From NCBI RefSeq assembly GCF_021278965.1, contig NZ_CP065589.1:439001-503000 (forward strand): a stretch of DNA of 64,000 nucleotides. Reading direction: 5' to 3'. This document shows positions 1-64,000 of the stretch, piece after piece. Position 1 is the stretch's first letter, and each line of letters starts with the position of its first letter. The stretch is from Chryseobacterium capnotolerans (GTDB lineage: Bacteria > Bacteroidota > Bacteroidia > Flavobacteriales > Weeksellaceae). The position numbers and the translations under genes were made by a program. Under the pieces are notes generated by a model that saw nothing but the letters and a program-made list of their open reading frames with translations, had not been told where the DNA came from and did not search any database.

Positions 1-791
1 ATTCTACTGAAGGTGGTATGGATATTGAGCATGTTGCAGAAGTAACTCCTCACTTAATCCACAACGAACTTATTGATCCAGCTATCGGTCTTCAAGGATT
101 CCAGGCTAGAAAAATTGCTTTCAACCTAGGTCTTGAAGGAAATGCATTCAAAGAATTTGTGAAATTTATTTCTTCTCTTTACAATGCTTATACAGGTATT
201 GATGCTTCTCTTTTCGAAATCAACCCAGTGTTGAAAACTTCTGATAACAAAATTATCGCTGTAGATGCTAAAGTAACTTTAGATGATAACTCATTGTTCC
301 GTCATAAGGACTTAGCTGAACTTAGAGATACAAGAGAAGAAGATCCAATGGATGTAGAAGCTGGTGAAGCTGGTCTTAACTTCGTAAAATTGGATGGTAA
401 CGTTGCTTGTATGGTAAACGGTGCTGGTCTTGCAATGGCAACTATGGATATCATCAAATTATCAGGTGGTAACCCGGCTAACTTCCTTGACGTAGGAGGT
501 ACTGCTGATGCTCAGAGAGTACAGACTGCTTTCGGAATCATCTTAAGAGATCCAAACGTAAAAGCAATCTTAATCAACATCTTCGGAGGTATCGTAAGAT
601 GTGACAGAGTAGCTCAAGGAGTTGTAGATGCTTACAAAGCTATGGGAAGCCTTCCGGTTCCATTGATCGTAAGATTACAAGGAACTAACGCTGTAGAAGC
701 TAAAAAATTAATTGATGAGTCTGGTCTTCCGGTTCACTCTGCAATTACTTTAGAAGAAGCTGCAAACAAAGTAAAAGAAGTTTTAGCATAA
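1..791 (+). CDS. sucC: Succinyl-CoA synthetase (ADP-forming) beta subunit, 5'-truncated by window edge
   Basis: This is the C-terminal ~262 residues of the TCA-cycle enzyme subunit that carries the nucleotide-binding ATP-grasp fold and part of the CoA-ligase domain. It acts in the cytoplasm as SucC with SucD and converts succinyl-CoA to succinate with NTP formation. The frame is open from base 3, giving STEGGMDIEHVAE, which matches the family before the first in-window Met at 18. Visible family blocks are FEINPVL, AVDAKVTLDDN, LDVGGTADAQRV and NIFGGIVRCD. A strong terminator follows the stop at once, so this is the last gene of its transcript. The N-terminus lies outside the window. Confidence 0.96.
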   Translation, partial: STEGGMDIEHVAEVTPHLIHNELIDPAIGLQGFQARKIAFNLGLEGNAFKEFVKFISSLYNAYTGIDASLFEINPVLKTSDNKIIAVDAKVTLDDNSLFRHKDLAELRDTREEDPMDVEAGEAGLNFVKLDGNVACMVNGAGLAMATMDIIKLSGGNPANFLDVGGTADAQRVQTAFGIILRDPNVKAILINIFGGIVRCDRVAQGVVDAYKAMGSLPVPLIVRLQGTNAVEAKKLIDESGLPVHSAITLEEAANKVKEVLA

Positions 792-814
792 TCTAAAATT
801 TTCATATAAATAAG

Positions 815-843
815 AAACCGTTCCATTTTTGGAACGGTTTTTT
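815..843 (+). terminator. Rho-independent terminator of sucC
   Basis: A perfect 10-bp stem (AAACCGTTCC / GGAACGGTTT) with loop ATTTTT is followed by a T run. It lies 24 bases after the sucC stop. An apparent TTG start at 829 for the next gene would lie inside this hairpin and is therefore not used. Confidence 0.9.
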
Positions 844-867
844 AATGCGTATAAGAAACAAGTATTC

Positions 868-1356
868 ATGAAAAACTTATACGTTCCAAAACCTTGTTCC
901 GAAAACTGGGAAGCTATGTCTCCACAGGGAAAAGGCAGATTTTGTGCTGTCTGCAACAAATGCGTAATTGATTTTACCCAAAAGCAGCCTGAAGAAATTC
1001 TGCAAATTCTCACTGAAATAGAAAATGAAAAAGTTTGTGGAACATTTTATAATCATCAGTTAAATATTGAAGAAGAAAAATCACAAAAAGTAAAAAATCA
1101 ATTCTTCAGATTGATCCCTAATATTTTTCAAAACAGTAGAGTTACACTTGCTGTACTTTCTTTAATCCTCTTTCTGACCGGATGCTCAAAAGATAGACCT
1201 CTCAGAACAGGTGAGGTGGCTGTGGAGCTAAATGAAGACAGTCTGAGTAATGATGGTATTACTATAGGAGAAGCTATTATTGTTGACAATGATTCTGTTG
1301 CTAAAGTTCCTCAAAAGGACAGTGCTATCGTTTCTAAAAAGCATAATGAAAAATAG
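868..1356 (+). CDS. Conserved hypothetical protein with N-terminal four-Cys motif and one membrane segment
   Basis: The product is 162 residues from ATG 868. A longer reading from TTG 829 is rejected because it starts inside the sucC terminator. The N-terminus has Cys10, then RFCAVCNKCVIDFT with Cys26, Cys29 and Cys32. This resembles a short Cys-rich N-terminal module found on many otherwise unrelated Bacteroidetes proteins, possibly metal-binding. Residues about 91-105 form one hydrophobic segment ending in LFLTGC, so the N-terminal half may be cytoplasmic and the acidic, Ser-rich C-terminal tail periplasmic. No function can be assigned. The internal LTGC resembles a lipobox but is too far from the N-terminus to be a normal one. 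Confidence 0.75.
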   Translation: MKNLYVPKPCSENWEAMSPQGKGRFCAVCNKCVIDFTQKQPEEILQILTEIENEKVCGTFYNHQLNIEEEKSQKVKNQFFRLIPNIFQNSRVTLAVLSLILFLTGCSKDRPLRTGEVAVELNEDSLSNDGITIGEAIIVDNDSVAKVPQKDSAIVSKKHNEK

Positions 1357-1676
1357 CTTACCGGATATTAGAAGAACACAAAGTCTTTTTTAAGATACAT
1401 TCTATGTGAAACCTATGTGGTTCGAAATTTTTAAAACAACATAGCCACATCGGCTTTATGTCCCATAAAAATTATTCGTGTATCCGTGACAAACATTCAG
1501 CAGTTTACAATTTTATCGGAGATAATCTTGCGCCTTTTCATATTCATGATATCCTGATCTTTATGCCATTGCGTTTACCAACAAAAAGTCGCTCCAAAAA
1601 TTGAAACGACTTTTTATGATTCTAATTTATGCACAATTATCTGCAGAATTGGCGAAACCTGTGTGATGTAAAGGAA
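1357..1676. other. Non-coding interval between convergent genes
   Basis: These 320 bases show no convincing ORF. They hold one hairpin terminator (1583-1615). Otherwise the sequence is unremarkable, apart from phrases such as ACCTATGTGGTT that recall the dispersed intergenic repeats seen near 56.5 and 63.4 kb. Confidence 0.6.
1583..1615. terminator. Bidirectional hairpin terminator
   Basis: Inverted repeat AAAAAGTCG / CGACTTTTT with a 15-base loop. It has A and T runs on both sides and lies between the convergent genes ending at 1356 and 1677, so it can serve both strands. Confidence 0.7.
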
Positions 1677-2561
1677 TTATTTATCCTGGCTTTCCGGTAA
1701 ATTGTTTTCTCCACTGGTAATACTTATACTTGTAGGAGTCACCAACTGAATTTGATCAATATCAAATCGTTCCTTAATATTTAAATAAGCCTTGCTTCTC
1801 ACTTGTGCCAGGTTTGCACCTATTTTGATCCAAAACTTAACCTGAAGATTGAATGAGCCCTGCTTCAGGTCGGTAAAAATAACTTCCGCAGTATCTAATT
1901 TATCTACATTATCAAGATTTTTAACGACTTCAAGAATGCTTTTTTGAGCCTTACTGATATCTTCATCAGCAGGAATTTCAAAATTTAAAATAATTCTTCG
2001 TTGAGGGGAAGCTGTAATATTATAAAACGGAGCATTAAAAACAACCTGATTGGGAATATAGGCCTTCTTTCCATCGTCTGTAAGGATTTTGGTCGTTAAA
2101 AATCCAATCTCCTGTACAGTGCCTGAATGGGCTCCGATAGTGATATAATCGCCAACTTTAAAAGCTTTATCAATACCAATAAGCATTCCTGAAAAGATAC
2201 TTGAAACAAGATCTTTCAAAGCCACCCCGGCAATCACCCCGGCTACTCCCAAACTTCCGATAAACTTCCACAGAAAACCACTAAAGCCCATAATTTCCAG
2301 AGAAATAAAGGTACCCATCAGCATAATCAGAAATCTGAATACACTGATTAAAGTAACCAGTGAACTTTCTTTCTGGCTTTTGGGAAAGAACTTATGAAAT
2401 AATTTTACGGCAATCTGGCTCAGGTATTTACTTGTAATAAGGAAGAATGTAAATACTAAAATGCCGACAATCAGTTTAGGAGTAAGTTCTGCGAACGTTA
2501 CATACCAATTTTGCAATACCCTATACACCATGTCTATGTAGGTGAGTCCGGTTTTCTCCAT
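1677..2561 (-). CDS. MscS-family small-conductance mechanosensitive channel
   Basis: A 294-residue inner-membrane channel expected to release solutes on hypo-osmotic shock. Hydrophobic helices lie at about residues 25-45, 70-92 and 96-122. The third is the Gly/Ala-rich pore helix, with SLGVAGVIAGVALKD running into SSIFSGMLIGID. It is followed by the MscS beta domain (FKVGDYITIGAHSGTVQEIG, then AYIPNQVVFNAPFYN). The length matches the small MscS/YnaI class. It stands alone, divergent from the peroxiredoxin gene, and ends before a shared terminator. Start ATG at 2561. Confidence 0.93.
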   Translation of the reverse strand: MEKTGLTYIDMVYRVLQNWYVTFAELTPKLIVGILVFTFFLITSKYLSQIAVKLFHKFFPKSQKESSLVTLISVFRFLIMLMGTFISLEIMGFSGFLWKFIGSLGVAGVIAGVALKDLVSSIFSGMLIGIDKAFKVGDYITIGAHSGTVQEIGFLTTKILTDDGKKAYIPNQVVFNAPFYNITASPQRRIILNFEIPADEDISKAQKSILEVVKNLDNVDKLDTAEVIFTDLKQGSFNLQVKFWIKIGANLAQVRSKAYLNIKERFDIDQIQLVTPTSISITSGENNLPESQDK

Positions 2562-2604
2562 GAATAAAATTTTACATTAAATATATAAATTTTAAACAAA
2601 AATT

Positions 2605-2634
2605 TTGCCAGTATCAAAAAGTCTACTAAATTTG
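2605..2634 (+). promoter_or_regulatory. Flavobacterial promoter for the peroxiredoxin gene
   Basis: TTG at 2605-2607 and TAAATTTG at 2627-2634 are separated by 19 bases. This is the canonical Bacteroidetes -33/-7 arrangement recognised by the RpoD-type sigma factor. It lies 23 bases before ATG 2658. Confidence 0.7.
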
Positions 2635-2657
2635 TAGACTAACAAATGCAAAATATT

Positions 2658-3293
2658 ATGTCAATCAAATTAGGAGATACAGCACCCAACTTTCAGGCAG
2701 AATCATCTGTAGGTGATATTCATTTTTATAATTATCTGGGAGATTCCTGGGGAATTTTATTCTCACATCCGGCGGATTATACTCCGGTATGCACTACAGA
2801 GCTGGGGTATACTTCTAAATTGCACACTGAATTTGCTCAAAGAAATACCAAAGTGATTGCTTTAAGTGTGGATGGGGTAGAGGATCATCAGAATTGGGTA
2901 AAAGATATTAACGAAACCCAAAATACAGAAGTACTGTTTCCAATTATAGCAGATAAGGATAGAAGAATTTCCGAACTCTATGATTTTATTCATCCCAATG
3001 CCTCCGCTACGGCAACCGTACGCTCTTTATTGATTATTGATCCTGCTAAAAAGGTAAGACTTATTATTACGTATCCTGCCTCTACAGGAAGGAATTTTAA
3101 TGAAATACTGAGGGTATTGGATTCTTTACAGCTTGTAGATAATTATCAGGTGGCCACACCTGTAAACTGGAAATATGGAGAAGACGTGATCGTTCCACCT
3201 ACAGTATCTACAAAAGATGCCATCAGGAAATTCCCTAAAGGAGTTACTGAGATAAAGCCGTATTTAAGATATACACCTCAACCCAATACATGA
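2658..3293 (+). CDS. 1-Cys peroxiredoxin (AhpC/TSA, Prx6 type)
   Basis: A cytoplasmic thiol peroxidase that reduces hydrogen peroxide and organic hydroperoxides. From ATG 2658 the protein is 211 residues and opens MSIKLGDTAPNF, as usual for the family. An in-frame ATG at 2646 would add MQNI and cannot be excluded. The peroxidatic site is PVCTTE, with Cys at about residue 45. The long C-terminal domain (TPVNWKYGEDVIVPPTVS) is characteristic of Prx6-type enzymes. The gene is monocistronic, with a good promoter upstream and a strong terminator downstream. Confidence 0.93.
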   Translation: MSIKLGDTAPNFQAESSVGDIHFYNYLGDSWGILFSHPADYTPVCTTELGYTSKLHTEFAQRNTKVIALSVDGVEDHQNWVKDINETQNTEVLFPIIADKDRRISELYDFIHPNASATATVRSLLIIDPAKKVRLIITYPASTGRNFNEILRVLDSLQLVDNYQVATPVNWKYGEDVIVPPTVSTKDAIRKFPKGVTEIKPYLRYTPQPNT

Positions 3294-3332
3294 TTTATTT
3301 GATTTTTTATAGTTTAGTTTTAATTTGTACGA

Positions 3333-3364
3333 AAAGCGGCCCGAAATTAATTTCGGGCCGCTTT
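3333..3364. terminator. Bidirectional terminator between peroxiredoxin and outer-membrane protein genes
   Basis: A 14-bp perfect stem (AAAGCGGCCCGAAA / TTTCGGGCCGCTTT) with a TTAA loop and A/T tracts on both sides. It sits between convergent genes. Confidence 0.88.
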
Positions 3365-3388
3365 CATTTTTTATAAGTATTTCAGTAA

Positions 3389-3979
3389 TTACTTAACGTC
3401 GTTGATGATTTGCTTACCTTTTGAAGTTGGAAGGTAAATCTGGAATCCTAAACCAAAAGTAATTTTGTTTGTGTATCCACCGCTTCCGAATCCAGCATTC
3501 GCATCATATTTAACTAAACCTTCTAAACCAATGTTTGGTGTAATGAAGTATGAATAACCAGGACCAAATCCAAAGTTAAGACCATTAGAAGAAGAACCTC
3601 CTTTAGAGATAGATGTTCCTCCTACACCTAAATTACCTTCCAAGAACCATCTTCCATGGTGTAGTAAATTGTTTACTCCCTGCTCTCCCGGGTTAAGATA
3701 ATAACGTCCTAATGCTCCAACATTATATGTAAAAGTAGTTGGTGCATCTTTAGCTCCTTTGAAACCTAAATCCACATATCCCCCTAATGCAATATTATCT
3801 TCAATGAAATAAGCTCCTTTCGGTTGAATATTAAAGTCATAACCACCTCCTTTGTTTAATCCGAAGTTGGCTCCTGCAAGGTTACCCCCTACCATCCAAT
3901 TACCTTTTTGAATCTGAGCGTTTGCAGTTGCTGTTAATCCTGCTACGGCTAATACTCCTGTTAAAATAAGTTTTTTCAT
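3389..3979 (-). CDS. Small outer-membrane beta-barrel protein
   Basis: A 196-residue exported protein. The signal peptide MKKLILTGVLAVAGLTATANAQ is followed by alternating Gly/aromatic strands typical of an 8-strand OmpA/OmpW-like barrel (outer membrane beta-barrel domain). Examples are NWMVGGNLAGANFGLNKGG, IALGGYVDLGFKG and NIGLEGLVKYD. The C-terminus, KQIINDVK, does not end in an aromatic residue. The ligand is unknown. Start ATG at 3979. Confidence 0.85.
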   Translation of the reverse strand: MKKLILTGVLAVAGLTATANAQIQKGNWMVGGNLAGANFGLNKGGGYDFNIQPKGAYFIEDNIALGGYVDLGFKGAKDAPTTFTYNVGALGRYYLNPGEQGVNNLLHHGRWFLEGNLGVGGTSISKGGSSSNGLNFGFGPGYSYFITPNIGLEGLVKYDANAGFGSGGYTNKITFGLGFQIYLPTSKGKQIINDVK

Positions 3980-4266
3980 AATTTATTATTTTAATAATTA
4001 AATGTTTATTATTCACGAATTATAGAAAAAACAATAAATGTGCCAGACTCTTAATTTTAGACAATTTCTCTAAATTAATGTTAATAATATCAACAAGATA
4101 GAATATGCATTTTTAACTTTATCATTGAATATTTCACAATCATATTAAAGAAAAAAAATCTTGAAAAGCCAAGTTCCTAAAATCGGAAAGAAGAATTATT
4201 TTTATTTTCTGATAAAAATAACGCTGTTATAATCATTAGAAAAGCCCTGAAATGCTACTATCTTAG
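3980..4266. other. AT-rich intergenic region
   Basis: About 287 bases upstream of the small barrel gene and downstream of the PepSY-type gene. It presumably contains the promoter for the barrel gene on the minus strand. No ORF or convincing hairpin was seen. Confidence 0.5.
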
Positions 4267-4782
4267 TTAAATAAGTAAAAGAAGAATAGAGATAACAAGT
4301 CCCGCAATGGTAAACTTGATCCCGCGTTTAAAAGCCTTGGTTTTAGGATTAAACATCCAGAAACTCGAAACCACAAAGAAAAAAAGCGCTACTCCGAAAA
4401 ATACACTTAGAGGAGCAATAGCATCTTTAGACTGTGATTTGTGAAGCGAAACCATTTTATCAAGTACAAAAGGTAATTCCATCTTTGAATATTTGGCTAC
4501 TCCTGTTGCAGAATCATAAGTTCCTTTCTTAAAATGAAGAACGGTACCTTCTGTTTTTTCTACTTCAAGGCCTTTCATCTTCAGTTCTTTTTTCAGTTCT
4601 TTTTCAGATAGGTTGGCAGATAAAGTCTTTTCATACTTTTTTTCACTCTTTAGAAAATCGGTGTCTCTGTAGACCAAAATAATTCCACTAACAGCATACA
4701 CGGCCATAATACCGGCAAGGAAATACCCCAGATATCGGTGCGTAATTCTCATGAAACTTCTAGTGTCTTTAATCTTATCCAT
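4267..4782 (-). CDS. PepSY-associated transmembrane protein
   Basis: A 171-residue inner-membrane protein. The opening FMRITHRYLGYFLAGIMAVY, with a conserved His in the first helix (about 17-39), is typical of PepSY-associated TM proteins found beside siderophore receptors. A soluble loop of about 70 residues (40-115) and two C-terminal helices (about 118-140 and 150-171) follow. It lies 93 bases downstream of the TonB-dependent receptor on the same strand and probably shares its transcript. A role in reductive iron release or receptor support is inferred from this context only. Confidence 0.8.
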   Translation of the reverse strand: MDKIKDTRSFMRITHRYLGYFLAGIMAVYAVSGIILVYRDTDFLKSEKKYEKTLSANLSEKELKKELKMKGLEVEKTEGTVLHFKKGTYDSATGVAKYSKMELPFVLDKMVSLHKSQSKDAIAPLSVFFGVALFFFVVSSFWMFNPKTKAFKRGIKFTIAGLVISILLLLI

Positions 4783-4875
4783 ATCGTTTTTTTGTTTTGT
4801 TTTTTAAATTTCAAAAGTGGAAGCTGCAAAAATGCAATTTCCACTTTTAATAAAGAAGTAATTATATGTTTAACT

Positions 4876-7155
4876 CTACAGCTTATATGTTAGCGTAAAA
4901 TAATAATTTCTTGGAGTAATAGGGTTTACTGAATAGTTCTCATGAACATTGTAGTTTACAACATCAAACAGGTTACCCACTCTTCCTTGGATTGAGAATT
5001 TTTGCCATTCATAGCCCACTGATACAGAAACCGTCGTGTAGTCCTTTAGATCAAACATTCTACTTACGTTGTTTCTACTTGTATTTGTAGATTTTGAATC
5101 ATTCCACCCAGCGATTCTGTCTCCAATATAGTAGATTCCAGCGCCAACTTTTAAACCTTTTACATAGTTTGTGAATTTATAGAAAACGGAAGCATTCGCT
5201 GTCGTAGCTGGGGTTCTTACCAATCTTTGTTTTTCAACATATCCTTTTTCAGGGGTGTCTAGGTAAACGGAATTGTTATAAGAAAAACCACCGATAATAG
5301 ATAAGTTTTCAGTAGGATTTCCGGTAATATCTAATTCCACACCACGACTTCTCATATTTCCTGCAAATTCTTTAAGATTGGTATCTGTTGAATTTACTGG
5401 TACTGCATTGGGAGTAGTTGTAGGAATGAACCAGTATGTTTGATAATAATTGTTGTACATGATCTGGTAAGCGGTTAGGTTAACCGCTAAAGCATTATTC
5501 CAGAAATTCTTTTTAACACCAATTTCATATTGATCAACGGTTGATGGTTTTATGCTTTGTCTTGATAAAGTCGCTAATTGATTTTGAATTTGCGGAATAG
5601 ACTGATTGGTGTTTACTGTTCCAAATTGATCCGAAGTATATCCGGCATTGGAAGCAAACGAATTCGTATAAGTTGCAAATACCGAAAGGTTTTCATTGGG
5701 AGCATAAACCAATCCTACTTTAGGAGAAAATGCATTGTCAGACGTTGAGGAATTGGCTACTTCGAATTTTTCATTTAATATAAAACGAGTAGTCAGCGTA
5801 GGCATATTCTCTACATAAGACCATCTTAATCCGGCAATTACTTTTAGTTGTTTTGTTAAGCTGATAAAATCCTGAGCATAGATCCCAACTCTTCTTGTAT
5901 TGATTCTGTTTCTTGTATTAAGAGTAGAATTTGGCATGGCAATATTTCCCCATGTTGATGGATCATCTAAATATAGGGTGTTTTTTGGATCTGTAACATT
6001 ATAAGCATACGCATCCGCCTGGCTATAATCTGCATCTGAACCAATTAATACCTTATGGTTGATTTTCCCGGTATTGAATTCACCATTAATGTTTACTTGT
6101 GCAGAAGTATAGTTTTGTTCGTTGTATGTTTTACCAAAAGGTCTGTTCCATGAAAGTCTTGTTGCGGTAGGTGAGCTATAACCCCATTGTACTCTTTCAG
6201 AAGAAAAATAATCTTTCGTGTAGTTTTGGTAAGAAGCGGTAGCATTTAAAGACCATCTTTCGTTAAATTGATGATTAAAAGTTACATTCGCAGAAGCTTG
6301 CTGTACATTTTGATACTGCCAGTCAGTTCCGAAGAAAATGTTTCTGGAAATACCATCATTTAATCTATAGCTTTGATCTTTTTCAGTAATAGATCCAAGT
6401 CCGAAATCCGGAGTGAAATTATTTTTAAGATAATCTGCCTCAACAATTAATTGAGACTTTTCACTTAAATTAAATAAAAATGAAGGATTGAAGTAATATT
6501 TTTCAGATTGTACAACATCTCTGAAACTTTCAGCATATTCATAAGTTCCGTTTACTCTGAAAGCAATATTTTTAGATAATGGCCCGTAAACATCAACTGT
6601 TGGTTTGTAAGAATTCCAGCTTCCTGCATTCATTCCTACGCTTCCTCCAAAATTGAATTTTGGTTTTTTTGTAATCATGTTGATAATACCTCCGGCAGCC
6701 GTATTTCCATAAAGCATTGCGTTGGCCCCTTTTAAAACTTCTACTCTTTCCAGACCGCTTACTTCAGGAAAAACGCCGCTATTTATTCTTGACCCATTTT
6801 TGAAAATATTATCATTTCCTAAAATAAAACCACGTCCGCCAAAGCTATCCTGAGAGTTTCCTCTGGATGAAGTGATATACATCCCGTTTATATTCTGAAG
6901 AACATCATTCAATTGTTTTGCCTGTTGCTGTTCAATGATTTCGTGAGTCACGATAGCAATTGGCTGAGGGGTCTCCATTATCGTCAGGTTCGACTTTGTA
7001 GAAAGTGGCCTTGCCTGGTTTGGATTTCCTGTTTTGTGAAGATTAATATCCTCAATAGTTTGGGTTCTAATAGTATCTGCTTCAGCATTTTTCAGCTGTG
7101 AACTTGCTGAAACAGCGATAAATAGAAGACCTAAAGTAAGTAGTTGTCTTTTCAT
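4876..7155 (-). CDS. TonB-dependent siderophore receptor
   Basis: A 759-residue outer-membrane transporter expected to import ferric siderophores using TonB/ExbBD energy. It has signal peptide MKRQLLTLGLLFIAVSASSQ, then a plug domain at about residues 60-170 (METPQPIAIVTHEIIEQQQA, VEVLKGANAMLYGNTAAGG, INMITKKP) and a 22-strand barrel with alternating aromatic strands to the end (NYYFTLTYKL). The plug signature and length fit the FhuA/FecA-like siderophore receptor class. It lies upstream of the PepSY-type gene. Iron control is likely for the family, but no convincing Fur box was found. Start ATG at 7155. Confidence 0.93.
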   Translation of the reverse strand: MKRQLLTLGLLFIAVSASSQLKNAEADTIRTQTIEDINLHKTGNPNQARPLSTKSNLTIMETPQPIAIVTHEIIEQQQAKQLNDVLQNINGMYITSSRGNSQDSFGGRGFILGNDNIFKNGSRINSGVFPEVSGLERVEVLKGANAMLYGNTAAGGIINMITKKPKFNFGGSVGMNAGSWNSYKPTVDVYGPLSKNIAFRVNGTYEYAESFRDVVQSEKYYFNPSFLFNLSEKSQLIVEADYLKNNFTPDFGLGSITEKDQSYRLNDGISRNIFFGTDWQYQNVQQASANVTFNHQFNERWSLNATASYQNYTKDYFSSERVQWGYSSPTATRLSWNRPFGKTYNEQNYTSAQVNINGEFNTGKINHKVLIGSDADYSQADAYAYNVTDPKNTLYLDDPSTWGNIAMPNSTLNTRNRINTRRVGIYAQDFISLTKQLKVIAGLRWSYVENMPTLTTRFILNEKFEVANSSTSDNAFSPKVGLVYAPNENLSVFATYTNSFASNAGYTSDQFGTVNTNQSIPQIQNQLATLSRQSIKPSTVDQYEIGVKKNFWNNALAVNLTAYQIMYNNYYQTYWFIPTTTPNAVPVNSTDTNLKEFAGNMRSRGVELDITGNPTENLSIIGGFSYNNSVYLDTPEKGYVEKQRLVRTPATTANASVFYKFTNYVKGLKVGAGIYYIGDRIAGWNDSKSTNTSRNNVSRMFDLKDYTTVSVSVGYEWQKFSIQGRVGNLFDVVNYNVHENYSVNPITPRNYYFTLTYKL

Positions 7156-7189
7156 TTTATTTTTATGTAGAACAGTTTTAAATAAGGCG

Positions 7190-7197
7190 CAAATGTA
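7190..7197 (-). promoter_or_regulatory. -7 promoter box of the TonB-dependent receptor
   Basis: On the minus strand the sequence is TACATTTG, matching TAnnTTTG, 34 bases before the receptor ATG. No clear -33 TTG is visible, which is common for activated or iron-controlled genes. Confidence 0.5.
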
Positions 7198-7339
7198 AGT
7201 ATTTGTTTAGAATGAATAAAAATAAATATGTGATTTTTATCATGTCTTTTAAAGGTGAAATATATGGATTGTTTCTATCCTTATTGTAGATAGATAATCC
7301 AGCGTTTTTTATGAATATATTTGTTGAAAAAATTTAAAT

Positions 7340-8395
7340 ATGCAACTGGTAAAAGCTGGGCTTTGTGCCTTTGGAATGAGTGGGAAAGTATTTCATGCTC
7401 CTTTTTTGAAAGAACATCCTGGGTTCTTTATTTCTGCAGTAGTGGAAAGAAGTAAAGAAGAATCTAAAGAAAAATATCCTGAAGCTGTCATTTATCGTTC
7501 CGTAGAAGAAATGCTTCAGAATGCAGATGTGGAATTGATCATTATCAATACACCGGTTCAGACACATTATGAATATGCCAGAAAAGCATTGGAAGCAGGA
7601 AAGAATATCATTGTTGAGAAACCTTTTACAGTAAACGTAGAAGAAGCAGAAGAATTGGTAAAGCTTGCGGAAGAAAAAGGATTATTTTTAAGTGTATATC
7701 AGAACAGAAGATTTGACCGTGATTTTCAGCAGGTGAAAAATATTGTAAATGAGGGTAAACTAGGAAATATCAAAGAAGCAGAAATTCGTTTTGATAGATT
7801 CCGTACCACACCAAGCGGAAAGCAGCACAAAGAAAATCCAGATCAGATAGGCTCAGGGTCACTGCATGATCTTGGAGCACATCTTGTGGATCAGGCAGTA
7901 CAATATTTCGGATACCCTGAAAAGCTTTTTGCTGATGTGTTTTCTATGAAGGGACCAGAATTTGCCAATGATTATTTTGAGATCCTGTTATTCTATAAGG
8001 ATAACCTAAGAGTAAGATTAAAATCTTCGGTCTTTACCAAAGAAGATCATCATGCTTATAAGATTCATGGAGATAAAGGATCCTTCCTCCAGGAGAGAAC
8101 AGATAACCAGGAAACCGAACTAGTTGCCGGAGCTATCCCTGTTTACGGAAAAGAGTGGATGAAGCCTTTGAAAGAAGCAGACGGAATTTTAAATTACCTG
8201 AACGAAAATTCAGAAACAGAAAGAATACTTACTTCAAGTGAAGCTGGAAATTATATGGATTATTATCAGCAAATCTATGAACATATCGTTTTCGGATATC
8301 CTCTGCCATCACCAGGAAAAGAAGTGATTCAGAATATGAAGATTATAGACGCTTCATTGGAGAGTGCAAAAGAAGGAAAGGTAATCTTCTTATAA
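7340..8395 (+). CDS. Gfo/Idh/MocA-family oxidoreductase
   Basis: A 351-residue NAD(P)-dependent dehydrogenase of the glucose-fructose oxidoreductase family. It has an N-terminal Rossmann domain (LVKAGLCAFGMSGKVFHAPF) and the family motif GKNIIVEKPFTVNVEEAEEL at about residues 92-111. The catalytic/C-terminal alpha-beta domain includes GSGSLHDLGAHLVDQAVQYF, where Asp and His match the usual catalytic pair. The substrate, probably a sugar or inositol derivative, cannot be read from the sequence. It is monocistronic. Start ATG at 7340. Confidence 0.9.
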   Translation: MQLVKAGLCAFGMSGKVFHAPFLKEHPGFFISAVVERSKEESKEKYPEAVIYRSVEEMLQNADVELIIINTPVQTHYEYARKALEAGKNIIVEKPFTVNVEEAEELVKLAEEKGLFLSVYQNRRFDRDFQQVKNIVNEGKLGNIKEAEIRFDRFRTTPSGKQHKENPDQIGSGSLHDLGAHLVDQAVQYFGYPEKLFADVFSMKGPEFANDYFEILLFYKDNLRVRLKSSVFTKEDHHAYKIHGDKGSFLQERTDNQETELVAGAIPVYGKEWMKPLKEADGILNYLNENSETERILTSSEAGNYMDYYQQIYEHIVFGYPLPSPGKEVIQNMKIIDASLESAKEGKVIFL

Positions 8396-8405
8396 TTGAT
8401 AAAAG

Positions 8406-8524
8406 AGTTATGAATGAGTTCAAAGTTTAAGGTTCAAGGTTACTGGTCATCTGAAGTAGAATTTTCCTGCTCTTTCACCCTAAGACCCTCTTACTCTCAA
8501 ACTTTTTTGAACTCATTCATAACT
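8406..8524. repeat. Long inverted repeat between convergent genes
   Basis: A perfect 19-bp inverted repeat (left arm 8406-8424, right arm 8506-8524; arm starts AGTTATGAATGAGTTC) encloses about 81 bases of C/T-rich sequence. It fills nearly all of the gap between the oxidoreductase and the ABC-F gene. It may be a MITE-like or REP-like element, or a structured 3' UTR. Confidence 0.6.
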
Positions 8525-8531
8525 TATATTT

Positions 8532-10427
8532 TTACATGATTTCCTGAAGTTCAAGCCATCTCATCTCATGGTTTTCTAGTTTTTCAGATATTGTCTCCAG
8601 TTCAGAGGAAAGTTTAGCGATTTTTTCATAATCAGCTTCGTTGTTAAGTTGTTCTAAGATTTTTGCACGCTGTCCTTCCAGTTCTGGCATTTCTTTTTCA
8701 ATAGTTTCCAATTCCCTTTGCTCTTTGAAAGTTAACTTTCTTTTCTGAGGATTGGAAGATAAAGTGTCTTCAGTAACGGCAACTGTTTCTTTTACAGGTT
8801 CAGATTTTACAGCCGCGTTTTTTTCTAAAGCTTCCTCACGGCTTCTTGCTTCACGATATTCTGAGAAGTTTCCTACAAAATCTCTGATTTTTCCATCTCC
8901 TTCAAAAGCAAGAACGTGATCTACAATTCTGTCCATGAAATATCTGTCGTGAGAAACGATGATTAAAGATCCCTGAAACTGCTGCAGGAAATTTTCAAGA
9001 ACCGTTAGAGTAGGAAGGTCAAGATCATTAGTAGGCTCATCAAAGATTAAGAAGTTAGGATTCTGATATAAAATATACATCAGGTGTAATCTTCTCTTTT
9101 CACCTCCTGATAATTTTGAAATAGGGGAGTATTGCGTTTGATCGTCAAATAAGAACAATCTAAGAAACTGTGATGCAGAAAGACTTTTTCCATTGGCTAA
9201 AGGATAATGTTCTGCAATTTCCTTGATGAAGTCAATCACACGTTCATCCTCTTTATAAGTAAGACCTTTCTGAGCAAAATACCCGAAAGAAATAGTCTCT
9301 CCCGTTTCAATTTCACCCTTGTCCGCTTTTTCAAATCCTTGAATAATATTTAATAAAGTAGACTTTCCGGCTCCGTTTTTTCCGATGATTCCTACCTTTT
9401 CACCACGTTGAAATGAGTAGCTGAAATCTTTTAATAAAAGTTTACTTCCAAAGCTCTTATCAATATGTTTAAGTTCAAGAATTTTATTTCCTAAACGCTT
9501 CATTTCAAAGTCTAGTTCCAATCCTTGTTTTCTGGTGTCAGTCTTAGCAACTTTTTCCGTTTCGTAGAAAGAATCAATTCTGCTTTTAGATTTTGTAGTT
9601 CTGGCCTTAGGTTGTCTTCGCATCCACTCCAATTCCTTTCTGTAAAGATTGTTAGCCTTATCAATGGTCGCATTAAGATTATCCTCACGAATCATTTTAT
9701 TTTCCAGATATGTTGCGTACGAACCATTATGAACATAAAGGTTTCTATCCTCCATTTCCCAGATAATATCACAGACACTATCAAGGAAATATCTGTCGTG
9801 GGTAACAAGTAATAAAGTGATTTTTGCTTTATTCAGATAATTTTCAAGCCATTCTACCATATCCACATCCAGGTGGTTGGTAGGCTCGTCCATGATCAGA
9901 AGTGTATGTTTATGTTCAGCTCTGGTTTCTGTCAATAGTTTAGCCAAAGCAACACGTTTGATTTGTCCTCCGGAAAGAGTCCCCATCCTAGCATCAAGAT
10001 CTGTAATCTTAAGCTGGGAAAGGATTTGTTTCATTTCATTTTCAAGATCCCAAGCTTTGTGGGCTTCCATATCAGCCAATGCTTTTTCTATAAAGTCGTG
10101 ATCTGTAGAATGAAGAGACTTGTGATAGTTCTTCAATGCAAGAATAGGTTCAGAATCCAATGTCATCATGAATTCTTCAATGCTTAAATTGGAATCAAAA
10201 TCAATTTCCTGATCGAACAAAACAACCTGGATATCTTTATTAATGATCGCAGTACCGCTGTCTGCAATTTCTTTACCCATTAAAATTTTCAGAAGGGTAG
10301 ATTTTCCACTTCCATTTTTGGCAACAATGGCAATTTTGTCTCCCTCATTAATGTGAAAGGAAATATTTTCGAACAAAACTTTGATGCCGTAAGATTTGGT
10401 AAGATTTTCTGCAGAAACGTAATTCAT
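8532..10427 (-). CDS. ABC-F family ATPase (Uup/YdiF-like)
   Basis: A 631-residue soluble protein with two ABC ATPase domains and no membrane segments. ABC-F proteins act on the ribosome. Domain 1 (about 4-250) has Walker A KNGSGKST, signature LSGGQ and Walker B LLIMDEPTNHLD. The linker contains the arginine/lysine-rich WMRRQPKARTTKSKSR. Domain 2 (about 310-530) has GKNGAGKST, LSGGE and FLIFDEPTNDLD. The C-terminal 90 residues form a charged coiled coil ending LQEIM, as in Uup, a DNA- or ribosome-associated paralogue. It is monocistronic. Start ATG at 10427. Confidence 0.94.
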   Translation of the reverse strand: MNYVSAENLTKSYGIKVLFENISFHINEGDKIAIVAKNGSGKSTLLKILMGKEIADSGTAIINKDIQVVLFDQEIDFDSNLSIEEFMMTLDSEPILALKNYHKSLHSTDHDFIEKALADMEAHKAWDLENEMKQILSQLKITDLDARMGTLSGGQIKRVALAKLLTETRAEHKHTLLIMDEPTNHLDVDMVEWLENYLNKAKITLLLVTHDRYFLDSVCDIIWEMEDRNLYVHNGSYATYLENKMIREDNLNATIDKANNLYRKELEWMRRQPKARTTKSKSRIDSFYETEKVAKTDTRKQGLELDFEMKRLGNKILELKHIDKSFGSKLLLKDFSYSFQRGEKVGIIGKNGAGKSTLLNIIQGFEKADKGEIETGETISFGYFAQKGLTYKEDERVIDFIKEIAEHYPLANGKSLSASQFLRLFLFDDQTQYSPISKLSGGEKRRLHLMYILYQNPNFLIFDEPTNDLDLPTLTVLENFLQQFQGSLIIVSHDRYFMDRIVDHVLAFEGDGKIRDFVGNFSEYREARSREEALEKNAAVKSEPVKETVAVTEDTLSSNPQKRKLTFKEQRELETIEKEMPELEGQRAKILEQLNNEADYEKIAKLSSELETISEKLENHEMRWLELQEIM

Positions 10428-10636
10428 TGGAAATTAATAGTTTGATTTTAATTTTGAACTGAGCCGCAAAAAATACGAAAATGTCAGCATAAAACTTTCC
10501 GGAACGGCTTCTATAAAAATGAATATTTATAATTTTTTAATAAACTGTGTTCATTGTTTAAGAAAATGAATGGGTAAATTTGATAACTGTTGATACAGTT
10601 TAAATGTAAACCAATTATAAAAATAATGAATATTAG

Positions 10637-11149
10637 ATGAAAAAAGTGATTGTTGATATGGATGGAGTGATGGCAGATGTATACCATCAGCTGATTCAAT
10701 TTGAAAAAAGAGATACCGGAAGAGAAGTTGAGCTTGATGCGATAGCAGGAAAACCAGAGTTGGAAATTTTTCCCAATGGAAAACAGCATGTAAATGAGAT
10801 AGGATTTTTCAGAACATTGCCTGTCATGAAAGGAAGTCAGGAAGCAATAGAGTATCTGAATAATAAATATGAATTATATATTGTTTCCGCAGGAATGGAA
10901 TTTCCCAACAGTTTAAGAGAAAAATATGATTGGCTGGCAGAGCATTTTCCATTCATTACCTGGGAACAGATCGTCCTTTGTGGGAGTAAAAAAGTCGTGT
11001 CGGGAGATGTGATGATTGATGACTATCCAAAGAATCTGGATCATTTTTCAGGACAGAGACTGATCTTTACACAGCCCCATAATGAACTGATAGAAAACGA
11101 GACCTACAAAAGAGTGAATTCATGGGAGGAAATTATGCAGATTTTGTAG
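10637..11149 (+). CDS. 5'(3')-deoxyribonucleotidase-like HAD phosphatase
   Basis: A 170-residue protein of the NT5C family (HAD superfamily), expected to dephosphorylate (deoxy)nucleoside monophosphates in the cytoplasm. Motif I is VDMDGVMAD, with nucleophile Asp about residue 7 and acid/base Asp two residues on. Motif II is YIVSAG, followed by the conserved WLAEHFPFI. Motif III/IV is GDVMIDDYPKN. The length is normal for bacterial members. It stands alone. The intergenic region upstream is AT-rich and lacks an obvious promoter consensus. Confidence 0.9.
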   Translation: MKKVIVDMDGVMADVYHQLIQFEKRDTGREVELDAIAGKPELEIFPNGKQHVNEIGFFRTLPVMKGSQEAIEYLNNKYELYIVSAGMEFPNSLREKYDWLAEHFPFITWEQIVLCGSKKVVSGDVMIDDYPKNLDHFSGQRLIFTQPHNELIENETYKRVNSWEEIMQIL

Positions 11150-11256
11150 AAGAATGGTAATGTTTAAAGTTTTTTTAGAATTTATAGGCTAAAGCGTAAT
11201 GTTTTTAGAATAAATTTAACTAAAAGGAGTTTAAATTTAATAATATCTTATGAATG

Positions 11257-11283
11257 TTGAAGACTATAAAATAGATATGTTTG
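11257..11283 (+). promoter_or_regulatory. Promoter of the fused alpha/beta hydrolase gene
   Basis: TTG at 11257-11259 and TATGTTTG at 11276-11283 are spaced by 16 bases, slightly shorter than the usual 17-23. The -7 box ends 15 bases before ATG 11299. This also argues against the upstream TTG at 11281, which lies within the box. Confidence 0.5.
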
Positions 11284-11298
11284 CATCAAACTTTTACC

Positions 11299-12954
11299 AT
11301 GAAAAAACTTAGCGTTTTATCCTTTATTCTTATGGTTTCAGCCTTTAATGCACAGGTGATTTCCGGAACCGTTATTTCTAAAAATGAAAATCAGCCAGTT
11401 CCTTACGTAAAAATTGGAGTAGAAAAGAAAACTACCGGAACAATTTCTGACGGGAAAGGAAATTTTTCAATAGACCTTACAGGCTTGGATTCACAGCAAA
11501 AGGTGAAAATAGAAGTGCCTGGGTTTGAACTGTATGAAGAAACGGTACAGAATTTTAAAACACATGATCTCCAGAAAATATTTTTAAATGAAAAAACGAA
11601 AACAATTAAGGAGATAGCCATTAAGCCTAAAAAACTTGTAGATAAAAACTGGGGGGTAAAAACGAAAACCAAAAGTATTTTATATTTTGTTAATCCAGCA
11701 AGTAAGAAAGCTGGTTTCTTGGGTGAAACTGCTTTAGAGTTTAATGCAAAGAAAAGATCTAAAATCAAAAATATTAATTTGAATATTGCTAAATATTCTT
11801 CCACAGAACCAGTTCTGATGCGTTATAGTATCTATGGTGAAAAAGATGGCTTCCCCGATAAAAATCTTTTAGATGAAGAAATTACAGTAGAACTTACCGA
11901 AGATCTGATTAAAGACGGAACTTTTACCCTTGATGTAAATGACCATAATATCTGGGTGCAAGGAAAGTTCTTTGTAGGGATCAATTTTTTAAAAGAATTT
12001 AACGGATACATTAAAATCAGCGCTGCTTTATTCAAAACAGGATTCATAAGAGAGTTCTATGAAGACTGGAAAAAAATGACTATTGCAGCACCAGCCATAA
12101 ATATTGATGTGAAAATGGATAAAAACGGGAAAGATACCAAGGATGATGATGGTGGCTATGCAGATGATGATGTCTCCCAGGGGTGGATGACTGATACTTC
12201 AAAAAATATAGAGGAAGCGGATAAATCCATATATGGTAAAAATGATTCTGCAGGAAAATACCTGAAATTAAAAGATACAGATCTTTATTATGAAGTTTAT
12301 GGAGAAGGTGAACCTGTGGTATTGCTTCATGGAAATTCAGGAAGTATCAAAGATTTCTATCAGCAAATTCCTGTTCTGTCTAAACAATATAAAGTAATTG
12401 CAGTAGATACAAGAGGGCAGGGAAAAAGTAAAGATACCTCCAAAAAAGATTTTACTTATAAATTGTTTGCTGATGATGTAAAAGCACTGACTGATGAACT
12501 AAAGCTTGATAAAATAAATATTGTGGGTTGGAGTGATGGTGGAAATACAGGACTTGAATTTGCCCTGAAATATCCAGAAAGCCTTAAGAAACTGGTAACT
12601 ATCGGAGCTAATGCCTTTCCTGAAGGAGTAGAAGATAAACTTATCGAACGGTTTACCAATCAGATGAAACAACTGAATGATCTGGCTCCTGAAGAAACAT
12701 TTGGAGAAAAAAGGCTTTTAAAAATCATGCTTACACAGCCTAATATCAGTAAAGATGATTTAAATAAAATAAAAAGCCCGGTTCTGGTGATTGCCGGAGA
12801 CAGAGATGTAATCAAACCAGATCATACCGAATTTATTTCCAAGCAAATTCCAAACGCTGAAAAGAAAATTTATAATGATACTACCCATATGGTTCCTTTT
12901 GAAAAACCAGATCAGCTGAATGAAGATATTGTAAGCTTTCTTGGAAAGAAGTAA
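11299..12954 (+). CDS. Exported fusion protein: carboxypeptidase-like regulatory domain plus alpha/beta hydrolase
   Basis: From ATG 11299 the protein is 551 residues. It has signal peptide MKKLSVLSFILMVSAFNAQ, then a carboxypeptidase-D-like regulatory domain (about 20-105: ISGTVISKNENQPVPYVKIG, GTISDGKGNFSID), an uncharacterised beta-rich middle region (about 110-265) and an acidic linker. The C-terminal alpha/beta hydrolase (about 320-551) has oxyanion LLHGNSGS, nucleophile elbow GWSDGG, acid AGDRDVIK and catalytic His in THMVPF, so it looks catalytically intact. The substrate is unknown. It is probably periplasmic or surface-exposed. A long hairpin terminator follows. Confidence 0.87.
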   Translation: MKKLSVLSFILMVSAFNAQVISGTVISKNENQPVPYVKIGVEKKTTGTISDGKGNFSIDLTGLDSQQKVKIEVPGFELYEETVQNFKTHDLQKIFLNEKTKTIKEIAIKPKKLVDKNWGVKTKTKSILYFVNPASKKAGFLGETALEFNAKKRSKIKNINLNIAKYSSTEPVLMRYSIYGEKDGFPDKNLLDEEITVELTEDLIKDGTFTLDVNDHNIWVQGKFFVGINFLKEFNGYIKISAALFKTGFIREFYEDWKKMTIAAPAINIDVKMDKNGKDTKDDDGGYADDDVSQGWMTDTSKNIEEADKSIYGKNDSAGKYLKLKDTDLYYEVYGEGEPVVLLHGNSGSIKDFYQQIPVLSKQYKVIAVDTRGQGKSKDTSKKDFTYKLFADDVKALTDELKLDKINIVGWSDGGNTGLEFALKYPESLKKLVTIGANAFPEGVEDKLIERFTNQMKQLNDLAPEETFGEKRLLKIMLTQPNISKDDLNKIKSPVLVIAGDRDVIKPDHTEFISKQIPNAEKKIYNDTTHMVPFEKPDQLNEDIVSFLGKK

Positions 12955-12979
12955 GCAGGAAGATAGCGGCAGGAAATCT

Positions 12980-13025
12980 AAAAAGGTCCTTTTTATTTCA
13001 ATATTGAAATGAAAAGGACCTTTTT
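12980..13025. terminator. Long hairpin terminator after the hydrolase gene
   Basis: The outer stem AAAAAGGTCC / GGACCTTTTT continues through TTTTATTTCA / TGAAATGAAAA around ATAT. T runs are present on both strands, and a convergent gene lies downstream. Confidence 0.85.
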
Positions 13026-13105
13026 GAGTCATTAGAAAATAAACTTAAAATTGATACTTAAAGCTCGAGAAACTTCCATCTCCCAGCATCCATCTTCCTT
13101 ACTCA

Positions 13106-13969
13106 TTAATCTAATGTCAGTCTTTTCAAAGACCATGAATTACCGTTGTAAATATCAAGGTCTACTTTAGTATTGATCCCATGAACAATCCCATTTTCGG
13201 TAAATTGCCAGAAATCCCATTGGTCATCAGGAGATGGAGTAGGGACATCATTGTAATTGGCCAGCCATAAAGGATAACCTTCAAATTCACCCTTCAGAAA
13301 ATCCTTATAATAATGGTAGTAAGTATAAAGAATAGGTTTTTCACCATATGTTTCTTCTATAATTTTACACCATATCTTCAGGTCTTCCACTAATTTTTTA
13401 TTGGTTTTCCGCTTTGGGATTTTTTCAATATCCAGAATAGGAGGGAGGTCGCCACTTTCCAATTTGACATTCGCTAAAAAATTATTAGCCTGGATTACCG
13501 GATCTTCATCAGCCCGGTAGAAATGATAAGCACCACGGATCAGGTTATGTTTTTTAGCCATTTCCCAGAATTCATCAAAATGTTTATCGGCACTTTTATT
13601 GCCCATGGTTGCACGCATCACAACAAACTCCAGCGGAATGGTTTTATTGCCAATACTGAGACTGTCCCATTTAATATCTTCCTTATTTTGGTAATGAGAA
13701 ACATCAAATCCATAGGTTTTGTCAAGATTATTAGCTAATATTCTTTGGATTCTTGAACTTTCTTTTTCACTATTGTGAAGTTTTTTATGGGTAAACTTAT
13801 TAAAGTACAAAGCATAGTAATAGCTTACAGATTGTTTGAGATAAAATCCGGTTCCGATTAAAGCTACAATTAAAATGGCTAATATCACCCTGCGACGGAA
13901 AAAATAGCTGTTCCGTCTGTTCTTATGGATCTGTTTGGCAGTTTTTTTGGTGTACTTCTTTGGTGTCAT
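13106..13969 (-). CDS. Membrane-anchored GH25 lysozyme-like glycosidase
   Basis: From ATG 13969 the protein is 287 residues. The alternative TTG at 13981 overlaps the promoter box and is rejected. The N-terminus is strongly basic (PKKYTKKTAKQIHKNRRN), followed by a single helix (about 30-46: VILAILIVALIGTGFYL) that anchors it in the inner membrane. The periplasmic GH25 domain (about 85-285) contains YGFDVSHYQ, the catalytic acidic cluster PPILDIEKIP, and LWLANY and WDFWQFTENG. GH25 enzymes cleave the beta-1,4 bond between MurNAc and GlcNAc in peptidoglycan. Confidence 0.9.
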   Translation of the reverse strand: MTPKKYTKKTAKQIHKNRRNSYFFRRRVILAILIVALIGTGFYLKQSVSYYYALYFNKFTHKKLHNSEKESSRIQRILANNLDKTYGFDVSHYQNKEDIKWDSLSIGNKTIPLEFVVMRATMGNKSADKHFDEFWEMAKKHNLIRGAYHFYRADEDPVIQANNFLANVKLESGDLPPILDIEKIPKRKTNKKLVEDLKIWCKIIEETYGEKPILYTYYHYYKDFLKGEFEGYPLWLANYNDVPTPSPDDQWDFWQFTENGIVHGINTKVDLDIYNGNSWSLKRLTLD

Positions 13970-13978
13970 AAAGTTTTG

Positions 13979-13986
13979 CAAAACTA
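13979..13986 (-). promoter_or_regulatory. -7 box of the GH25 gene
   Basis: The minus strand reads TAGTTTTG, a TAnnTTTG match, 9 bases before ATG 13969. It implies a very short 5' UTR. Confidence 0.5.
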
Positions 13987-14020
13987 ACTTTTTTCACTAC
14001 TAAATGCTAAATAAAATCAG

Positions 14021-14028
14021 TAAATTTG
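14021..14028 (+). promoter_or_regulatory. -7 box of the NADH dehydrogenase gene
   Basis: TAAATTTG ends 6 bases before ATG 14035, so the transcript would be nearly leaderless. The TTG inside this box at 14026 is not a credible start. Confidence 0.5.
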
Positions 14029-14034
14029 TGTATT

Positions 14035-15296
14035 ATGGAAACACGCGAAAAAATCATCATTATAGGAGGAGGATTTGCGGGGCTGCAGCTTGCAAAAACA
14101 TTGAACAATAAGAACAAAAAGGTTATTGTTCTGGATCGGATGAATCACCATATGTTTCAGCCGCTTTTTTATCAGGTAGCCTCAGGAAGGATTGAACCTT
14201 CCAACATTTCTTTCCCTTTCAGAAAGATTTTTCAGCAATCCAGAAACACTCAGTTCCGAATGACGGACGTCAAGGAAATTGATGCTGCCAATAATAAGGT
14301 CATTACTGATGAGGCAGAATTTACTTACGATAAACTTATCATTGCAACAGGTTGTAAAACTAATTTTTTCGGTAATAAAGAACTTGAAGGAAAAGCTTTC
14401 GGAATGAAAAATACTCAGGAAGCAATCAGCATCAGAAATCACGTTTTGATGACCTTTGAAAAGCTTATTATTGAGAAAAGCCGAAGTGATGACGGAAACT
14501 GGAATATCGTTATCGTTGGAAGCGGGCCAACCGGTGTAGAGCTGGCAGGCGCCTTTGCTGAAATGAAAAAGATATTCTTCCAAGAGATTATCCTTATATG
14601 AATTTTGATCATCTGAAGATTATTCTCGTGAGTTCTACAGAAAAACCTCTTGCCGTTATGAGCAGTGAGGCTCAGGAAAAATCTGAAAAATACCTTAAGG
14701 ACCTTGGAGTAACCTTCATGAGTGGAGAGGTGGTTACAGAATATGATGGCGATAAAGTGCATTTGAAGAGTGGAAAAGAAATACCATCCAATAATGTAAT
14801 CTGGGCCGCAGGAGTTACAGGAAATGTAATTGATGGCTTCCCTGAAGAAAAGTTGGTAAGAAACAGATATATCGTAGACCGATACAACAAAATAAAAGGG
14901 TATGATAATGTATACGCAATTGGTGATATTGCCTATATGGAAACCCCTAAATATCCACAGGGACATCCACAGGTGGCCAATGTAGCCATTAATCAGGCCA
15001 AAAATTTAGGGAAAAATCTGTTGAAAAAAACCTTAGGGGAATGGAAAGAATATGAATACGATGACAAAGGTTCTTTAGCAACCATAGGAAAGCACAGAGC
15101 CGTTGTAGATCTGCCATTTATAAAATTCCAGGGATTTTTAGCATGGTATTTCTGGATGTTTCTCCATTTAATGCTAATTTTGAGCGTTCGAAATAAGCTT
15201 GCCATATTTTTTAATTGGATGTGGAGCTATATCAACAAGGATTCTTCCTTAAGATTAATTATTATACCTACTAAGAAAAACGGAACATTACAATGA
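14035..15296 (+). CDS. Type II NADH dehydrogenase (NAD(P)/FAD-dependent), single-base frameshift
   Basis: Peripheral membrane flavoprotein NDH-2, which oxidises NADH and passes electrons to menaquinone without proton pumping. The N-terminal part has the FAD site [16 protein letters not shown] and the NADH site [17 protein letters not shown]. The second part has the FAD motif [11 protein letters not shown] and a hydrophobic C-terminus ([19 protein letters not shown]). The frame breaks near 14566-14573. Adding one A restores [18 protein letters not shown] and a normal ~420-residue protein. As written it yields two fragments ending at 14601 and starting at 14598. The stop overlaps the trmD start (ATGA), so the two genes are translationally coupled. 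Confidence 0.9.
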
Positions 15297-15964
15297 GAAT
15301 TGATATCATAAGCGTACTTCCAGAATTGATGGAAAGTCCATTCAAAACCTCTATTTTAAAAAGAGCAATGGACAAAGGACTGGCAGAAGTACATTTTCAT
15401 CACCTGAGAGACTGGGCAATCAATAAGCACAAGCAAATTGATGACGAACCTTACGGAGGAGGAGCTGGAATGGTGATGATGGTAGAGCCGTTGGATAAAT
15501 GTATCTCAGAACTGAAGTCTCAGAGAAGCTATGATGAAGTGATCTATCTGACACCGGACGGTGTAACACTGAACCAGAAAATAGCTAATTCTCTTTCCAT
15601 CAAAGATAATCTGATTTTTCTTTGCGGTCATTATAAAGGAATAGACCAGAGAGTGAGAGACCTTCATATTACGAAAGAAATATCGATTGGTGATTATGTA
15701 CTTACAGGAGGTGAACTTGCTGCCTGTGTACTGGCTGATTCTATTATAAGACTGCTTCCGGGAGTTTTAAATGATGAGCAAAGTGCCTTGACGGATAGTT
15801 TTCAGGATGATCTTTTATCACCTCCCATTTATACAAGACCGGAAAGTTATAAAGGATTGGATGTACCTAAAGTTTTATTAAGCGGAAATTTTGGGAAAAT
15901 TGAAGAATGGCGTCATGATGAAGCGGTAAGAATTACCAAAGAAAAACGCCCTGATCTCCTTTAA
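15293..15964 (+). CDS. trmD: tRNA (guanine-N1-)-methyltransferase
   Basis: A 223-residue SPOUT-class enzyme that methylates G37 of tRNAs reading CNN and prevents frameshifting. Visible motifs are the opening [41 protein letters not shown] and the trefoil-knot SAM site [20 protein letters not shown], followed by PGVL. The final RPDLL is typical. The ATG overlaps the NADH dehydrogenase stop by four bases. No clear terminator follows in the AT-rich tract downstream. Confidence 0.95.
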
Positions 15965-16342
15965 AATAGCAGTACAGATCATTTAAACCCTGATTTTTTA
16001 TGTATTCTATTTGTCTACAAATTAAATGGAATAATATTTGTTATTATTGTAAGTAAAAAGGAAAATATTAGTAGATTTGGTCTTTTAATTGAATTTTTAT
16101 TTTCGTTATTTCAAATTTTATTCATTATTTTAATTTTGATATATTGAATGAAAATACAAATTAATTGAAAATTTAATTCACTGTAAGTAGTTTTATTGAT
16201 TTTTTTTGTTACATTTGAAACATTTCTTATTATAAATTGATTTGTTAATATTGTGGGCAAATCAATATGATTTGAAAAAAATAATAAATTTACAATTAGA
16301 AAAAAAGAACATATTAATTTAAAAGTATAGAAATTTGTGTTG
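15965..16342. other. Very AT-rich intergenic region
   Basis: These 378 bases between trmD and the EEP-family gene contain long A and T tracts, no ORF with coding character and no strong hairpin. It must contain the promoter of the downstream gene, but several TTTG motifs are present and none can be singled out. Confidence 0.5.
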
Positions 16343-17278
16343 ATGGAACTGTTCTCTTTTTATAATGTTGAAAATTTATTTTTACCCGATCCTAAACCTG
16401 TTCATAAATTAGATCCTACAAAGTCAGGTTTAAGAAATTGGGATGAGAGAAGATATAAAAATAAACTTTTTAAGATCTCTCATGTATTTCAATTGATGAA
16501 GGAGGAAAATGGAGTATTGCCATTTATTCTCGGATTATCCGAAGTTTCCGGAAGGAAAGTTTTAGAAGATCTTGTAGAAATGGAACCCTTTAATTCTGAA
16601 TATGGGATTGTACATTACAATTCTATGGATGAAAGAAAGGTAGATGTAGCCATGTTATATGATAAAAGCAAAGTAGAGGTTATAGATTCTGAAACCATTA
16701 CTTTCTTTTTTGAAATAACTTATAAAAACACAGGAAATTACGACACAACCAGAGACGTACTTTTTTCAAAAATTAAATATAAGGGAGAAGTTATTAATGT
16801 CTTTATCGCCCATCTTCCCTCTAAGCGCGAAAAGGATATCAATAAACCCAAAAGAGCCTTTATATTGAATGAAGTTCGGCAACGAATCATGAAAATTGTT
16901 GATGCTGATAAAGAGCATGTCATATTGTGTGGTGATTTTAATGAAAACCCGGATGATGAAAATTTAGTGCAAATTCTCTATGACAACGATCATGAGAAGG
17001 TGTTGATTAACCCTTTTCAGGAGTTGTTTACTACAAGAAATTATTCTACTTTTCATTATAAGTCTGGATTGCTGTACGATCAGATTATAATGTCGAGATC
17101 CCTTCTTGACAACACAACGCTGGCTTTTCAGGAAGCCCGTGTGTTCAATTCTGAGAAAATCAGCAGCAGGACGAGAAATTTTGAAGGACGACCTTTCCGA
17201 ACTTATGCCGGTACCCGGTATTTAGGCGGATACAGCGATCATTTCCCGGTTTTTGTAAAGTTTAAAAGCTTATCATAA
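16343..17278 (+). CDS. Endonuclease/exonuclease/phosphatase (EEP) family hydrolase
   Basis: A 311-residue protein from ATG 16343. GTG 16337 would add two residues. It lacks a signal peptide, so it is probably cytoplasmic. EEP-fold motifs are FYNVENLFLP (metal-binding Asn), LGLSEVSG (metal Glu), IAHLPSKRE, ILCGDFNENPDD (catalytic Asp/Asn) and the terminal GGYSDHFPVFVKF (Asp-His). The active site looks complete. Family members cleave nucleic acids or phosphodiesters, and the substrate here is unknown. It lies 27 bases before the Lrp-type regulator and may be co-transcribed. Confidence 0.85.
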   Translation: MELFSFYNVENLFLPDPKPVHKLDPTKSGLRNWDERRYKNKLFKISHVFQLMKEENGVLPFILGLSEVSGRKVLEDLVEMEPFNSEYGIVHYNSMDERKVDVAMLYDKSKVEVIDSETITFFFEITYKNTGNYDTTRDVLFSKIKYKGEVINVFIAHLPSKREKDINKPKRAFILNEVRQRIMKIVDADKEHVILCGDFNENPDDENLVQILYDNDHEKVLINPFQELFTTRNYSTFHYKSGLLYDQIIMSRSLLDNTTLAFQEARVFNSEKISSRTRNFEGRPFRTYAGTRYLGGYSDHFPVFVKFKSLS

Positions 17279-17305
17279 AAAACATAAATAATAAAAAAGT
17301 AGAAA

Positions 17306-17776
17306 ATGAAAAATTCGAGCAACACAAGTTACCATTTAGATTCCATTGACAAGGAAATTATCTACATGCTGATGGATAATGCTAAAACTTCTTTAGCACA
17401 CATCTCAAAGAACGTTGGGATCTCTACAACAGCAGTACATCAAAGAATTAAAAAGCTGGAACATGCAGGAGTTATTGAAAACTCAATTTCATTCCTTAAT
17501 CCTAAAAAAATCGGGTATAAGGTGATTTCTTATATCGGCGTGTTTTTGGATCAGCCAAGTCATTACCCTGAAGTGGTAAAATCTTTACATGATATCAATG
17601 AAGTCGTAGAAGCCCACTATACAACAGGAAATTATACAATATTCCTTAAGGTTCTTTGTAAAGATAACGACCATTTGATGCAAATCCTTAGCAAACTCCA
17701 AAAATTGAAAGGAGTAACAAGAACAGAAACTTTCATATCTTTGGAACAAGGTATTTATAGACAATTGAAAGTATAA
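17306..17776 (+). CDS. Lrp/AsnC-family transcriptional regulator
   Basis: A 156-residue regulator. The N-terminal winged HTH (about 8-60) reads LDSIDKEIIYMLMDNAKTSL, then ISKNVGISTTAVHQRIKKLE, and ends GVIENSISFLNPKKIGY. The C-terminal RAM/ligand domain (about 68-150) is a beta-alpha-beta fold with EVVEAHYTTGNYTIFLKVLC. Lrp-type proteins form octamers and sense amino acids. It sits 4 bases before deoC, so it may share a transcript with deoC or regulate it. Confidence 0.92.
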   Translation: MKNSSNTSYHLDSIDKEIIYMLMDNAKTSLAHISKNVGISTTAVHQRIKKLEHAGVIENSISFLNPKKIGYKVISYIGVFLDQPSHYPEVVKSLHDINEVVEAHYTTGNYTIFLKVLCKDNDHLMQILSKLQKLKGVTRTETFISLEQGIYRQLKV

Positions 17777-17780
17777 CGAT

Positions 17781-18524
17781 ATGAACATAGCCCAATATTT
17801 GGATTCAACTTACTTGAAGACACCAGAACAATCAGGTATTTCACATGAAGGAACCCTTCAGATTGATAAAGAACTTGCTCAGGTAGCTATTGATAATGGT
17901 ATTTTTGCCGTAATGATCCGCCCGGATTATGTAGCAGAAATTAAAAAATATATTCAGGAAAGAAATTCAAATGTTGCAGTGGGAACTGTAATAGGATTCC
18001 ATGAAGGAACGTATTCTATAGGAGAGAAGCTTGCAGAAGCATCAAAAGCTATTGAAGACGGAGCAGATGAACTTGATTTTGTAATGAATTACAATGCCTA
18101 TCTTCAGGGAAATATAGAGTTGGTAAAAGATGAATTTGTACAATGTACAAAGCTGGCTTTAGAACACCATAAAATTGCAAAATGGATTATTGAAATTGCA
18201 GCTTTGACTGATGACCAGATTGCAGATCTTACCAAAAATATTTCGAACTGGGCAGAAGAGAACTTCTCAGTGAACGATTTACCTCATATTTTCGTTAAAT
18301 CGTCAACAGGTTTTTATGAAACTAAAGATGGAAAGCCAAATGGAGCAACATTTGAAGGGATAAAGATCATGTTAGATAACGCTGGAAAACTTCCTGTAAA
18401 AGCGGCAGGAGGGGTAAGAACTCCTGAAGACGCTGAGAAAATGATCAATATGGGAGTGAAGAGAATCGGAACTTCCTCGGCATTGGCACTCATTAAAAAT
18501 GAATCTTCATCAGAAGGATATTAA
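17781..18524 (+). CDS. deoC: Deoxyribose-phosphate aldolase
   Basis: A 247-residue class I aldolase that splits 2-deoxyribose-5-phosphate into acetaldehyde and glyceraldehyde-3-phosphate in deoxynucleoside catabolism. Motifs are ADELDFVMNYNAYLQG (catalytic Asp), the Schiff-base lysine in HIFVKSSTGFYETKDG, and the second lysine in LPVKAAGGVRTPEDAE. The C-terminus IGTSSALALIK is typical. It follows the Lrp-type gene at 4 bases and ends before a strong terminator. Confidence 0.94.
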   Translation: MNIAQYLDSTYLKTPEQSGISHEGTLQIDKELAQVAIDNGIFAVMIRPDYVAEIKKYIQERNSNVAVGTVIGFHEGTYSIGEKLAEASKAIEDGADELDFVMNYNAYLQGNIELVKDEFVQCTKLALEHHKIAKWIIEIAALTDDQIADLTKNISNWAEENFSVNDLPHIFVKSSTGFYETKDGKPNGATFEGIKIMLDNAGKLPVKAAGGVRTPEDAEKMINMGVKRIGTSSALALIKNESSSEGY

Positions 18525-18544
18525 ATTTGATATTCAAGAACAAT

Positions 18545-18576
18545 AAAAAACCATCAATTTAATTTGATGGTTTTTT
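18545..18576. terminator. Bidirectional terminator between deoC and the dus gene
   Basis: A 13-bp stem (AAAAAACCATCAA / TTGATGGTTTTTT) with a 6-base loop lies between convergent genes. Confidence 0.88.
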
Positions 18577-18580
18577 ATTG

Positions 18581-19575
18581 TTATACCTGAGCCTGATATT
18601 CTTCGTAGAATTGTTGGGTCTCTTTAATTAAAGCATCCATTTCTTCTAATGTGAAAACTTCCAGGAATTTTTTTCTAAAATCCTTAAAGTGAGGAACTCC
18701 ACGGAAATAGTTGCCGTAATGTTGTCTCATTTCTACCAATCCTAACCTTTCTCCTTTCCATTCTGCACTCCATTCTGCATGTTGACGAACTGCTAATAAA
18801 CGGTCTGAAATAGTAGGAGCAGGTAAGTGTTCCCCTGTTTTAAAGAAATGCTTAATTTCATTGAATATCCAAGGATAACCAATCGCTGCACGTCCTATCA
18901 TAATTCCGTCACAAGCATACTTTTGTTTGTATTCAAGTGCTTTTTCCGGAGAATCGATATCACCGTTCCCGAAAATTGGAATTTCAATATTAGGATTTTG
19001 TTTGATTCTTGAAATATGTTCCCAATCTGCCTCCCCTTTGTACATTTGTGCACGAGTTCTTGCATGGATGGTAAGAGCTTTGATTCCGGTTTCCTGTAAA
19101 CGTTCTGCCACTTCATCAATATTGATGCATGTGCTGTCCCATCCCAGACGGGTTTTTACGGTTACAGGCAGGTGGGTAGAACTTACTACGGCTTTTGTAA
19201 GACGAACCATGAGGTCAATATCTTTCAAAACCCCAGCTCCAGCCCCTTTGCAAACCACTTTTTTACAGGACAACCAAAATTAATGTCTACCAAGTCTGGA
19301 TTCACTGTTTCTACAATTCTTGCAGACATGGCCATTGCTTCTTCATCACCACCGAAAATCTGTATTCCGACTGGTCTTTCATAATCGAAAATATCCAGTT
19401 TTTTACGGCTCTTGATAGCGTCACGAATTAACCCTTCGGAAGAAATAAATTCCGAATACATTAAGTCTGCACCGTGCATTTTACATAAACGTCTGTATGG
19501 AGGATCACTTACATCTTCCATCGGAGCCAGCAAAAGTGGAAATTCCGGCAGTTCTATATTGCCTATTTTTATCAT
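18581..19575 (-). CDS. dusB: tRNA-dihydrouridine synthase (DusB type), homopolymer frameshift
   Basis: A flavoenzyme that reduces uridine to dihydrouridine in tRNA D-loops. The N-terminal part (19575 down to about 19260) has ELPEFPLLLAPMEDVSDPPY and VDINFGCPVKK. The C-terminal part has VCKGAGAGVLKDIDL with the catalytic Cys, LTIHARTRAQMYKGEADW, FGNGDIDSPE and GIMIGRAAIGYPWIF. The two parts are in different frames. Six A's (plus-strand T run 19259-19264) should be seven to give KKVVCKGAGAG and a normal ~331-residue enzyme. This is probably a sequencing error. The -7 box sits only 4 bases before the ATG. Confidence 0.9.
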
Positions 19576-19579
19576 GGTG

Positions 19580-19587
19580 CAAATTTA
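19580..19587 (-). promoter_or_regulatory. -7 box of the dus gene
   Basis: The minus strand reads TAAATTTG, a consensus -7 box, ending 4 bases before ATG 19575. This suggests a leaderless or nearly leaderless transcript. Confidence 0.5.
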
Positions 19588-19654
19588 CAAAATTCTGATT
19601 AGTAGAAAATATGATATTATCTATTACTTTGAGTGATGCTTTTGAAAGGGGTTG

Positions 19655-19713
19655 GAGAGTGTTAGAGTGTTAGAGTATTAGAGTATTAGAGTATTAGAGT
19701 ATTAGAGTATTGC
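19655..19713. repeat. Tandem octanucleotide repeat
   Basis: About seven head-to-tail copies of an 8-base unit. The first two read GTTAGAGT and the rest are TATTAGAG copies. The tract is non-coding and lies between the dus start and the end of the large outer-membrane protein gene. Confidence 0.85.
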
Positions 19714-19750
19714 GTCGAAAACTTAAAATAGTAAGAAATAACTAACTTGG

Positions 19751-19783
19751 AACCTAAAACCTAAAACCTAAAACCTAAAACCT
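19751..19783. repeat. Tandem heptanucleotide repeat
   Basis: Four to five copies of ACCTAAA lie just downstream of the octamer array. It belongs to the same low-complexity intergenic tract. Confidence 0.85.
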
Positions 19784-19790
19784 TTAAACT

Positions 19791-22700
19791 CTAGAAGCTC
19801 GCTTTTACCTGCATGCTTCCAATATGAATGGTTCTCTCACCGGAGTTTCTTCCTTCATAATTTAGGTTTAACTGGATAAAGGAATTAATGGCCTGCTGGA
19901 TGAATACACTCCACACCTGATTCTTTCCTGGTTTCAGACCATCAAGCATTTGGTTTCCTACGATACTGAAATTATTTCCATTGAAATTGTTATTAATGAA
20001 AGAGAAATTTCCGCGAATGGAAGTCTTTCTGAATTCCCATTGGACAGTTCCTGTGATATCAAAAGCTTTTAATAATTCTTCCCCATCAATCCTTTTTTCT
20101 GGCGGAAAGCAGCAGAAAGCTCTGTCTGGATGGCATCTGTAAACTTATAAGTAGCCTTGGGTTTAGTCTCAAAATTATTGAGACGGTAATCTCTTGTTGC
20201 AAATAACTGTGAAGAGTTTTTAATATCGTGAACAGAATTTTCCCAGTCTACCCTAAATTCTTTATTAAACCAATATCCAAGATTCAGGAAATGGGAAGTC
20301 TGTTCGCGTTCTTCATTACTGAAATTTGCATTGATAAGGTTGTCATTCGTAATAAATCGATAGTTTCCGTTCCATCCGGATTTATCTGTCGGATTGAATT
20401 GTACAGAAGTTAAAATATTTTGATTTTTAAGGATCTGATCACTGTTCTTTTCAAATGGATTCAACACCAGAACTTTATCTTTTTTATAGAATGAATTCTG
20501 AGAGTTTAATGAAATATTAAAGTTCCAACGCTTTAAGAAAGCATTTTCCGAATTAAAGACAATCGCCGGATTTACAAATAAAGCCAACTGTAATTTGTTT
20601 TTATTGGATGGAATATATCTTACGGAATTGGTATAAACTCTGATATATTGAGCCAAATCGGAGTATTCTGCAATTTCAAATTCATCAAGCTGCTGAATAC
20701 CGTCACCATTATAGTCGGTCCATTTATAAACTCCCTGCCCATCAGTTACCTTAATATATTGAAACTCTCTTTGTGCTTCCTGTCCGTTTCCAAGTTCATA
20801 GAATGCCTGTAAACGCATTCCGTTTCTGAAAAGCTGTTGATTGTAAAGAATATTTCCAACCACAAAGTCATTGTTTCTGGTTATATCACCTTCTGCCCCG
20901 GAATAAAAGAATTTTCTGTAATGGATTAAAGCGTTCAGAGTGGTTCTTTCTGTTTTTATGATCTGACTTTCTGCCATGAAACCAAGGATCTTGTTCATAT
21001 TCTGAAGTCTGTTGTCACGTACCGAGTCATTAGCTCGCATATATACTTTTGTCAATAACTTTGTTCGGGTACTGTCACCGATTTTCTTTTGGGCAAATAT
21101 TTCTTTCCAGCTGAAACTTGTGACATCCATTAGCTGGGTATCATTGTATTTCTTCTCATTATGCTCCATACTTCCTCCTATGGCCCAACTTCCTTTCTTT
21201 CCGGTGAATTCTGTTGATAGTCCACCACGGATAAACTTGGTATCCTGAAGAGTAGCATTAGTATTCAGATAAGATAGATTCCCTTTCGTAAAGAAACGTC
21301 CGGTGATCCATCCGAAATCCAGATCGTTTTTAATACCCTTATACGAATCCTGCTCATTTAAATAATTGATACGGTAGTTTAACGTAGACTTATTATTCCA
21401 TTTGTTTAAGAAGCTGAAAATAAAACGATTCTGTGTCTTATTGTTAAATTCTTGTGTTAAGTTGAAATCTCTGGAGAATTCCACATCATTGATACGATCC
21501 AGAATATGGAATTGTTTGTCTATATATTGATACTCAAAACTTGGAGTACCCTTCCACATATTTTTTGTAAAAGTTTTATTTCCAAATACACGGTATGCAT
21601 ATCCTATGTTCTGGTCTGAATCTTTGGATGAAAATAGATTGACATCATAATTACTCAGGGAAATATCTGCCCCTATTTTTCCTTCGTTCAGCAAATATTC
21701 AGAATTCAGGGAAAATACCTGAGATTTCTGTGGAGACGGAAGTTTTCTTACCGCTTTGTAATCTCCAGCATTAGGGCCTATATATTCAAAAACACGTCCG
21801 TTATTTGTCGTTTGAGCTATTTTATAATCACCCTGATTAGCTCCAAAATAGGTGAAAGATACCTGATAAAGAGTTTCGTTAGGATCTGTAGAAAGTTCGT
21901 AGAAATTTCCGGCAGGATTTAAACGGTATAAAATTTTATTAACATCATATTCAGTAACCACGCCGGATGGAGCATACATCAGGTTAGGGTCATTTCCTGC
22001 ATTAGCAAGGATTTGTTCATCTTCTTTAGATAAACTTAACGCAAGAGGAGCGTTTTTGTTATCATTCTCCATGAACCAGTTCAGTCCAACCTTGAATTTT
22101 TCTCTTTGATGCTCAAGCTTTCCGGTAAATAAATATCTTGAATAATTCCTGTTGGCGTAGTTATAGGAAATGGTGATGAAATTCTGCTGGAAAATAGGAC
22201 GGAAACTGGTAAAAGTAACCTCTCCTGTATTATAATTGATTACGTAATCCTGATTTTCTCCACGTTTCATAAGGATACCATCAATAAATACCTGCTCAGA
22301 ACCTGAGATCAGGGTAATGAACTGTTCACCATTTTTTCCTGTCAAACGGTAAGGCCCCTGGTTCCCTTCAACTCCTTGAAAACGAATTCTGTGAAATTCA
22401 CTTCTTGCTACACCAGCGGAAATATCTACAAATGTTTTATTTTCTTTTCCGAACTCAGTCTGAAACTGGATTCCCATGCTTCGTCTCTGGTATTTGGCGA
22501 AATAATTTTTATTTTCTAAAAGGTCAAGATGACCTGCTCTCAGAATAGACTTCTCTTTAATGTTAAGCTGCATGTAGATTTTATCAAACTCTTCTAGAGT
22601 TTGAGTATATCCATCTGCCTGAATGGGTAAATTATGATCGGAGATACTGGCTAAAATGGTAACATCTTTGGAAAGCCGTCCGGAAATCTGAAGATCCATA

Positions 22701-23016
22701 GAACTTTGTACAGATTGTCCTTGATTATTCCCGAATGTAATTCCACGGATAATGGAACCTTTAGAGTTAAGTTCACCTAAAAATCTTTTTTTATCATTTT
22801 TAGCCAATACAGCTTCATCAACAACAATTCTGTTGTGGGTTCGGATAAAATCTAAGGTGTCTTTTGCAAAAATGTCCTGTTCAAGCCTTGCAGCAAGAAT
22901 ACTATCTTTTTTATACTGTCTTCAGGAATGTTGGGATTTTTCCATGAAAATACCTGCGCATTTCCTGAAAATATGCCAAAGAAAAATACAACGAATAGGA
23001 TAAAAGTATTCCGCAA
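19791..23016 (-). CDS. Large outer-membrane beta-barrel-like protein, two homopolymer frameshifts
   Basis: Corrected length is about 1,075 residues. The 5' part begins near TTG 23016 with a signal-like LRNTFILFVVFFFGIFSGNA. One A is missing in the A run at 22907-22912, after which DSILAARLEQDIFAKDTLDF leads into the main frame. A second missing base, in the G run at 20081-20084, separates the last ~97 residues (ELLKAFDITGTVQWEFRK to the stop at 19791). The body has SSMDLQISGRLSKDVTILAS, many alternating aromatic strands and a Ca-site-like YNGDGIQQLDEFE. It is probably a conserved Bacteroidetes outer-membrane protein. Function is unknown. The start is uncertain because no ATG is in frame. Confidence 0.7.
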
Positions 23017-23166
23017 CTCCTGAAAAATAATTGGTAAAAATAATTAAAAAATGTTAATAGCATCGGATTAACTATTATTAACAGAAAATTAATCCAAATA
23101 TTGTGGAGTCCTTAAAATTAAGAGTAATTTAGCCATCGAAATTATAAATAATATAAAATTATAATC

Positions 23167-23961
23167 ATGAAAAAACTTTATTCGTTATTGGCGACAGCAA
23201 TGCTTGCCACAATTTCATTTGGACAGACAACTCTTTTGTCGGAATCTTTTGGAGCTACAGCTACATTACCTACAGGTTGGACAAGTACTAATACAACTAA
23301 TGGTTGGAAATCAAATGGATCTAATGCATCTACAAATAAATACCCCGGAGCTTCAGGAGGGATGAATGTGGTATTTGTAGGGCAGGGTTCAAATGGAATT
23401 ACCCATACATTGACATATTCTAATTTATCAACAGTTGGGTATACAAATATTTCTATTATATGGGGTGGGCTAGGAGCAGCTGCTTTTAACCAAGATATTA
23501 TTTTTCAATGGAGTACAAATGGAACTACCTGGAATGATGTAATTTATACTTATAATAAAAAAGCTACTACTTGGGGACTTGTAAATGGTGAAGTACCTAT
23601 TCAACTGCCGGTTGGAGCAGAGAATGCAGCAAACTTAAGCCTTAGATGGTCTTCTGTAACAAGTAATCTAGGAAACTACAGAATTGATGATGTAAAGGTA
23701 ACGGGGATCTCCGGATCATTAGCGACTTCGGAGAGTGTAAAAACTAAAAACCCATTTATTAAAAATACTTCTGTAGACAAGGAAATCTATTTTGGAACAA
23801 AATCTGATATTAAGATCTTTAATGTAAACGGACAATTAGTAAAAACAGCATCTGTTTCTGAAAATGGAGTTGTGAATGTAGAAAATCTACAAAGTGGGAT
23901 TTATTTTGTAGCAGGAAATGTTAATGGTAAAGCCGTTTCTGAGAAGATTATTAAAAAGTAA
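23167..23961 (+). CDS. Secreted protein with T9SS type A sorting domain (choice-of-anchor J-like)
   Basis: A 264-residue protein with signal peptide MKKLYSLLATAMLATISFGQ. A beta-sandwich follows (about 22-180), with ESFGATATLPTGWTSTNTTN and NYRIDDVKVTG typical of choice-of-anchor/MAM-like jelly-roll domains. The C-terminal domain of about 75 residues (IKIFNVNGQLVKTASV, LQSGIYFVAGNVNGKAVSEK) is a T9SS type A sorting signal that directs export through the type IX system and attachment to the cell surface. The binding target is unknown. It heads a run of three T9SS cargo genes. Confidence 0.87.
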   Translation: MKKLYSLLATAMLATISFGQTTLLSESFGATATLPTGWTSTNTTNGWKSNGSNASTNKYPGASGGMNVVFVGQGSNGITHTLTYSNLSTVGYTNISIIWGGLGAAAFNQDIIFQWSTNGTTWNDVIYTYNKKATTWGLVNGEVPIQLPVGAENAANLSLRWSSVTSNLGNYRIDDVKVTGISGSLATSESVKTKNPFIKNTSVDKEIYFGTKSDIKIFNVNGQLVKTASVSENGVVNVENLQSGIYFVAGNVNGKAVSEKIIKK

Positions 23962-23983
23962 TTTTAATAAATTGTTAAATATC

Positions 23984-24016
23984 TACCGCTGCTTCAAATG
24001 AGTAGCGGTTTTTTTG
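23984..24016 (+). terminator. Terminator after first T9SS cargo gene
   Basis: ACCGCT pairs with AGCGGT across an 18-base loop and is followed by seven T's. The stem is short but well placed. Confidence 0.6.
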
Positions 24017-24052
24017 TATTTTTATCGCATAAATTTTAAAAAAAATTATTTT

Positions 24053-24934
24053 ATGAAAAAGATCTTTACTATTTTAGGAATCGTTTCCGTAGCAGCATCT
24101 ATGAATGCTCAGATTGTAATTAACGAAGTGTACGGAGGTGGCGGAAACTCTGGAGCAACATTAAAAAATGATTTTGTTGAATTAATTAATAGAGGCTCCT
24201 CTCCAGTAACTCTTAATGGAGCTTATATACAATATGCTTCTACAAATGGAGCTTTTGGTGCAAGTGGAAGTATTACAAATCCACTTAATAATAAATTGGC
24301 GTTACCTTCAATTACATTAAATCCAGGACAGAAATATTTGATTCAGATGGCTGCTGGAACAGGAGGATCCCAAAACTTATTAAATCCTGACTTTGCTCCT
24401 AGTGGAAATAGTTTTCCTGATCAACCTTTAGCTTTATCTGGAACTGGTGGTAAAATTGCTTTAACTAGCGATAGTACTTCTCCTACTGCAGCAAACGGTT
24501 CAAATGTTATTGATTTTGTTGGTTGGGGAAGTGGTACTGTAAGTTTATTTGAAGGTGCCGGAGCTGCTCCAGCAACTAGTAATACAACTTCTATCTCTAG
24601 AACTAATGGAATTGATACCAATAATAATAATTTAGATTTTATTGCAGGTACTCCAACTCCAGAAAATTCAGGTTCAGGAAGTCTAGCTGTTACAGAAATC
24701 AAAGGGAAATCTATAGCTAACTTCGTGAAGAATACTTTCGTTAAAAACAACGAAATTACTTTCGGAGCTGATGTTAAAGATGTAAAAGTTTTCAATATGT
24801 TTGGACAACTTGTTAAAGAAGCTTCTGTAAAAGCAAACGGAACTGTAAATGTTGCTGAATTAACAAGAGGAAATTATATCGTAACAGGTACAGTAAATAA
24901 CGAGGCTGTATCTAGAAAAATCTTAAAAGACTAA
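24053..24934 (+). CDS. Lamin-tail-domain secreted protein with T9SS sorting domain
   Basis: From ATG 24053 the protein is 293 residues. An upstream in-frame start at 24014 is rejected because it overlaps the previous terminator and precedes the real signal peptide MKKIFTILGIVSVAASMNAQ. A lamin tail domain (about 21-180) opens IVINEVYGGGGNSGATLKND and includes NVIDFVGWGSG. The C-terminal T9SS domain ends YIVTGTVNNEAVSRKILKD. LTD proteins of this kind are surface-exposed, sometimes linked to nucleases, but no catalytic domain is present here. It is paralogous to the next gene. Confidence 0.87.
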   Translation: MKKIFTILGIVSVAASMNAQIVINEVYGGGGNSGATLKNDFVELINRGSSPVTLNGAYIQYASTNGAFGASGSITNPLNNKLALPSITLNPGQKYLIQMAAGTGGSQNLLNPDFAPSGNSFPDQPLALSGTGGKIALTSDSTSPTAANGSNVIDFVGWGSGTVSLFEGAGAAPATSNTTSISRTNGIDTNNNNLDFIAGTPTPENSGSGSLAVTEIKGKSIANFVKNTFVKNNEITFGADVKDVKVFNMFGQLVKEASVKANGTVNVAELTRGNYIVTGTVNNEAVSRKILKD

Positions 24935-24956
24935 TTTAAGTTTTAGATTAAAATAC

Positions 24957-24993
24957 GAATCCGGCCATTTCGAAGAAATGGCCGGATTTTTTT
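24957..24993 (+). terminator. Strong terminator after LTD gene 1
   Basis: Stem AATCCGGCCATTT / AAATGGCCGGATT with a short CGAAG loop, then T7. Confidence 0.9.
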
Positions 24994-25118
24994 ATGCTTA
25001 TTTATATAATTTTTATTAGTTAGAATATAATATAGGTATAAAGGATTTTTTGTAAATTTCCAATGAAAAGGTATCGTTTTTGATATTTTTATTATAACCC
25101 TGCTTCAAAATTATTTAC

Positions 25119-25928
25119 ATGAAAAAAATCTTTACTATTGCTGGTTTAATTTTGATGACTGCTTTTACCAATGCCCAGATTGTGATCAATGAGATCTATG
25201 GTGGGAATGGAAATTCAGGAGCTGTTTTCAAAAATAACTATATTGTTCTGAAAAATATAGGAACTACTCTGGTTTCTTTAACAGGAGCAAGTATACAGTA
25301 TGCACCTGCAATCGGAGCTTTTACAGAATACCATACTCTTCCTGATTTTACTTTAGGACCGGAAGAAACTTATCTGATCCAGGAAGCTGCAGTGGATGGA
25401 GGAGTAGAAGCGCTGCCAACACCTGATTTCATAGCAACAACGGTCACGAATTTTGATGGTACTCCCAATAAATCTGTTGGGATAAGAATTTCTGGTACAT
25501 CCGGAAAAGTAGTACTGGCAGGAAATATTGTACAGGTAACAAGCCCAGCTTCTTCTAATGTGTTGGATTTTGTAGGCTATGGAGCGAATGCAGATCAGTT
25601 TAAAGGAGATGGCCCGGCTCCTTCTCCTACAGCATCTACAGCAATCAGAAGAACTTTAGAGAATAACAGCGATAATATGGCCGATTTTTCCGCTGAAGGC
25701 AGTGCAAAAGGGGGCTTTGTTCAGAATCCTTTTATTAAAGATGGTAAGGTGCTTTTCGCAATGGAGATCAAAGATGTAAAAGTGTATGATACCTACAGAC
25801 AGGTTGTGAAAAAATCTCCCACAAAGTTCGCTCAGAATATAGATATCACAGAATTACCCAAAGGAACCTATTTTGTAACAGGAACGGTTAATAACGCTCC
25901 GGTTTCACAAAAGATTATAAAAGATTAG
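25119..25928 (+). CDS. Lamin-tail-domain secreted protein with T9SS sorting domain (paralogue)
   Basis: A 269-residue paralogue of the preceding protein. It has signal peptide MKKIFTIAGLILMTAFTNAQ, then IVINEIYGGNGNSGAVFKNN and SNVLDFVGYGANADQFKGDG, which correspond block for block to the neighbour. The T9SS domain ends TYFVTGTVNNAPVSQKIIKD. The interior is more diverged than the ends, as expected for an older tandem duplication. It has its own promoter region, since a strong terminator separates it from LTD gene 1. Substrate or partner is unknown. Confidence 0.87.
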   Translation: MKKIFTIAGLILMTAFTNAQIVINEIYGGNGNSGAVFKNNYIVLKNIGTTLVSLTGASIQYAPAIGAFTEYHTLPDFTLGPEETYLIQEAAVDGGVEALPTPDFIATTVTNFDGTPNKSVGIRISGTSGKVVLAGNIVQVTSPASSNVLDFVGYGANADQFKGDGPAPSPTASTAIRRTLENNSDNMADFSAEGSAKGGFVQNPFIKDGKVLFAMEIKDVKVYDTYRQVVKKSPTKFAQNIDITELPKGTYFVTGTVNNAPVSQKIIKD

Positions 25929-25982
25929 TTTTTCAAATATTTTTTGATAAGAAGCAGCTTAGAGATGAGCTGTTTCTTTGTT

Positions 25983-28805
25983 TTAATACCAGCCTCTTCT
26001 TGCTGCATTGATGACAGATCCAAGATTAAGGATCAAAGTATATCGGATACGCTTTGCATAATCTTTAAATCCTGGCTCAAATCCTAAAGAAGATTGTATC
26101 GGAAAATAAACTTCCAGAAAATCCGGAATGATTCTCACTTTAACCCCGCTATCCCATATAAATTTTGCAGCATGATCTTTATTTTTATAGATTCCTGCAT
26201 CAGCATACACATGAAATATCTTCCATATACTGGAATCTACATTCACAGAAGTAATCCATTGATTAACTGTGCCGGGAAGGAATGATTTAAATCCGCCGTC
26301 TGCTAAAATAAACTGCTGCGAAAGAAGACCACTGCTGGCACTCTCTCCTAAAAGGCTATAAGAAAATGTATAGTTGGATACCCTTGAAATTCCATAGTTG
26401 AATAAATCATTTCGGGTATCATTTCTGAGAAAATATCCTGCAAATAAACGAACACTTAGCTTTTGTCTTGGGGCAAATTCCCATCTGTAAAATCCTTCAG
26501 CAGTAATTTTGTTAAAATCTTCCATACCCTGTGCACTCAGGCTTAAGCTTTTCTCATGAATCATCTGACTGTCACTATAGCTATATCCCAATCCCCAAAG
26601 ATTGTATTTTTTGTAATCATCATTGGCGATCATAGCAGGGCTTAGATCCCGCTCAAAGTAGTTGTATGAAACCCCTAAACTTCTGCTTACTGTACTTCTT
26701 GGGTTTTTTCTAAAGTTTAGAGTGGAAAATACAGAACCTTTTCTGTAAGCTAAGTTATAATCATAGTGGAAATAAGATCCTGAAACTCCAAATGTAATAC
26801 TTCTGAACATGCTTTCAGCAGGCAGGAAAGAGTAAGATACAGCTCCTGAACCGGTTAGTTTTCCTGTTCCGGTACTGTATGTAGGGGTAAAGGAATACAG
26901 AAATTTCTGATCAAAGAATGACTGATTTTTAAAATTAGCTCCTAACAAAAATTTATCATAAGTATTGTTGAATCGTACCCTGGGACTTACATAAATTTCA
27001 TTGTATTCAGGATTTGGAATATCCTTTATGAGTTTAAATTTGATTTTTTTAGTATTTGAAAATATCCCTTTTGCATACAAAAAATTATCCCTATAGCTGG
27101 CTTCCGGGAAAATATAATCATTATTTAAAGTTATTTTATAAATATTATCTGAGGCAGGAAAAGAAATCTCTTTTATTCTTTCATTTTCTAATGTTTCTAT
27201 CCAATAAGATTTTCTTTCGCCATTTCTGGTTTCTGTTTCAAGCTTGACTGGAATAGAAGTATCCGTATTTTTTGCAATTTTAATCTGTAAAGAATCGTTT
27301 TCTTTACTAATATGTTTCAGCTTAAAATTAATCCTGTTTTTCTGTTTGAAAAAATTTTCAAGATAATAGGCAGATTTTTCTTTTTCTGATAACTGTTTCA
27401 AGAAATCATTTGGATTAATCCTGTTTCCTGAACTTTTTGAGACATACTCTTTTACAATATTATTAAAAGACTGCTCCCCCATTTTATTCGCAGAATAATT
27501 GAACAGACTTCCTGTCTCAAAACTACTGATGGCCATATCGTTGAAATTGCTCAAACTTGTAAAATCTCCATCAATTTTCTGATCCAGATTCTGAAGCATA
27601 ATATATTGATAAGCCAGCCCATAGCGGTCGAGCAATTTTACCTTGGAGGCATGAAACAATTTTAAAGGTTTAAGTCCAAATAATTTGGTTTCAGGCAGCA
27701 TCCCTAAAAGTTTGGTGTCTTTATAGAACTTTTTCAGATATTGGATTTCAAGATAGGATTTTAAACCATTTTTAAACCAATGATCTTTTTGTTTATCCGC
27801 AATTATTCTTTCATCCAGAACTTTTTTGGTAATAACTCCAAAATAATCCAGGTCTGTTTTTTCAGCTTCTGTAAATAGAGGAAATCTGAATTTCCAGAAA
27901 GTAATATCATTATTTCCAAAGAAATCTTCCTTAGCTCGGAACTTATCTGAAATAAATATACTTTTCGGAAGATAGCCTATTTTTTCTTTGAGAAATTTTA
28001 GATGAAGAGGTAAATAAAACTCCAGATTCTGTTTCTCCTCAGGTTTGAGGTTATAGCCAAACTTAATTTCAGTGTCTGTACCGTCAATATTGATTTTTAT
28101 AACAGGATATACATTGGGTGAAACCGAAAATTCAGGATCTGAGTCTAAATAACCCTGAAAAGAATTCATCTGAATCTGTGGAAGATTACCTTCGATGAAG
28201 CTATTCACTGGGATATCAAAATTTACAGTCCAGAACGTATTGAAACTTACCGGTTCTTCAATATCATGGTATTTTCTTTCAAAATTATTGTCCGGATCAA
28301 AATGATCCGGAACAATAAAGAAATATTTTAAAGCTGTATTCTGGCCGGATGTTCCATATCCCGTAAACTTTTTATCGGGAAGCTGCATACGGTAGTGTAG
28401 CTGAAGGGTAATACTTTCACCGGGTTTTAATGCTTCTTTCAGGGGTAGAAAAAGATTTTCATCTGAAAGTGTAGTAACCGGGATTTCCTGGTTTCCTGAA
28501 TCTTTAATGTTGAGTTCCAGAAGTTTCCCTAAATCATGGCTATTAGCAAAATGCAGGTCACTGTTTCTGTCTTCCAATTTTCTGTACACTAAAGATGTTC
28601 CGCGTTTGTTATAAGCAGAAATCCAGTTCAGAAGTTTTATCGTCTGTAGGTCTTTGTCAGAATGATTGTAATAAACAATCTCCTGGTTTACCTCAAGGGT
28701 TTTATTATCAGGAGAGAGTTTTGCTCCTATGTATATACTATCTTTCTGTGCAGAAACCTGTACGATTCCACAAAACAAAATAAGGCAAATGCTGATCTTT
28801 TTCAA
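25983..28805 (-). CDS. M1 aminopeptidase-like protein with C-terminal barrel, zinc motif lost
   Basis: A 940-residue exported protein with signal peptide MKKISICLILFCGIVQVSAQ. Residues about 25-450 resemble the beta-sandwich and gluzincin domains of M1 aminopeptidases (DHWFKNGLKSYLEIQYL aligns with the WLNEGxxxYLE block). No HEXXH is present upstream of that block, and the zinc-ligand Glu position reads Asn, so it is probably a pseudo-enzyme. Residues about 620-940 are barrel-like strands (FTPTYSTGTGKLTGSGAVSY, AARRGWY). The start codon is TTG at 28805; no better start is in frame. A role as an outer-membrane scaffold or transporter is inference only. Confidence 0.78.
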   Translation of the reverse strand: MKKISICLILFCGIVQVSAQKDSIYIGAKLSPDNKTLEVNQEIVYYNHSDKDLQTIKLLNWISAYNKRGTSLVYRKLEDRNSDLHFANSHDLGKLLELNIKDSGNQEIPVTTLSDENLFLPLKEALKPGESITLQLHYRMQLPDKKFTGYGTSGQNTALKYFFIVPDHFDPDNNFERKYHDIEEPVSFNTFWTVNFDIPVNSFIEGNLPQIQMNSFQGYLDSDPEFSVSPNVYPVIKINIDGTDTEIKFGYNLKPEEKQNLEFYLPLHLKFLKEKIGYLPKSIFISDKFRAKEDFFGNNDITFWKFRFPLFTEAEKTDLDYFGVITKKVLDERIIADKQKDHWFKNGLKSYLEIQYLKKFYKDTKLLGMLPETKLFGLKPLKLFHASKVKLLDRYGLAYQYIMLQNLDQKIDGDFTSLSNFNDMAISSFETGSLFNYSANKMGEQSFNNIVKEYVSKSSGNRINPNDFLKQLSEKEKSAYYLENFFKQKNRINFKLKHISKENDSLQIKIAKNTDTSIPVKLETETRNGERKSYWIETLENERIKEISFPASDNIYKITLNNDYIFPEASYRDNFLYAKGIFSNTKKIKFKLIKDIPNPEYNEIYVSPRVRFNNTYDKFLLGANFKNQSFFDQKFLYSFTPTYSTGTGKLTGSGAVSYSFLPAESMFRSITFGVSGSYFHYDYNLAYRKGSVFSTLNFRKNPRSTVSRSLGVSYNYFERDLSPAMIANDDYKKYNLWGLGYSYSDSQMIHEKSLSLSAQGMEDFNKITAEGFYRWEFAPRQKLSVRLFAGYFLRNDTRNDLFNYGISRVSNYTFSYSLLGESASSGLLSQQFILADGGFKSFLPGTVNQWITSVNVDSSIWKIFHVYADAGIYKNKDHAAKFIWDSGVKVRIIPDFLEVYFPIQSSLGFEPGFKDYAKRIRYTLILNLGSVINAARRGWY

Positions 28806-28859
28806 ATATCCGTGATAAAGCTCAAATATAGCTTATTTTGTATATACTTTATAGGAATT

Positions 28860-30239
28860 TTAGTTCTGAATTGCTTTTTTTTCCAAAGAATTAATATACG
28901 CATTCCAACCTTCATTTTTATAGGTAACAGCAGCTGTTTCCGGATCTTCAGATTTATAAATTCCTCTTCCTACAATGATGAAATCTGTATGTAAAGTTTT
29001 GAAAACATGTTCCGGAGTATTATACTGCTGTCCTTTTCCATCTCCAGAATCAGCAAGGTTGACACCAGGTGTAAATAACAGAAGATCTTCAGGAATTTTA
29101 TTTTGAGAAACTCCTCCGATTACATTAGGATGTGACAAAGCTACTTTTAGAGCTTCTTCACGATAGCTGGTAGTTGTTAAAGCTCCTTTTGAAGACATTC
29201 CGACAATAGCTACAACACCTACATTTTTGAAACAGTCTAGGGATTCAAAACCTCCGATTACCTGGGAGGTTACAAAATCAGCCCAATCTGTAATTTTGAA
29301 AACTCCGCTTGTAAATTGTAATTCCTGAGTATTTCCGATATCTGCAAATTTTCGGTCTTCCATTAATAAGAATTGGTGTCTTCCAGCAATTTCTTTTAAA
29401 GGAGTAATTGTTTTTTCGTATTCAAAATCAGAAATGATATCGATGTGTGTCTTTAAAGCAATAATATGTGGACCTACTTTTTCTGCAAAGTCTAATAATT
29501 CCTGAGTGGTTGTAACATCTGCAGAAGCAATCAGGTTAGATTTTTTGGCTATAGCTGTTTCCAATAGCTTTTTTGAAACAGAATGCTGAGTGTTGCTTAG
29601 CTTTTGTTCGTAAGAAGCTCTGGTTTCTTCTTTAAACTGAATGTGGTTACCCTGTAAGAAATCCTGAATTCTCGCTACTTCTTCATCAGATAACTCACCA
29701 GTCTCCTGAAGAACTCCACATACTTCCGAGATATTAAAAAGAGTATGTACTCTATATCCTTTGCTTTCTAATAACTGTTTTCCGCCTTGTTCTCTGTCTA
29801 GTACTACTACAATGTCAGAAACCTTCAGATCTTCCTGTTCTATTTCCGGAATAGTCTCTAGCAAAGATTTTCCTGAGGTGATAACATCTTCTACCAAAAG
29901 ACAGTTTTGTCCTTTCTGATAAATTCCTTCAATCAGTTTTTTAGTACCGTAACTTTTTGCTTCTTTTCTTTTAATAATTAATGGAATATAACTTTCCAGT
30001 GACATTGCTGTCGCCATAGGAAGAGCAGCATAAGGAACTCCACAGATTAAATCAAAATTATCCAATGGAAGCATTTCCAGTAAATAATTAGCAAGATTTT
30101 TTAAGATTTTAGGATCCGAAGCTAAAGGTCTTAAGTCTACATAAAAAGGGCTTTCGATACCACTTTTTAAGGTAAACCTTCCAAATTTAATGATGCCTAG
30201 CTTGTAGCACTCCAAAAAGAATTCTTTTTTACTTTCCAT
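28860..30239 (-). CDS. Bifunctional orotate phosphoribosyltransferase / OMP decarboxylase
   Basis: A 459-residue PyrE-PyrF fusion carrying out the last two steps of UMP synthesis: orotate to OMP with PRPP, then decarboxylation to UMP. The N-terminal OPRTase (about 1-200) has LLVEDVITSGKSLLETI, the PRPP motif. The C-terminal OMPDC (about 215-455) has the catalytic LLMEDRKFADIGNT (Asp-Lys-Asp) and the phosphate loop IIVGRGIYKSEDP. Domain order and the DRKFADIG motif resemble eukaryotic UMP synthase rather than separate bacterial enzymes. Monocistronic. Start ATG at 30239. Confidence 0.94.
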   Translation of the reverse strand: MESKKEFFLECYKLGIIKFGRFTLKSGIESPFYVDLRPLASDPKILKNLANYLLEMLPLDNFDLICGVPYAALPMATAMSLESYIPLIIKRKEAKSYGTKKLIEGIYQKGQNCLLVEDVITSGKSLLETIPEIEQEDLKVSDIVVVLDREQGGKQLLESKGYRVHTLFNISEVCGVLQETGELSDEEVARIQDFLQGNHIQFKEETRASYEQKLSNTQHSVSKKLLETAIAKKSNLIASADVTTTQELLDFAEKVGPHIIALKTHIDIISDFEYEKTITPLKEIAGRHQFLLMEDRKFADIGNTQELQFTSGVFKITDWADFVTSQVIGGFESLDCFKNVGVVAIVGMSSKGALTTTSYREEALKVALSHPNVIGGVSQNKIPEDLLLFTPGVNLADSGDGKGQQYNTPEHVFKTLHTDFIIVGRGIYKSEDPETAAVTYKNEGWNAYINSLEKKAIQN

Positions 30240-30258
30240 TATTTTTTATTAGATATTG

Positions 30259-30266
30259 CAAATTTA
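30259..30266 (-). promoter_or_regulatory. -7 box of the UMP synthase gene
   Basis: The minus strand reads TAAATTTG, 19 bases before the ATG at 30239. No clear -33 TTG was seen. Confidence 0.45.
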
Positions 30267-30313
30267 AGGATTTGAAATAAGGCTTAAAAATTTATCGCCT
30301 ATTAGATAAATAA

Positions 30314-30344
30314 AAAACCATTCTGTAAACTCCAGAATGGTTTT
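30314..30344 (-). terminator. Terminator of the DUF1232 gene
   Basis: Stem AAAACCATTCTG / CAGAATGGTTTT. On the minus strand it follows the DUF1232 stop and ends in a T run. Confidence 0.8.
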
Positions 30345-30362
30345 GAAAATATAAATAAACTA

Positions 30363-30737
30363 TTATTTTATGATTTCTGCGTCAATCACTTGGGCACCGT
30401 TATATTTTCGTTCAGCTTCCCAAAGTAAAAATTTGTCCACCTCTTTGATGAGTTTAGGAATGGTAAGTGACAATACCGCCAGATCATCCATTACTCCAAG
30501 TACCGGGATGGCAAATTCAGGGAGAAGGTCAATAGGAGAGATGACATATAAAATTCCAAGTAAAGGAAGAATAATGTCAATGGATTTCATAGGATAAATT
30601 CCTTTTCTCCACATTTTTACCATTCTGAAAATATCAGGGATCTTTTTTACAAAGCCCTTGTGACTGATAGCTTCTTTTGCAAGATTTAATTTTGAATATT
30701 TCATTTTGTGTTTGGATTTAAACAAATTTTTCAACAT
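30363..30737 (-). CDS. DUF1232 (YkvA-like) small membrane protein
   Basis: A 124-residue protein from ATG 30737. A GTG at 30749 would add four residues. The core SIDIILPLLGILYVISPIDL, followed by LLPEFAIPVLGVMDDLAVL, is the DUF1232 signature: a hydrophobic hairpin with the conserved PxDLxPD-like turn. The N-terminus is basic and the C-terminus amphipathic. Function is unknown. It has its own terminator and lies downstream of the thioredoxin-like gene by 39 bases, so partial co-transcription is possible. Confidence 0.85.
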   Translation of the reverse strand: MLKNLFKSKHKMKYSKLNLAKEAISHKGFVKKIPDIFRMVKMWRKGIYPMKSIDIILPLLGILYVISPIDLLPEFAIPVLGVMDDLAVLSLTIPKLIKEVDKFLLWEAERKYNGAQVIDAEIIK

Positions 30738-30788
30738 TATAAATTTCACAAATCCTGTACCAACAAATTATAAAATTTAGTTAAAAAA

Positions 30789-31328
30789 TTATTTGATGAT
30801 ATTATCAATAAACTGGTGCACAGTTTCTGAGTCCCAGTCTTTTGTGGCATCTTCCTTAATCAGGATTCTGCCGGTCTTATCTAAAAGAAATGTTGTAGGA
30901 AAAACTTTAGGAAGAATCTTTTCAGATATCGGACTTTGTGCAATGTATACCGGTACTGTATAATTATTTTCCTTTAAAAATTTTCTTACATCTTCTTCTT
31001 TATCATTCATCGCAATAAGTACAAAATCTACATGCTCTTTTCTGGTATCATACAGTTTTTGAATAGATGGCCATTCTTTTCTGCACGGTGGGCACCATGT
31101 TCCCCAGAAGTTAAGGAAAACAGCTTTGTTCTTAAAGTTCTTAAGATTGGTGCTGGGCGCATTGATTCCTTTAAGTTCAATGTCATAATCTTCCTCATTG
31201 ATGTGTACTGCATTTTCGATTGTAGCGATAGGAAAAAACTGGTTTTTCATATAATCCTTCACTCCCGGTACAAATACAATAATACCAACGATGACAATGA
31301 TTGCAATGTAAATAATTCCTTTTTTCAT
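30789..31328 (-). CDS. Membrane-anchored TlpA-like thiol-disulfide oxidoreductase
   Basis: A 179-residue protein. The N-terminal helix (about 4-22: GIIYIAIIVIVGIIVFVPG) anchors it in the membrane with the thioredoxin domain outside. The active site LNFWGTWCPPCRKEWPSIQ is the TlpA/ResA type CxxC, followed by the cis-Pro region KVFPTTFLLDKTGRI. Such proteins reduce extracytoplasmic disulfides, for example in cytochrome c maturation. It lies 12 bases downstream of another thioredoxin-fold gene, probably in one operon with it and aroC. Confidence 0.9.
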   Translation of the reverse strand: MKKGIIYIAIIVIVGIIVFVPGVKDYMKNQFFPIATIENAVHINEEDYDIELKGINAPSTNLKNFKNKAVFLNFWGTWCPPCRKEWPSIQKLYDTRKEHVDFVLIAMNDKEEDVRKFLKENNYTVPVYIAQSPISEKILPKVFPTTFLLDKTGRILIKEDATKDWDSETVHQFIDNIIK

Positions 31329-31340
31329 ATTCTGTTTTTT

Positions 31341-31904
31341 TTATAACAGATCCAAGATTTCCTGAACGGCATCTTTACCTCTGTTTTTAGCATAATAGAT
31401 TTGCAGGTCGTTATAGAAAGTGTCTTTTGGATAGCCCTCCGGATCAGCTTTATACTTCATTAATAATTCATAACCATACTTTGGACGAGGGCCCCATGAA
31501 TTTTTTACATTAAAATCCTTATCCAGAATCAATACTTTAGGAATAGATTCTGTACCGTTGGTTAAAAATTGATTGATCAGACTTTTATCACTGTCTCTTA
31601 AAAAAACTCTGATTTCATTATGACCTTCAAAGAATTTAAACAAAGCAGGAACAGTTGCACTGGCGTCTCCGCACCAAGCTTCAGAAATAATTAAAATTTT
31701 TCCGTCAAAATTTTTGGCTGCTAATTCTTTTCTCTGGTCTTCATCCGGAACATACTTTTTAACAGTTCTGTCCATTCTCTGAAGCCCAAGCTCATAATAT
31801 TGTTTATATTCAATCTCCTGTTGGTTAGCAGGATTATCTAATCTTTGTTTTGCAATTTGAAGGTATTCTTCAAAAGAAATTCCCTGATCCCAGTAATTTT
31901 TCAT
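31341..31904 (-). CDS. Thioredoxin-family protein with EAWCGDA motif
   Basis: From ATG 31904 the protein is 187 residues; TTG 31910 is rejected. A thioredoxin fold lies at about residues 70-187. The active-site region reads ILIISEAWCGDASATVPALF, so only one Cys of the usual pair is present (CGDA in place of CxxC). The cis-Pro region is TESIPKVLILDKDFN. There is no signal peptide, so it is cytoplasmic. Members of this bacterial family with WCGD sites are uncharacterised. It sits 17 bases downstream of aroC on the same strand and 12 bases before the TlpA-like gene. Confidence 0.85.
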   Translation of the reverse strand: MKNYWDQGISFEEYLQIAKQRLDNPANQQEIEYKQYYELGLQRMDRTVKKYVPDEDQRKELAAKNFDGKILIISEAWCGDASATVPALFKFFEGHNEIRVFLRDSDKSLINQFLTNGTESIPKVLILDKDFNVKNSWGPRPKYGYELLMKYKADPEGYPKDTFYNDLQIYYAKNRGKDAVQEILDLL

Positions 31905-31921
31905 TACCAAAAGTATTTATA

Positions 31922-32993
31922 TTAAAAATTATTGATGTTTCGCGTTTTATTAATCAAGAATAAGTCTGCTAATACAAATGCAGCAAGGCTTTCCACCACA
32001 GGAACAGCTCTTGGAACTACACATGGATCGTGACGTCCTTTTCCTTCTACAATCACAGGATTTCCTTCTTTATCAATACTATCCTGAGGTCTTAAAATGG
32101 TGGCAACCGGTTTGAAAGCTACACGGAAATAGATATCCATTCCGTTGGAAATTCCTCCCTGGATTCCTCCAGACAGATTAGATTTTGTTGTAAAATCTGT
32201 GTTGAATTGATCGTTATGCTCTTTTCCTGTCATTTTTGCACCACAGAAACCGCTTCCATATTCAAAACCTTTACAGGCATTGATATTCAGCATTGCTTTT
32301 GCCAGTTCAGCCTGAAGCTTTGAAAATATAGGTTCACCAATTCCTACAGGAACGTTTTTGATCACGCAGGTAATGGTTCCTCCAATGGTATTTCCTTCTT
32401 TTTTAATTTCTTTGATTCTGGCAATCATTTTTTCTGCTGTCTCGGCATCCGGACAACGTACATCATTACTTTCCGTTTGAGAAAAGTCAAGAGCCTGGTA
32501 TGGTTTTTCGCAGAAAATATCCCCCTACAGAAGAAACATAAGCATTAATTTCAATCTCCGGTAAAAGTTGTTTAGCTAATGCTCCGGCAACTACCCAGTT
32601 CATGGTTTCTCTTGCAGAAGATTTTCCTCCTCCACGGTGGTCTCTGAAACCAAATTTCTGATCGTATGTAAAATCAGCATGACTTGGACGATATGCTCCA
32701 GCAATATGGTCATAATCCTTTGATTTCTGATTTTCGTTTTCAATGATAAAACCGATAGGCGTACCTGTTGTTTTTCCGTCAAAGATCCCGGAAAGAAACT
32801 TTACTGTGTCACTTTCTTTTCTTTGTGTAACAATAGCAGACTGGCCGGGTTTTCTTCGGTTCAGCTCATATTGAACTTTATCGAGATCTACCGTTAAACC
32901 TGCCGGAAAATTATTGATGATACCGCCGTAAGCCACTCCGTGACTTTCTCCAAATGTTGTAAGACTAAGAAGATTACCTAATGTGTTGAACAT
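31922..32993 (-). CDS. aroC: Chorismate synthase, homopolymer frameshift
   Basis: The last shikimate-pathway step: EPSP to chorismate, FMN-dependent. The N-terminal half (32993 to about 32525) has [37 protein letters not shown] and [14 protein letters not shown]. The C-terminal half has [40 protein letters not shown] and [15 protein letters not shown]. The halves are in different frames. The G run (plus-strand C's 32521-32525) has one base too many. With four G's the frame reads [20 protein letters not shown], giving about 356 residues. A sequencing error is likely. The -7 box is 4 bases before the ATG. Confidence 0.93.
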
Positions 32994-32997
32994 GATA

Positions 32998-33005
32998 CAA
33001 AATTA
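32998..33005 (-). promoter_or_regulatory. -7 box of aroC
   Basis: The minus strand reads TAATTTTG, a TAnnTTTG match, ending 4 bases before the aroC ATG at 32993. It implies a leaderless message. Confidence 0.45.
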
Positions 33006-33043
33006 CCTTTTTTTCTTCAGATAATAAAGTTTCAGTATTGGTT

Positions 33044-34678
33044 CTATTTATAAATATTTTCGATGGTGTTGATAGCTGCTTTTGCTTCTTTTTTTTCTTC
33101 GGAAGTGATTGTTTTCCAGATGAATCCTTTAGAAATGTCGTTTTTGTCAATGAGCTGAGGGAAAATTCCGGCTTTTATATCATCAAAGATAAAACTTTCT
33201 GAGATCGCAGGAAGAGGTGTTTCAAAGTTGTAAGGGTATTTTCTGGAAACATTAAATTTTAAATTTCCAATCTGAAAAGTGTTGAATTGCTGATATTGAT
33301 AAACGCATGGTTGATAAAGCTGTTCCTTTTCAAATCCGGCCATGAAATTTCCTAGTTGAAAGCTTGGAATATACTGTTGAATAAGACCGGGAAAAGATAA
33401 TAGCGAAATAAAAAATAAGCTGAGTACAGAAAAAACAGCAATAGATTTTCTTTTATTCCAGTATTCATAGAAAAGAACGAAGATGATAACAAAAAATGCA
33501 TCAAGGAAAAATCTGTATTGAGCAGAAAAACTCAGTACCAATATACTTTTTATCAACAAAGAGATACAGATCAGAGTAATAAATTTATTTTTTTTAATCA
33601 AAGCAAATACTGAAAAGATGACTAAGCTAAATATGAAAAGAATATTAATTTTTGATTTGATGCCTTTCAATAAAAACCAGTTCTTTATATGATCCCATGT
33701 GGAGAAATTTTGGATTTCTTCGTATGAGTACTGCATGTCATAGGTTTTCAATATCGCATATTGTGAAGAAGTTTTCAGTATTTCGGGATTGGGTTTCCAA
33801 CTGAAGCCAAAGTCTCCAATAGATACTGGAAATATCGGATATCCGAATGTCCAGATATTTTTAATACAGAACAGAAATAAGATGCACACTCCTAAAAGAA
33901 GACCTTTAAAGTTTGATTTAAAAATGAAAATATGACAAAGAAAAACAAAAAGAGGAAGCCAGATCATGGTTGGTTTTATGGCAAAAACAAAAGCAGAAAA
34001 GGCAAAGAGCAAACTGATGTTTTTATTTCCGGATATCATTTCATTTAAAATAATTAAAGAAAGAATAATCACCGGAAGATCCGGGCTTGGTGATTGTGAA
34101 AAAAGTAATAAAATAGGGATGAAGCAGAGATGCATCCAGTTTTTCTTTTCAATACTATAAATGGTATAAATAACCAGAAGGATAGAATTGATTCTTAGAA
34201 AAGGGTCCGAAAAATTAGAAAATCCTGCCTGAAAAATATGCCAGATAGACATTTGGCCTAAAGTAAGATCCAGATTGGAAATTCCTTTAATGAGTCCATA
34301 CTCTGTAAGCCATTTAATAGTGGGAACATAATATCCGAAATGATCTAATATATAAGGATAAAAAGCTCCGGTAAATAGTATAATACTGGAAATAAATGCG
34401 GTTAAAAAGAAATCTTTTTTTGAAAAATTATAAAATTCCAGATATAGTTTGTCTTTAAAAAAGTAAAGCAAACCCAGTAAAAGAGTTGGGATTTCAACAT
34501 AAATATTCAAAGGGATAAGAAAAGAAAGGAAAGTCCATACAAGACTTATTCCCATGATTCCCGAAAGCATTTTTCCGGAGAGTCCCTGGAATACGATTCC
34601 ACAAAGTTGTTCCATGATTTTCCCAAGCCCTGATAAGACTGGTAGAAGAAAAATAGTGGAACAGAGAATCAATATCAT
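33044..34678 (-). CDS. Polytopic membrane protein, possibly LIC_10190-like / glycosyltransferase-like
   Basis: From ATG 34678 the protein is 544 residues. The TTG at 34705 lies in the preceding terminator and is rejected. It has about eleven to twelve hydrophobic helices over residues 1-420, then a soluble C-terminal region of about 100 residues. A conserved-looking loop after helix 4 reads DHFGYYVPTIKWLTEYGLIK, with an acidic/aromatic pattern like the first periplasmic loop of GT-C glycosyltransferases and the LIC_10190 family. Partner genes for glycan assembly are absent nearby. The assignment is tentative. Confidence 0.7.
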   Translation of the reverse strand: MILILCSTIFLLPVLSGLGKIMEQLCGIVFQGLSGKMLSGIMGISLVWTFLSFLIPLNIYVEIPTLLLGLLYFFKDKLYLEFYNFSKKDFFLTAFISSIILFTGAFYPYILDHFGYYVPTIKWLTEYGLIKGISNLDLTLGQMSIWHIFQAGFSNFSDPFLRINSILLVIYTIYSIEKKNWMHLCFIPILLLFSQSPSPDLPVIILSLIILNEMISGNKNISLLFAFSAFVFAIKPTMIWLPLFVFLCHIFIFKSNFKGLLLGVCILFLFCIKNIWTFGYPIFPVSIGDFGFSWKPNPEILKTSSQYAILKTYDMQYSYEEIQNFSTWDHIKNWFLLKGIKSKINILFIFSLVIFSVFALIKKNKFITLICISLLIKSILVLSFSAQYRFFLDAFFVIIFVLFYEYWNKRKSIAVFSVLSLFFISLLSFPGLIQQYIPSFQLGNFMAGFEKEQLYQPCVYQYQQFNTFQIGNLKFNVSRKYPYNFETPLPAISESFIFDDIKAGIFPQLIDKNDISKGFIWKTITSEEKKEAKAAINTIENIYK

Positions 34679-34681
34679 AAA

Positions 34682-34710
34682 AAAAGATTGCCTAAAAATA
34701 AGCAATCTTT
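34682..34710 (-). terminator. Terminator of the glycine-zipper lipoprotein gene
   Basis: Stem AAAGATTGC / GCAATCTTT with an 11-base loop lies on the minus strand 20 bases after the stop at 34731. Confidence 0.75.
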
Positions 34711-34730
34711 ATATTTTATGGTGAAAAAAA

Positions 34731-35288
34731 TTATCTCCTTGGTTGTACCCTTCCGTCTTTTCTATCCTGTGATCTACCGATGGTATAGCCTGTAGCTCCT
34801 CCTACAACACCTCCGATTACAGCTCCAAGACCTCTGTTTTTCTTAGCAATGATTGCTCCTGCGGCAGCTCCTCCTACAGTTCCTATAATGGTTCCTTTGG
34901 CTGCTTTACTCATCCCTTTTTTCTGAGTGGTCCCTTGTGATGCACTGCTTCCGTTGTCTGCATATCCACCGTTGCTTCCGCCTCCTGAATTAGAATTAGA
35001 GCTTCTATCACGGTATACTGTTCTTGTTTCCTTTATAACTCTTGGTTTTGAATTATTTTCAGCGGTAGCTTTTGCTTTTTTAGTTTCAGAAATACTGTCA
35101 GCTTTTTTCTGAGCTTCATATACCAGCTTTTCTTTTTCAATAGCCAGCTTTTGTTTTTCTATTTCAAGTTGTTTAGCCTGGAATTCAAGTTTTTGCTCTT
35201 CCAGTGATTTCTCAGCAACTCTGTCATCCTTCTTGCAGGCCGTTAATAAGAAAACGGATAAAAAACCTGCTAATACTATCTTTCTCAT
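34731..35288 (-). CDS. Lipoprotein with coiled coil and C-terminal glycine zipper
   Basis: A 185-residue protein. The lipoprotein signal MRKIVLAGFLSVFLLTAC places the lipidated Cys at 18. Residues about 28-70 form a charged heptad coiled coil (EIEKQKLAIEKEKLVYEAQK). A Ser/Gly-rich spacer follows, then a glycine zipper (about 133-170: GTIIGTVGGAAAGAII, GAVIGGVVGGATGYTIG) and a basic tail, RKDGRVQPRR. The zipper resembles YMGG/17-kDa antigen domains that insert into the outer membrane. The role is unknown, probably envelope structure. Monocistronic. Confidence 0.83.
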   Translation of the reverse strand: MRKIVLAGFLSVFLLTACKKDDRVAEKSLEEQKLEFQAKQLEIEKQKLAIEKEKLVYEAQKKADSISETKKAKATAENNSKPRVIKETRTVYRDRSSNSNSGGGSNGGYADNGSSASQGTTQKKGMSKAAKGTIIGTVGGAAAGAIIAKKNRGLGAVIGGVVGGATGYTIGRSQDRKDGRVQPRR

Positions 35289-35602
35289 AATTCAAATTTT
35301 AATAAGCTTAAGCCAAAACGGCTCCAGATTTATTTTTATTTTCAATTATGAAGCCAAGTTTTAGTTAAAGAGTGTTAAAGTTGATAACGAAAGAATTAAA
35401 ATAATTCTAAATTTTGATTCATATCAGGATATTAGAGAGGATCTGGAAAATTTAGGCATAAGGTTTGTGATGAACTTAATCATAGCTCTCTATTGCTGAC
35501 AGGAGATTTTTATGAGAAAGAATTCGTAAAATATAGTTAATCCATAACTTTTGTTGAATTAATTTTAGATGCCTATTTTTGAGGAACTAAATTACTTTCA
35601 AT
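35289..35602. other. Intergenic region between divergent envelope genes
   Basis: These 314 bases include the promoter of the 35603 gene. They also include a weak 7-bp hairpin (TAGAGAG / CTCTCTA, near 35430-35495). No ORF was seen. Confidence 0.5.
35554..35581 (+). promoter_or_regulatory. Promoter of the small secreted protein gene
   Basis: TTG at 35554-35556 (another at 35551) and TATTTTTG at 35574-35581 are spaced 17 or 20 bases apart, matching the Bacteroidetes consensus. The -7 box ends 21 bases before ATG 35603. Confidence 0.6.
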
Positions 35603-36049
35603 ATGAAAAAATCAATTTTTACAGTATCAGCTGTAGTAGGATTACTGGCTGTTACTACTTCGTTTTCTTCCACTGATGTTGTGGAATCTCCGTCTAAAGC
35701 TCGTACAGAAGTATCTGTGAAGGATACAAAGACAAAGACTTATCCGGTACGTTACGGATTGATCTCTATGAATGGAACGAAAATGCTTTCAGGTTCAGGA
35801 TTTGATCTGGGAGGTTTTGTTGCCAAAAATACTGCCACAGGAAACGAGTATTTTACTGGGCAATATAATTACCGTGCGCTTCCACAGTATTCTGAGGAAG
35901 ATCTTCCGGCAGGGACTTATGAATTTTCAGGAATCCAGGGCCAAGGAGGCTGGGTAGGTTATGGAACAGTAATTGCTACTGTATCAGATGAAAATATAGA
36001 TGATGACGGATACATTACAATATATGTTCCGATCACATGGGAAGAATAA
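35603..36049 (+). CDS. Small secreted protein of unknown function
   Basis: A 148-residue protein with a signal peptide (MKKSIFTVSAVVGLLAVTTS, cleavage near residue 24). The mature part is soluble and beta-rich, with GLISMNGTKMLSGSGFDLGG and GTYEFSGIQGQGGWVGYGTV, and ends DDDGYITIYVPITWEE. No Cys is present and no domain was recognised. It has its own promoter upstream and a hairpin terminator at 36085-36106 downstream, so it is monocistronic. Confident as a gene; the role is unknown. Confidence 0.8.
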   Translation: MKKSIFTVSAVVGLLAVTTSFSSTDVVESPSKARTEVSVKDTKTKTYPVRYGLISMNGTKMLSGSGFDLGGFVAKNTATGNEYFTGQYNYRALPQYSEEDLPAGTYEFSGIQGQGGWVGYGTVIATVSDENIDDDGYITIYVPITWEE

Positions 36050-36084
36050 CTTTGTGAAAGACAAAATATTTATCTACATTTACC

Positions 36085-36106
36085 AATCCTCGAATGAGGA
36101 TTTTTT
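36085..36106 (+). terminator. Terminator of the small secreted protein gene
   Basis: Stem AATCCTC / GAGGATT with a four-base loop, then T6. Confidence 0.8.
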
Positions 36107-36221
36107 AATCGATATACAGTAATTAATCGCTGTTGAATATGCTGGAATGGTATAACAACAGTTTACATGATATTCTGTTTGGATTTTTCTGAATAGATTT
36201 TTTTCATCATTTGTGTTTTTT

Positions 36222-36250
36222 AGGCCTCCGCATGGAGGCCTTTTATTTTT
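36222..36250 (+). terminator. Orphan terminator with duplicated upstream module (copy 1)
   Basis: Stem AGGCCTCC / GGAGGCCT, then a T-rich tail. The preceding ~25 bases (TTTTTTCATCATTTGTG) recur before the terminator at 36548. Confidence 0.8.
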
Positions 36251-36339
36251 TACAGGGTTTATAGCTATACTCATATATTTTTTTGGGTAGAGGAGGTATC
36301 TTTAAATAAACATTTTCTATTCCATATATCTTTATGATG

Positions 36340-36375
36340 AAAAGTTCCTCGTTTTTTAGAGGAACTTTTATTTTA
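36340..36375 (+). terminator. Orphan terminator
   Basis: An 11-bp stem, AAAAGTTCCTC / GAGGAACTTTT, with an 8-base loop and T-rich tail. No gene ends here on either strand. Confidence 0.75.
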
Positions 36376-36547
36376 TGGTAAGCATAGAGGAAGAAAAAAA
36401 TGTATCAGAGAAGGGGAAAGTAATGTGTAAGAATTTTTATGACTGGGCTCATAAAACAGATAAAAAGTAAGACTTATTTTTGATTAAGAACTAAAAGATT
36501 AATTTTTATTTCTGATATAAAATTTTTTTCATCATTTGTGTTTTTTT

Positions 36548-36570
36548 AGGCCTCCACCCGGAGGCTTTTT
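36548..36570 (+). terminator. Orphan terminator with duplicated upstream module (copy 2)
   Basis: Stem GCCTCC / GGAGGC plus T5. It shares the upstream block TTTTTTCATCATTTGTG and the AGGCCTCC arm with copy 1 at 36222. It also lies just beyond the end of the minus-strand gene at 36600. Confidence 0.75.
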
Positions 36571-36599
36571 GATTGTAAAAATTCATAGTTTATTTATTC

Positions 36600-36890
36600 C
36601 TATTCATCGAAAATAATTCTGTCATTAAAAGGATGATCCCAAACAACAAGTATGCGGTTATTTAATTTTCTGACGTGAGCCTGTACCATTTCATATTCGC
36701 CTTTTTCATCCCGTTTCTCTACAATAAGGTTTGTTCCTTCTGCTATTTCACTCATTTTAAATTCAATATGATATTGTCTTTGATCATTTTGAGCAAAATC
36801 TGTTTTATTAAATTGTCTTTGTGACCTGATGTTGAATTTTAAGATTATGTTAAATAATAAAATAAATTGTGCCAATTTGTAATTTTCCAT
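36600..36890 (-). CDS. Small hypothetical protein
   Basis: A 96-residue ORF with ATG 36890 and reasonable composition. The N-terminus is hydrophobic/amphipathic (LAQFILLFNIILKFNI). The charged C-terminal half reads HIEFKMSEIAEGTNLIVEKR and VRKLNNRILVVWDHPFNDRI, like a compact beta fold. No family was recognised. It stands alone, transcribed away from the sRNA-like region. Codon usage looks like its neighbours, but the case for it being real rests on composition only. Confidence 0.5.
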   Translation of the reverse strand: MENYKLAQFILLFNIILKFNIRSQRQFNKTDFAQNDQRQYHIEFKMSEIAEGTNLIVEKRDEKGEYEMVQAHVRKLNNRILVVWDHPFNDRIIFDE

Positions 36891-37149
36891 GTCTTCATTG
36901 ATGTCTGTTGTATTTTGAAGAAATTTTTCCCCCGCTTATTTTAAAGTTTTTTTGAATTATTGATTTGTTAATCATTGGGAGGTTTGATAATTGTGTTATA
37001 GTGTTTAGTAGAGTTATTATTTGTATATATTTAAAGTTCAATCTGTTTTGGGTGATAATTTTTTAATTTAATTTTCTCTGTTTATGAGTAAAATTTTAAT
37101 TTTTTTTCAAAAAAAGTAATTCTTGGCACGATTTTTCAATATACCAATG

Positions 37150-37219
37150 CAACTCATGTTTAATTTGAGTTTTCATGGTTATTAGTTTTTATCCTCGGAA
37201 TTTCCGAGGATTTTTTTTG
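37150..37219 (+). ncRNA. Candidate small RNA ending in a strong terminator
   Basis: The segment contains a first hairpin (AACTCA / TGAGTT, 37151-37171) and a second, terminator hairpin (ATCCTCGGAA / TTCCGAGGAT, 37191-37211) with T8. About 12 bases upstream is TGGCACGATTTTTCA, which resembles a sigma-54 site (the -24 element is good, the -12 element has CA instead of GC). No coding region precedes the terminator. The call is speculative. Confidence 0.3.
37191..37219 (+). terminator. Orphan strong terminator
   Basis: A 10-bp stem, ATCCTCGGAA / TTCCGAGGAT, with a one-base loop as written (the real loop is probably AATTT) and T8. No annotated plus-strand gene ends upstream within 1 kb. Confidence 0.8.
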
Positions 37220-37390
37220 TTCTTATATGACAGTACTCAGAATTGGAGTATTCAGGTTCATTTATATTTGGTAAGATAAATTTCTATCCATCATCACTTT
37301 TGCATTATTTAGCAGACTCCTCCTGAATGGAAGAGCTTGTTTCATTAAAAAACACATTCTTTTTAACATTGAGATTCGTTAGGAAAAATT

Positions 37391-37708
37391 TTAATGATTA
37401 ATAATGTTTTTCAATATTTCAATTTTTTCCAGCAGTGCTATATTTTCTTTTTCTAATTGGGAGATATAAGCATGGATATTTTCCCCAGAGATTTCATGAG
37501 ATGTATAAGTAGGATAATCTGCTTCATAAATTTCTTCTACCGGAACATTAAAGAATAGGGCGATCTTTTCCCATTCATTTTTTGTGATTTTTATATAGCC
37601 GTTTTCTTTTCTGCTGTAATTGGAAACTTCAGTAGGAATGATATCTGCAATCTGTTGTTGAGAATAGCCTTTTTGCTTTCTTATGGCTCGTAGTTTTGCT
37701 TTTTTCAT
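37391..37708 (-). CDS. XRE-family helix-turn-helix regulator
   Basis: From ATG 37708 the protein is 105 residues; TTG 37726 is rejected. The N-terminal HTH (about 2-58: KLRAIRKQKGYSQQQIADII, then VSNYSRKENGYIKITKNEWE and FFNVPVEEIYEAD) is a Cro/C1-type DNA-binding domain. The C-terminal ~35 residues form a coiled coil (YISQLEKENIALLEKIEILK) likely for dimerisation. There is no sensor domain. It lies about 220 bases from the IS left end and is not interrupted by it. Confidence 0.85.
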   Translation of the reverse strand: MKKAKLRAIRKQKGYSQQQIADIIPTEVSNYSRKENGYIKITKNEWEKIALFFNVPVEEIYEADYPTYTSHEISGENIHAYISQLEKENIALLEKIEILKNIINH

Positions 37709-37928
37709 GGGATAGGCTTTGTACAAATTTGAGGAAAAGTGTGTTCTGTGGCTTATGGATTTCCGTAAAGAGCTGAAATAGGCAGAAAGGGCAGGGATGA
37801 TATCCTTTCTTTATTTGAATTGAATGTATAGATTGAGTTGTTTGACCCCTTCAAAATTTTTGGAAACAATAAATTGTTTGAATCGGGTAATTTTTAATGG
37901 AAACGCAATACAGTCTTAAGGTGGAATG

Positions 37929-37936
37929 AATATAAG
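37929..37936. repeat. Target site duplication, left copy
   Basis: AATATAAG directly abuts the left IS terminal repeat. The same octamer abuts the right end at 39321-39328. Confidence 0.9.
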
Positions 37937-37987
37937 GGATCAGTCTCAAAAGTTGGGGGGAATGTTAAGTTGGTGTATCTTTGAATT

Positions 37988-38341
37988 ATGTTAAGCGATC
38001 AGGAACTTCTTAAATTACTACTTCCAGAATTTTTAGTTGAAAACTTTGATATCCTCAAAGCAGAAGAACATAATGGTGAACTTCATATCTATTTTGAAGA
38101 AAAAAACAGTATTCCACAAGAATTTAAAGAAAGGCAGTTGGAATCAAAGGGTTTTCTCGCTGAGATTATTGTTGATGATTATCCATTAAGGGGTAAAATC
38201 GTAAAACTCCATGTGAAAAGAAGAAGATGGACCGATAGGTCATCAGGAGAAATCCTTCAAAGAGATTGGCAGCTTGTATCGAAAGGCACCCGCATGACTA
38301 AAGACTTTGCGGGTTTCTTAAAAAAAATTAGCCGATACTAA
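37988..38341 (+). CDS. IS transposase N-terminal region (orfA)
   Basis: A 117-residue product matching the N-terminal region proteins of ISAon1-type elements. It reads LLKLLLPEFLVENFDILKAE, IVDDYPLRGKIVKLHVKRRR and GTRMTKDFAGFLKKISRY, a basic, probably DNA-binding domain. The stop lies just after an A8 run (38320-38327), where a change of frame would fuse it to orfB. Start ATG at 37988, 27 bases inside the left terminal repeat. Confidence 0.88.
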   Translation: MLSDQELLKLLLPEFLVENFDILKAEEHNGELHIYFEEKNSIPQEFKERQLESKGFLAEIIVDDYPLRGKIVKLHVKRRRWTDRSSGEILQRDWQLVSKGTRMTKDFAGFLKKISRY

Positions 38342-39296
38342 AGCTCTTCCCCTGAAGGTCATCGCAGAGTTCTTTGGAGTTAAGGCAAAGACTTTTCAAA
38401 GACAATATAAAAATACACTCAGCCAATACAAAGACTGGAAATACAGAGATCATGCAGATCAGTGGGTTGTTTATCCTGACAATCTTTCAGATTCTTTATC
38501 TTTAGATGAAGTGGCTTTATCTGATGGAGAACTTTATACAGTCCTTACCTCTAAGAAAGCAAAAGGACAAAAAGGTAGTATTGTGGCTATTATAAAAGGT
38601 ACTCAGAGTGATTTTATCATAGAGCATCTTTTGAAAATCAACAGAAGGCTTCGGATGATGGTAAAAGAGATTACTTTGGATATGGCCGGTTCAATGAAGC
38701 GTATTGCGAAAAGATGCTTTCCCAATGCCTGCCTGGTGGTAGACCGTTTTCATGTTCAAAAGCTAGCGATAGAAGCTCTGCAGGAAATCAGGATCAAATA
38801 TCGTTGGGAAGCTATTGAAATGGAAAATTCTTTTGAAGAGCAATATCCTGAAAGGCAAGTCTTTGAAAACGGAGATACCCGGAAACAACTTCTGGCAAGA
38901 AGCAAATACCTGCTTTATAAAAGCCGGGAAAAATGGACTTTATCCCAAAGGCAGAGAGCTTGTATCCTTTTTGCTGAATATCCTGATCTGGAACAAGCTT
39001 ATCAGTTAACGGATAAACTTAGAAAAATTTATAATCAGAATATTTCAAAATCTATTGCGATGACTAAGCTGGCGCATTGGTTCAAAAACGTTGAAGAAGC
39101 TGGATTTAAATCGTTTTCTATCTTAAGAAAAACAGTAATGAATCATTACAGAGATATTTTAAACTTCTTTGATAAAAGAAGCACTAATGCTTCTGCTGAA
39201 TCTTTTAATGCGAAGATCAAAAACTTTAGATTACAGCTTAGGGGTGTGAAAGACAAAACTTTCTTTCTTTTCAGATTAACCAAACTTTTTGCTTAG
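38322..39296 (+). CDS. IS transposase catalytic region (orfB, frameshift-fused)
   Basis: The frame is open from 38322, just inside the A8 run, and reads KKLADTKALPLKVIAEFFGV onward, giving about 324 residues. The only start of its own is GTG 38511, which would lose conserved sequence. Catalytic DDE residues are in SLSLDEVALSDGE, CLVVDRFHVQKLAIEALQE and NASAESFNAKIKNF, typical of DDE_Tnp_ISL3. Relative to orfA it is +1 (or -2), so expression needs +1 frameshifting or transcriptional slippage losing one A. Confidence 0.88.
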   Translation, partial: KKLADTKALPLKVIAEFFGVKAKTFQRQYKNTLSQYKDWKYRDHADQWVVYPDNLSDSLSLDEVALSDGELYTVLTSKKAKGQKGSIVAIIKGTQSDFIIEHLLKINRRLRMMVKEITLDMAGSMKRIAKRCFPNACLVVDRFHVQKLAIEALQEIRIKYRWEAIEMENSFEEQYPERQVFENGDTRKQLLARSKYLLYKSREKWTLSQRQRACILFAEYPDLEQAYQLTDKLRKIYNQNISKSIAMTKLAHWFKNVEEAGFKSFSILRKTVMNHYRDILNFFDKRSTNASAESFNAKIKNFRLQLRGVKDKTFFLFRLTKLFA

Positions 39297-39320
39297 CCCC
39301 CCAACTTTTGTACCTGATCC

Positions 39321-39328
39321 AATATAAG
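39321..39328. repeat. Target site duplication, right copy
   Basis: AATATAAG, identical to 37929-37936. Confidence 0.9.
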
Positions 39329-39416
39329 TCATTTTCTTGACTTCTAAGCAACAGGATAATTATATCGTTTATGAACTGTCTTTTCTAAGCTTATAGATAA
39401 TTGCTATAAATGCATA

Positions 39417-39448
39417 AAAAAACCTCTAAATAAAATTTAGAGGTTTTA
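39417..39448 (-). terminator. Terminator of tRNA-Cys
   Basis: Stem AAACCTCTAAA / TTTAGAGGTTT lies 4 bases after the tRNA 3' end, with a T7 tail on the minus strand. Confidence 0.85.
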
Positions 39449-39451
39449 AAG

Positions 39452-39522
39452 AGGTACCTAGCGGATTCGAACCGCTGTAGATGGTGTTGCAGACCACTGC
39501 CTAGCCGCTCGGCCAAAGTACC
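39452..39522 (-). tRNA. tRNA-Cys (GCA)
   Basis: A 71-base cloverleaf on the minus strand. The acceptor GGTACTT pairs with AGGTACC. The anticodon loop is CTGCAAC with anticodon GCA. The T-arm contains GGTTCGAATCC. The discriminator base is U, the identity element for cysteine. CCA is not encoded. It stands alone and is followed by its own terminator. Confidence 0.95.
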
Positions 39523-39750
39523 ATGTCTTACCATTTTTGAGGTGTGCAAATATAGCTAAATTTCTATATAAACCAAAGTTTTTATGAAATTTCTTTGCTT
39601 TTCAGGCTGTCAATTTTGCTTTTAGTCTGTATTTCAGACTTATAATTTTTAGTGTTTATTATTCTATTTTTCTTCTTATTGTTGTGAATACATTACGTTT
39701 GGAGAAAATAGGATATTAAAAAGATATTGGGCGGTAAGATTTTTTTAGTT

Positions 39751-41115
39751 TTAGAATCCGTTCACAAGTAGCTTTAAGGTGGCATTCGTATCAATAACAG
39801 CTGTAATTCCTGTGCTGTTAAGCAAGATTTTGCTTGGTTTCAGGTTAAATACCTTTCCACTCATCTTTAATCCTTTATAATATTCTTTATTGAATGCCTC
39901 TTCAATACTCTTTCTGGATGTTTCCTCCAATTCCTGGGTTGGAATTCCATATTCCTCTTCAATCATCTTCACAATTTTCCCCTGAAATAGGAGAGATGCT
40001 GTTTTTTGAAGAATATTCATGGTCTTAAGCTTGAACTTTGTATCAGATAGTACAATCTTTCTTTTGATTTCATCATACACAGGAATTCCCGAAATAACAG
40101 CAGTTCCTTTAATATAGCCATCTGTCAGTGCTTCGATGACAATTCTATTGTCCACCCCATATACTCTGATGTCTGTTACCTTTACTTTGGAATCTCTGAT
40201 ATCAAATTCTTTATTCAAAAAAGTTTTTCTGGCCATATTGCTGGCTTCCGTAAAAGGAATATTAGCGGTCGTCTGTAGTACAAATTTATCTGCAACAGTA
40301 GGGGAGAAGTTGAAATTACTTGCAGAGGTTACTGTTGGAGATGCAGAAGGTTTATTTCCTGTAAATGTTTCTGAGAAAATATCAATTCCAAGGGTAGCAT
40401 TGATTTGATTTCCATAGAATTTTAAAGGAGTGATATTAACACCTACCGGGCTTACCTTCAACCAGGTATTGTATTCTTCTGAAATATTGAATGGCTGTGC
40501 AAAAGTATTCCAGGCCATAACAGCATATTGCTGGAAATTCAGCTGGGTAGCCATTTGCTGATCGATAGTTTTACAGAATTTTTCCTGCTGTTCTCTTAAG
40601 CTTTTCTCAACGATAGGAGTGATCGGGATTTGTATTCTTCCATAATCCAGTACTGGTTTGGTTACCCATCGGAATCCATTCGGCTGAGTGCTTGTCGTAA
40701 TAGTCCAGTTGTTTTTAAAAGTAACGGTTGTATTAAAAGACATTACCGTTTCAAAAGTAGTATTCTGGTAAGAATAAACTCCAAGGGTTCCAATTCCTTT
40801 CTCTGCCCAGATCTTCAATGGAACTTCAATCAAAAGGTTTTGGCTGGTTCCTCCTACCAAACGGATAGGTCTGGTTTTCCAGACTTTTACTTTAAACTGG
40901 TCATTATTGTTATCAGTATAAGAATCATCCTGGTAGATGAGATCTTTTACAGAGGCATTCACCATATTACTAAGCTCTGAAAGCGGGATGGTTACCGGCA
41001 TGGTAATGCTGGATTTAATCTTTGGAAAGTTGTAACTGGCCAATTGATTATCAACGCCTGTCTGACCGAAAACATTGATACATATTCCTAAAAATAATAT
41101 TTTAACGAATTTCAA
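39751..41115 (-). CDS. DUF4403 family exported protein
   Basis: A 454-residue protein beginning at TTG 41115; no in-frame ATG precedes a better signal sequence. Signal peptide KFVKILFLGICINVFGQ is followed by long repeated beta-rich segments. The pattern MPVTIPLSELSNMVNASVKD, the central NFSPTVADKFVLQTTANIPF and C-terminal TDTKFKLK/TGITAVIDTNATLKLLV are typical of DUF4403, which is thought to form a lipid-binding tubular-lipid-protein-like fold in the periplasm. Function is unproven. It lies 37 bases downstream of folB on the same strand. Confidence 0.85.
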   Translation of the reverse strand: MKFVKILFLGICINVFGQTGVDNQLASYNFPKIKSSITMPVTIPLSELSNMVNASVKDLIYQDDSYTDNNNDQFKVKVWKTRPIRLVGGTSQNLLIEVPLKIWAEKGIGTLGVYSYQNTTFETVMSFNTTVTFKNNWTITTSTQPNGFRWVTKPVLDYGRIQIPITPIVEKSLREQQEKFCKTIDQQMATQLNFQQYAVMAWNTFAQPFNISEEYNTWLKVSPVGVNITPLKFYGNQINATLGIDIFSETFTGNKPSASPTVTSASNFNFSPTVADKFVLQTTANIPFTEASNMARKTFLNKEFDIRDSKVKVTDIRVYGVDNRIVIEALTDGYIKGTAVISGIPVYDEIKRKIVLSDTKFKLKTMNILQKTASLLFQGKIVKMIEEEYGIPTQELEETSRKSIEEAFNKEYYKGLKMSGKVFNLKPSKILLNSTGITAVIDTNATLKLLVNGF

Positions 41116-41151
41116 TTTTGTATTTTTTTTAATGAAATAAAAATAAGAATT

Positions 41152-41520
41152 TTAATTTTCTGGTTTAAAGCTTTTTTCCAGTTCGATGCTTGCTCCTTTC
41201 ATTTCCCCCTGCATAGGTGGTGCTGTTTTGGTGAGTTTAAGCTTGATATAGTCGATTTGCGGAAAATTGTCATGTATTTTCAAAATAATTCTCCCTGCAA
41301 CATGCTCCAGAAGCTTAGATTTGATCTTCATTTCCTGATGAATAATATCGTTAATATCTGCATAGCTAATAGTATCATTCAGGTCATCGGATTCAGCGGC
41401 CTTCCACAAATCGGTATGAAGTTCTGCATTTAAAATATAATAAGTACCAATAGTATTTTCTTCGGGTAAAACTCCGTGGTAGGCATATATTTTTACATCT
41501 TCAAGATATATCTTACTCAT
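41152..41520 (-). CDS. folB: Dihydroneopterin aldolase
   Basis: A 122-residue enzyme of folate synthesis converting 7,8-dihydroneopterin to 6-hydroxymethyl-dihydropterin and glycolaldehyde. It matches the family in size and motifs: MSKIYLEDVKIYAYHGVLPE with the active-site Tyr/His/Gly, ISYADINDIIHQEMKIKSKL, LLEHVAGRIILKI with the conserved Glu, and the C-terminal Lys region LKLTKTAPPM. It is 4 bases downstream of thrC and so forms the tail of the thr transcript. Confidence 0.92.
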   Translation of the reverse strand: MSKIYLEDVKIYAYHGVLPEENTIGTYYILNAELHTDLWKAAESDDLNDTISYADINDIIHQEMKIKSKLLEHVAGRIILKIHDNFPQIDYIKLKLTKTAPPMQGEMKGASIELEKSFKPEN

Positions 41521-41524
41521 TGCT

Positions 41525-42828
41525 TTATTTTTTATTAAGCAAAAATCGTCTTAATTCTTCAAAATCAGAATTTATTTCAACAGTTTTTTTCTTCTTTTTC
41601 ATCAGGTCATTTAATGATTGAGGAATTTCAATTTTTGCCTGAATAGCACTTTCTACTGCATCAGGAAATTTCACAGGATGTGCTGTTCCCAGAATGAATC
41701 CTTTTTTACCAGGATTTTCTTTAAGATATTCTTCCAGAACAGCAAATGCTACAGCACTGTGAGGTTCCAAAATATAATGGTCTCTGTTATAAACTTCTGT
41801 AATCGTTTGTATAGTCTTTTTGTCATCTACAGAATATCCGGAAATTTTATTTTTTAAAAGATCAAATTCATTACTGAAAAGCTCTAGAATTCTAACAAAA
41901 TTGCTGGGATCTCCTACATCCATAGCATTAGATAAAGTGGCTACTGCCTTTTTTGGATTAAATTTTTTAGTTTTTAAATATTCAGGGACTACATCATTAG
42001 CATTGCAGGCAGCAATAAAATGTTCTGCTGGAAGGCCTCGAAGGTGTGCTAAAATACCTGCACATATATTCCCGAAATTTCCACTTGGAACACAGATTAC
42101 CGGAGCTTTGTTTTCTGTCTGCTGCCATTGTTTTAAAGCAAGCAGATAATAGATCTGTTGTGGAAGCCATCTGGCAACATTGATAGAATTGGCAGATGTC
42201 AGAAATAGTTGCTTACTGATTTCATCATTGGAAAAGGCTTGTTTGACGAGATTTTGACAATCATCAAAACTGCCATTAACTTCTAATGCATAAATATTTT
42301 TTCCTAATGCCGTAAGTTGTTTTTCCTGAACCGGACTTACTCTGCCTTTGGGATATAGGATCACAACATCAATACCCGGTAAGTCGTAAAATCCATGGGC
42401 AACAGCGCCACCAGTATCTCCTGATGTTGCCACTAAAACAGTAACTTTTTTTGCTGATTTTCTAAAAAATAAGACAGACACCTGCTCATAAATCCCGCAC
42501 CAACGTCTTTGAATGCCAGAGTCGGGCCATGAAAAAGTTCCAATACTGAAATGTTGTCATTTATTTTTTTCAAAGGAATTTCAAAACTGATGGTTTCTGT
42601 AACAATCTTCTGAAGTACTTCTGGAGGAATTTCATCTCCGATAAAGTCTTTCATACATTGATAAGCAATTTCTTCATCCGAATATTGAGAAAGATTTTGA
42701 ATAAACTCTTGATCAAATGATGGAATAGTTTCAGGGAAAAACAACCCTTTTTCTTTACCTTGTCCTTTTATAGTAGCAGCTCTGAAATCAACACTTTCCT
42801 GATAGTCTTTTAAATTATAATATTTCAT
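41525..42828 (-). CDS. thrC: Threonine synthase, homopolymer frameshift
   Basis: A PLP enzyme converting O-phosphohomoserine to threonine. The N-terminal part (from ATG 42828) has MKYYNLKDYQESVDFRAATI and the PLP-lysine site GPTLAFKDVGAGFMSRCL. The C-terminal part has TVLVATSGDTGGAVAHGFYD, ANSINVARWLPQQIYYLL and VPSGNFGNICAGILA. The frames part at an A run (plus-strand T's 42446-42452): seven A's should be eight, giving NQQKKVTVLVATSGD and a normal ~434-residue enzyme. Third gene of thrABC, 20 bases after thrB. Confidence 0.93.
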
Positions 42829-42848
42829 TTGTTCTTAATCTAGTTTTG

Positions 42849-43769
42849 TTATTTAATAATTTCAATTCCTACCGGATTTATTTTGGAGACATATACGAAG
42901 TTATCTATATTGATTTCATCGTATACAGCTTTCATCATGTCAGCAATTTTTTCTGCGGTTTCCTTTTTTTCTGCCAGCATGAAAATAGATGGTCCTGATC
43001 CTGAAATTCCCCCTCCCAAAGCTCCAAGCTGCAGACTTTTTGATTTAATTTCATCAAATCTAGGGATTAAAATACTTCGTACAGGTTCTATGATTATGTC
43101 ATTCAGGCTTCTGCCAATCAGCGGGAAATCATTTTTCTGAATACCAGCTACCAGCCCGGCAATGTTTCCCCATTGTTCTACAGCACTTTTTAAGGTGATG
43201 TTTTTCTTTAGGATCTGCCTCGAATCTGAAGTTTTGACCTCAACCTGAGGATGTACGGCAGCCACAAATAAATCAGGAGCATTCAATGGAATAATATCAA
43301 TGGGAGCTGTAGATTTCACCAAAGTAATTCCACCATAGATGCATGGAGCAATATTATCGGCATGGCGAACTCCTGAGGCGAGTTCTTCTCCAAACATGGC
43401 AAAATGTACCATTTCATCTTTTGACATGATATTTCCTAATACGATATTGGCTCCTAAGGCAGCTCCAGCGGCGCTAGCCGCGCTGGAGCCGAGCCCGCTT
43501 CCAGGTTTTATATGTTTATGAATAATAACTTCAAAGCCATTTTTTAAGTTATAATGTTCCTGAATGTTTAAAAGGACAACACCTGCAACATTTTTAGAAG
43601 GTTCTTCGGGAAGTCCAAAAGAATCTTGATGTTTAATAATGATTTCTGATGTCTCCAATAAGCGGATTTCCATTTCATCATAAGGTTCGTATACTGCCAT
43701 CCCCAGAATATCAAATCCACATACGAGATTGGCTACAGTAGCCGGAATTTTTAATTTTACTTTTTTCAT
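42849..43769 (-). CDS. thrB: Homoserine kinase
   Basis: A 306-residue GHMP kinase that phosphorylates homoserine for threonine synthesis. It has N-terminal KLKIPATVANLVCGFDILGM, the ATP loop HIKPGSGLGSSAASAAGAAL (about residues 86-105), a conserved GEELASGVRHADNIAPCIYG and the C-terminal GHMP motif GALGGGISGSGPSIFML. It lies between thrA (11-base gap) and thrC (20-base gap). Confidence 0.95.
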   Translation of the reverse strand: MKKVKLKIPATVANLVCGFDILGMAVYEPYDEMEIRLLETSEIIIKHQDSFGLPEEPSKNVAGVVLLNIQEHYNLKNGFEVIIHKHIKPGSGLGSSAASAAGAALGANIVLGNIMSKDEMVHFAMFGEELASGVRHADNIAPCIYGGITLVKSTAPIDIIPLNAPDLFVAAVHPQVEVKTSDSRQILKKNITLKSAVEQWGNIAGLVAGIQKNDFPLIGRSLNDIIIEPVRSILIPRFDEIKSKSLQLGALGGGISGSGPSIFMLAEKKETAEKIADMMKAVYDEINIDNFVYVSKINPVGIEIIK

Positions 43770-43780
43770 TTTTTTTGTTT

Positions 43781-46231
43781 TTAAACTGAACGGATGATGT
43801 CTGCGAAAATCCCACTGGCTGTTACTTCTGCTCCTGCACCAGCTCCTTTGATGACCAATGGCTGCTCAGAATATCTTAAGGTTTTAAAAATGACAATATT
43901 ATCTTTTCCATATAAGTGAAATAAATCACTTCCCGGAGCCACATGCTGTAAGCCTACTTTAGCTTTTCCATCTTTAAATTCAGCAGTATATTTCAGGATT
44001 TTTCCTTCTTTTTGAGCATTGTCAAATAAAGATTTAAAGTGATCTTCATATTCTGTAAGCTTTTCATAGAAATGGTCTACACTACCTTCCATACAGGCTT
44101 CCGGTAAGAAACCTATGTTTTCAATCTCTTCAAACTGAAGCGGATACCCGGCTTCTCTGGCGAGGATTAATATTTTTCTGGCTACATCTGTCCCGGAAAG
44201 GTCAAGTCTTGGATCGGGCTCTGTATATCCTTCTTTCTGTGCCTGGGCTACCACTTCGGAAAAGGTTTTGCTTCCGTTATAAGTATTGAATACAAAGTTT
44301 AATGTTCCGCTGAGCACTGCTTCAATGGATGTTATTTGATCACCACTTTTGATGAGGTCATTAATAGTCCCTATTACCGGAAGTCCGGCTCCTACATTGG
44401 TTTCAAAGTGAAAGCAGCAGTTGTGATTTCTTGCAGTATTTTTCAATATTGTATATTTTTCAAAATCTGAAGAAGCAGCAATTTTATTACAGGCAACAAT
44501 ATTGATGCTTCTTTTCAACAGACTTTCATAGACTTCAGGAACTTCTGAGCTTGCTGTAATATCTACAAAAACTGAATTTCTTAGATTACGGGATATGATT
44601 TCTTCGGCAAATCTTTGTGCTGAGGCTTCAATTCCTGACTCATTCCAGTTGATATATTCTTCTTCGGAAATTCCTTTCTCAGCAAAGATTATTTTGCGGC
44701 TGTTGGAAAGACCTGCAATTCTTAAATTGATGAAATGGTTTTCCTTCAGATATTGATTCTGATTAAAGATTTGCTGGATAAGTTTGGTCCCTACATTTCC
44801 TGTTCCGCAGAGGTAAAGGTGAATCTGCTTTATTTCAGACTCAAAGAACTCTTCATGCAGAACATTGACTGCTTTTTTAGCATCTTTTTCAGCAATTACA
44901 ACACTGATGTTTCTCTCTGAGGAGCCTTGTGCAATGGTTCTGATATTGATTCCGTTATTCCCCAGACATCCAAACATTTTGGCGCTCACACCACTTCTGC
45001 TTTTCATGTTTTCTCCTACCAATGCTACAATGGATAGCCCTGTTTCAATATTGACCGGAGCTACTCTTTTTAAATTAATATCATCTGCAAAGGATACATT
45101 GATTGCATTTTCAGCTGCTGACATATCTTTTTCATGAATTGCTATGGTGATGGAATGCTCGGAAGAACCCTGGGTAATAAGAATAACATTTATTTTTTCC
45201 TGACTCAGGCATTGGAAAAGTTTTGCAGAAATACCGGGAATTCCTACCATTCCGCTGCCTTCCAGAGTAAGCAGAGCAATATTATCCATATTTGAAACTC
45301 CTACTGCAATCTGGTGTTTTTCGTTTTCGGAAGTATTCAGATTATGGGAAACCAATGTTCCTTTTGCCTTTGGATCAAAAGTATTTTTAATTTTAAGGTT
45401 AATATTTTTGACCATCACGGGTTGAATTGATGGTGGATAAATAACTTTTGCCCCAAAATGAGAAAGTTCCATCGCTTCATGATAGGAAATTTCAGCAATA
45501 GGTTTAGCGTGTGAGGCCAGGCGGGGATCTGCAGTCATCATTCCGCTTACATCGGTCCATATCTGAAGTTCTTCAGCGTGAATGGCAGCAGCAATAATAG
45601 CAGCAGTGTAATCTGAGCCGCCACGTCCTAATGTTGTAGTATGATCTTTTTCGTCACTAGCTATGAAGCCAGGGCCTATCAGAATACGGTTTTGATGATT
45701 GTTGAAATAATTTTTAATATTGTTTTCAGTACTATTGAAATTCACTTTTGCATGGGTGAAATTGCTGTCAGTTTTGATGAGTTCCGAAACATTCATCCAT
45801 AAACAATCTAATTCTTCATGCTGAAGTCTTGCTGCAATAATGTTGGAAGACAGAAACTCACCATAAGAGGCAATTTTATCTTTGATTCTAGGAGTAAGCT
45901 CACCAAGAACAAAAACTCCGTTGTAGAGATCCTCCAGATCATTGAAATGTTTTTTTACAAAACTTAGCAAAGCACTTTGCTCTAAAACAGGAATAAGTTC
46001 TTTGACGAGATTAAGATGTTTTTCTTCTGCATTTTTAAGCAGCAGGAGGTAATCTTCATTTTTAACAGAAGCATATTCTGCGGCATTAATAAGAAGATCA
46101 GTTACACCGTGAAGTGCTGATACAATTACTACAATATTGTCTTTTGAAGATTCTTGTTTTATAATGTTTTCTACAAGCAATATATTCTGGGCATTGGCGA
46201 CTGATGTTCCGCCGAATTTTAAGATTTTCAT
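43781..46231 (-). CDS. thrA: Bifunctional aspartokinase / homoserine dehydrogenase
   Basis: An 816-residue fusion that phosphorylates aspartate and later reduces aspartate semialdehyde to homoserine. The N-terminal kinase (1-~300) opens MKILKFGGTSVANAQ and has TTLGRGGSDYTAAIIAAAIH. Tandem ACT domains (about 320-450) carry MVGIPGISAKLFQCLSQEKI and GCLGNNGINIRTIAQGSSER, expected to bind threonine as feedback inhibitor. The C-terminal dehydrogenase (about 460-816) has LYLCGTGNVGTKLIQQIF and GTDVARKILILAREAGYPLQ. It is the first structural gene after the leader and attenuator. Confidence 0.95.
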   Translation of the reverse strand: MKILKFGGTSVANAQNILLVENIIKQESSKDNIVVIVSALHGVTDLLINAAEYASVKNEDYLLLLKNAEEKHLNLVKELIPVLEQSALLSFVKKHFNDLEDLYNGVFVLGELTPRIKDKIASYGEFLSSNIIAARLQHEELDCLWMNVSELIKTDSNFTHAKVNFNSTENNIKNYFNNHQNRILIGPGFIASDEKDHTTTLGRGGSDYTAAIIAAAIHAEELQIWTDVSGMMTADPRLASHAKPIAEISYHEAMELSHFGAKVIYPPSIQPVMVKNINLKIKNTFDPKAKGTLVSHNLNTSENEKHQIAVGVSNMDNIALLTLEGSGMVGIPGISAKLFQCLSQEKINVILITQGSSEHSITIAIHEKDMSAAENAINVSFADDINLKRVAPVNIETGLSIVALVGENMKSRSGVSAKMFGCLGNNGINIRTIAQGSSERNISVVIAEKDAKKAVNVLHEEFFESEIKQIHLYLCGTGNVGTKLIQQIFNQNQYLKENHFINLRIAGLSNSRKIIFAEKGISEEEYINWNESGIEASAQRFAEEIISRNLRNSVFVDITASSEVPEVYESLLKRSINIVACNKIAASSDFEKYTILKNTARNHNCCFHFETNVGAGLPVIGTINDLIKSGDQITSIEAVLSGTLNFVFNTYNGSKTFSEVVAQAQKEGYTEPDPRLDLSGTDVARKILILAREAGYPLQFEEIENIGFLPEACMEGSVDHFYEKLTEYEDHFKSLFDNAQKEGKILKYTAEFKDGKAKVGLQHVAPGSDLFHLYGKDNIVIFKTLRYSEQPLVIKGAGAGAEVTASGIFADIIRSV

Positions 46232-46265
46232 CTATTATTTATTTGAGATTAGAAAAAGTAAAAGG

Positions 46266-46289
46266 TTTACTCTTTGAAAAAAGAGTAAA
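46266..46289 (-). promoter_or_regulatory. thr attenuator hairpin
   Basis: A 10-bp stem, TTTACTCTTT / AAAGAGTAAA, with a 4-base loop on the minus strand is followed by CCTTTTACTTTTT. It lies between the leader peptide stop and thrA (35 bases before the ATG), where a conditional terminator would act. A second, smaller hairpin (ACCCC / GGGGT, 46318-46332) overlaps the leader stop and could be part of the alternative pairing. Confidence 0.7.
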
Positions 46290-46323
46290 GGGTACCGGAA
46301 ATAATATGTGAAAATTTACCCCT

Positions 46324-46425
46324 TTATGGGGTCGTTGTTGTAGTTGTGAATGTAGAAACAGAAGATACTCCTGAAATAGGTGACTTCAGGATAGAAATAT
46401 CAGATATGTTTCTTAAAAAATTCAT
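46324..46425 (-). CDS. thrL: Threonine-rich thr operon leader peptide
   Basis: A 33-codon ORF, ATG 46425 to TAA 46324. It opens MNFLRNISDISILKS and ends STFTTTTTTP: six consecutive Thr codons (ACA, ACT, ACA, ACA, ACG, ACC) plus one nearby, with several Ile codons earlier. This is the architecture of a ribosome-mediated attenuator sensing threonyl- (and isoleucyl-) tRNA, as in enterobacterial thrL, although the sequence itself is unrelated. It lies just downstream of a consensus promoter and ahead of a hairpin and thrA. Confidence 0.8.
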   Translation of the reverse strand: MNFLRNISDISILKSPISGVSSVSTFTTTTTTP

Positions 46426-46470
46426 TATTATCTCACAAATGTACAAATTATTCCGGGATGACAAATTTTA
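46382..46470. repeat. Direct repeat copy 1 (functional thr leader/promoter)
   Basis: An 89-base segment aligns without gaps to 49185-49273 at about 73% identity (24 mismatches counted by eye). Copy 1 contains the start of the thr leader and its promoter. Both copies are followed by a six-Cys peptide sequence, and ilvBN lies between them. Confidence 0.75.
46436..46464 (-). promoter_or_regulatory. Promoter of the thr operon
   Basis: On the minus strand TTG (46462-46464), 18 bases, then TACATTTG (46436-46443) form a consensus Bacteroidetes promoter. The -7 box ends 10 bases before the leader peptide ATG. Confidence 0.75.
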
Positions 46471-46498
46471 TTAGAAAATAAATGTATTTCTTTTTTTA

Positions 46499-46627
46499 GG
46501 TTATGAGTATTGTCCAGTTGGGCCTTATGGTTTCGGTCAGCTAAGATCATGCGAAGATTACTATCTTTTACCAGTATGTTGTAAAGCAATGGTTTTGGCG
46601 GATGTTGCATGCTCTACAGACCGGTAT
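46499..46627 (+). pseudogene. Decayed six-Cys peptide gene fragment
   Basis: The frame encodes about 43 residues that match the core of the peptide at 49367 (CPVGPYG, RSC, then LP-x-CC-K, ending DRY). The bacteriocin-like N-terminus and any in-frame start are missing, and the frame runs on past the normal stop position. It is a truncated relic that, with the repeat at 46382-46470, mirrors the order seen at 49185-49561. Confidence 0.8.
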
Positions 46628-46802
46628 TGTGTTAAAATAATAAATATATATGTTCAGAAAAAAACGCAAAATTTTCACTGTTTCTTTTCTTAATATAATT
46701 TGTTTGAAAATAATAAATAGTTAACAATAAATGTTTATTTTTATTACTTATTGTATTGTTTATTGATTAGGTTTTTGGTTTTTATAAAAATAACATCATA
46801 TT

Positions 46803-46833
46803 TTGGTGAATTAAATTGTTTTTTATAGCTTTA
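46803..46833 (+). promoter_or_regulatory. Possible promoter of the ilvBN leader
   Basis: TTG at 46803-46805 and TAGCTTTA at 46826-46833 are spaced by 20 bases. The -7 box differs from TAnnTTTG in the last base. It lies 20 bases before a short Ile/Leu-rich ORF. Confidence 0.4.
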
Positions 46834-46853
46834 CAACACCAAATAAACAAATT

Positions 46854-46907
46854 ATGATAAATTCCCTCATCTCTCAAATTCTTTTTAGAATATATTATAG
46901 ACATTGA
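46854..46907 (+). CDS. Possible ilv leader peptide
   Basis: A 17-codon ORF reading MINSLISQILFRIYYRH. Four Ile and two Leu in 17 residues, and placement between a promoter-like sequence and ilvB, fit an attenuator leader for branched-chain amino acids. There is no run of control codons and no convincing terminator hairpin, so the call is weak. Confidence 0.3.
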   Translation: MINSLISQILFRIYYRH

Positions 46908-47171
46908 ATAATATATTCTTCTGCTTATACTGATTTAGATCGTATATATTCTTGTAAAGATCCCAAATTCTTTCAGATAAGGTATTCTCCTTTCAGGAAG
47001 AAAGAGCAGTTATTAATTCTTTACTATTATTGGTTCATTCTATGAAATAGATCCAAGGATTAATGGTTGGCAAACATGGCCGTTACGGCTGTAATATAGC
47101 TATATTTATTTGTATGTTAATATTATCTGTTATCAAAAATTATATAACGGATCATCTTAGTATAAAACACT

Positions 47172-48896
47172 ATGAAGAATTTAAATCTATCCACAGAAAC
47201 AGAAATTAGTGGAAGCCGAATGATACTGGACGCGTTTCTTCAGGAAGGCGTGAAAACAGTTTTTGGTTATCCGGGAGGAGCAATTATCCCTATTTATGAT
47301 GCTCTTTATGATTATCAAGGAAAGCTCGAGCACGTTCTTGTGCGTCATGAGCAGGCAGCTGTACATGCCGCACAGGGTATGGCCAGAGCCTCAGGCGAAG
47401 TAGGAGTCGTACTGGCAACCAGTGGACCAGGAGCAACCAATCTTGTGACAGGGTTGGCAGATGCTTTATTGGATAATACTCCGCTGGTGTGTATTACGGG
47501 GCAGGTTTTTGAACATCTATTGGGAACCGATGCCTTCCAGGAAATTGATGTAATGAATATCACAAGCTCTGTCACCAAATGGAATTATCAGGTTGCAGAT
47601 GCTAATGAGCTTCCCGAAGTTTTGGCCAAAGCATTTTATATTGCAAGATCAGGACGCCCGGGACCGGTTTTGATAGATGTGACCAAAAATGCACAATTGC
47701 AACATGCCATTTATAAAGGGTACTCTCCTTGCCATAATTTAAGAAGCTACAAACCTGAACCTGTTCCCCATATAGAAAACATAGAAAAGGCAGCAATACT
47801 TATCAACAACGCGGAGAAACCTTTTATTATTGTAGGTCAGGGTGTTTTGCTGGGAAAAGCGGAACATGAATTTTTACAGTTTGCAGAAAAATCTGGAATC
47901 CCCGTCGCCTGGACCGTTCTAGGGATAGGTGCCATTCCTAGGGATCATCCTCAGGCTGTAGGAATGGTAGGCATGCATGGAAATTATGGACCTAATATTC
48001 TTACCAATGAATGTGACGTCCTGATTGCTATAGGAATGCGTTTTGATGACCGGGTAACCGGAAAATTGGATCAATATGCAAAGCAAGCCAAAATCATTCA
48101 TATGGATATTGATCAGGCCGAAATCAATAAGAATGTGAAAGCAGATGTTCCGGTTCTGGGTAATTGTAAACAAACCTTGCCGCTTCTTACAACATTGATT
48201 CAGAAGAAAGAGTATCCACAATGGTATGAAAGATTTAATAGCTGCTATAAAATTGAAAATATGAATCTGATCCATCATGAATTATATCCTGAAGAGGGAG
48301 AAATTACCATGGGTGAAGTTATTCGTAGCCTTAACGAAATAACAGCGGGCGAGGCTATCATTGTAACGGATGTTGGGCAGCATCAGATGATAACCTGTAG
48401 GTATTACCGGTTTAAATACTCACGAACCAATATCACCAGCGGAGGATTGGGAACAATGGGATTTTGTCTTCCGGCTGCTATAGGAGCCTCTTATGTGGAA
48501 AAGAACCGGCCTGTCATTGCTGTTATGGGAGATGGAGGAGCGCAGATGAATATACAGGAATTGGGCACTATTATGCAATACCATTCTAATGTTAAAATTT
48601 TAATTCTTAATAATTGTTACCTGGGAATGGTAAGGCAATGGCAGGAATTATTTCATGAAGAAAGATATTCGTCAGTAGATATTCAGAGTCCTGATTTTGT
48701 ACAGGTAGCAAAAGGATATGGTATTGCTGGGACCAGGGTTTCCCAAAGAGAAAAACTGAAAACAGCCCTCTACGAAATGCTCGATCATAAAGGCGCTTTC
48801 CTTCTTGAGGTAATGACCGGAAAGGTACACAATGTATTTCCAATGATCCCACAAGGGAAAAGTGTTTCAGAAATTGTATTGAATAATAATTTTTAA
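47172..48896 (+). CDS. ilvB: Acetolactate synthase large subunit
   Basis: A 574-residue TPP enzyme condensing pyruvate (or pyruvate and 2-ketobutyrate) in Val/Leu/Ile synthesis. The N-terminal TPP-pyrimidine domain has VRHEQAAVHAAQGMARASGE with the catalytic Glu. The central FAD-type domain (about 200-340) follows. The C-terminal TPP-pyrophosphate domain has VMGDGGAQMNIQELGTIMQY through ILILNN, the Mg/TPP motif. It precedes ilvN by 8 bases. Other ilv/leu genes are absent from the window, so this could be a second isozyme. Confidence 0.95.
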   Translation: MKNLNLSTETEISGSRMILDAFLQEGVKTVFGYPGGAIIPIYDALYDYQGKLEHVLVRHEQAAVHAAQGMARASGEVGVVLATSGPGATNLVTGLADALLDNTPLVCITGQVFEHLLGTDAFQEIDVMNITSSVTKWNYQVADANELPEVLAKAFYIARSGRPGPVLIDVTKNAQLQHAIYKGYSPCHNLRSYKPEPVPHIENIEKAAILINNAEKPFIIVGQGVLLGKAEHEFLQFAEKSGIPVAWTVLGIGAIPRDHPQAVGMVGMHGNYGPNILTNECDVLIAIGMRFDDRVTGKLDQYAKQAKIIHMDIDQAEINKNVKADVPVLGNCKQTLPLLTTLIQKKEYPQWYERFNSCYKIENMNLIHHELYPEEGEITMGEVIRSLNEITAGEAIIVTDVGQHQMITCRYYRFKYSRTNITSGGLGTMGFCLPAAIGASYVEKNRPVIAVMGDGGAQMNIQELGTIMQYHSNVKILILNNCYLGMVRQWQELFHEERYSSVDIQSPDFVQVAKGYGIAGTRVSQREKLKTALYEMLDHKGAFLLEVMTGKVHNVFPMIPQGKSVSEIVLNNNF

Positions 48897-48904
48897 AAAG
48901 AAAA

Positions 48905-49186
48905 ATGAGAACAGAACATAAAGAATATACCATTACGGCTTATACTGAAGATTATTTAGGATTAATAGGCCGGATGAATGCCATTTTTTCAAGAAGAAGG
49001 ATTTCTATGGTGACTTTTCATGTGGGTCCTAGTGAAATAGAAAAAGTGAAAAAATTTGTCATCATAATCAGGGAGACTGAAGAATCGGTTCAGAAAATTA
49101 CCAGGCAAATGGAGAAACAGGTGGATGTACTGGAAGTTCATTACCACAAGAATCCTTACTTGTCAGCGGTAGAACATGCCAGCTGA
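48905..49186 (+). CDS. ilvN: Acetolactate synthase small subunit (short, single ACT domain)
   Basis: A 93-residue regulatory subunit with one ACT domain (about 5-80: EYTITAYTEDYLGLIGRMNA, RRRISMVTFHVGPSE, then QVDVLEVHYHKNPYL). The length is like IlvM rather than the ~160-200 residues of full IlvN/IlvH, because the C-terminal half is missing. Its TGA stop (49184-49186) coincides with the first bases of direct repeat copy 2, so the short form may have been fixed by the rearrangement. It is coupled to ilvB by 8 bases. Confidence 0.88.
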   Translation: MRTEHKEYTITAYTEDYLGLIGRMNAIFSRRRISMVTFHVGPSEIEKVKKFVIIIRETEESVQKITRQMEKQVDVLEVHYHKNPYLSAVEHAS

Positions 49187-49228
49187 TTTCAAGGTAAAAA
49201 TATCAGATATATTTCTTGAAAAGTTCAT
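49163..49228 (-). pseudogene. thr leader peptide relic overlapping ilvN
   Basis: A minus-strand ORF of 21 residues opening MNFSRNISDI, then LKS, matching the true thr leader (MNFLRNISDI...LKS) before running into ilvN sequence. The threonine codons are absent. The equivalent -7 box reads CACATTTT, so the promoter also appears dead. Confidence 0.65.
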
Positions 49229-49273
49229 TGTAACGGAAAAAATGTGCAAGTTATTTTGAAATAGCAAACTTTT
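49185..49273. repeat. Direct repeat copy 2 (degraded thr leader/promoter)
   Basis: Aligns without gaps to 46382-46470 at about 73% identity. It lies directly after ilvN and ahead of the six-Cys peptide cluster. Confidence 0.75.
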
Positions 49274-49311
49274 AACATAATAAATTATTAAATCCTTTTT
49301 AAGAGAAATAT

Positions 49312-49342
49312 TTGGTGTAATTAATTAAAAATCTTACATTTA
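49312..49342 (+). promoter_or_regulatory. Promoter of the six-Cys peptide cluster
   Basis: TTG at 49312-49314, 20 bases, then TACATTTA at 49335-49342 (one base off TAnnTTTG). It lies 24 bases before the first peptide gene. Confidence 0.55.
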
Positions 49343-49366
49343 TCTAATTAACTATATGAAAATCCA

Positions 49367-49561
49367 ATGAAAAATTCAAAAAAAATCAAAAGAGAACATT
49401 TAAAATCAATCAATGGAGGCGGAATTGGGGATTGTTATGAAAATTGTCCTGTTGGGCCTTATGGGCCAAATGAACCAAGATCATGTGGGGACTTTTATGG
49501 GCTGCCTGAGTGCTGTAAAAAAAGAGTATTGGTAAGTATGGACTGTTTTGACCGTTATTAA
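49367..49561 (+). CDS. GG-leader six-Cys peptide 1 (bacteriocin-like)
   Basis: A 64-residue peptide. The N-terminus MKNSKKIKREHLKSINGGG is a double-glycine leader of the bacteriocin-like type found in Chryseobacterium. The core has six Cys: C-x3-C-P, then PYGPNEPRSC, LPECC and VSMDC, ending FDRY. One more Cys spacing variation than its relatives (adjacent CC) is seen. It is the first gene of the cluster and the intact counterpart of the relic at 46499. Expected to be exported and oxidised. Target or activity is unknown. Confidence 0.8.
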   Translation: MKNSKKIKREHLKSINGGGIGDCYENCPVGPYGPNEPRSCGDFYGLPECCKKRVLVSMDCFDRY

Positions 49562-49633
49562 TCTGTTTCAATAATATAAGAGCATTGTTTTTACGATGCT
49601 TTTTTTGATTGATCATCTTAAAATTAAAATAGT

Positions 49634-49804
49634 ATGAAAACAATTAAAAAATTATCAAGAGACCAAAAGAAAAGTATCAATGGTGGTGCTACGCAAATTC
49701 AAATTGAAGCATGCGGTAGTGAACAACTTGTTTGTTTTATGGGAGGAGGTAGATGGGGATGCTGGCTGAAGCCTGGCGGAAAATGCTATCCTCCAATGCT
49801 GTAA
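49634..49804 (+). CDS. GG-leader peptide 2, divergent core
   Basis: A 56-residue peptide with the family leader MKTIKKLSRDQKKSINGGA but an unrelated core. It has four Cys (EACGSE, LVCFMGGG, WGCWLKPGG, KCYPPML) and is rich in Gly and Trp. It was found by its leader and its position between peptides 1 and 3. The Cys pattern suggests two disulfides or a modified peptide. No function is known. Confidence 0.7.
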   Translation: MKTIKKLSRDQKKSINGGATQIQIEACGSEQLVCFMGGGRWGCWLKPGGKCYPPML

Positions 49805-49839
49805 TTGAATCAATTAAAATCATTCAAAATCTTTACAGT

Positions 49840-50037
49840 ATGAAAAAGTTATCCCGGCACCATCTTAAAAATATTAAAGGTGAGAATGCTTCTATTTGTA
49901 ACGGATGTCCAGCTCATATTACATATGGGCCAGGAGTAGAATATACTGGGACCTGTGAAAATTATTTTGCATTACCGGATTACTGCAGAGACAAAAATTG
50001 TGTTAGAGTCAGTAGATCCTGTTTTGGAAATAGTTAA
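49840..50037 (+). CDS. GG-leader six-Cys peptide 3
   Basis: A 65-residue peptide from ATG 49840; an in-frame GTG/ATG region from 49753 overlaps peptide 2 and is rejected. Leader MKKLSRHHLKNIKGEN has G-E in place of G-G. The core has C-x2-C-P, HITYGPGVEYTGTC, LPDYC, then NC-V-x-V-S-x2-C, so six Cys in the family spacing. It lies 35 bases after peptide 2 on the same strand. Confidence 0.78.
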   Translation: MKKLSRHHLKNIKGENASICNGCPAHITYGPGVEYTGTCENYFALPDYCRDKNCVRVSRSCFGNS

Positions 50038-50089
50038 CAGAAAGAATTATAATAGTAAGTAAAAACATTAATTAATAACAAATCTAAAC

Positions 50090-50299
50090 ATGAGAAAACT
50101 ATCAAGAACAAAACTGAAGGATATTAACGGCAAAGGTGGAGGATGTGGCTTCTGTCCCACTTCAGGAAACTATGGAGATGGTCCCGAATATACTAATAGC
50201 TGCATGGCCTTTTGGGGATTATCTCCTACTTGCAGAAACTGTGTGGATGTAAGTGCAGATTGCTATGGACCAGATTATTCTGATTACTTCGGGAACTAA
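50090..50299 (+). CDS. GG-leader six-Cys peptide 4
   Basis: A 69-residue peptide. Leader MRKLSRTKLKDINGKGG. The core has CGFCP, NYGDGPEYTNSC, LSPTC, then NC-VDVSADC and an acidic/aromatic tail ending SDYFGN. The six Cys match peptides 3 and 5. The intergenic gap of 52 bases has no terminator, consistent with one transcript. Confidence 0.78.
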   Translation: MRKLSRTKLKDINGKGGGCGFCPTSGNYGDGPEYTNSCMAFWGLSPTCRNCVDVSADCYGPDYSDYFGN

Positions 50300-50337
50300 A
50301 AAATACTTTTTAATACCATCAAAAAATTAAAACAACT

Positions 50338-50541
50338 ATGAAAAATTTAAAGAAATTAAACAGAAAAGAACTTGGAGGAGTAAATGGTGCCATAGGATCA
50401 AACTGTAGCAGATGTCCACAGCATACAACTTACGGAACTGGACCTAATGATGCTCCGTGCAGTGCTTATCAGGCTCTTCCTACTTATTGCAAAGCGTGTG
50501 TAATTGTAAGTATGGAATGTATGGATGGTGGAGTGTCTTAA
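50338..50541 (+). CDS. GG-leader six-Cys peptide 5
   Basis: A 67-residue peptide. Leader MKNLKKLNRKELGGVNGA. The core has CSRCP, TTYGTGPNDAPC, LPTYC, then AC-VIVSMEC. It is the last peptide of the cluster and is followed by a strong terminator at 50564. Confidence 0.78.
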   Translation: MKNLKKLNRKELGGVNGAIGSNCSRCPQHTTYGTGPNDAPCSAYQALPTYCKACVIVSMECMDGGVS

Positions 50542-50563
50542 GAACCTCTAAAGAGTAAAATAA

Positions 50564-50598
50564 AAAAGAGACTGTCCTTTTGAGACAGCCTCTTTTGT
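50564..50598. terminator. Terminator between peptide cluster and nadA
   Basis: AAAAGAG-A-CTGTC pairs with GACAG-C-CTCTTTT around a short loop. T/A tracts on both sides serve the convergent plus-strand cluster and minus-strand nadA. Confidence 0.85.
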
Positions 50599-51617
50599 TT
50601 ACTTTATACTTTTAGAAAGATCAAGCATCGCCTCAATTGGCTTCAATGCTTTTAATCTTAATTCTTCGTCGATAAGAATTTCAGGAAGCTCGTATTTCAT
50701 ACATAAATACAATTTTTCCATCGTGTTACGTTTCATGTAGAAACATTCTGAACAGTTACAGCTTTCATCAAAAACCAATGCAGGAATCAATTCTTTGTGT
50801 GGTGCACGTTTTCTCATTTCGTGAAGAATACCTTCTTCTGTTGCAATAATGAACTTCTGGCAATCATCTTTTTCTACAAAGTTCAGTAGAGCAGAAGTAG
50901 AACCAATGAAGTGTGCTAATTTTAAAACAGCTTCTTCACTTTCTGGATGTGCAATCATTTTTGCATCCGGATTGTCTGCAAGCTGTTTTGCAATTCTTTC
51001 CATAGAAAATGCTTCATGTACGATACAGCTTCCATCCCAAAGGATCATATCACGACCTGTCTTTTTAGATAAGTATCTTCCCAGGTTTTTGTCTGGTGCG
51101 AAAATGATAGGCCTGTCTTTTGGAAGTGCTTCAATAACGGTTTCAGCATTTGAACTTGTTACGATGATATCACTTTCTGCTTTTGTTTCAGCATTACAGT
51201 TAATGTATGTTGCGATTAAAGCATCAGGATGTTGTTCACGCATCTTTCTCAAACCTTCTCCTGAACATCCGTCTGCAAGAGAGCATCCGGCCATAGTATC
51301 AGGAAGAACTACTTTTTAGTTGGGTTCAGAATTTTAGCAGCCTCGGCCATGAAATGTACTCCGCAGAATACAATCATATCAGCGTTCGTTTCTTTTGCCT
51401 GTCTTGCCAATTGCAAAGAATCTCCAAGAAAATCAGCAATATCCTGAATTTCTCCAGGCTGGTAATAGTGGGCAAGGATTACAGCATTTTTTTCTTCTTT
51501 AAGTTTCAGAATGGCTTTTACCAATTCTTCTCCCTGAGGAATCGCTATATCTTTTATATCCAAAAATCCCTTTACAGGAATCGCAGATTTAGCTTTTTCT
51601 AATGTTTCGGTACTCAT
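50599..51617 (-). CDS. nadA: Quinolinate synthase, homopolymer frameshift
   Basis: A [4Fe-4S] enzyme of de novo NAD synthesis forming quinolinate from iminoaspartate and DHAP. The N-terminal part (from ATG 51617) has [30 protein letters not shown] and the cluster Cys in [17 protein letters not shown]. The C-terminal part has [40 protein letters not shown] and [18 protein letters not shown]. The frames part at five A's (plus-strand T's 51313-51317). With six the frame reads [20 protein letters not shown], giving about 339 residues. Confidence 0.93.
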
Positions 51618-51639
51618 ATCAACCTCAATGTTTTTTTAT

Positions 51640-51720
51640 TATCAGAAGTTAGAGGGTAGAAATTAGAAGTTAGATTTTGATGAAAGTGTAGTACTGTCAT
51701 CTTCTGACCTCCATCTTCCA
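51640..51720. repeat. Low-complexity dispersed intergenic element
   Basis: The tract carries TCAGAAGTTAGAGGG and GAAATTAGAAGTTAG, then a complementary arm CATCTTCTGACCTCC and CATCTTCCAGCC. Related TTCCATCTTCCAGC phrases occur at 13073-13100 and 62110-62280, always between genes. Confidence 0.5.
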
Positions 51721-51724
51721 GCCA

Positions 51725-52288
51725 TTAATTATTGATAAAACTTTTTATTAAACTTTCTATTTCTCTTTTAGCTTCATCAAGATCGGAATTGATCACGATC
51801 TTGTCAAACTCGCTGGCATAGGATAATTCTTCTTCAGCCTTTGCTACACGGGTTTTAATAGTTTCAGCATCATCTGTGTTTCTTGAAATCAATCTTCGTT
51901 CCAATTCTTCAATGGAAGGTGGTTCTATAAAAATAGACAATGCTTTTTCTCCGAAGTATTTTTTCAGGGAGATTCCTCCTTTTACATCTACATCAAAAAT
52001 AACAACTTTTCCTTGATTCCAGATCTTTTCCACTTCAGATTTTAAAGTACCGTAATATTTATCAGTGTACACTTCTTCATATTCTACAAAAGCATCTTCC
52101 GAAATTTTCTGCCTGAATTCATCAGGGGTTAAAAAATGATAGTCCACAGCATGCATTTCACTTCCTCTTGGCTGTCTTGTGGTGCAAGAGATTGAAAATT
52201 CTAATTCAGGGAAAGTTTCCAGAGAATGTTTTACCAATGTAGTTTTTCCACTTCCAGATGGTGCTGAAAATATAATTACTTTATCCAT
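51725..52288 (-). CDS. gmk: Guanylate kinase
   Basis: A 187-residue enzyme that phosphorylates GMP to GDP. It has the P-loop KVIIFSAPSGSGKTTLVKH, the GMP-binding EFSISCTTRQPRGSE and YHFLTPDEF, and FVEYEEVYTDKYYGT. The lid region ERRLISRNTDDAETIKTR is normal. The length is usual. It is probably co-transcribed with yicC, which lies 88 bases upstream on the same strand, a pairing common in bacteria. Start ATG at 52288. Confidence 0.95.
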   Translation of the reverse strand: MDKVIIFSAPSGSGKTTLVKHSLETFPELEFSISCTTRQPRGSEMHAVDYHFLTPDEFRQKISEDAFVEYEEVYTDKYYGTLKSEVEKIWNQGKVVIFDVDVKGGISLKKYFGEKALSIFIEPPSIEELERRLISRNTDDAETIKTRVAKAEEELSYASEFDKIVINSDLDEAKREIESLIKSFINN

Positions 52289-52376
52289 ATTTTTGAGTTT
52301 CGAGCTCCGTGATTCGAGTTTTGAGACCGCTTATCATATTAATAATAATTGTGGCCTCGCTTCTCGCACCTCTTCA

Positions 52377-53233
52377 CTACAACACGTTTAACGTTTGCTC
52401 TTTAATTTTTTCCAAATCATCCTTCATCTTCACAACAAGCTTCTGAATTTCGGCATGATTGGCTTTAGAACCTAATGTATTGATCTCTCTTCCGATTTCC
52501 TGAGAAATAAAGCCCAGTTTTTTACCATTGAAAGATTCGTTGTCCATTACCTCTTTATAATATTTCAGGTGTTGGGTTAATCTTACCTTTTCTTCTGAAA
52601 TATCCAGTTTTTCTGTGAAATAAGCCATTTCCTGGTAGAAACGGGTTTCATCCACATTTTCGAATTCTTTCAAAGTCTTTTGGTAACGTTCTTTTACACT
52701 TACGATTCTTTCTTCTTCAAAAGGAATCACCTCACTCAGATATTTATCAATGTTTTGAATATTTCTGTTGAGTTCTTCATGTAAATTGCTGCCTTCAGTC
52801 TTTCTGAATTCTTCAAATCGGTCTACAGCAGCATTCACAATTTTTGCCAATGCTTCCCATTCGCCTTCTGTAAGTTCATCAGGTCTTGAGGTGATGGCAT
52901 CCGGAAGTCTTACTGCCATTTTCAGATATTCGAAATCAGGACCGTCAGATGCAATATTTTTAAGTTCATTGATATAAGAATCAATTAAACCTTTATTGAT
53001 TTTTACATCATTAGATTCTTCAAGGTTTTCAATATTGACGTAGCAGTCAACCTTTCCACGGATAATTCTATCGTTAAGAATTTTTCTGATTTCAAATTCT
53101 TTTTCTTTGTAACGTAAAGGAATTTTAATATTTAAATCAAAGCTCTTGCTGTTCAGTGATTTAATATCTATTGTTATTTTTTTCCTTCAAAAACATCTTC
53201 GGCTCTACCGAAGCCAGTCATTGATAAAATCAT
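52377..53233 (-). CDS. YicC/YloC-family endoribonuclease, homopolymer frameshift
   Basis: Corrected length is about 285 residues. From ATG 53233 it opens MILSMTGFGRAEDVFEGKK, then stops after 19 codons at an A run (plus-strand T's 53177-53183). With eight A's instead of seven it continues ITIDIKSLNSKSFDLNIKIP into the long C-terminal frame. The family signatures MTGFGRA and GKKLGFISQEIGREINTLGS plus NHAEIQKLVVKMKDDLEKIK are present. YicC proteins are RNA-cleaving stress-related proteins. It lies upstream of gmk. Confidence 0.9.
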
Positions 53234-53328
53234 AGTTTTTTATTGTTCTACAAAGATAAACATTTAAATTAGCACAGTAAAATCTGTAAAAGATTCTATT
53301 TTACTGATAAAATAATGAATGTGAACTG

Positions 53329-54240
53329 ATGAAAAATCTGATTTCTGTAGTAGGACCCACCGGAATTGGGAAAACAAAACTGGCTATTGATCTGGCAAAA
53401 CATTTCAATACTGAGATTGTGTCCTGTGATTCCCGGCAGTTTTTTAAAGAGATGAAAATTGGAACTGCAGCCCCTTCTGATGAAGAATTGGCTGAGGCTG
53501 TTCACCATTTTATCGGAAATCTTTCTGTAGAGAAATACTATTCTATCGGCCAATATGAAGAAGATGCTCTAAAGAAGCTCAATGAACTCTTTCAAAACCA
53601 TGACACTGTAATTTTAGTCGGTGGAAGTATGATGTATGAAAAAGCTGTGATTGAAGGCTTGAATGATTTACCTGAGGCTGATATTGAAAATCAGGAAAAG
53701 CTTCAGACTATTATGGAGCAGGAGGGAATTGAAAAGCTTCAGGAAATTTTAAAAAATTTAGATCCCGAATATTTTGAAGTGGTGGATATTCATAACCACC
53801 GAAGACTTTTGCGTGCCATTGATGTCATCTGGCAAACTAATAAAAAATATTCTGAACAGATTGCTGTTTCTCAGGATTCCAGAGATTTTAATGTGATCAG
53901 GATAGGAATTGAAGCGCCAAGAGAGGAATTGTATGACAGGATCAACCGCAGGGTTGATATTATGATGGAAAAAGGGCTTTTGGATGAGGTGAAAGGGTTG
54001 GAGAAATTCAAAGGATTGACTGCTTTGAATACAGTTGGCTATGCTGAATTATTCAAATATTTTGATGGAGAATGGGACCTGGAATTTGCCGTATCAGAAA
54101 TTAAAAAGAACAGCCGTAGATATGCCAAGCGTCAATTGACATGGTACAGAAAGGCAGATGACATTTACTATTTATTATTAGGCTATACCCAAAATGATTT
54201 CAATAATTTAATTGAATTTATTTCTGTTCAAAATAAATAA
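53329..54240 (+). CDS. miaA: tRNA dimethylallyltransferase
   Basis: A 303-residue enzyme that transfers dimethylallyl to A37 of tRNAs reading UNN codons. It has the P-loop VVGPTGIGKTKLAIDLA, the substrate Asp in SCDSRQFFKEMKIGTAAPSD, the HHF-like block EAVHHFIGNLSVEKYYSIGQ, and YAKRQLTWYRK at the C-terminus, the conserved RQ-T-WYR motif. The length is normal. Monocistronic. Start ATG at 53329. Confidence 0.94.
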   Translation: MKNLISVVGPTGIGKTKLAIDLAKHFNTEIVSCDSRQFFKEMKIGTAAPSDEELAEAVHHFIGNLSVEKYYSIGQYEEDALKKLNELFQNHDTVILVGGSMMYEKAVIEGLNDLPEADIENQEKLQTIMEQEGIEKLQEILKNLDPEYFEVVDIHNHRRLLRAIDVIWQTNKKYSEQIAVSQDSRDFNVIRIGIEAPREELYDRINRRVDIMMEKGLLDEVKGLEKFKGLTALNTVGYAELFKYFDGEWDLEFAVSEIKKNSRRYAKRQLTWYRKADDIYYLLLGYTQNDFNNLIEFISVQNK

Positions 54241-54367
54241 TGTTGATCGTACAGAAATATTTAATACATCATTCAAATATTAGTTATTTTTTTTGTAGTT
54301 AGTTTATATGAGTTTTTTATATTAAATTTCATTATTTAAGAAATTTTTAAACACAATATAAAAAATT

Positions 54368-55000
54368 ATGAGTAAACTAATTATTTCAGGTTTGACATCT
54401 GTTATTGTCTTTTTCACAAGTTGTGAAAAAGTTTTCAGCCAGGAAAGCCAACTTGCAGTCACTAAAAACCGCGTTGAGAATACAGTCCACCGTACTGAAA
54501 ATCCATTGGGGATTCCTCTTCCGTCAGAAATCAGCAGCACAGAAACGGTTTGCATTCTGTTGAGGCATGCGGAAAAAGAAAATTTTGGAACTGATCCTAA
54601 CCTTGCCAGTGCCGGTAAGCTGAGGGCAGAAGAATTAAAACGTTTATTGGTAAACGTTCATATAGATAATATTTATACAACCCCATACAACCGTACAAGG
54701 CAAACAGCCGGCCCACTGGCGGAGAGCAAAGGAATTACGGTTAAAGAATATATACCTGCTGCTACGATTGCTGCTACTCAATTATTTATTAATACCATTC
54801 TTGCTCAAAATCAGGGAAAAGTGGTAGTTATTGTTGGTCATTCTAATACCATTTCCGATATGGTAAAGGTATTGAGTAATAATACATTGAATGTTACGAT
54901 TAGCGAGACACAGTTTGATAATATATTTATTACAAAAAACTCTGCTATGGCGGGATCTGAGTTTGCCGTTCAAAAAAAATATGGGCAGATCACACCTTGA
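54368..55000 (+). CDS. Exported histidine phosphatase family protein (possible lipoprotein)
   Basis: A 210-residue protein. The N-terminus MSKLIISGLTSVIVFFTSC ends in a lipobox-like FTSC with Cys at 19. The phosphoglycerate-mutase/SixA-like domain (about 60-205) has the phosphohistidine motif CILLRHAEKENFG, the second Arg in TTPYNRTRQTAGPL and the second catalytic His in VVIVGHSNTISDMVKV. The active site looks complete. The substrate is unknown. It is monocistronic, convergent with the efflux operon. Confidence 0.87.
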   Translation: MSKLIISGLTSVIVFFTSCEKVFSQESQLAVTKNRVENTVHRTENPLGIPLPSEISSTETVCILLRHAEKENFGTDPNLASAGKLRAEELKRLLVNVHIDNIYTTPYNRTRQTAGPLAESKGITVKEYIPAATIAATQLFINTILAQNQGKVVVIVGHSNTISDMVKVLSNNTLNVTISETQFDNIFITKNSAMAGSEFAVQKKYGQITP

Positions 55001-55018
55001 TAAAAGATCATAGCCAAA

Positions 55019-55049
55019 TAAAAATGCGGTCCTGTAAAGAACCGCATCT
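55019..55049 (-). terminator. Terminator of the RND efflux operon
   Basis: ATGCGGT / ACCGCAT stem. The T5 tail is on the minus strand, 22 bases after the outer-membrane factor stop at 55071. Confidence 0.75.
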
Positions 55050-55070
55050 CAAACAATATAATTTAATTTA

Positions 55071-56483
55071 CTACTTCCAACCGCCGCCCAGCGCTCTGTA
55101 CAAATCTACAATGCTGCTTAATCTCTGTCTTTTAATGGAAGCAAGGTTCAACTCGGCCTGAAGTGAATTTCCCTGTGCGGTAATCACTTCTAGATAATTC
55201 GTTGAGCCTCCTCTGTAAAGAAGTTGTGCACTTTTAATCCCATCTTTTAATGTATTGGATTGCTCTGCTGCTTTTTGCTCCTGAACTTTTAGGTTTTCAT
55301 TGGAAACCAACGCATCAGAAATTTCACCTACTGCGTTCAACACAGATTGTCTGAATGCCAATACATTTTTCTCTCTCTGAATTTTAGCCACCTCAAAATC
55401 TGTTTTCAATTGTCTTTTCTGGAAAATCGGCTGGGTAAGTCCTCCTAGTACAGATCCAAATAATGAGGCCGGAATCTGAAACCAGTTATCAAATTTGAAT
55501 GAATTGACTCCTCCGTTGGCTGTAATTTTTAAAGCTGGATACATATTGGCCTGGGCAATTCCTACCATAGCATTAGATTCCAGTAAAACCAGTTCTTGTT
55601 GACGCACATCCGGTCTGCGGCTTACCATAGCTGCCGGAAGACCTGCTGTAATGTTCTGTGGTAAAGAAGTGTCAGACATCTCAAGAGTTCTGTTTACTTT
55701 ATTGGGAGTTTCTCCTACCAGAATGCTTAAAGCATTTTCCTGAATAGCAATATTCTGTTCCAATTGTGAGATCAGAAGCTCTGTTGCCTGCTTTTGGGCA
55801 GTGGCTTGTTGAACCCCCAATGAAGTTGTATCACCACTTTCCCACATCTTTTGTGTGATTAATAAAGTATTGCTGGTTAATTCCAGATTAGACTTTGCAA
55901 TGGTTAATTGTTTATCCAGCATCAACAGATTGTAATATCCTTGTGCAATAGCTGCTACAACCTGAGTCTGAATCGCTTTCGAACCTTCATATGTCTGCAA
56001 ATACTGCATTCTGGAAACTTCCTGTTGATTTTTGATCTTTCCCCAGATATCAGCTTCCCATGATAAATTGAAAGCTGCATTGTAATCTTCAACATGACTT
56101 GATCCTAAAAACAAATTTAGACTCTGTCCGTTCATGCTGTTTTTAGATGGTTTTGAAATTTGCGCAGATACCCCAAATCCAACATCCGGATATTGCATAT
56201 ATTTTGCCTGTTTTAGTTTCTCCTGTGAAGAAGCTACTTGCTTTAATGCAATTTGAAGATCATAGTTGTTTTTAATTCCTTTTTCAATTAATCCTTGTAA
56301 AATAGGATCGCTGAAAAATTGTTTCCATTCCAGGTTGGCGATACTGGCCGTATCAGCAGTAGCTGTGTACTGGAATTTTTCCGGCAGCGGAAGGTCCGGC
56401 TCCGTATATGCCAGTTTTGACACACACGAAACAGATCCTAAAGCTATGGCGAATGTTAATATAATATTTTTTAGTCTTTTCAT
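55071..56483 (-). CDS. RND efflux outer-membrane factor (OprM/TolC-like lipoprotein)
   Basis: A 470-residue outer-membrane channel of the NodT/OprM class. It has lipoprotein signal MKRLKNIILTFAIALGSVSC (Cys at 20) and duplicated coiled-coil/barrel halves with LEWKQFFSDPILQGLIEKGI, SWEADIWGKIKNQQEVSRMQ and GLPAAMVSRRPDVRQQELVL. The C-terminus is SSIVDLYRALGGGWK. It is the third gene of an adaptor-permease-channel operon and likely works with them to expel drugs or toxic compounds. It lies 202 bases after the permease gene, in an interval holding a dispersed repeat. Confidence 0.93.
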   Translation of the reverse strand: MKRLKNIILTFAIALGSVSCVSKLAYTEPDLPLPEKFQYTATADTASIANLEWKQFFSDPILQGLIEKGIKNNYDLQIALKQVASSQEKLKQAKYMQYPDVGFGVSAQISKPSKNSMNGQSLNLFLGSSHVEDYNAAFNLSWEADIWGKIKNQQEVSRMQYLQTYEGSKAIQTQVVAAIAQGYYNLLMLDKQLTIAKSNLELTSNTLLITQKMWESGDTTSLGVQQATAQKQATELLISQLEQNIAIQENALSILVGETPNKVNRTLEMSDTSLPQNITAGLPAAMVSRRPDVRQQELVLLESNAMVGIAQANMYPALKITANGGVNSFKFDNWFQIPASLFGSVLGGLTQPIFQKRQLKTDFEVAKIQREKNVLAFRQSVLNAVGEISDALVSNENLKVQEQKAAEQSNTLKDGIKSAQLLYRGGSTNYLEVITAQGNSLQAELNLASIKRQRLSSIVDLYRALGGGWK

Positions 56484-56529
56484 AGTTTTTGTTTGATCAA
56501 CTTTAATGAAGTATAAAACTTTGAGGGTT

Positions 56530-56660
56530 TTATTTTCCCACAGATTGCACAGATCTACACAGATGTTTATGGATAAGAAAATCAGAGATTTTCAAAAATT
56601 TTTATGTGTACTTCTTATGTCCGTAGCCTTTAACTTAGATCTTTTGTGACTTTTGTGGTT
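56530..56660. repeat. Dispersed intergenic repeat, copy 1 (inside efflux operon)
   Basis: On the minus strand this interval contains ACCACAAAAGTCACAAAAG, then GAAAATCTCTGATTTTC with CTTATCC, then ACATCTGTGTAGATCTGTG and AATCTGTGGGAAAAT. All three blocks recur in another order at 63333-63505. Confidence 0.7.
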
Positions 56661-56685
56661 TTGTAAATTCCATTTTTTATATCAC

Positions 56686-59600
56686 TTAATTAATAGTGGA
56701 AGCTAAAAGTTCTTCTTCCATTTGTTTTTTCAGCAGTCTTTTCTTTTTTCTGCTTGGCATTTTTTCATGCAGATATTGGAAAACTACATACATCACAGGA
56801 ATAATAAAAATTCCAAATACTACTCCTGTAAGCATTCCACCTACAGTACTGTATCCAATGGAGTGATTTCCTTTTGCTGAAGCTCCCTGAGTCCAAACCA
56901 ATGGAAGCATCCCTACGATGAAGGCAAAAGAAGTCATAAGGATTGGTCTCAAACGCAATCTTGAAGCCTGAAGGGCAGATTCAATAAGAGATCTTCCTGC
57001 TTTTCTTCTCTGGACAGCAAATTCTACAATCAGGATGGCATTTTTTGCCAATAATCCGACTAACATGATTAATCCAACCTGTACATAGATATTGTTATCA
57101 ATTCCTGCCAACCCTGTGAAGGCAAATACCCCGAATATTCCTGTTGGAATAGTTAAGATAATGGCGAACGGAAGAATATAACTTTCGTATTGAGCAGCCA
57201 GCAAGAAGTACACAAATAAGATACTTAATAAGAAAATGAAAGTGGTTTGCCCTCCTGTCTTAATCTCTTCACGGGTAATTCCTGTCCATTCATATCCATA
57301 GCCTCTCGGAAGCGATTTCTGTGCAACTTCTTCTACAGCTTTAATAGCATCTCCGGTACTGTATCCTGGTTTTGGAGTACCATTGATGGTTACCGCATTG
57401 AATAGGTTATTTCTTGTTACCGTTTCAGGTCCAAAGGTTCTTTTTAAAGTGACCAATGTTTTCGCAGGAACCATTTCTCCTGATTTGTTTTTCACGTAGA
57501 TTCCTTCCAAAGAATTAATATCCGTACGATAAGGAATATCTGCCTGAGCCATTACCCTGTAGTATTTTCCGAATCGGTTGAAATCTGAAACGAAGCTACT
57601 TCCATAGTAAATCTGCATGGTCTGCATTAGTTCTGTTACCGAAACACCCAGCTGATTGGCTTTATCTGTATCTACATCAATGGTGTACTGTGGATTTCCG
57701 GCTGCATAGGTTGTAAAGGCAAATGCAATTTCCGGCCTTTTCATCAATTCGCCAATGAATTGTTGAGTGGTTGTTCCTAATTGTTCAAAAGAACTGTTGG
57801 TTTTATCCTGCAGCATAAATTCAAATCCAGACACGTTACCAAATCCCTGAATGGTAGGGAAATTAAAGAAGAAAGCGTTAGCATCTTTTACTTGACTTAC
57901 TTTACCCGTCAGTGCAGCAGCAATCTGATCCGGATCTTTCATTTCTCCACGTTTGTCATAATCTTTAAGTTTGATGAAACCTGCAGAATATGGAGAAGCG
58001 TTGGCGTTACTGATGAAGTTCATTCCATCGGCCACCCAAAGGTGATTGGTTGCTTTTTCTCCATTAATTATTTTATCAATCTGCTCAGTGGCTCTGTGTG
58101 TTCTTTCTAATGAACTTCCCGGAGGTGTATTTACCGCATACAGTACAAATCCCTGATCTTCCGTTGGAATAAATCCTGAAGGCGCTTTTTTAATCATGAA
58201 AATACTTGCTGCTGTAATCACAACCAGACCTCCGATAGCTACCCATTTGTTTTTGATTAAAAACTTCAGGCTGTAAATATATTTTTTGGTCATGCTGTTG
58301 AAACTCGCGTTAAAGGCATTGAAAAATCTTGCTCCAAAACCTTTTTTATGACCATGTTCACCATGCTCTCCCTGAGGATCATTCAGGAACATTGCACATA
58401 ATGCAGGACTTAATGTCAAAGCATTAACCGCAGAGATCATAATGGCAATAGCCAATGTAAAGGCAAATTGTCTGTAGAAAACACCGGCAGGTCCCTGCAT
58501 AAATCCAACAGGAATAAATACCGCACACATTACCAATGTAATAGAAATAATGGCACCGGAGATCTCACTCATAGAGTTCATCGTTGCATGCTCTACAGGC
58601 ATTCCTGTCTGTTCCATTTTTGAATGGACTGCTTCTACTACCACAATAGCATCATCTACTACAATACCAATGGCGAGTACCAAAGCAAATAAAGTAAGCA
58701 TATTGATACTGAACCCAAATAACTGAAGGAAGAAGAAGGTACCAATGATGGCTACAGGCACTGCAATCGCTGGAATTAAAGTAGATCTGAAATCCTGAAG
58801 GAAAATAAAGACTACAATAAATACCAGGATGAATGCAATCACTAATGTTTCCACTACCTGATGGATAGATGCATCAAGGAAATCCTTGGAATTATACATG
58901 ATAATGGGTTTCACTCCCTTAGGTAGAGTAGTGCTGAACTGATCTACCTGTTTTTCAATCTCAGTAAGGATTTCATTAGCATTAGACCCTGCTGTTTGAA
59001 GAATGGCAAATCCAGCAACTGGTTTTCCGTCTACTCTGTTTGTTGCTGTATAGGTATAAGAACCAAATTCTACTCTTGCTACATCTTTTAATCTTAAGAA
59101 TGAACCATCACTATTCGCTTTAATGGCAATGCTTTCGTAATCTTCGCCCTTGTTTAGCTTTCCTTTATATTTAAGGATATATTCATAAGTTTCCTTACTT
59201 CCCTGTCCTAGACGTCCTGGTGCTGCTTCAAGGTTATGATCTTTGATGGCATTCAAAACTTCCTGTGGAGAAAGATTGTTAGCAGCTAATCGATCCGGTT
59301 TTAGCCAGATTCTCATGGAATAGTCTCTTGTTCCGAAAACCTGAGCCTGGGCAACTCCAGGGATACGTTGAATCTGTGGAATTACGTTTATTTTAAGATA
59401 GTTTTGTAAAAATAGTTCATCGTATTGTTTTGGATCATCACTGGATAATCCCATAAACATGATCATACTGTTCTGAACTTTCTGAGTAGAAATTCCGGCT
59501 TGTACTACTTCCTGAGGAAGCTGGCTCATGGCTTTTGATACCCTGTTCTGAACGTTTACTGCAGCATTATCAGGATCAGATCCCTGCTTAAAGAAAACGC

Positions 59601-59871
59601 TTAGGGTCATAGTTCCGTCATTACTGGAGTTGGAAGTCATGTAGGTCATGTTTTCAACTCCGTTTACAGCTTCCTCAATAGGGGTTGCTACAGAACGTGC
59701 TACAACTTCAGCATTTGCTCCCGGATAAAAAGCCGTTACCTGAACACTTGGTGGTGCAATATCAGGGAAGAGGGCGATAGGCAAATTAAAGAGAGACAAG
59801 GCTCCCAATAATAAGAGTATTATGGAGATGACCGTTGAAAGTACCGGTCTTTCTATAAATTGTTTTAACAT
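56686..59871 (-). CDS. RND multidrug efflux permease (HAE1 family)
   Basis: A 1,061-residue inner-membrane proton/drug antiporter of the AcrB/MexB type. It opens MLKQFIERPVLSTVISIILL. It has twelve predicted helices and two large periplasmic loops (TAFYPGANAEVVARSVATPI; SGVSVTELMQTMQIYYGSSF equivalents). The conserved proton-relay block is ALVLAIGIVVDDAIVVVEAV (paired Asp). C-terminal AKNAILIVEFAVQRRKAG and LRPILMTSFAFIVGMLPLV are family signatures. It is encoded between the adaptor and the outer-membrane factor. Confidence 0.95.
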   Translation of the reverse strand: MLKQFIERPVLSTVISIILLLLGALSLFNLPIALFPDIAPPSVQVTAFYPGANAEVVARSVATPIEEAVNGVENMTYMTSNSSNDGTMTLSVFFKQGSDPDNAAVNVQNRVSKAMSQLPQEVVQAGISTQKVQNSMIMFMGLSSDDPKQYDELFLQNYLKINVIPQIQRIPGVAQAQVFGTRDYSMRIWLKPDRLAANNLSPQEVLNAIKDHNLEAAPGRLGQGSKETYEYILKYKGKLNKGEDYESIAIKANSDGSFLRLKDVARVEFGSYTYTATNRVDGKPVAGFAILQTAGSNANEILTEIEKQVDQFSTTLPKGVKPIIMYNSKDFLDASIHQVVETLVIAFILVFIVVFIFLQDFRSTLIPAIAVPVAIIGTFFFLQLFGFSINMLTLFALVLAIGIVVDDAIVVVEAVHSKMEQTGMPVEHATMNSMSEISGAIISITLVMCAVFIPVGFMQGPAGVFYRQFAFTLAIAIMISAVNALTLSPALCAMFLNDPQGEHGEHGHKKGFGARFFNAFNASFNSMTKKYIYSLKFLIKNKWVAIGGLVVITAASIFMIKKAPSGFIPTEDQGFVLYAVNTPPGSSLERTHRATEQIDKIINGEKATNHLWVADGMNFISNANASPYSAGFIKLKDYDKRGEMKDPDQIAAALTGKVSQVKDANAFFFNFPTIQGFGNVSGFEFMLQDKTNSSFEQLGTTTQQFIGELMKRPEIAFAFTTYAAGNPQYTIDVDTDKANQLGVSVTELMQTMQIYYGSSFVSDFNRFGKYYRVMAQADIPYRTDINSLEGIYVKNKSGEMVPAKTLVTLKRTFGPETVTRNNLFNAVTINGTPKPGYSTGDAIKAVEEVAQKSLPRGYGYEWTGITREEIKTGGQTTFIFLLSILFVYFLLAAQYESYILPFAIILTIPTGIFGVFAFTGLAGIDNNIYVQVGLIMLVGLLAKNAILIVEFAVQRRKAGRSLIESALQASRLRLRPILMTSFAFIVGMLPLVWTQGASAKGNHSIGYSTVGGMLTGVVFGIFIIPVMYVVFQYLHEKMPSRKKKRLLKKQMEEELLASTIN

Positions 59872-59910
59872 AAGAAGTTTATTTTTTTAAGTCTTCTGTT
59901 TTCAGAATAT

Positions 59911-61071
59911 TTACAAAGGTTTTGCTCTCAATAAACTGTCTGAAGAAATAGCCTTAGGTTTTATGGATACTCCGTCTTTCAGGCTTCCGATTCCAGTGTA
60001 GACAATCTTTTCTCCCGGCGCAAGTCCTTCAGAAATAAAGTAATAACTATCCGTCTTTCCTGAGATTTTAATAGGCTTTCCTGTTACCTTTTGATCTTTC
60101 CCGACTACATAGACATAGGTCTTATCCTGAATTTCGAAAGTAGATTCTTGTGGAATTACCACTGCATTTGAAATCAGTTGTGGCATACGTACTCTACCTG
60201 TATTTCCGGTTCTCAACGATCCGTTCGCATTAGGGAAAACTGCACGTACACTGATGGCTCCTGTTGTTTTGTCAAACTGTCCGTCTACAATACTTAATCT
60301 TCCTTTTCCTGGGTAAGTACTGTTGTCAGCAATAATCAAATCTACCATTGGCATATTTTTTAGCTTTTCATCTAAAGTCGCCCCCGGATATTTATTCTGA
60401 AATGCAATAAAATCAAGCTCGCTTAAAGAGAAATAAGCATAAATTTCACTGATGTCTGATAATAAAGTCAATGGATTAGGATCTGTTCTGGAGATTAAAC
60501 TTCCTTTTTTGAAAGGAATTCTTCCAATATATCCACTTACCGGTGCTGTAATGGTGGTAAATCCTACATTGATTTTGGCGCTTCCCACAGATGCTCTGGC
60601 TTGTGCAGATGCTGCTACAGCCGCCTCATAGTTGGCTTTTGCCGTTTTAAGCTGTACATCAGAAACTACTTTTGCTGCCACTAAAGGCTGAAGTCTGTCA
60701 ACTTCTACTTTAGCCTTCTGTATATTGGCATTAGCCACCTGAAGATTGGCCTGAGCCATATTCATTTGCTCACCATAGCTTCTAGAATCTATTTTAAATA
60801 AAGGCTGTCCCGCTCTTACATAAGCGCCTTCCTCTACATAAATTCTGTCAAGATATCCATCAACCTGAGATCTTATTTCCACATTATTTTTCCCTTCCAA
60901 AGCAGTTGGGAATTCCTGATAAGTGGTAGCAGGAGAGGATATAACGGTATAAACCGGAAGTTCAGGAGCTGGAGGTGCAGTATTGGATCCTTCCGCAGCC
61001 TTTGTGCAGCTCTGTAAAAGAATTATACTTGAAATAAGTACAATAAACCTTGTTTTTCCAGGTATGTTCAT
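59911..61071 (-). CDS. RND efflux periplasmic adaptor (membrane fusion protein)
   Basis: A 386-residue lipoprotein adaptor with signal IPGKTRFIVLISSIILLQSC (Cys at about 22). The barrel-sandwich (lipoyl) halves read VEIRSQVDGYLDRIYVEEGA and FTTITAPVSGYIGRIPFKKG, separated by an alpha-hairpin (about 115-175: MAQANLQVANANIQKAKVEV). The beta-barrel domain follows (VRAVFPNANGSLRTGNTGRV). It links the permease to the outer-membrane channel. It is the first gene of the efflux operon, preceded by a 368-base region with three operator-like sites. Confidence 0.93.
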   Translation of the reverse strand: MNIPGKTRFIVLISSIILLQSCTKAAEGSNTAPPAPELPVYTVISSPATTYQEFPTALEGKNNVEIRSQVDGYLDRIYVEEGAYVRAGQPLFKIDSRSYGEQMNMAQANLQVANANIQKAKVEVDRLQPLVAAKVVSDVQLKTAKANYEAAVAASAQARASVGSAKINVGFTTITAPVSGYIGRIPFKKGSLISRTDPNPLTLLSDISEIYAYFSLSELDFIAFQNKYPGATLDEKLKNMPMVDLIIADNSTYPGKGRLSIVDGQFDKTTGAISVRAVFPNANGSLRTGNTGRVRMPQLISNAVVIPQESTFEIQDKTYVYVVGKDQKVTGKPIKISGKTDSYYFISEGLAPGEKIVYTGIGSLKDGVSIKPKAISSDSLLRAKPL

Positions 61072-61143
61072 TGTTAATTTAATTTTTTTAATGAAGTGTT
61101 AGATTGAAGTAATGTTTCTTTTTAATAAATGCTGTTTTTTTTC

Positions 61144-61155
61144 CTAACAGTGTTA
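61144..61155. promoter_or_regulatory. Operator-like site 1
   Basis: CTAACAGTGTTA, an imperfect palindrome near the efflux operon start. Confidence 0.65.
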
Positions 61156-61280
61156 ATAGTTTGTTCAAAAAAATTTACAGAATTTTTAATGTCCGATTAG
61201 GTTGATTGTTCCCATAATTGAAAATTGTTTTAATGTATTTAAGTATATGAAGATGTGAGGTGTAATATGTGTTAATTTTT

Positions 61281-61292
61281 CTAACGGTGTTA
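61281..61292. promoter_or_regulatory. Operator-like site 2
   Basis: CTAACGGTGTTA, matching sites 1, 3 and 4. Confidence 0.65.
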
Positions 61293-61408
61293 ATTTAAAA
61301 GAAAAAATAACTACCTTTAAGAACTGAATAGTGTAGAGTTTTGCATAGATGTTTTTGTTTTTTATCAGGTTTCGCTGAATTTGTTGTATTAATTCAGTGT
61401 TAAGTTTC

Positions 61409-61420
61409 CTAACAGTGTTA
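61409..61420. promoter_or_regulatory. Operator-like site 3
   Basis: CTAACAGTGTTA, 20 bases after the TetR gene stop; a half-site lies just before it. Confidence 0.6.
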
Positions 61421-61439
61421 ATTTTAGTTCAAAAAAATA

Positions 61440-62036
61440 TTATAAAGACTTAATAAAAGATGAAACAGTTTCATCCAGAGTCGATTTATTCATTGTAGAT
61501 GGAATATCTCCTGTACGCATCATCATAATAGAAATCATTCCATGAACCGCTGAAAATAAAGCGTGAGACATATGACATGCATTATCCGTATTGGATCCGT
61601 TTTTCTCAATAATGTTGTATGTACACTCGTAAATCAGCTCCTGAAATGAGGAAAATTCTTTCTTCATCTGTCCCTTTCCACAACATTGCATTCCCAAACC
61701 AAACATCAGTTGGTAATATTCCTTGTTATTAAACGCAAAGCTCCAATACGCATCTACAACGGCAACAAGCTGCTCTTCAGGAGTATCATATTGTTGTTGA
61801 GCCTTTAATAATTCTATATGTAATTTATGGAAGCCATCTAATGAAATTTCAAATAGAATAGCATCCTTATTTTCGAAATAATCATACACCACCGGTGCAC
61901 TGTATTCAATAGCGTCTGCTATTTTGCGCATGGAAAGTGATGCCCAGCCTTCAGATTTAGCCAAAGTGAATGCCGCCTGCAAGATACTTGCACGGATGGA
62001 TTCTTTTTCTCTTTGACGACGTTCATGTAGGCCCAT
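61440..62036 (-). CDS. TetR/AcrR-family repressor
   Basis: A 198-residue regulator. The N-terminal HTH (about 12-58) reads ESIRASILQAAFTLAKSEGW, then LSMRKIADAIEYSAPVVYDY and FENKDAILFE. The C-terminal ligand domain is helical, with a WHG-like SFAFNNKEYYQLMFGLGMQC. It lies immediately upstream of the efflux operon on the same strand. Four copies of the same palindrome flank it and the operon, so it very likely represses both. The inducer is unknown. Confidence 0.92.
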   Translation of the reverse strand: MGLHERRQREKESIRASILQAAFTLAKSEGWASLSMRKIADAIEYSAPVVYDYFENKDAILFEISLDGFHKLHIELLKAQQQYDTPEEQLVAVVDAYWSFAFNNKEYYQLMFGLGMQCCGKGQMKKEFSSFQELIYECTYNIIEKNGSNTDNACHMSHALFSAVHGMISIMMMRTGDIPSTMNKSTLDETVSSFIKSL

Positions 62037-62048
62037 TGATATTCTTTT

Positions 62049-62061
62049 CTAACGGTGTTAG
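62049..62061. promoter_or_regulatory. Operator-like site 4 (TetR autoregulation)
   Basis: CTAACGGTGTTAG lies 12 bases upstream of the TetR-family start codon. It is the fullest copy of the palindrome. Confidence 0.7.
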
Positions 62062-62109
62062 CAAAACTACAAACTTTTGAAGATATCTTCCAAACGTTAT
62101 TTTAATTTT

Positions 62110-62280
62110 CATGAAAAAAGGAAGAATTCAAGACATGCTGGAAGTTGGAAGAATGGGTGCTGGAAGTTGTTTAAGCAAATAGTTTTGAAATTATTGTAAA
62201 AATTAATAAAGTATATAGTTTCACTCGATAAATATATTAGGAAGAATAACTTCCATCTTCCAGCACCTTTCTTCCTTACC
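62110..62280. repeat. Intergenic element with imperfect inverted repeats
   Basis: The left part has ATGCTGGAAGTTGGAAG and GGTGCTGGAAG. The right part has CTTCCATCTTCCAGCACC. The arms are about 90 bases apart. Same family as 51640-51720 and 13073-13100. Confidence 0.6.
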
Positions 62281-62299
62281 ATATAACCAAAGAAATTTC

Positions 62300-62307
62300 T
62301 ATCTTTG
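62300..62307 (+). promoter_or_regulatory. -7 box of the redoxin gene
   Basis: TATCTTTG, a TAnnTTTG match, 20 bases before ATG 62328. The GTG at its edge (62307) is therefore not the start. Confidence 0.5.
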
Positions 62308-62327
62308 TGAAACTAAAGAAAAAGGAT

Positions 62328-62882
62328 ATGAATACTCCCTCCAATATGTTGGCATTAGGTACAAAAGCTCCGTTTTTTGAGCTTCCAAACCCGTCAAAAA
62401 CGAATGAACTTCAGTCTTTAGAAGAACTGAAAGGAGAAAAAGGAACATTGGTTATCTTCATGTGTAACCACTGTCCATTTGTTCTTCATGTCATTGATAA
62501 GATCAATGAACTGTATGAAGACTATAATGAAAAAGGAATTGAATTCATCGCGATCAACGCTAACGATATTGAAAAATATCCGGATGATTCTCCTGAAAAA
62601 ATGATTGAGTTCCAGATTGAAAGAAATTTTGACTTCCCTTATCTGTTTGATGAGAGTCAGGCTATTGCAAAAGCTTACGAAGCTGCATGTACTCCTGATT
62701 TCTATTTCTTTGATGATAAATTGGACCTTGTATACAGAGGTCAGATGGATGATTCAAGACCTGGAAATAATAAGGATGTTACCGGAGAAGATCTGATTAT
62801 TGCTTTTGAAAATCTTCTAGCTGGAGAACCACAGGAAGAAATCCAGAGACCTAGTATGGGATGTAATATTAAATGGAAATAG
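62328..62882 (+). CDS. Redoxin / thioredoxin-fold protein (AhpC-TSA-like)
   Basis: From ATG 62328 the protein is 184 residues, with AAAGGA four bases upstream. The fold is peroxiredoxin/thioredoxin-like: LGTKAPFFELPNPSKTNELQ, the site TLVIFMCNHCPFVLHVIDKI (CNHC, a CxxC pair), cis-Pro region AACTPDFYFFDDKL and YRGQMDDSRPGNNKDVTGED. The C-terminus RPSMGCNIKWK carries an extra Cys typical of this family. Cytoplasmic. A role in disulfide or peroxide reduction is inferred. Confidence 0.88.
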   Translation: MNTPSNMLALGTKAPFFELPNPSKTNELQSLEELKGEKGTLVIFMCNHCPFVLHVIDKINELYEDYNEKGIEFIAINANDIEKYPDDSPEKMIEFQIERNFDFPYLFDESQAIAKAYEAACTPDFYFFDDKLDLVYRGQMDDSRPGNNKDVTGEDLIIAFENLLAGEPQEEIQRPSMGCNIKWK

Positions 62883-62916
62883 TCCCGGTTACTAATTCTT
62901 ATTTATGATAATATAT

Positions 62917-62947
62917 GGCTGTTCTTTTTTTTGAGCAGCTTTTTTTG
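62917..62947 (+). terminator. Terminator of the redoxin gene
   Basis: GCTGTTC / GAGCAGC stem (one G-T pair), then T7. Confidence 0.75.
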
Positions 62948-63262
62948 TTTCTATAAATTTTCAAGTCTCTATAGAGGATTTTTCTCGCTGATTTAGGTGA
63001 TTACGCAGATTTTTTATTAAGGTATTTATATGTAAACATCAGTATGAATCTGTCGAAAAAAAGTTATCCACAATATGAGATTATAGAAAATATATTTATG
63101 TATCTAATATAAAATCAATAGATTATAAAGCCTTTTGTTAAGGGCTTTTTCAAAAACAAGTATAATTTATTTTGTGAAAAAGTTATCCACAATGTCGGAA
63201 TGTGAATTAGAAATCTTAAGTTAAACATCAGCTGAATTTTATGTAGTGGCTGACTTTTAAAA

Positions 63263-63297
63263 TATCCTTGTCAAGGTTATAAACCTTGACAAGGATA
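63263..63297. repeat. Perfect 16-bp palindrome
   Basis: TATCCTTGTCAAGGTT and its exact complement flank the loop ATA. No T run follows on the plus strand, so it is not a typical terminator. Confidence 0.85.
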
Positions 63298-63332
63298 CCA
63301 ATTTGGAAAACCAGATGAGAAATATTAAAAAA

Positions 63333-63505
63333 AACATCTGTGTAAATCTGTGTAATCTGTGGGAAAATAACATTTTACAATCTGCAGAGGCTATTGTAAC
63401 CACAAAAGTGACAAAAGATTTTAAACATTTAAGTAATTTTTTAAGTTAAAAGTATACTGTATAAGAAGCACACATAAGTTTAGAAAATCTCTGATTTTCT
63501 TATCC
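63333..63505. repeat. Dispersed intergenic repeat, copy 2
   Basis: Contains ACATCTGTGTAAATCTGTG with AATCTGTGGGAAAAT, then ACCACAAAAGTGACAAAAG, then GAAAATCTCTGATTTTC with CTTATCC. These are the blocks of 56530-56660 in rearranged order and opposite overall orientation. Confidence 0.7.
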
Positions 63506-63544
63506 GGCATATCTGCGAAATTTGCTTGATCTGCGAGAGATTTA

Positions 63545-64000
63545 CTAGACATTCACTTTATTATGAGCATAATCCTTAATAAATTCCGAAGGTGTTTTCC
63601 CTGTATATTTTTTAAACATCCTGTTGAAATACGTTACATTATTGAAACCACAATGATAGCTGCATTCTGAAATAGATTTATCCTGAGCCATCAGAAGACA
63701 AGCCTTATTGATTCTATATCGGTTGACAAATTCTGTAAAAGTGATCTGGGTAGCTTTTTTAAAGAAATTACAAAAGGCAGGTAAGGTAAGATTAGCCAAC
63801 TTTGCAACCTCTTCAATACTAATTTCCTTGTCGTAATGATGCTCTACATAGGTGAAAATGTTTTCAAGACGGGTTTTGTTCTTTGAAATAATGGTATAAG
63901 GCATGATTTCTTTATTCAAAAGGTCATAATCTTTACACTTTGATAGTTCAAAAAGGATTTCCAGCAAAAGTAAATATCTTTTATAGCCTTCGGACTCAAG
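63545..64000 (-). CDS. AraC-family transcriptional regulator, 5'-truncated by window edge
   Basis: The C-terminal ~151 residues of an AraC/XylS-type regulator. The frame remains open to base 64000 (LESEGYKRYLLLLEILFELS). The DNA-binding domain (about the last 100 residues) has two HTH motifs: ISIEEVAKLANLTLPAFCNF, then FFKKATQITFTEFVNRYRIN, and SISECSYHCGFNNVTYFNRM with FKKYTGKTPSEF. The sensor domain, probably a cupin, lies outside the window. Confidence 0.9.
   Translation of the reverse strand, partial: LESEGYKRYLLLLEILFELSKCKDYDLLNKEIMPYTIISKNKTRLENIFTYVEHHYDKEISIEEVAKLANLTLPAFCNFFKKATQITFTEFVNRYRINKACLLMAQDKSISECSYHCGFNNVTYFNRMFKKYTGKTPSEFIKDYAHNKVNV

Follow-up and report, generated by a model that had tools for sequence, protein, structure and literature searches.

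Why do the genes of an acetolactate synthase lie between two similar copies of one regulatory region in Chryseobacterium capnotolerans? The stretch of DNA that was analyzed, referred to here as the window, comprises 64,000 nucleotides (positions 439,001 to 503,000 of contig NZ_CP065589.1). In the window, ilvB and ilvN (ilvBN) are preceded by a junction of the threonine (thr) leader with the remains of a small six-Cys peptide gene and are followed by a second such junction with an intact peptide gene, p1. An earlier note on this DNA had proposed that an old duplication or insertion placed ilvBN inside this junction.

The direct repeat and its surroundings

The segments at 46378-46469 and 49181-49272 formed the longest direct repeat in the region from 45.8 to 50.4 kb (92 nt, ungapped, 74%). 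In this fixed register, 68 of the 92 positions matched, in line with the ungapped identity of about 73% described previously. The best ungapped 92-nt match between 46232-46700 and 49184-49640 contained 66 identical positions, which was not equaled by any of 1000 pairs of dinucleotide-shuffled sequences (mean, 45.6; standard deviation, 1.5; maximum, 52). A search of the whole genome with 46340-46640 as the query, in which the best 40 of 70 candidates were scored, yielded nothing but the query itself, copy 2 with 73% identity over 123 nt, and a 31-nt stretch of the intact peptide gene. Alignment with relatives revealed that ~131 nt were missing from copy 1 at 46499/46500, which correspond to the p1 promoter and start.

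The positions of the features are summarized in Table 1. The best-segment identities of thrA to its nearest named loci were 91-92%. Here, host clade denotes those loci whose thrA is closest to that of the window, among them L007, L008, L009, L037, L060, L061, G011, G069, G100, and G121. Among the small peptides, p2 and p5 scored above the cut-off of NF047798 with 27.4 and 28.0 bits, respectively, p3 scored below it with 20.5 bits, and p4 had no NF047798 match. Moreover, p1 had no match in Pfam, and the identities of p2 to those of two host-clade loci were 91 and 89%.

Table 1. Features of the thrA-ilvBN-p1 region, with positions numbered from the first letter of the window.
Feature	Position	Strand	Basis or remark
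thrA, bifunctional aspartokinase/homoserine dehydrogenase, host-clade type	43781..46231	-	NCBIfam NF006959, 981.6 bits (cut-off 726)
Gene for the 33-aa thr leader peptide, copy 1, MNFLRNISDISILKSPISGVSSVSTFTTTTTTP	46324..46425	-	translation verified
thr promoter, copy 1: -7 box TACATTTG at 46436-46443, -33 TTTG at 46462-46465	46436..46465	-	
Repeat copy 1	46378..46469	none	longest-direct-repeat search
Promoter part of copy 1	46426..46499	none	contains or directly adjoins the left seam
Relic of first six-Cys peptide gene, without start codon, leader and promoter	46500..46635	+	nearest to G038
B element, promoter/5'-leader segment common to an unrelated 198-aa gene	46779..46886	+	
12-bp hairpin in the ilvB leader	46887..46919	+	inverted-repeat search
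ilvB paralog of foreign lineage (large subunit of acetolactate synthase)	47172..48896	+	TIGR00118, 706.5 bits (cut-off 538.35)
ilvN paralog, 93 aa	48905..49186	+	scores under NCBIfam cut-offs
Right seam, ilvN stop TGA(T) joined to host thr-leader sequence	49181..49187	none	
Repeat copy 2, truncated thr leader, start codon 49226-49228 on the minus strand	49181..49272		
Dead thr -7 box of copy 2, CACATTTT where TACATTTG is expected	49239..49246	-	
p1 promoter-like pair, TTTG-N20-TACATTTA	49311..49342	+	alignment
Host-clade p1, an intact six-Cys peptide that begins with a Chryseobacterium bacteriocin-like leader	49367..49561	+	NF047798, 28.2 bits (cut-off 23.5)
p2-p5, further small peptides of the resident cluster	49634..50541	+	NF047798 scores

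The ilvBN paralog and its leader

The ilvBN genes of the window are a second copy, as the genome also possesses a housekeeping set in an ilvD-ilvB-ilvN-ilvC cluster (G000:C1:3180161), of which ilvD and ilvC scored above the NCBIfam cut-offs. The inserted ilvN scored 36.1 against TIGR00119 (cut-off 56.9) and 43.5 against NF008864 (cut-off 119). The housekeeping ilvN, with scores of 40.8 and 48.1, respectively, was also below both cut-offs and is also 93 aa long. Thus, an ilvN of 93 aa is the local norm. A truncation of ilvN by the repeat, which had been suspected from its low NCBIfam scores and from listed matches to other ilvBN genes that mostly end near 49184, was rejected because the housekeeping ilvN is alike.

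Relative to the inserted genes of G038, a genome linked by protein search to the name Chryseobacterium gallinarum, dN/dS was ~0.05 for ilvB and ~0.03 for ilvN, with synonymous sites near saturation, and ilvBN looks to be under selection for function. The IlvB cluster at 90% identity contained 4 member sequences from 4 contigs. Given the intact reading frames and the low dN/dS, ilvBN probably makes a second, working acetohydroxyacid synthase, and it is probably transcribed from the B element. The B element was 74-82% identical to the promoter/leader of an unrelated gene for a 198-aa protein in all 28 loci examined, which represent 23 distinct genomes and include the window genome itself (G000:C1:1089202-1089293) and G038; L140-L146, whose matches were weak, were left out of this count. 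The 198-aa protein had no match in Pfam, NCBIfam, or PDB. As the core of the ilvB leader is common to this unrelated gene, the promoter of the inserted ilvBN seems to have been acquired from another place prior to the transfer. The predicted fold of the ilvB leader was unremarkable (z = -1.3). The ilvB leader of G038 contains a hairpin at the corresponding position, where inspection by eye found an apparent compensatory exchange of A-U for G-C. An Rfam search of 46232-47171 returned three matches up to E = 1, all of which were far under the gathering score, and a known RNA family was accordingly rejected for this segment.

Acetohydroxyacid synthase uses 2-ketobutyrate, which is derived from threonine. 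The position of ilvBN beside thrABC may be useful or may be accidental. A literature search on horizontal gene transfer of acetolactate synthase or ilvB in Chryseobacterium found nothing.

Occupancy of the site and ancestry of its segments

All comparisons were made within Chryseobacterium, with a named set and a genus set that overlap. The usual order of genes is thrA, thr leader, small peptides, and nadA, with one divergent promoter region between the leader and the first peptide. Upstream of thrA, nadA could be identified in 66 of the 69 named loci; in the other three (L023, L049, and L072), the sequence ends early at a contig edge. None of the 69 named thrA loci had an ilvB or ilvN match in the fetched flanks. 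When each was searched with its own junction, none of the 67 testable named loci had a second junction copy; L023 and L049 were excluded for their short upstream sequences, and the control search recovered copy 2 of the window. It had been predicted that genomes without ilvBN at this place carry a single junction, and these results agree. The genus set comprised 173 genomes, 117 of which possessed thrA of the same type (in pieces in G123, G128, and G164). Among the ilvB matches listed, thrA and ilvB were both found in 111 genomes. They were on the same contig in 43 of these, and were less than 15 kb apart only in the window genome (G000) and G038; in the other 68 genomes they were on separate contigs, so that adjacency is not visible there either way. 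The occupancy of these loci supports the view that the thr-leader/peptide site was ancestrally without ilvBN and that ilvBN was added later.

The order in G038 is thrA, thr leader, intact p1, B element, ilvB, a 93-aa ilvN, p2, and nadA. When this locus was searched with the G038 junction, a second copy did not turn up, and none was evident by eye in the 186-nt stretch that separates ilvN from p2. G038 is therefore a refuting case for the expectation that the repeat is present wherever ilvBN is. In addition, its inserted and housekeeping ilvB genes were 93-100% identical in 100-nt windows across the part equivalent to 47232-48923 and exactly identical from ~47832 to 48923. The identities fell to 94, 82, and 61% toward the ilvN end and were 69% at the ilvB start. 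This is the pattern of gene conversion between the inserted and the housekeeping ilvB inside the G038 genome.

The ancestry of each segment was assessed by ranking 78 junctions, which are not all independent because some G handles duplicate named loci (e.g., G123/L061 and G020/L060). The leader-coding part of copy 1 (46380-46425) was 100% identical to the host-clade members L061/G123. For 46426-46499, the top-scoring junctions were L036, L023, L012, and L009 (76-82%); the host clade matched at 73-76%, with L061 at 73%, and G038 at 70%. The relic, whose existence had been suggested before, together with that of the intact gene at 49367-49561, lies at 46500-46635 and was nearest to the first peptide gene of G038 (rank 1 of 78, 76.5%); L062 was next with 69.9%, and L061 had 66%. 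The left side would thus be of the host type up to ~46425 and foreign from 46500 onward. Its seam can be located no more closely than 46425-46500, as the sequence between is close to neither the host clade nor G038. For the ilvB leader (46660-46959), the only full-length match in the genus set was that of G038 (79%).

On the right side, the promoter of copy 2 (49229-49305) was 91% identical to host-clade members and p1 (49430-49561) was 97% identical to G121, also of the host clade. These two segments are the basis for assigning copy 2 to the host, since its 45 leader-coding nucleotides matched eight junctions equally at 86.7%, which included host-clade and other junctions and G038. The segment 49184-49366 aligned to L061 in one piece (88.6%) with a query that began at 49184. 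The identity to the G038 insert continued through GCCAGCTGAT and then ended. Among the matches listed, those to other ilvBN genes mostly stopped at 49182-49192 of the window and a few reached 49211. TGA(T) at 49184-49187 is common to the ilvN end and the host-type leader, an overlap of 3-4 nt with low specificity. The foreign part would end at the stop codon of ilvN. Most likely, copy 2 together with p1 represents the resident junction, and a gallinarum-like lineage was the source of the relic, the leader, and ilvBN.

For the ilvBN trees, no more than 30 loci were taken from the 134 genomes that had a match, together with loci retrieved specifically; L083, whose ilvB is broken (G128), and L078, a duplicate, were left out. 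The IlvB tree test also included 7 of the 120 proteins listed. A clade of the window IlvB with the host-clade housekeeping copies was rejected (lnL 59 lower, p-AU 0.0001), and the housekeeping ilvBN of the same genome was on this ground rejected as the source of the insert. Grouping with G038 was not rejected (p 0.40). The node that placed IlvB beside G038 had a support of 54/79, so that the placement is not fixed by the tree, and P0002 of Chryseobacterium sp. PMSZPI was nearer to the window IlvB (88%). The window ilvN was 94.6% identical in amino acids to the inserted ilvN of G038, 87.1% to the housekeeping ilvN of G038, and 80.6% to its own canonical counterpart.

Losses in the two copies and the origin of the locus

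A Thr-rich leader ORF, defined as 15-60 aa with at least 5 Thr within 450 nt upstream of thrA, was found in 67 of the 69 named loci, as the earlier claim of a thr leader would suggest; it was missing in L047 and L049, of which L049 has only 180 upstream bases. Judged from these predicted ORFs, the thr leader is widespread in Chryseobacterium. The leader of copy 1 had a fold z of -4.3, with the hairpin located after the Thr codons. TAnnTTTG occurred at the -7 place in 77 of the 78 junctions, the exception being L049 with its short upstream sequence, and TTTG at -33 was found in 31 of 78 under a strict spacing rule. The leader of copy 2 is cut at about codon 15 and has no Thr codons, and its -7 box is replaced (Table 1), losses that the earlier note had recognized.

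Columns that were invariant across 12 host-clade junctions were used for further comparisons. In copy 1, none of the 32 leader-coding columns was broken, compared with 18 of the 45 columns toward p1 (Fisher p 1.4e-5), and the deletion is located on this p1-promoter side as well. Copy 2 broke 4 of 32 leader-coding columns and 1 of 45 on the p1 side. As this contrast was not significant (Fisher p 0.15), it is the shortened leader and the altered -7 box that indicate the loss of the thr half of copy 2. G038 broke 2 of 32 and 6 of 45, respectively. In the thr-promoter segment, 4 of 34 columns were broken in copy 1, 3 of 34 in copy 2, and 4 of 34 in G038. These patterns suggest that the copies have lost complementary halves, copy 1 keeping the thr leader and promoter and copy 2 keeping p1 and its promoter. 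Copy 1 appears to serve the thrA direction only and copy 2 the p1 direction only. Loss of the thr promoter of copy 2 would be expected, because an active one would fire antisense into ilvN and ilvB.

The mean identities in the leader-coding part were 0.96 between copy 1 and native junctions, 0.83 between copy 2 and native junctions, and 0.82 between the copies. In the thr promoter, they were 0.87 for copy 2 and native junctions, 0.70 for copy 1 and native junctions, and 0.63 for the two copies. Thus, neither copy is nearer to its counterpart than to the host clade, and their 74% identity is better read as lineage divergence plus decay, rather than as the age of a duplication.

We consider it likely, with a probability of about three in four, that the locus is a recombination mosaic of two Chryseobacterium lineages. 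This reading is favored by the empty site in relatives, the G038 layout without a repeat, the ancestry of the segments, the IlvB tree, the identity of ilvN, the match of the ilvB leader, and the column contrast of copy 1. The source DNA would have been of a G038-like type and would have comprised the 3' portion of p1 together with the leader and ilvBN. Its left joint with the window lineage would lie in or close to the thr leader, and its right joint would have been made by end-joining at TGA(T), the 3-4 nt that the stop codon of ilvN has in common with the leader of the resident. Such an entry would resemble homology-facilitated illegitimate recombination (HFIR). It would have doubled the junction, after which the redundant half would have been lost from each copy. 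Either polarity, with regard to which DNA was resident and which was incoming at the last step, would give the same product. Several observations speak against the mosaic: 46426-46499 fits neither the host clade nor G038, and the leader-coding part of copy 2 matches eight junctions equally; the column contrast of copy 2 is not significant; the 3-4-nt overlap is weak by itself; IlvB alone gives no place beside G038, and P0002 is nearer to it; and the net result is a partial duplication, vs. the deletion of resident DNA that is generally reported for HFIR.

The same product could also have arisen in two steps, by host-type leader-p1 DNA re-entering a locus that already had ilvBN. Gallinarum-type p1-ilvBN would have replaced the resident p1 by homologous recombination, and host leader-p1 would then have re-entered, with the opposite polarity, through homology in p2-nadA and end-joining at the ilvN stop. 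This variant, whose probability is included in that of the mosaic and which we regard as a tentative possibility, fits the usual form of HFIR, with homology at one end and loss of the resident spacer, and p2 and nadA are indeed of the host clade; however, it needs one extra event, and no intermediate genome was found among those searched. It is unlikely that a single old duplication or insertion in the window lineage doubled the junction around ilvBN, with the copies then diverging to 74%. The ungapped alignment of the copies and the single copy in relatives would fit such an event, but G038 has the same ilvBN without any repeat, the mean identities show the copies to be no closer mutually than each is to the host clade, and the relic and p1 differ in their nearest relatives. 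Thus, the part of the earlier proposal by which ilvBN was added to an ancestrally empty region is supported (0 of 69 named loci occupied), but, given G038 and the mixed ancestry, the part by which one event made the repeat is not. Even less probable is an ancestral double junction (leader-p1-ilvBN-leader-p1) whose right copy was lost in G038 and whose left copy decayed in the window lineage. It would derive both layouts from one insertion, but the search of the G038 locus and the inspection of the 186 nt between its ilvN and p2 gave no sign of a second copy, and the host-type promoter and p1 of copy 2 (91 and 97%), together with the foreign relic and IlvB, would demand a later replacement as well. 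An assembly artefact or contamination is very improbable: the estimated contamination of the genome is 3.08%, but the genome is a single 5.36-Mb contig, the IlvB sequences of the 90% cluster come from four contigs, the longest of which is as long as the window genome, and the ORFs are intact with low dN/dS.

HFIR is known in Streptococcus pneumoniae, Acinetobacter baylyi, Pseudomonas stutzeri, and E. coli, where it reportedly involves microhomology of 3 to 10 bp in most cases and generally deletes resident DNA (PMC3240628). Similar to HFIR, the foreign DNA of the window was apparently joined at a microhomology of a few nucleotides on the right, and its left joint may have been made near homology. 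Different from HFIR, the event in the window is known only as an evolutionary seam, its left junction lies somewhere within 46425-46500, and its net outcome is a partial duplication rather than a deletion, with ~131 nt gone from copy 1.

Amino-acid operons of the thr type are attenuated by a leader peptide. Similar to them, the window has, upstream of thrABC, a short Thr-rich leader peptide whose Thr codons are followed by a hairpin, whereas no Rfam family scored above its cut-off in the window and attenuation here is predicted from sequence. A literature search for threonine or other amino-acid leaders in Bacteroidetes or Flavobacteria found nothing beyond a conference abstract book. Enterobacteria possess isozymes of acetohydroxyacid synthase, with which the window shares a second pair of large and small subunits with its own leader; in the window, however, the second pair is a foreign copy beside thrA, and its leader is related to that of the 198-aa gene. 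Finally, in duplication-degeneration-complementation, duplicated copies lose complementary parts. The two divergent regulatory copies of the window, with their complementary lost halves, are alike in this respect, but they apparently descend from two different lineages and not from a local duplication.

It is conceivable, albeit rather doubtful at present, that ilvBN is a transferable metabolic cassette, which, with a promoter/leader captured from the 198-aa gene, settles beside thrABC and provides a second enzyme from threonine to isoleucine outside the normal ilv control; the divergent attenuator/peptide promoter region of the recipient would then have been split into two complementary, half-functional copies, and gene conversion would keep the inserted ilvB of C. 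gallinarum like its housekeeping counterpart. A second acetolactate synthase beside thrA was found in only two of the genomes examined. The locus would be a natural case of a doubled divergent regulatory region of which each copy has kept one direction. Moreover, a flanking direct repeat that resembles the scar of a duplication can be two alleles from different lineages that have met.

Leaders of thrA and of the inserted ilvB

The Thr-rich leader was found upstream of thrA in 67 of the 69 named loci, and no Rfam family matched it at or above the cut-off. In two genomes close to the host clade, whose thrA is most similar to that of the window, thrA was in two pieces with a stop (G123:C177:434965-437411 and G164:C1:786229-788675), for which sequencing errors are perhaps responsible. 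The hairpin CCTTTTCAAAAGG or CCTCTTCAGGAGG was identified in 7 of the 14 aligned leaders of the 198-aa-gene type. Next to this leader lay an EmrB-type MFS gene (TIGR00711) and an EmrA-like gene in locus L108. The short ORF of the ilvB leader, which ended within the hairpin of that leader and, compared by eye, was similar to one of C. gallinarum G038 (MINSLIPQTPFRMYYKY), possibly encodes a leader peptide.

Features of the window and related loci
Feature	Position	Remark
Thr-rich leader peptide	46233-46430	upstream of thrA
Conserved promoter/leader of 198-aa protein	46779-46886; L148:2202-2293; L108:9514-9605	protein of unknown family
Short ORF	46854-46907	MINSLISQILFRIYYRH; ilvB leader
Small peptides p1-p5	49367-50541	clustered

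Small peptides

Four of the peptides p1-p5 contained six Cys residues and p2 contained four. The number of their matches in the thrA-nadA interval differed among relatives.

Two ilvB copies of C. gallinarum

The inserted and housekeeping ilvB of G038 (L107:8707-10431 and L147:7388-9112) were 93–100% identical in DNA sequence, including ~1.1 kb without differences. Given that ilvB is nearly identical but the ilvN ends and flanks differ between the copies, their likeness probably reflects gene conversion inside C. gallinarum.
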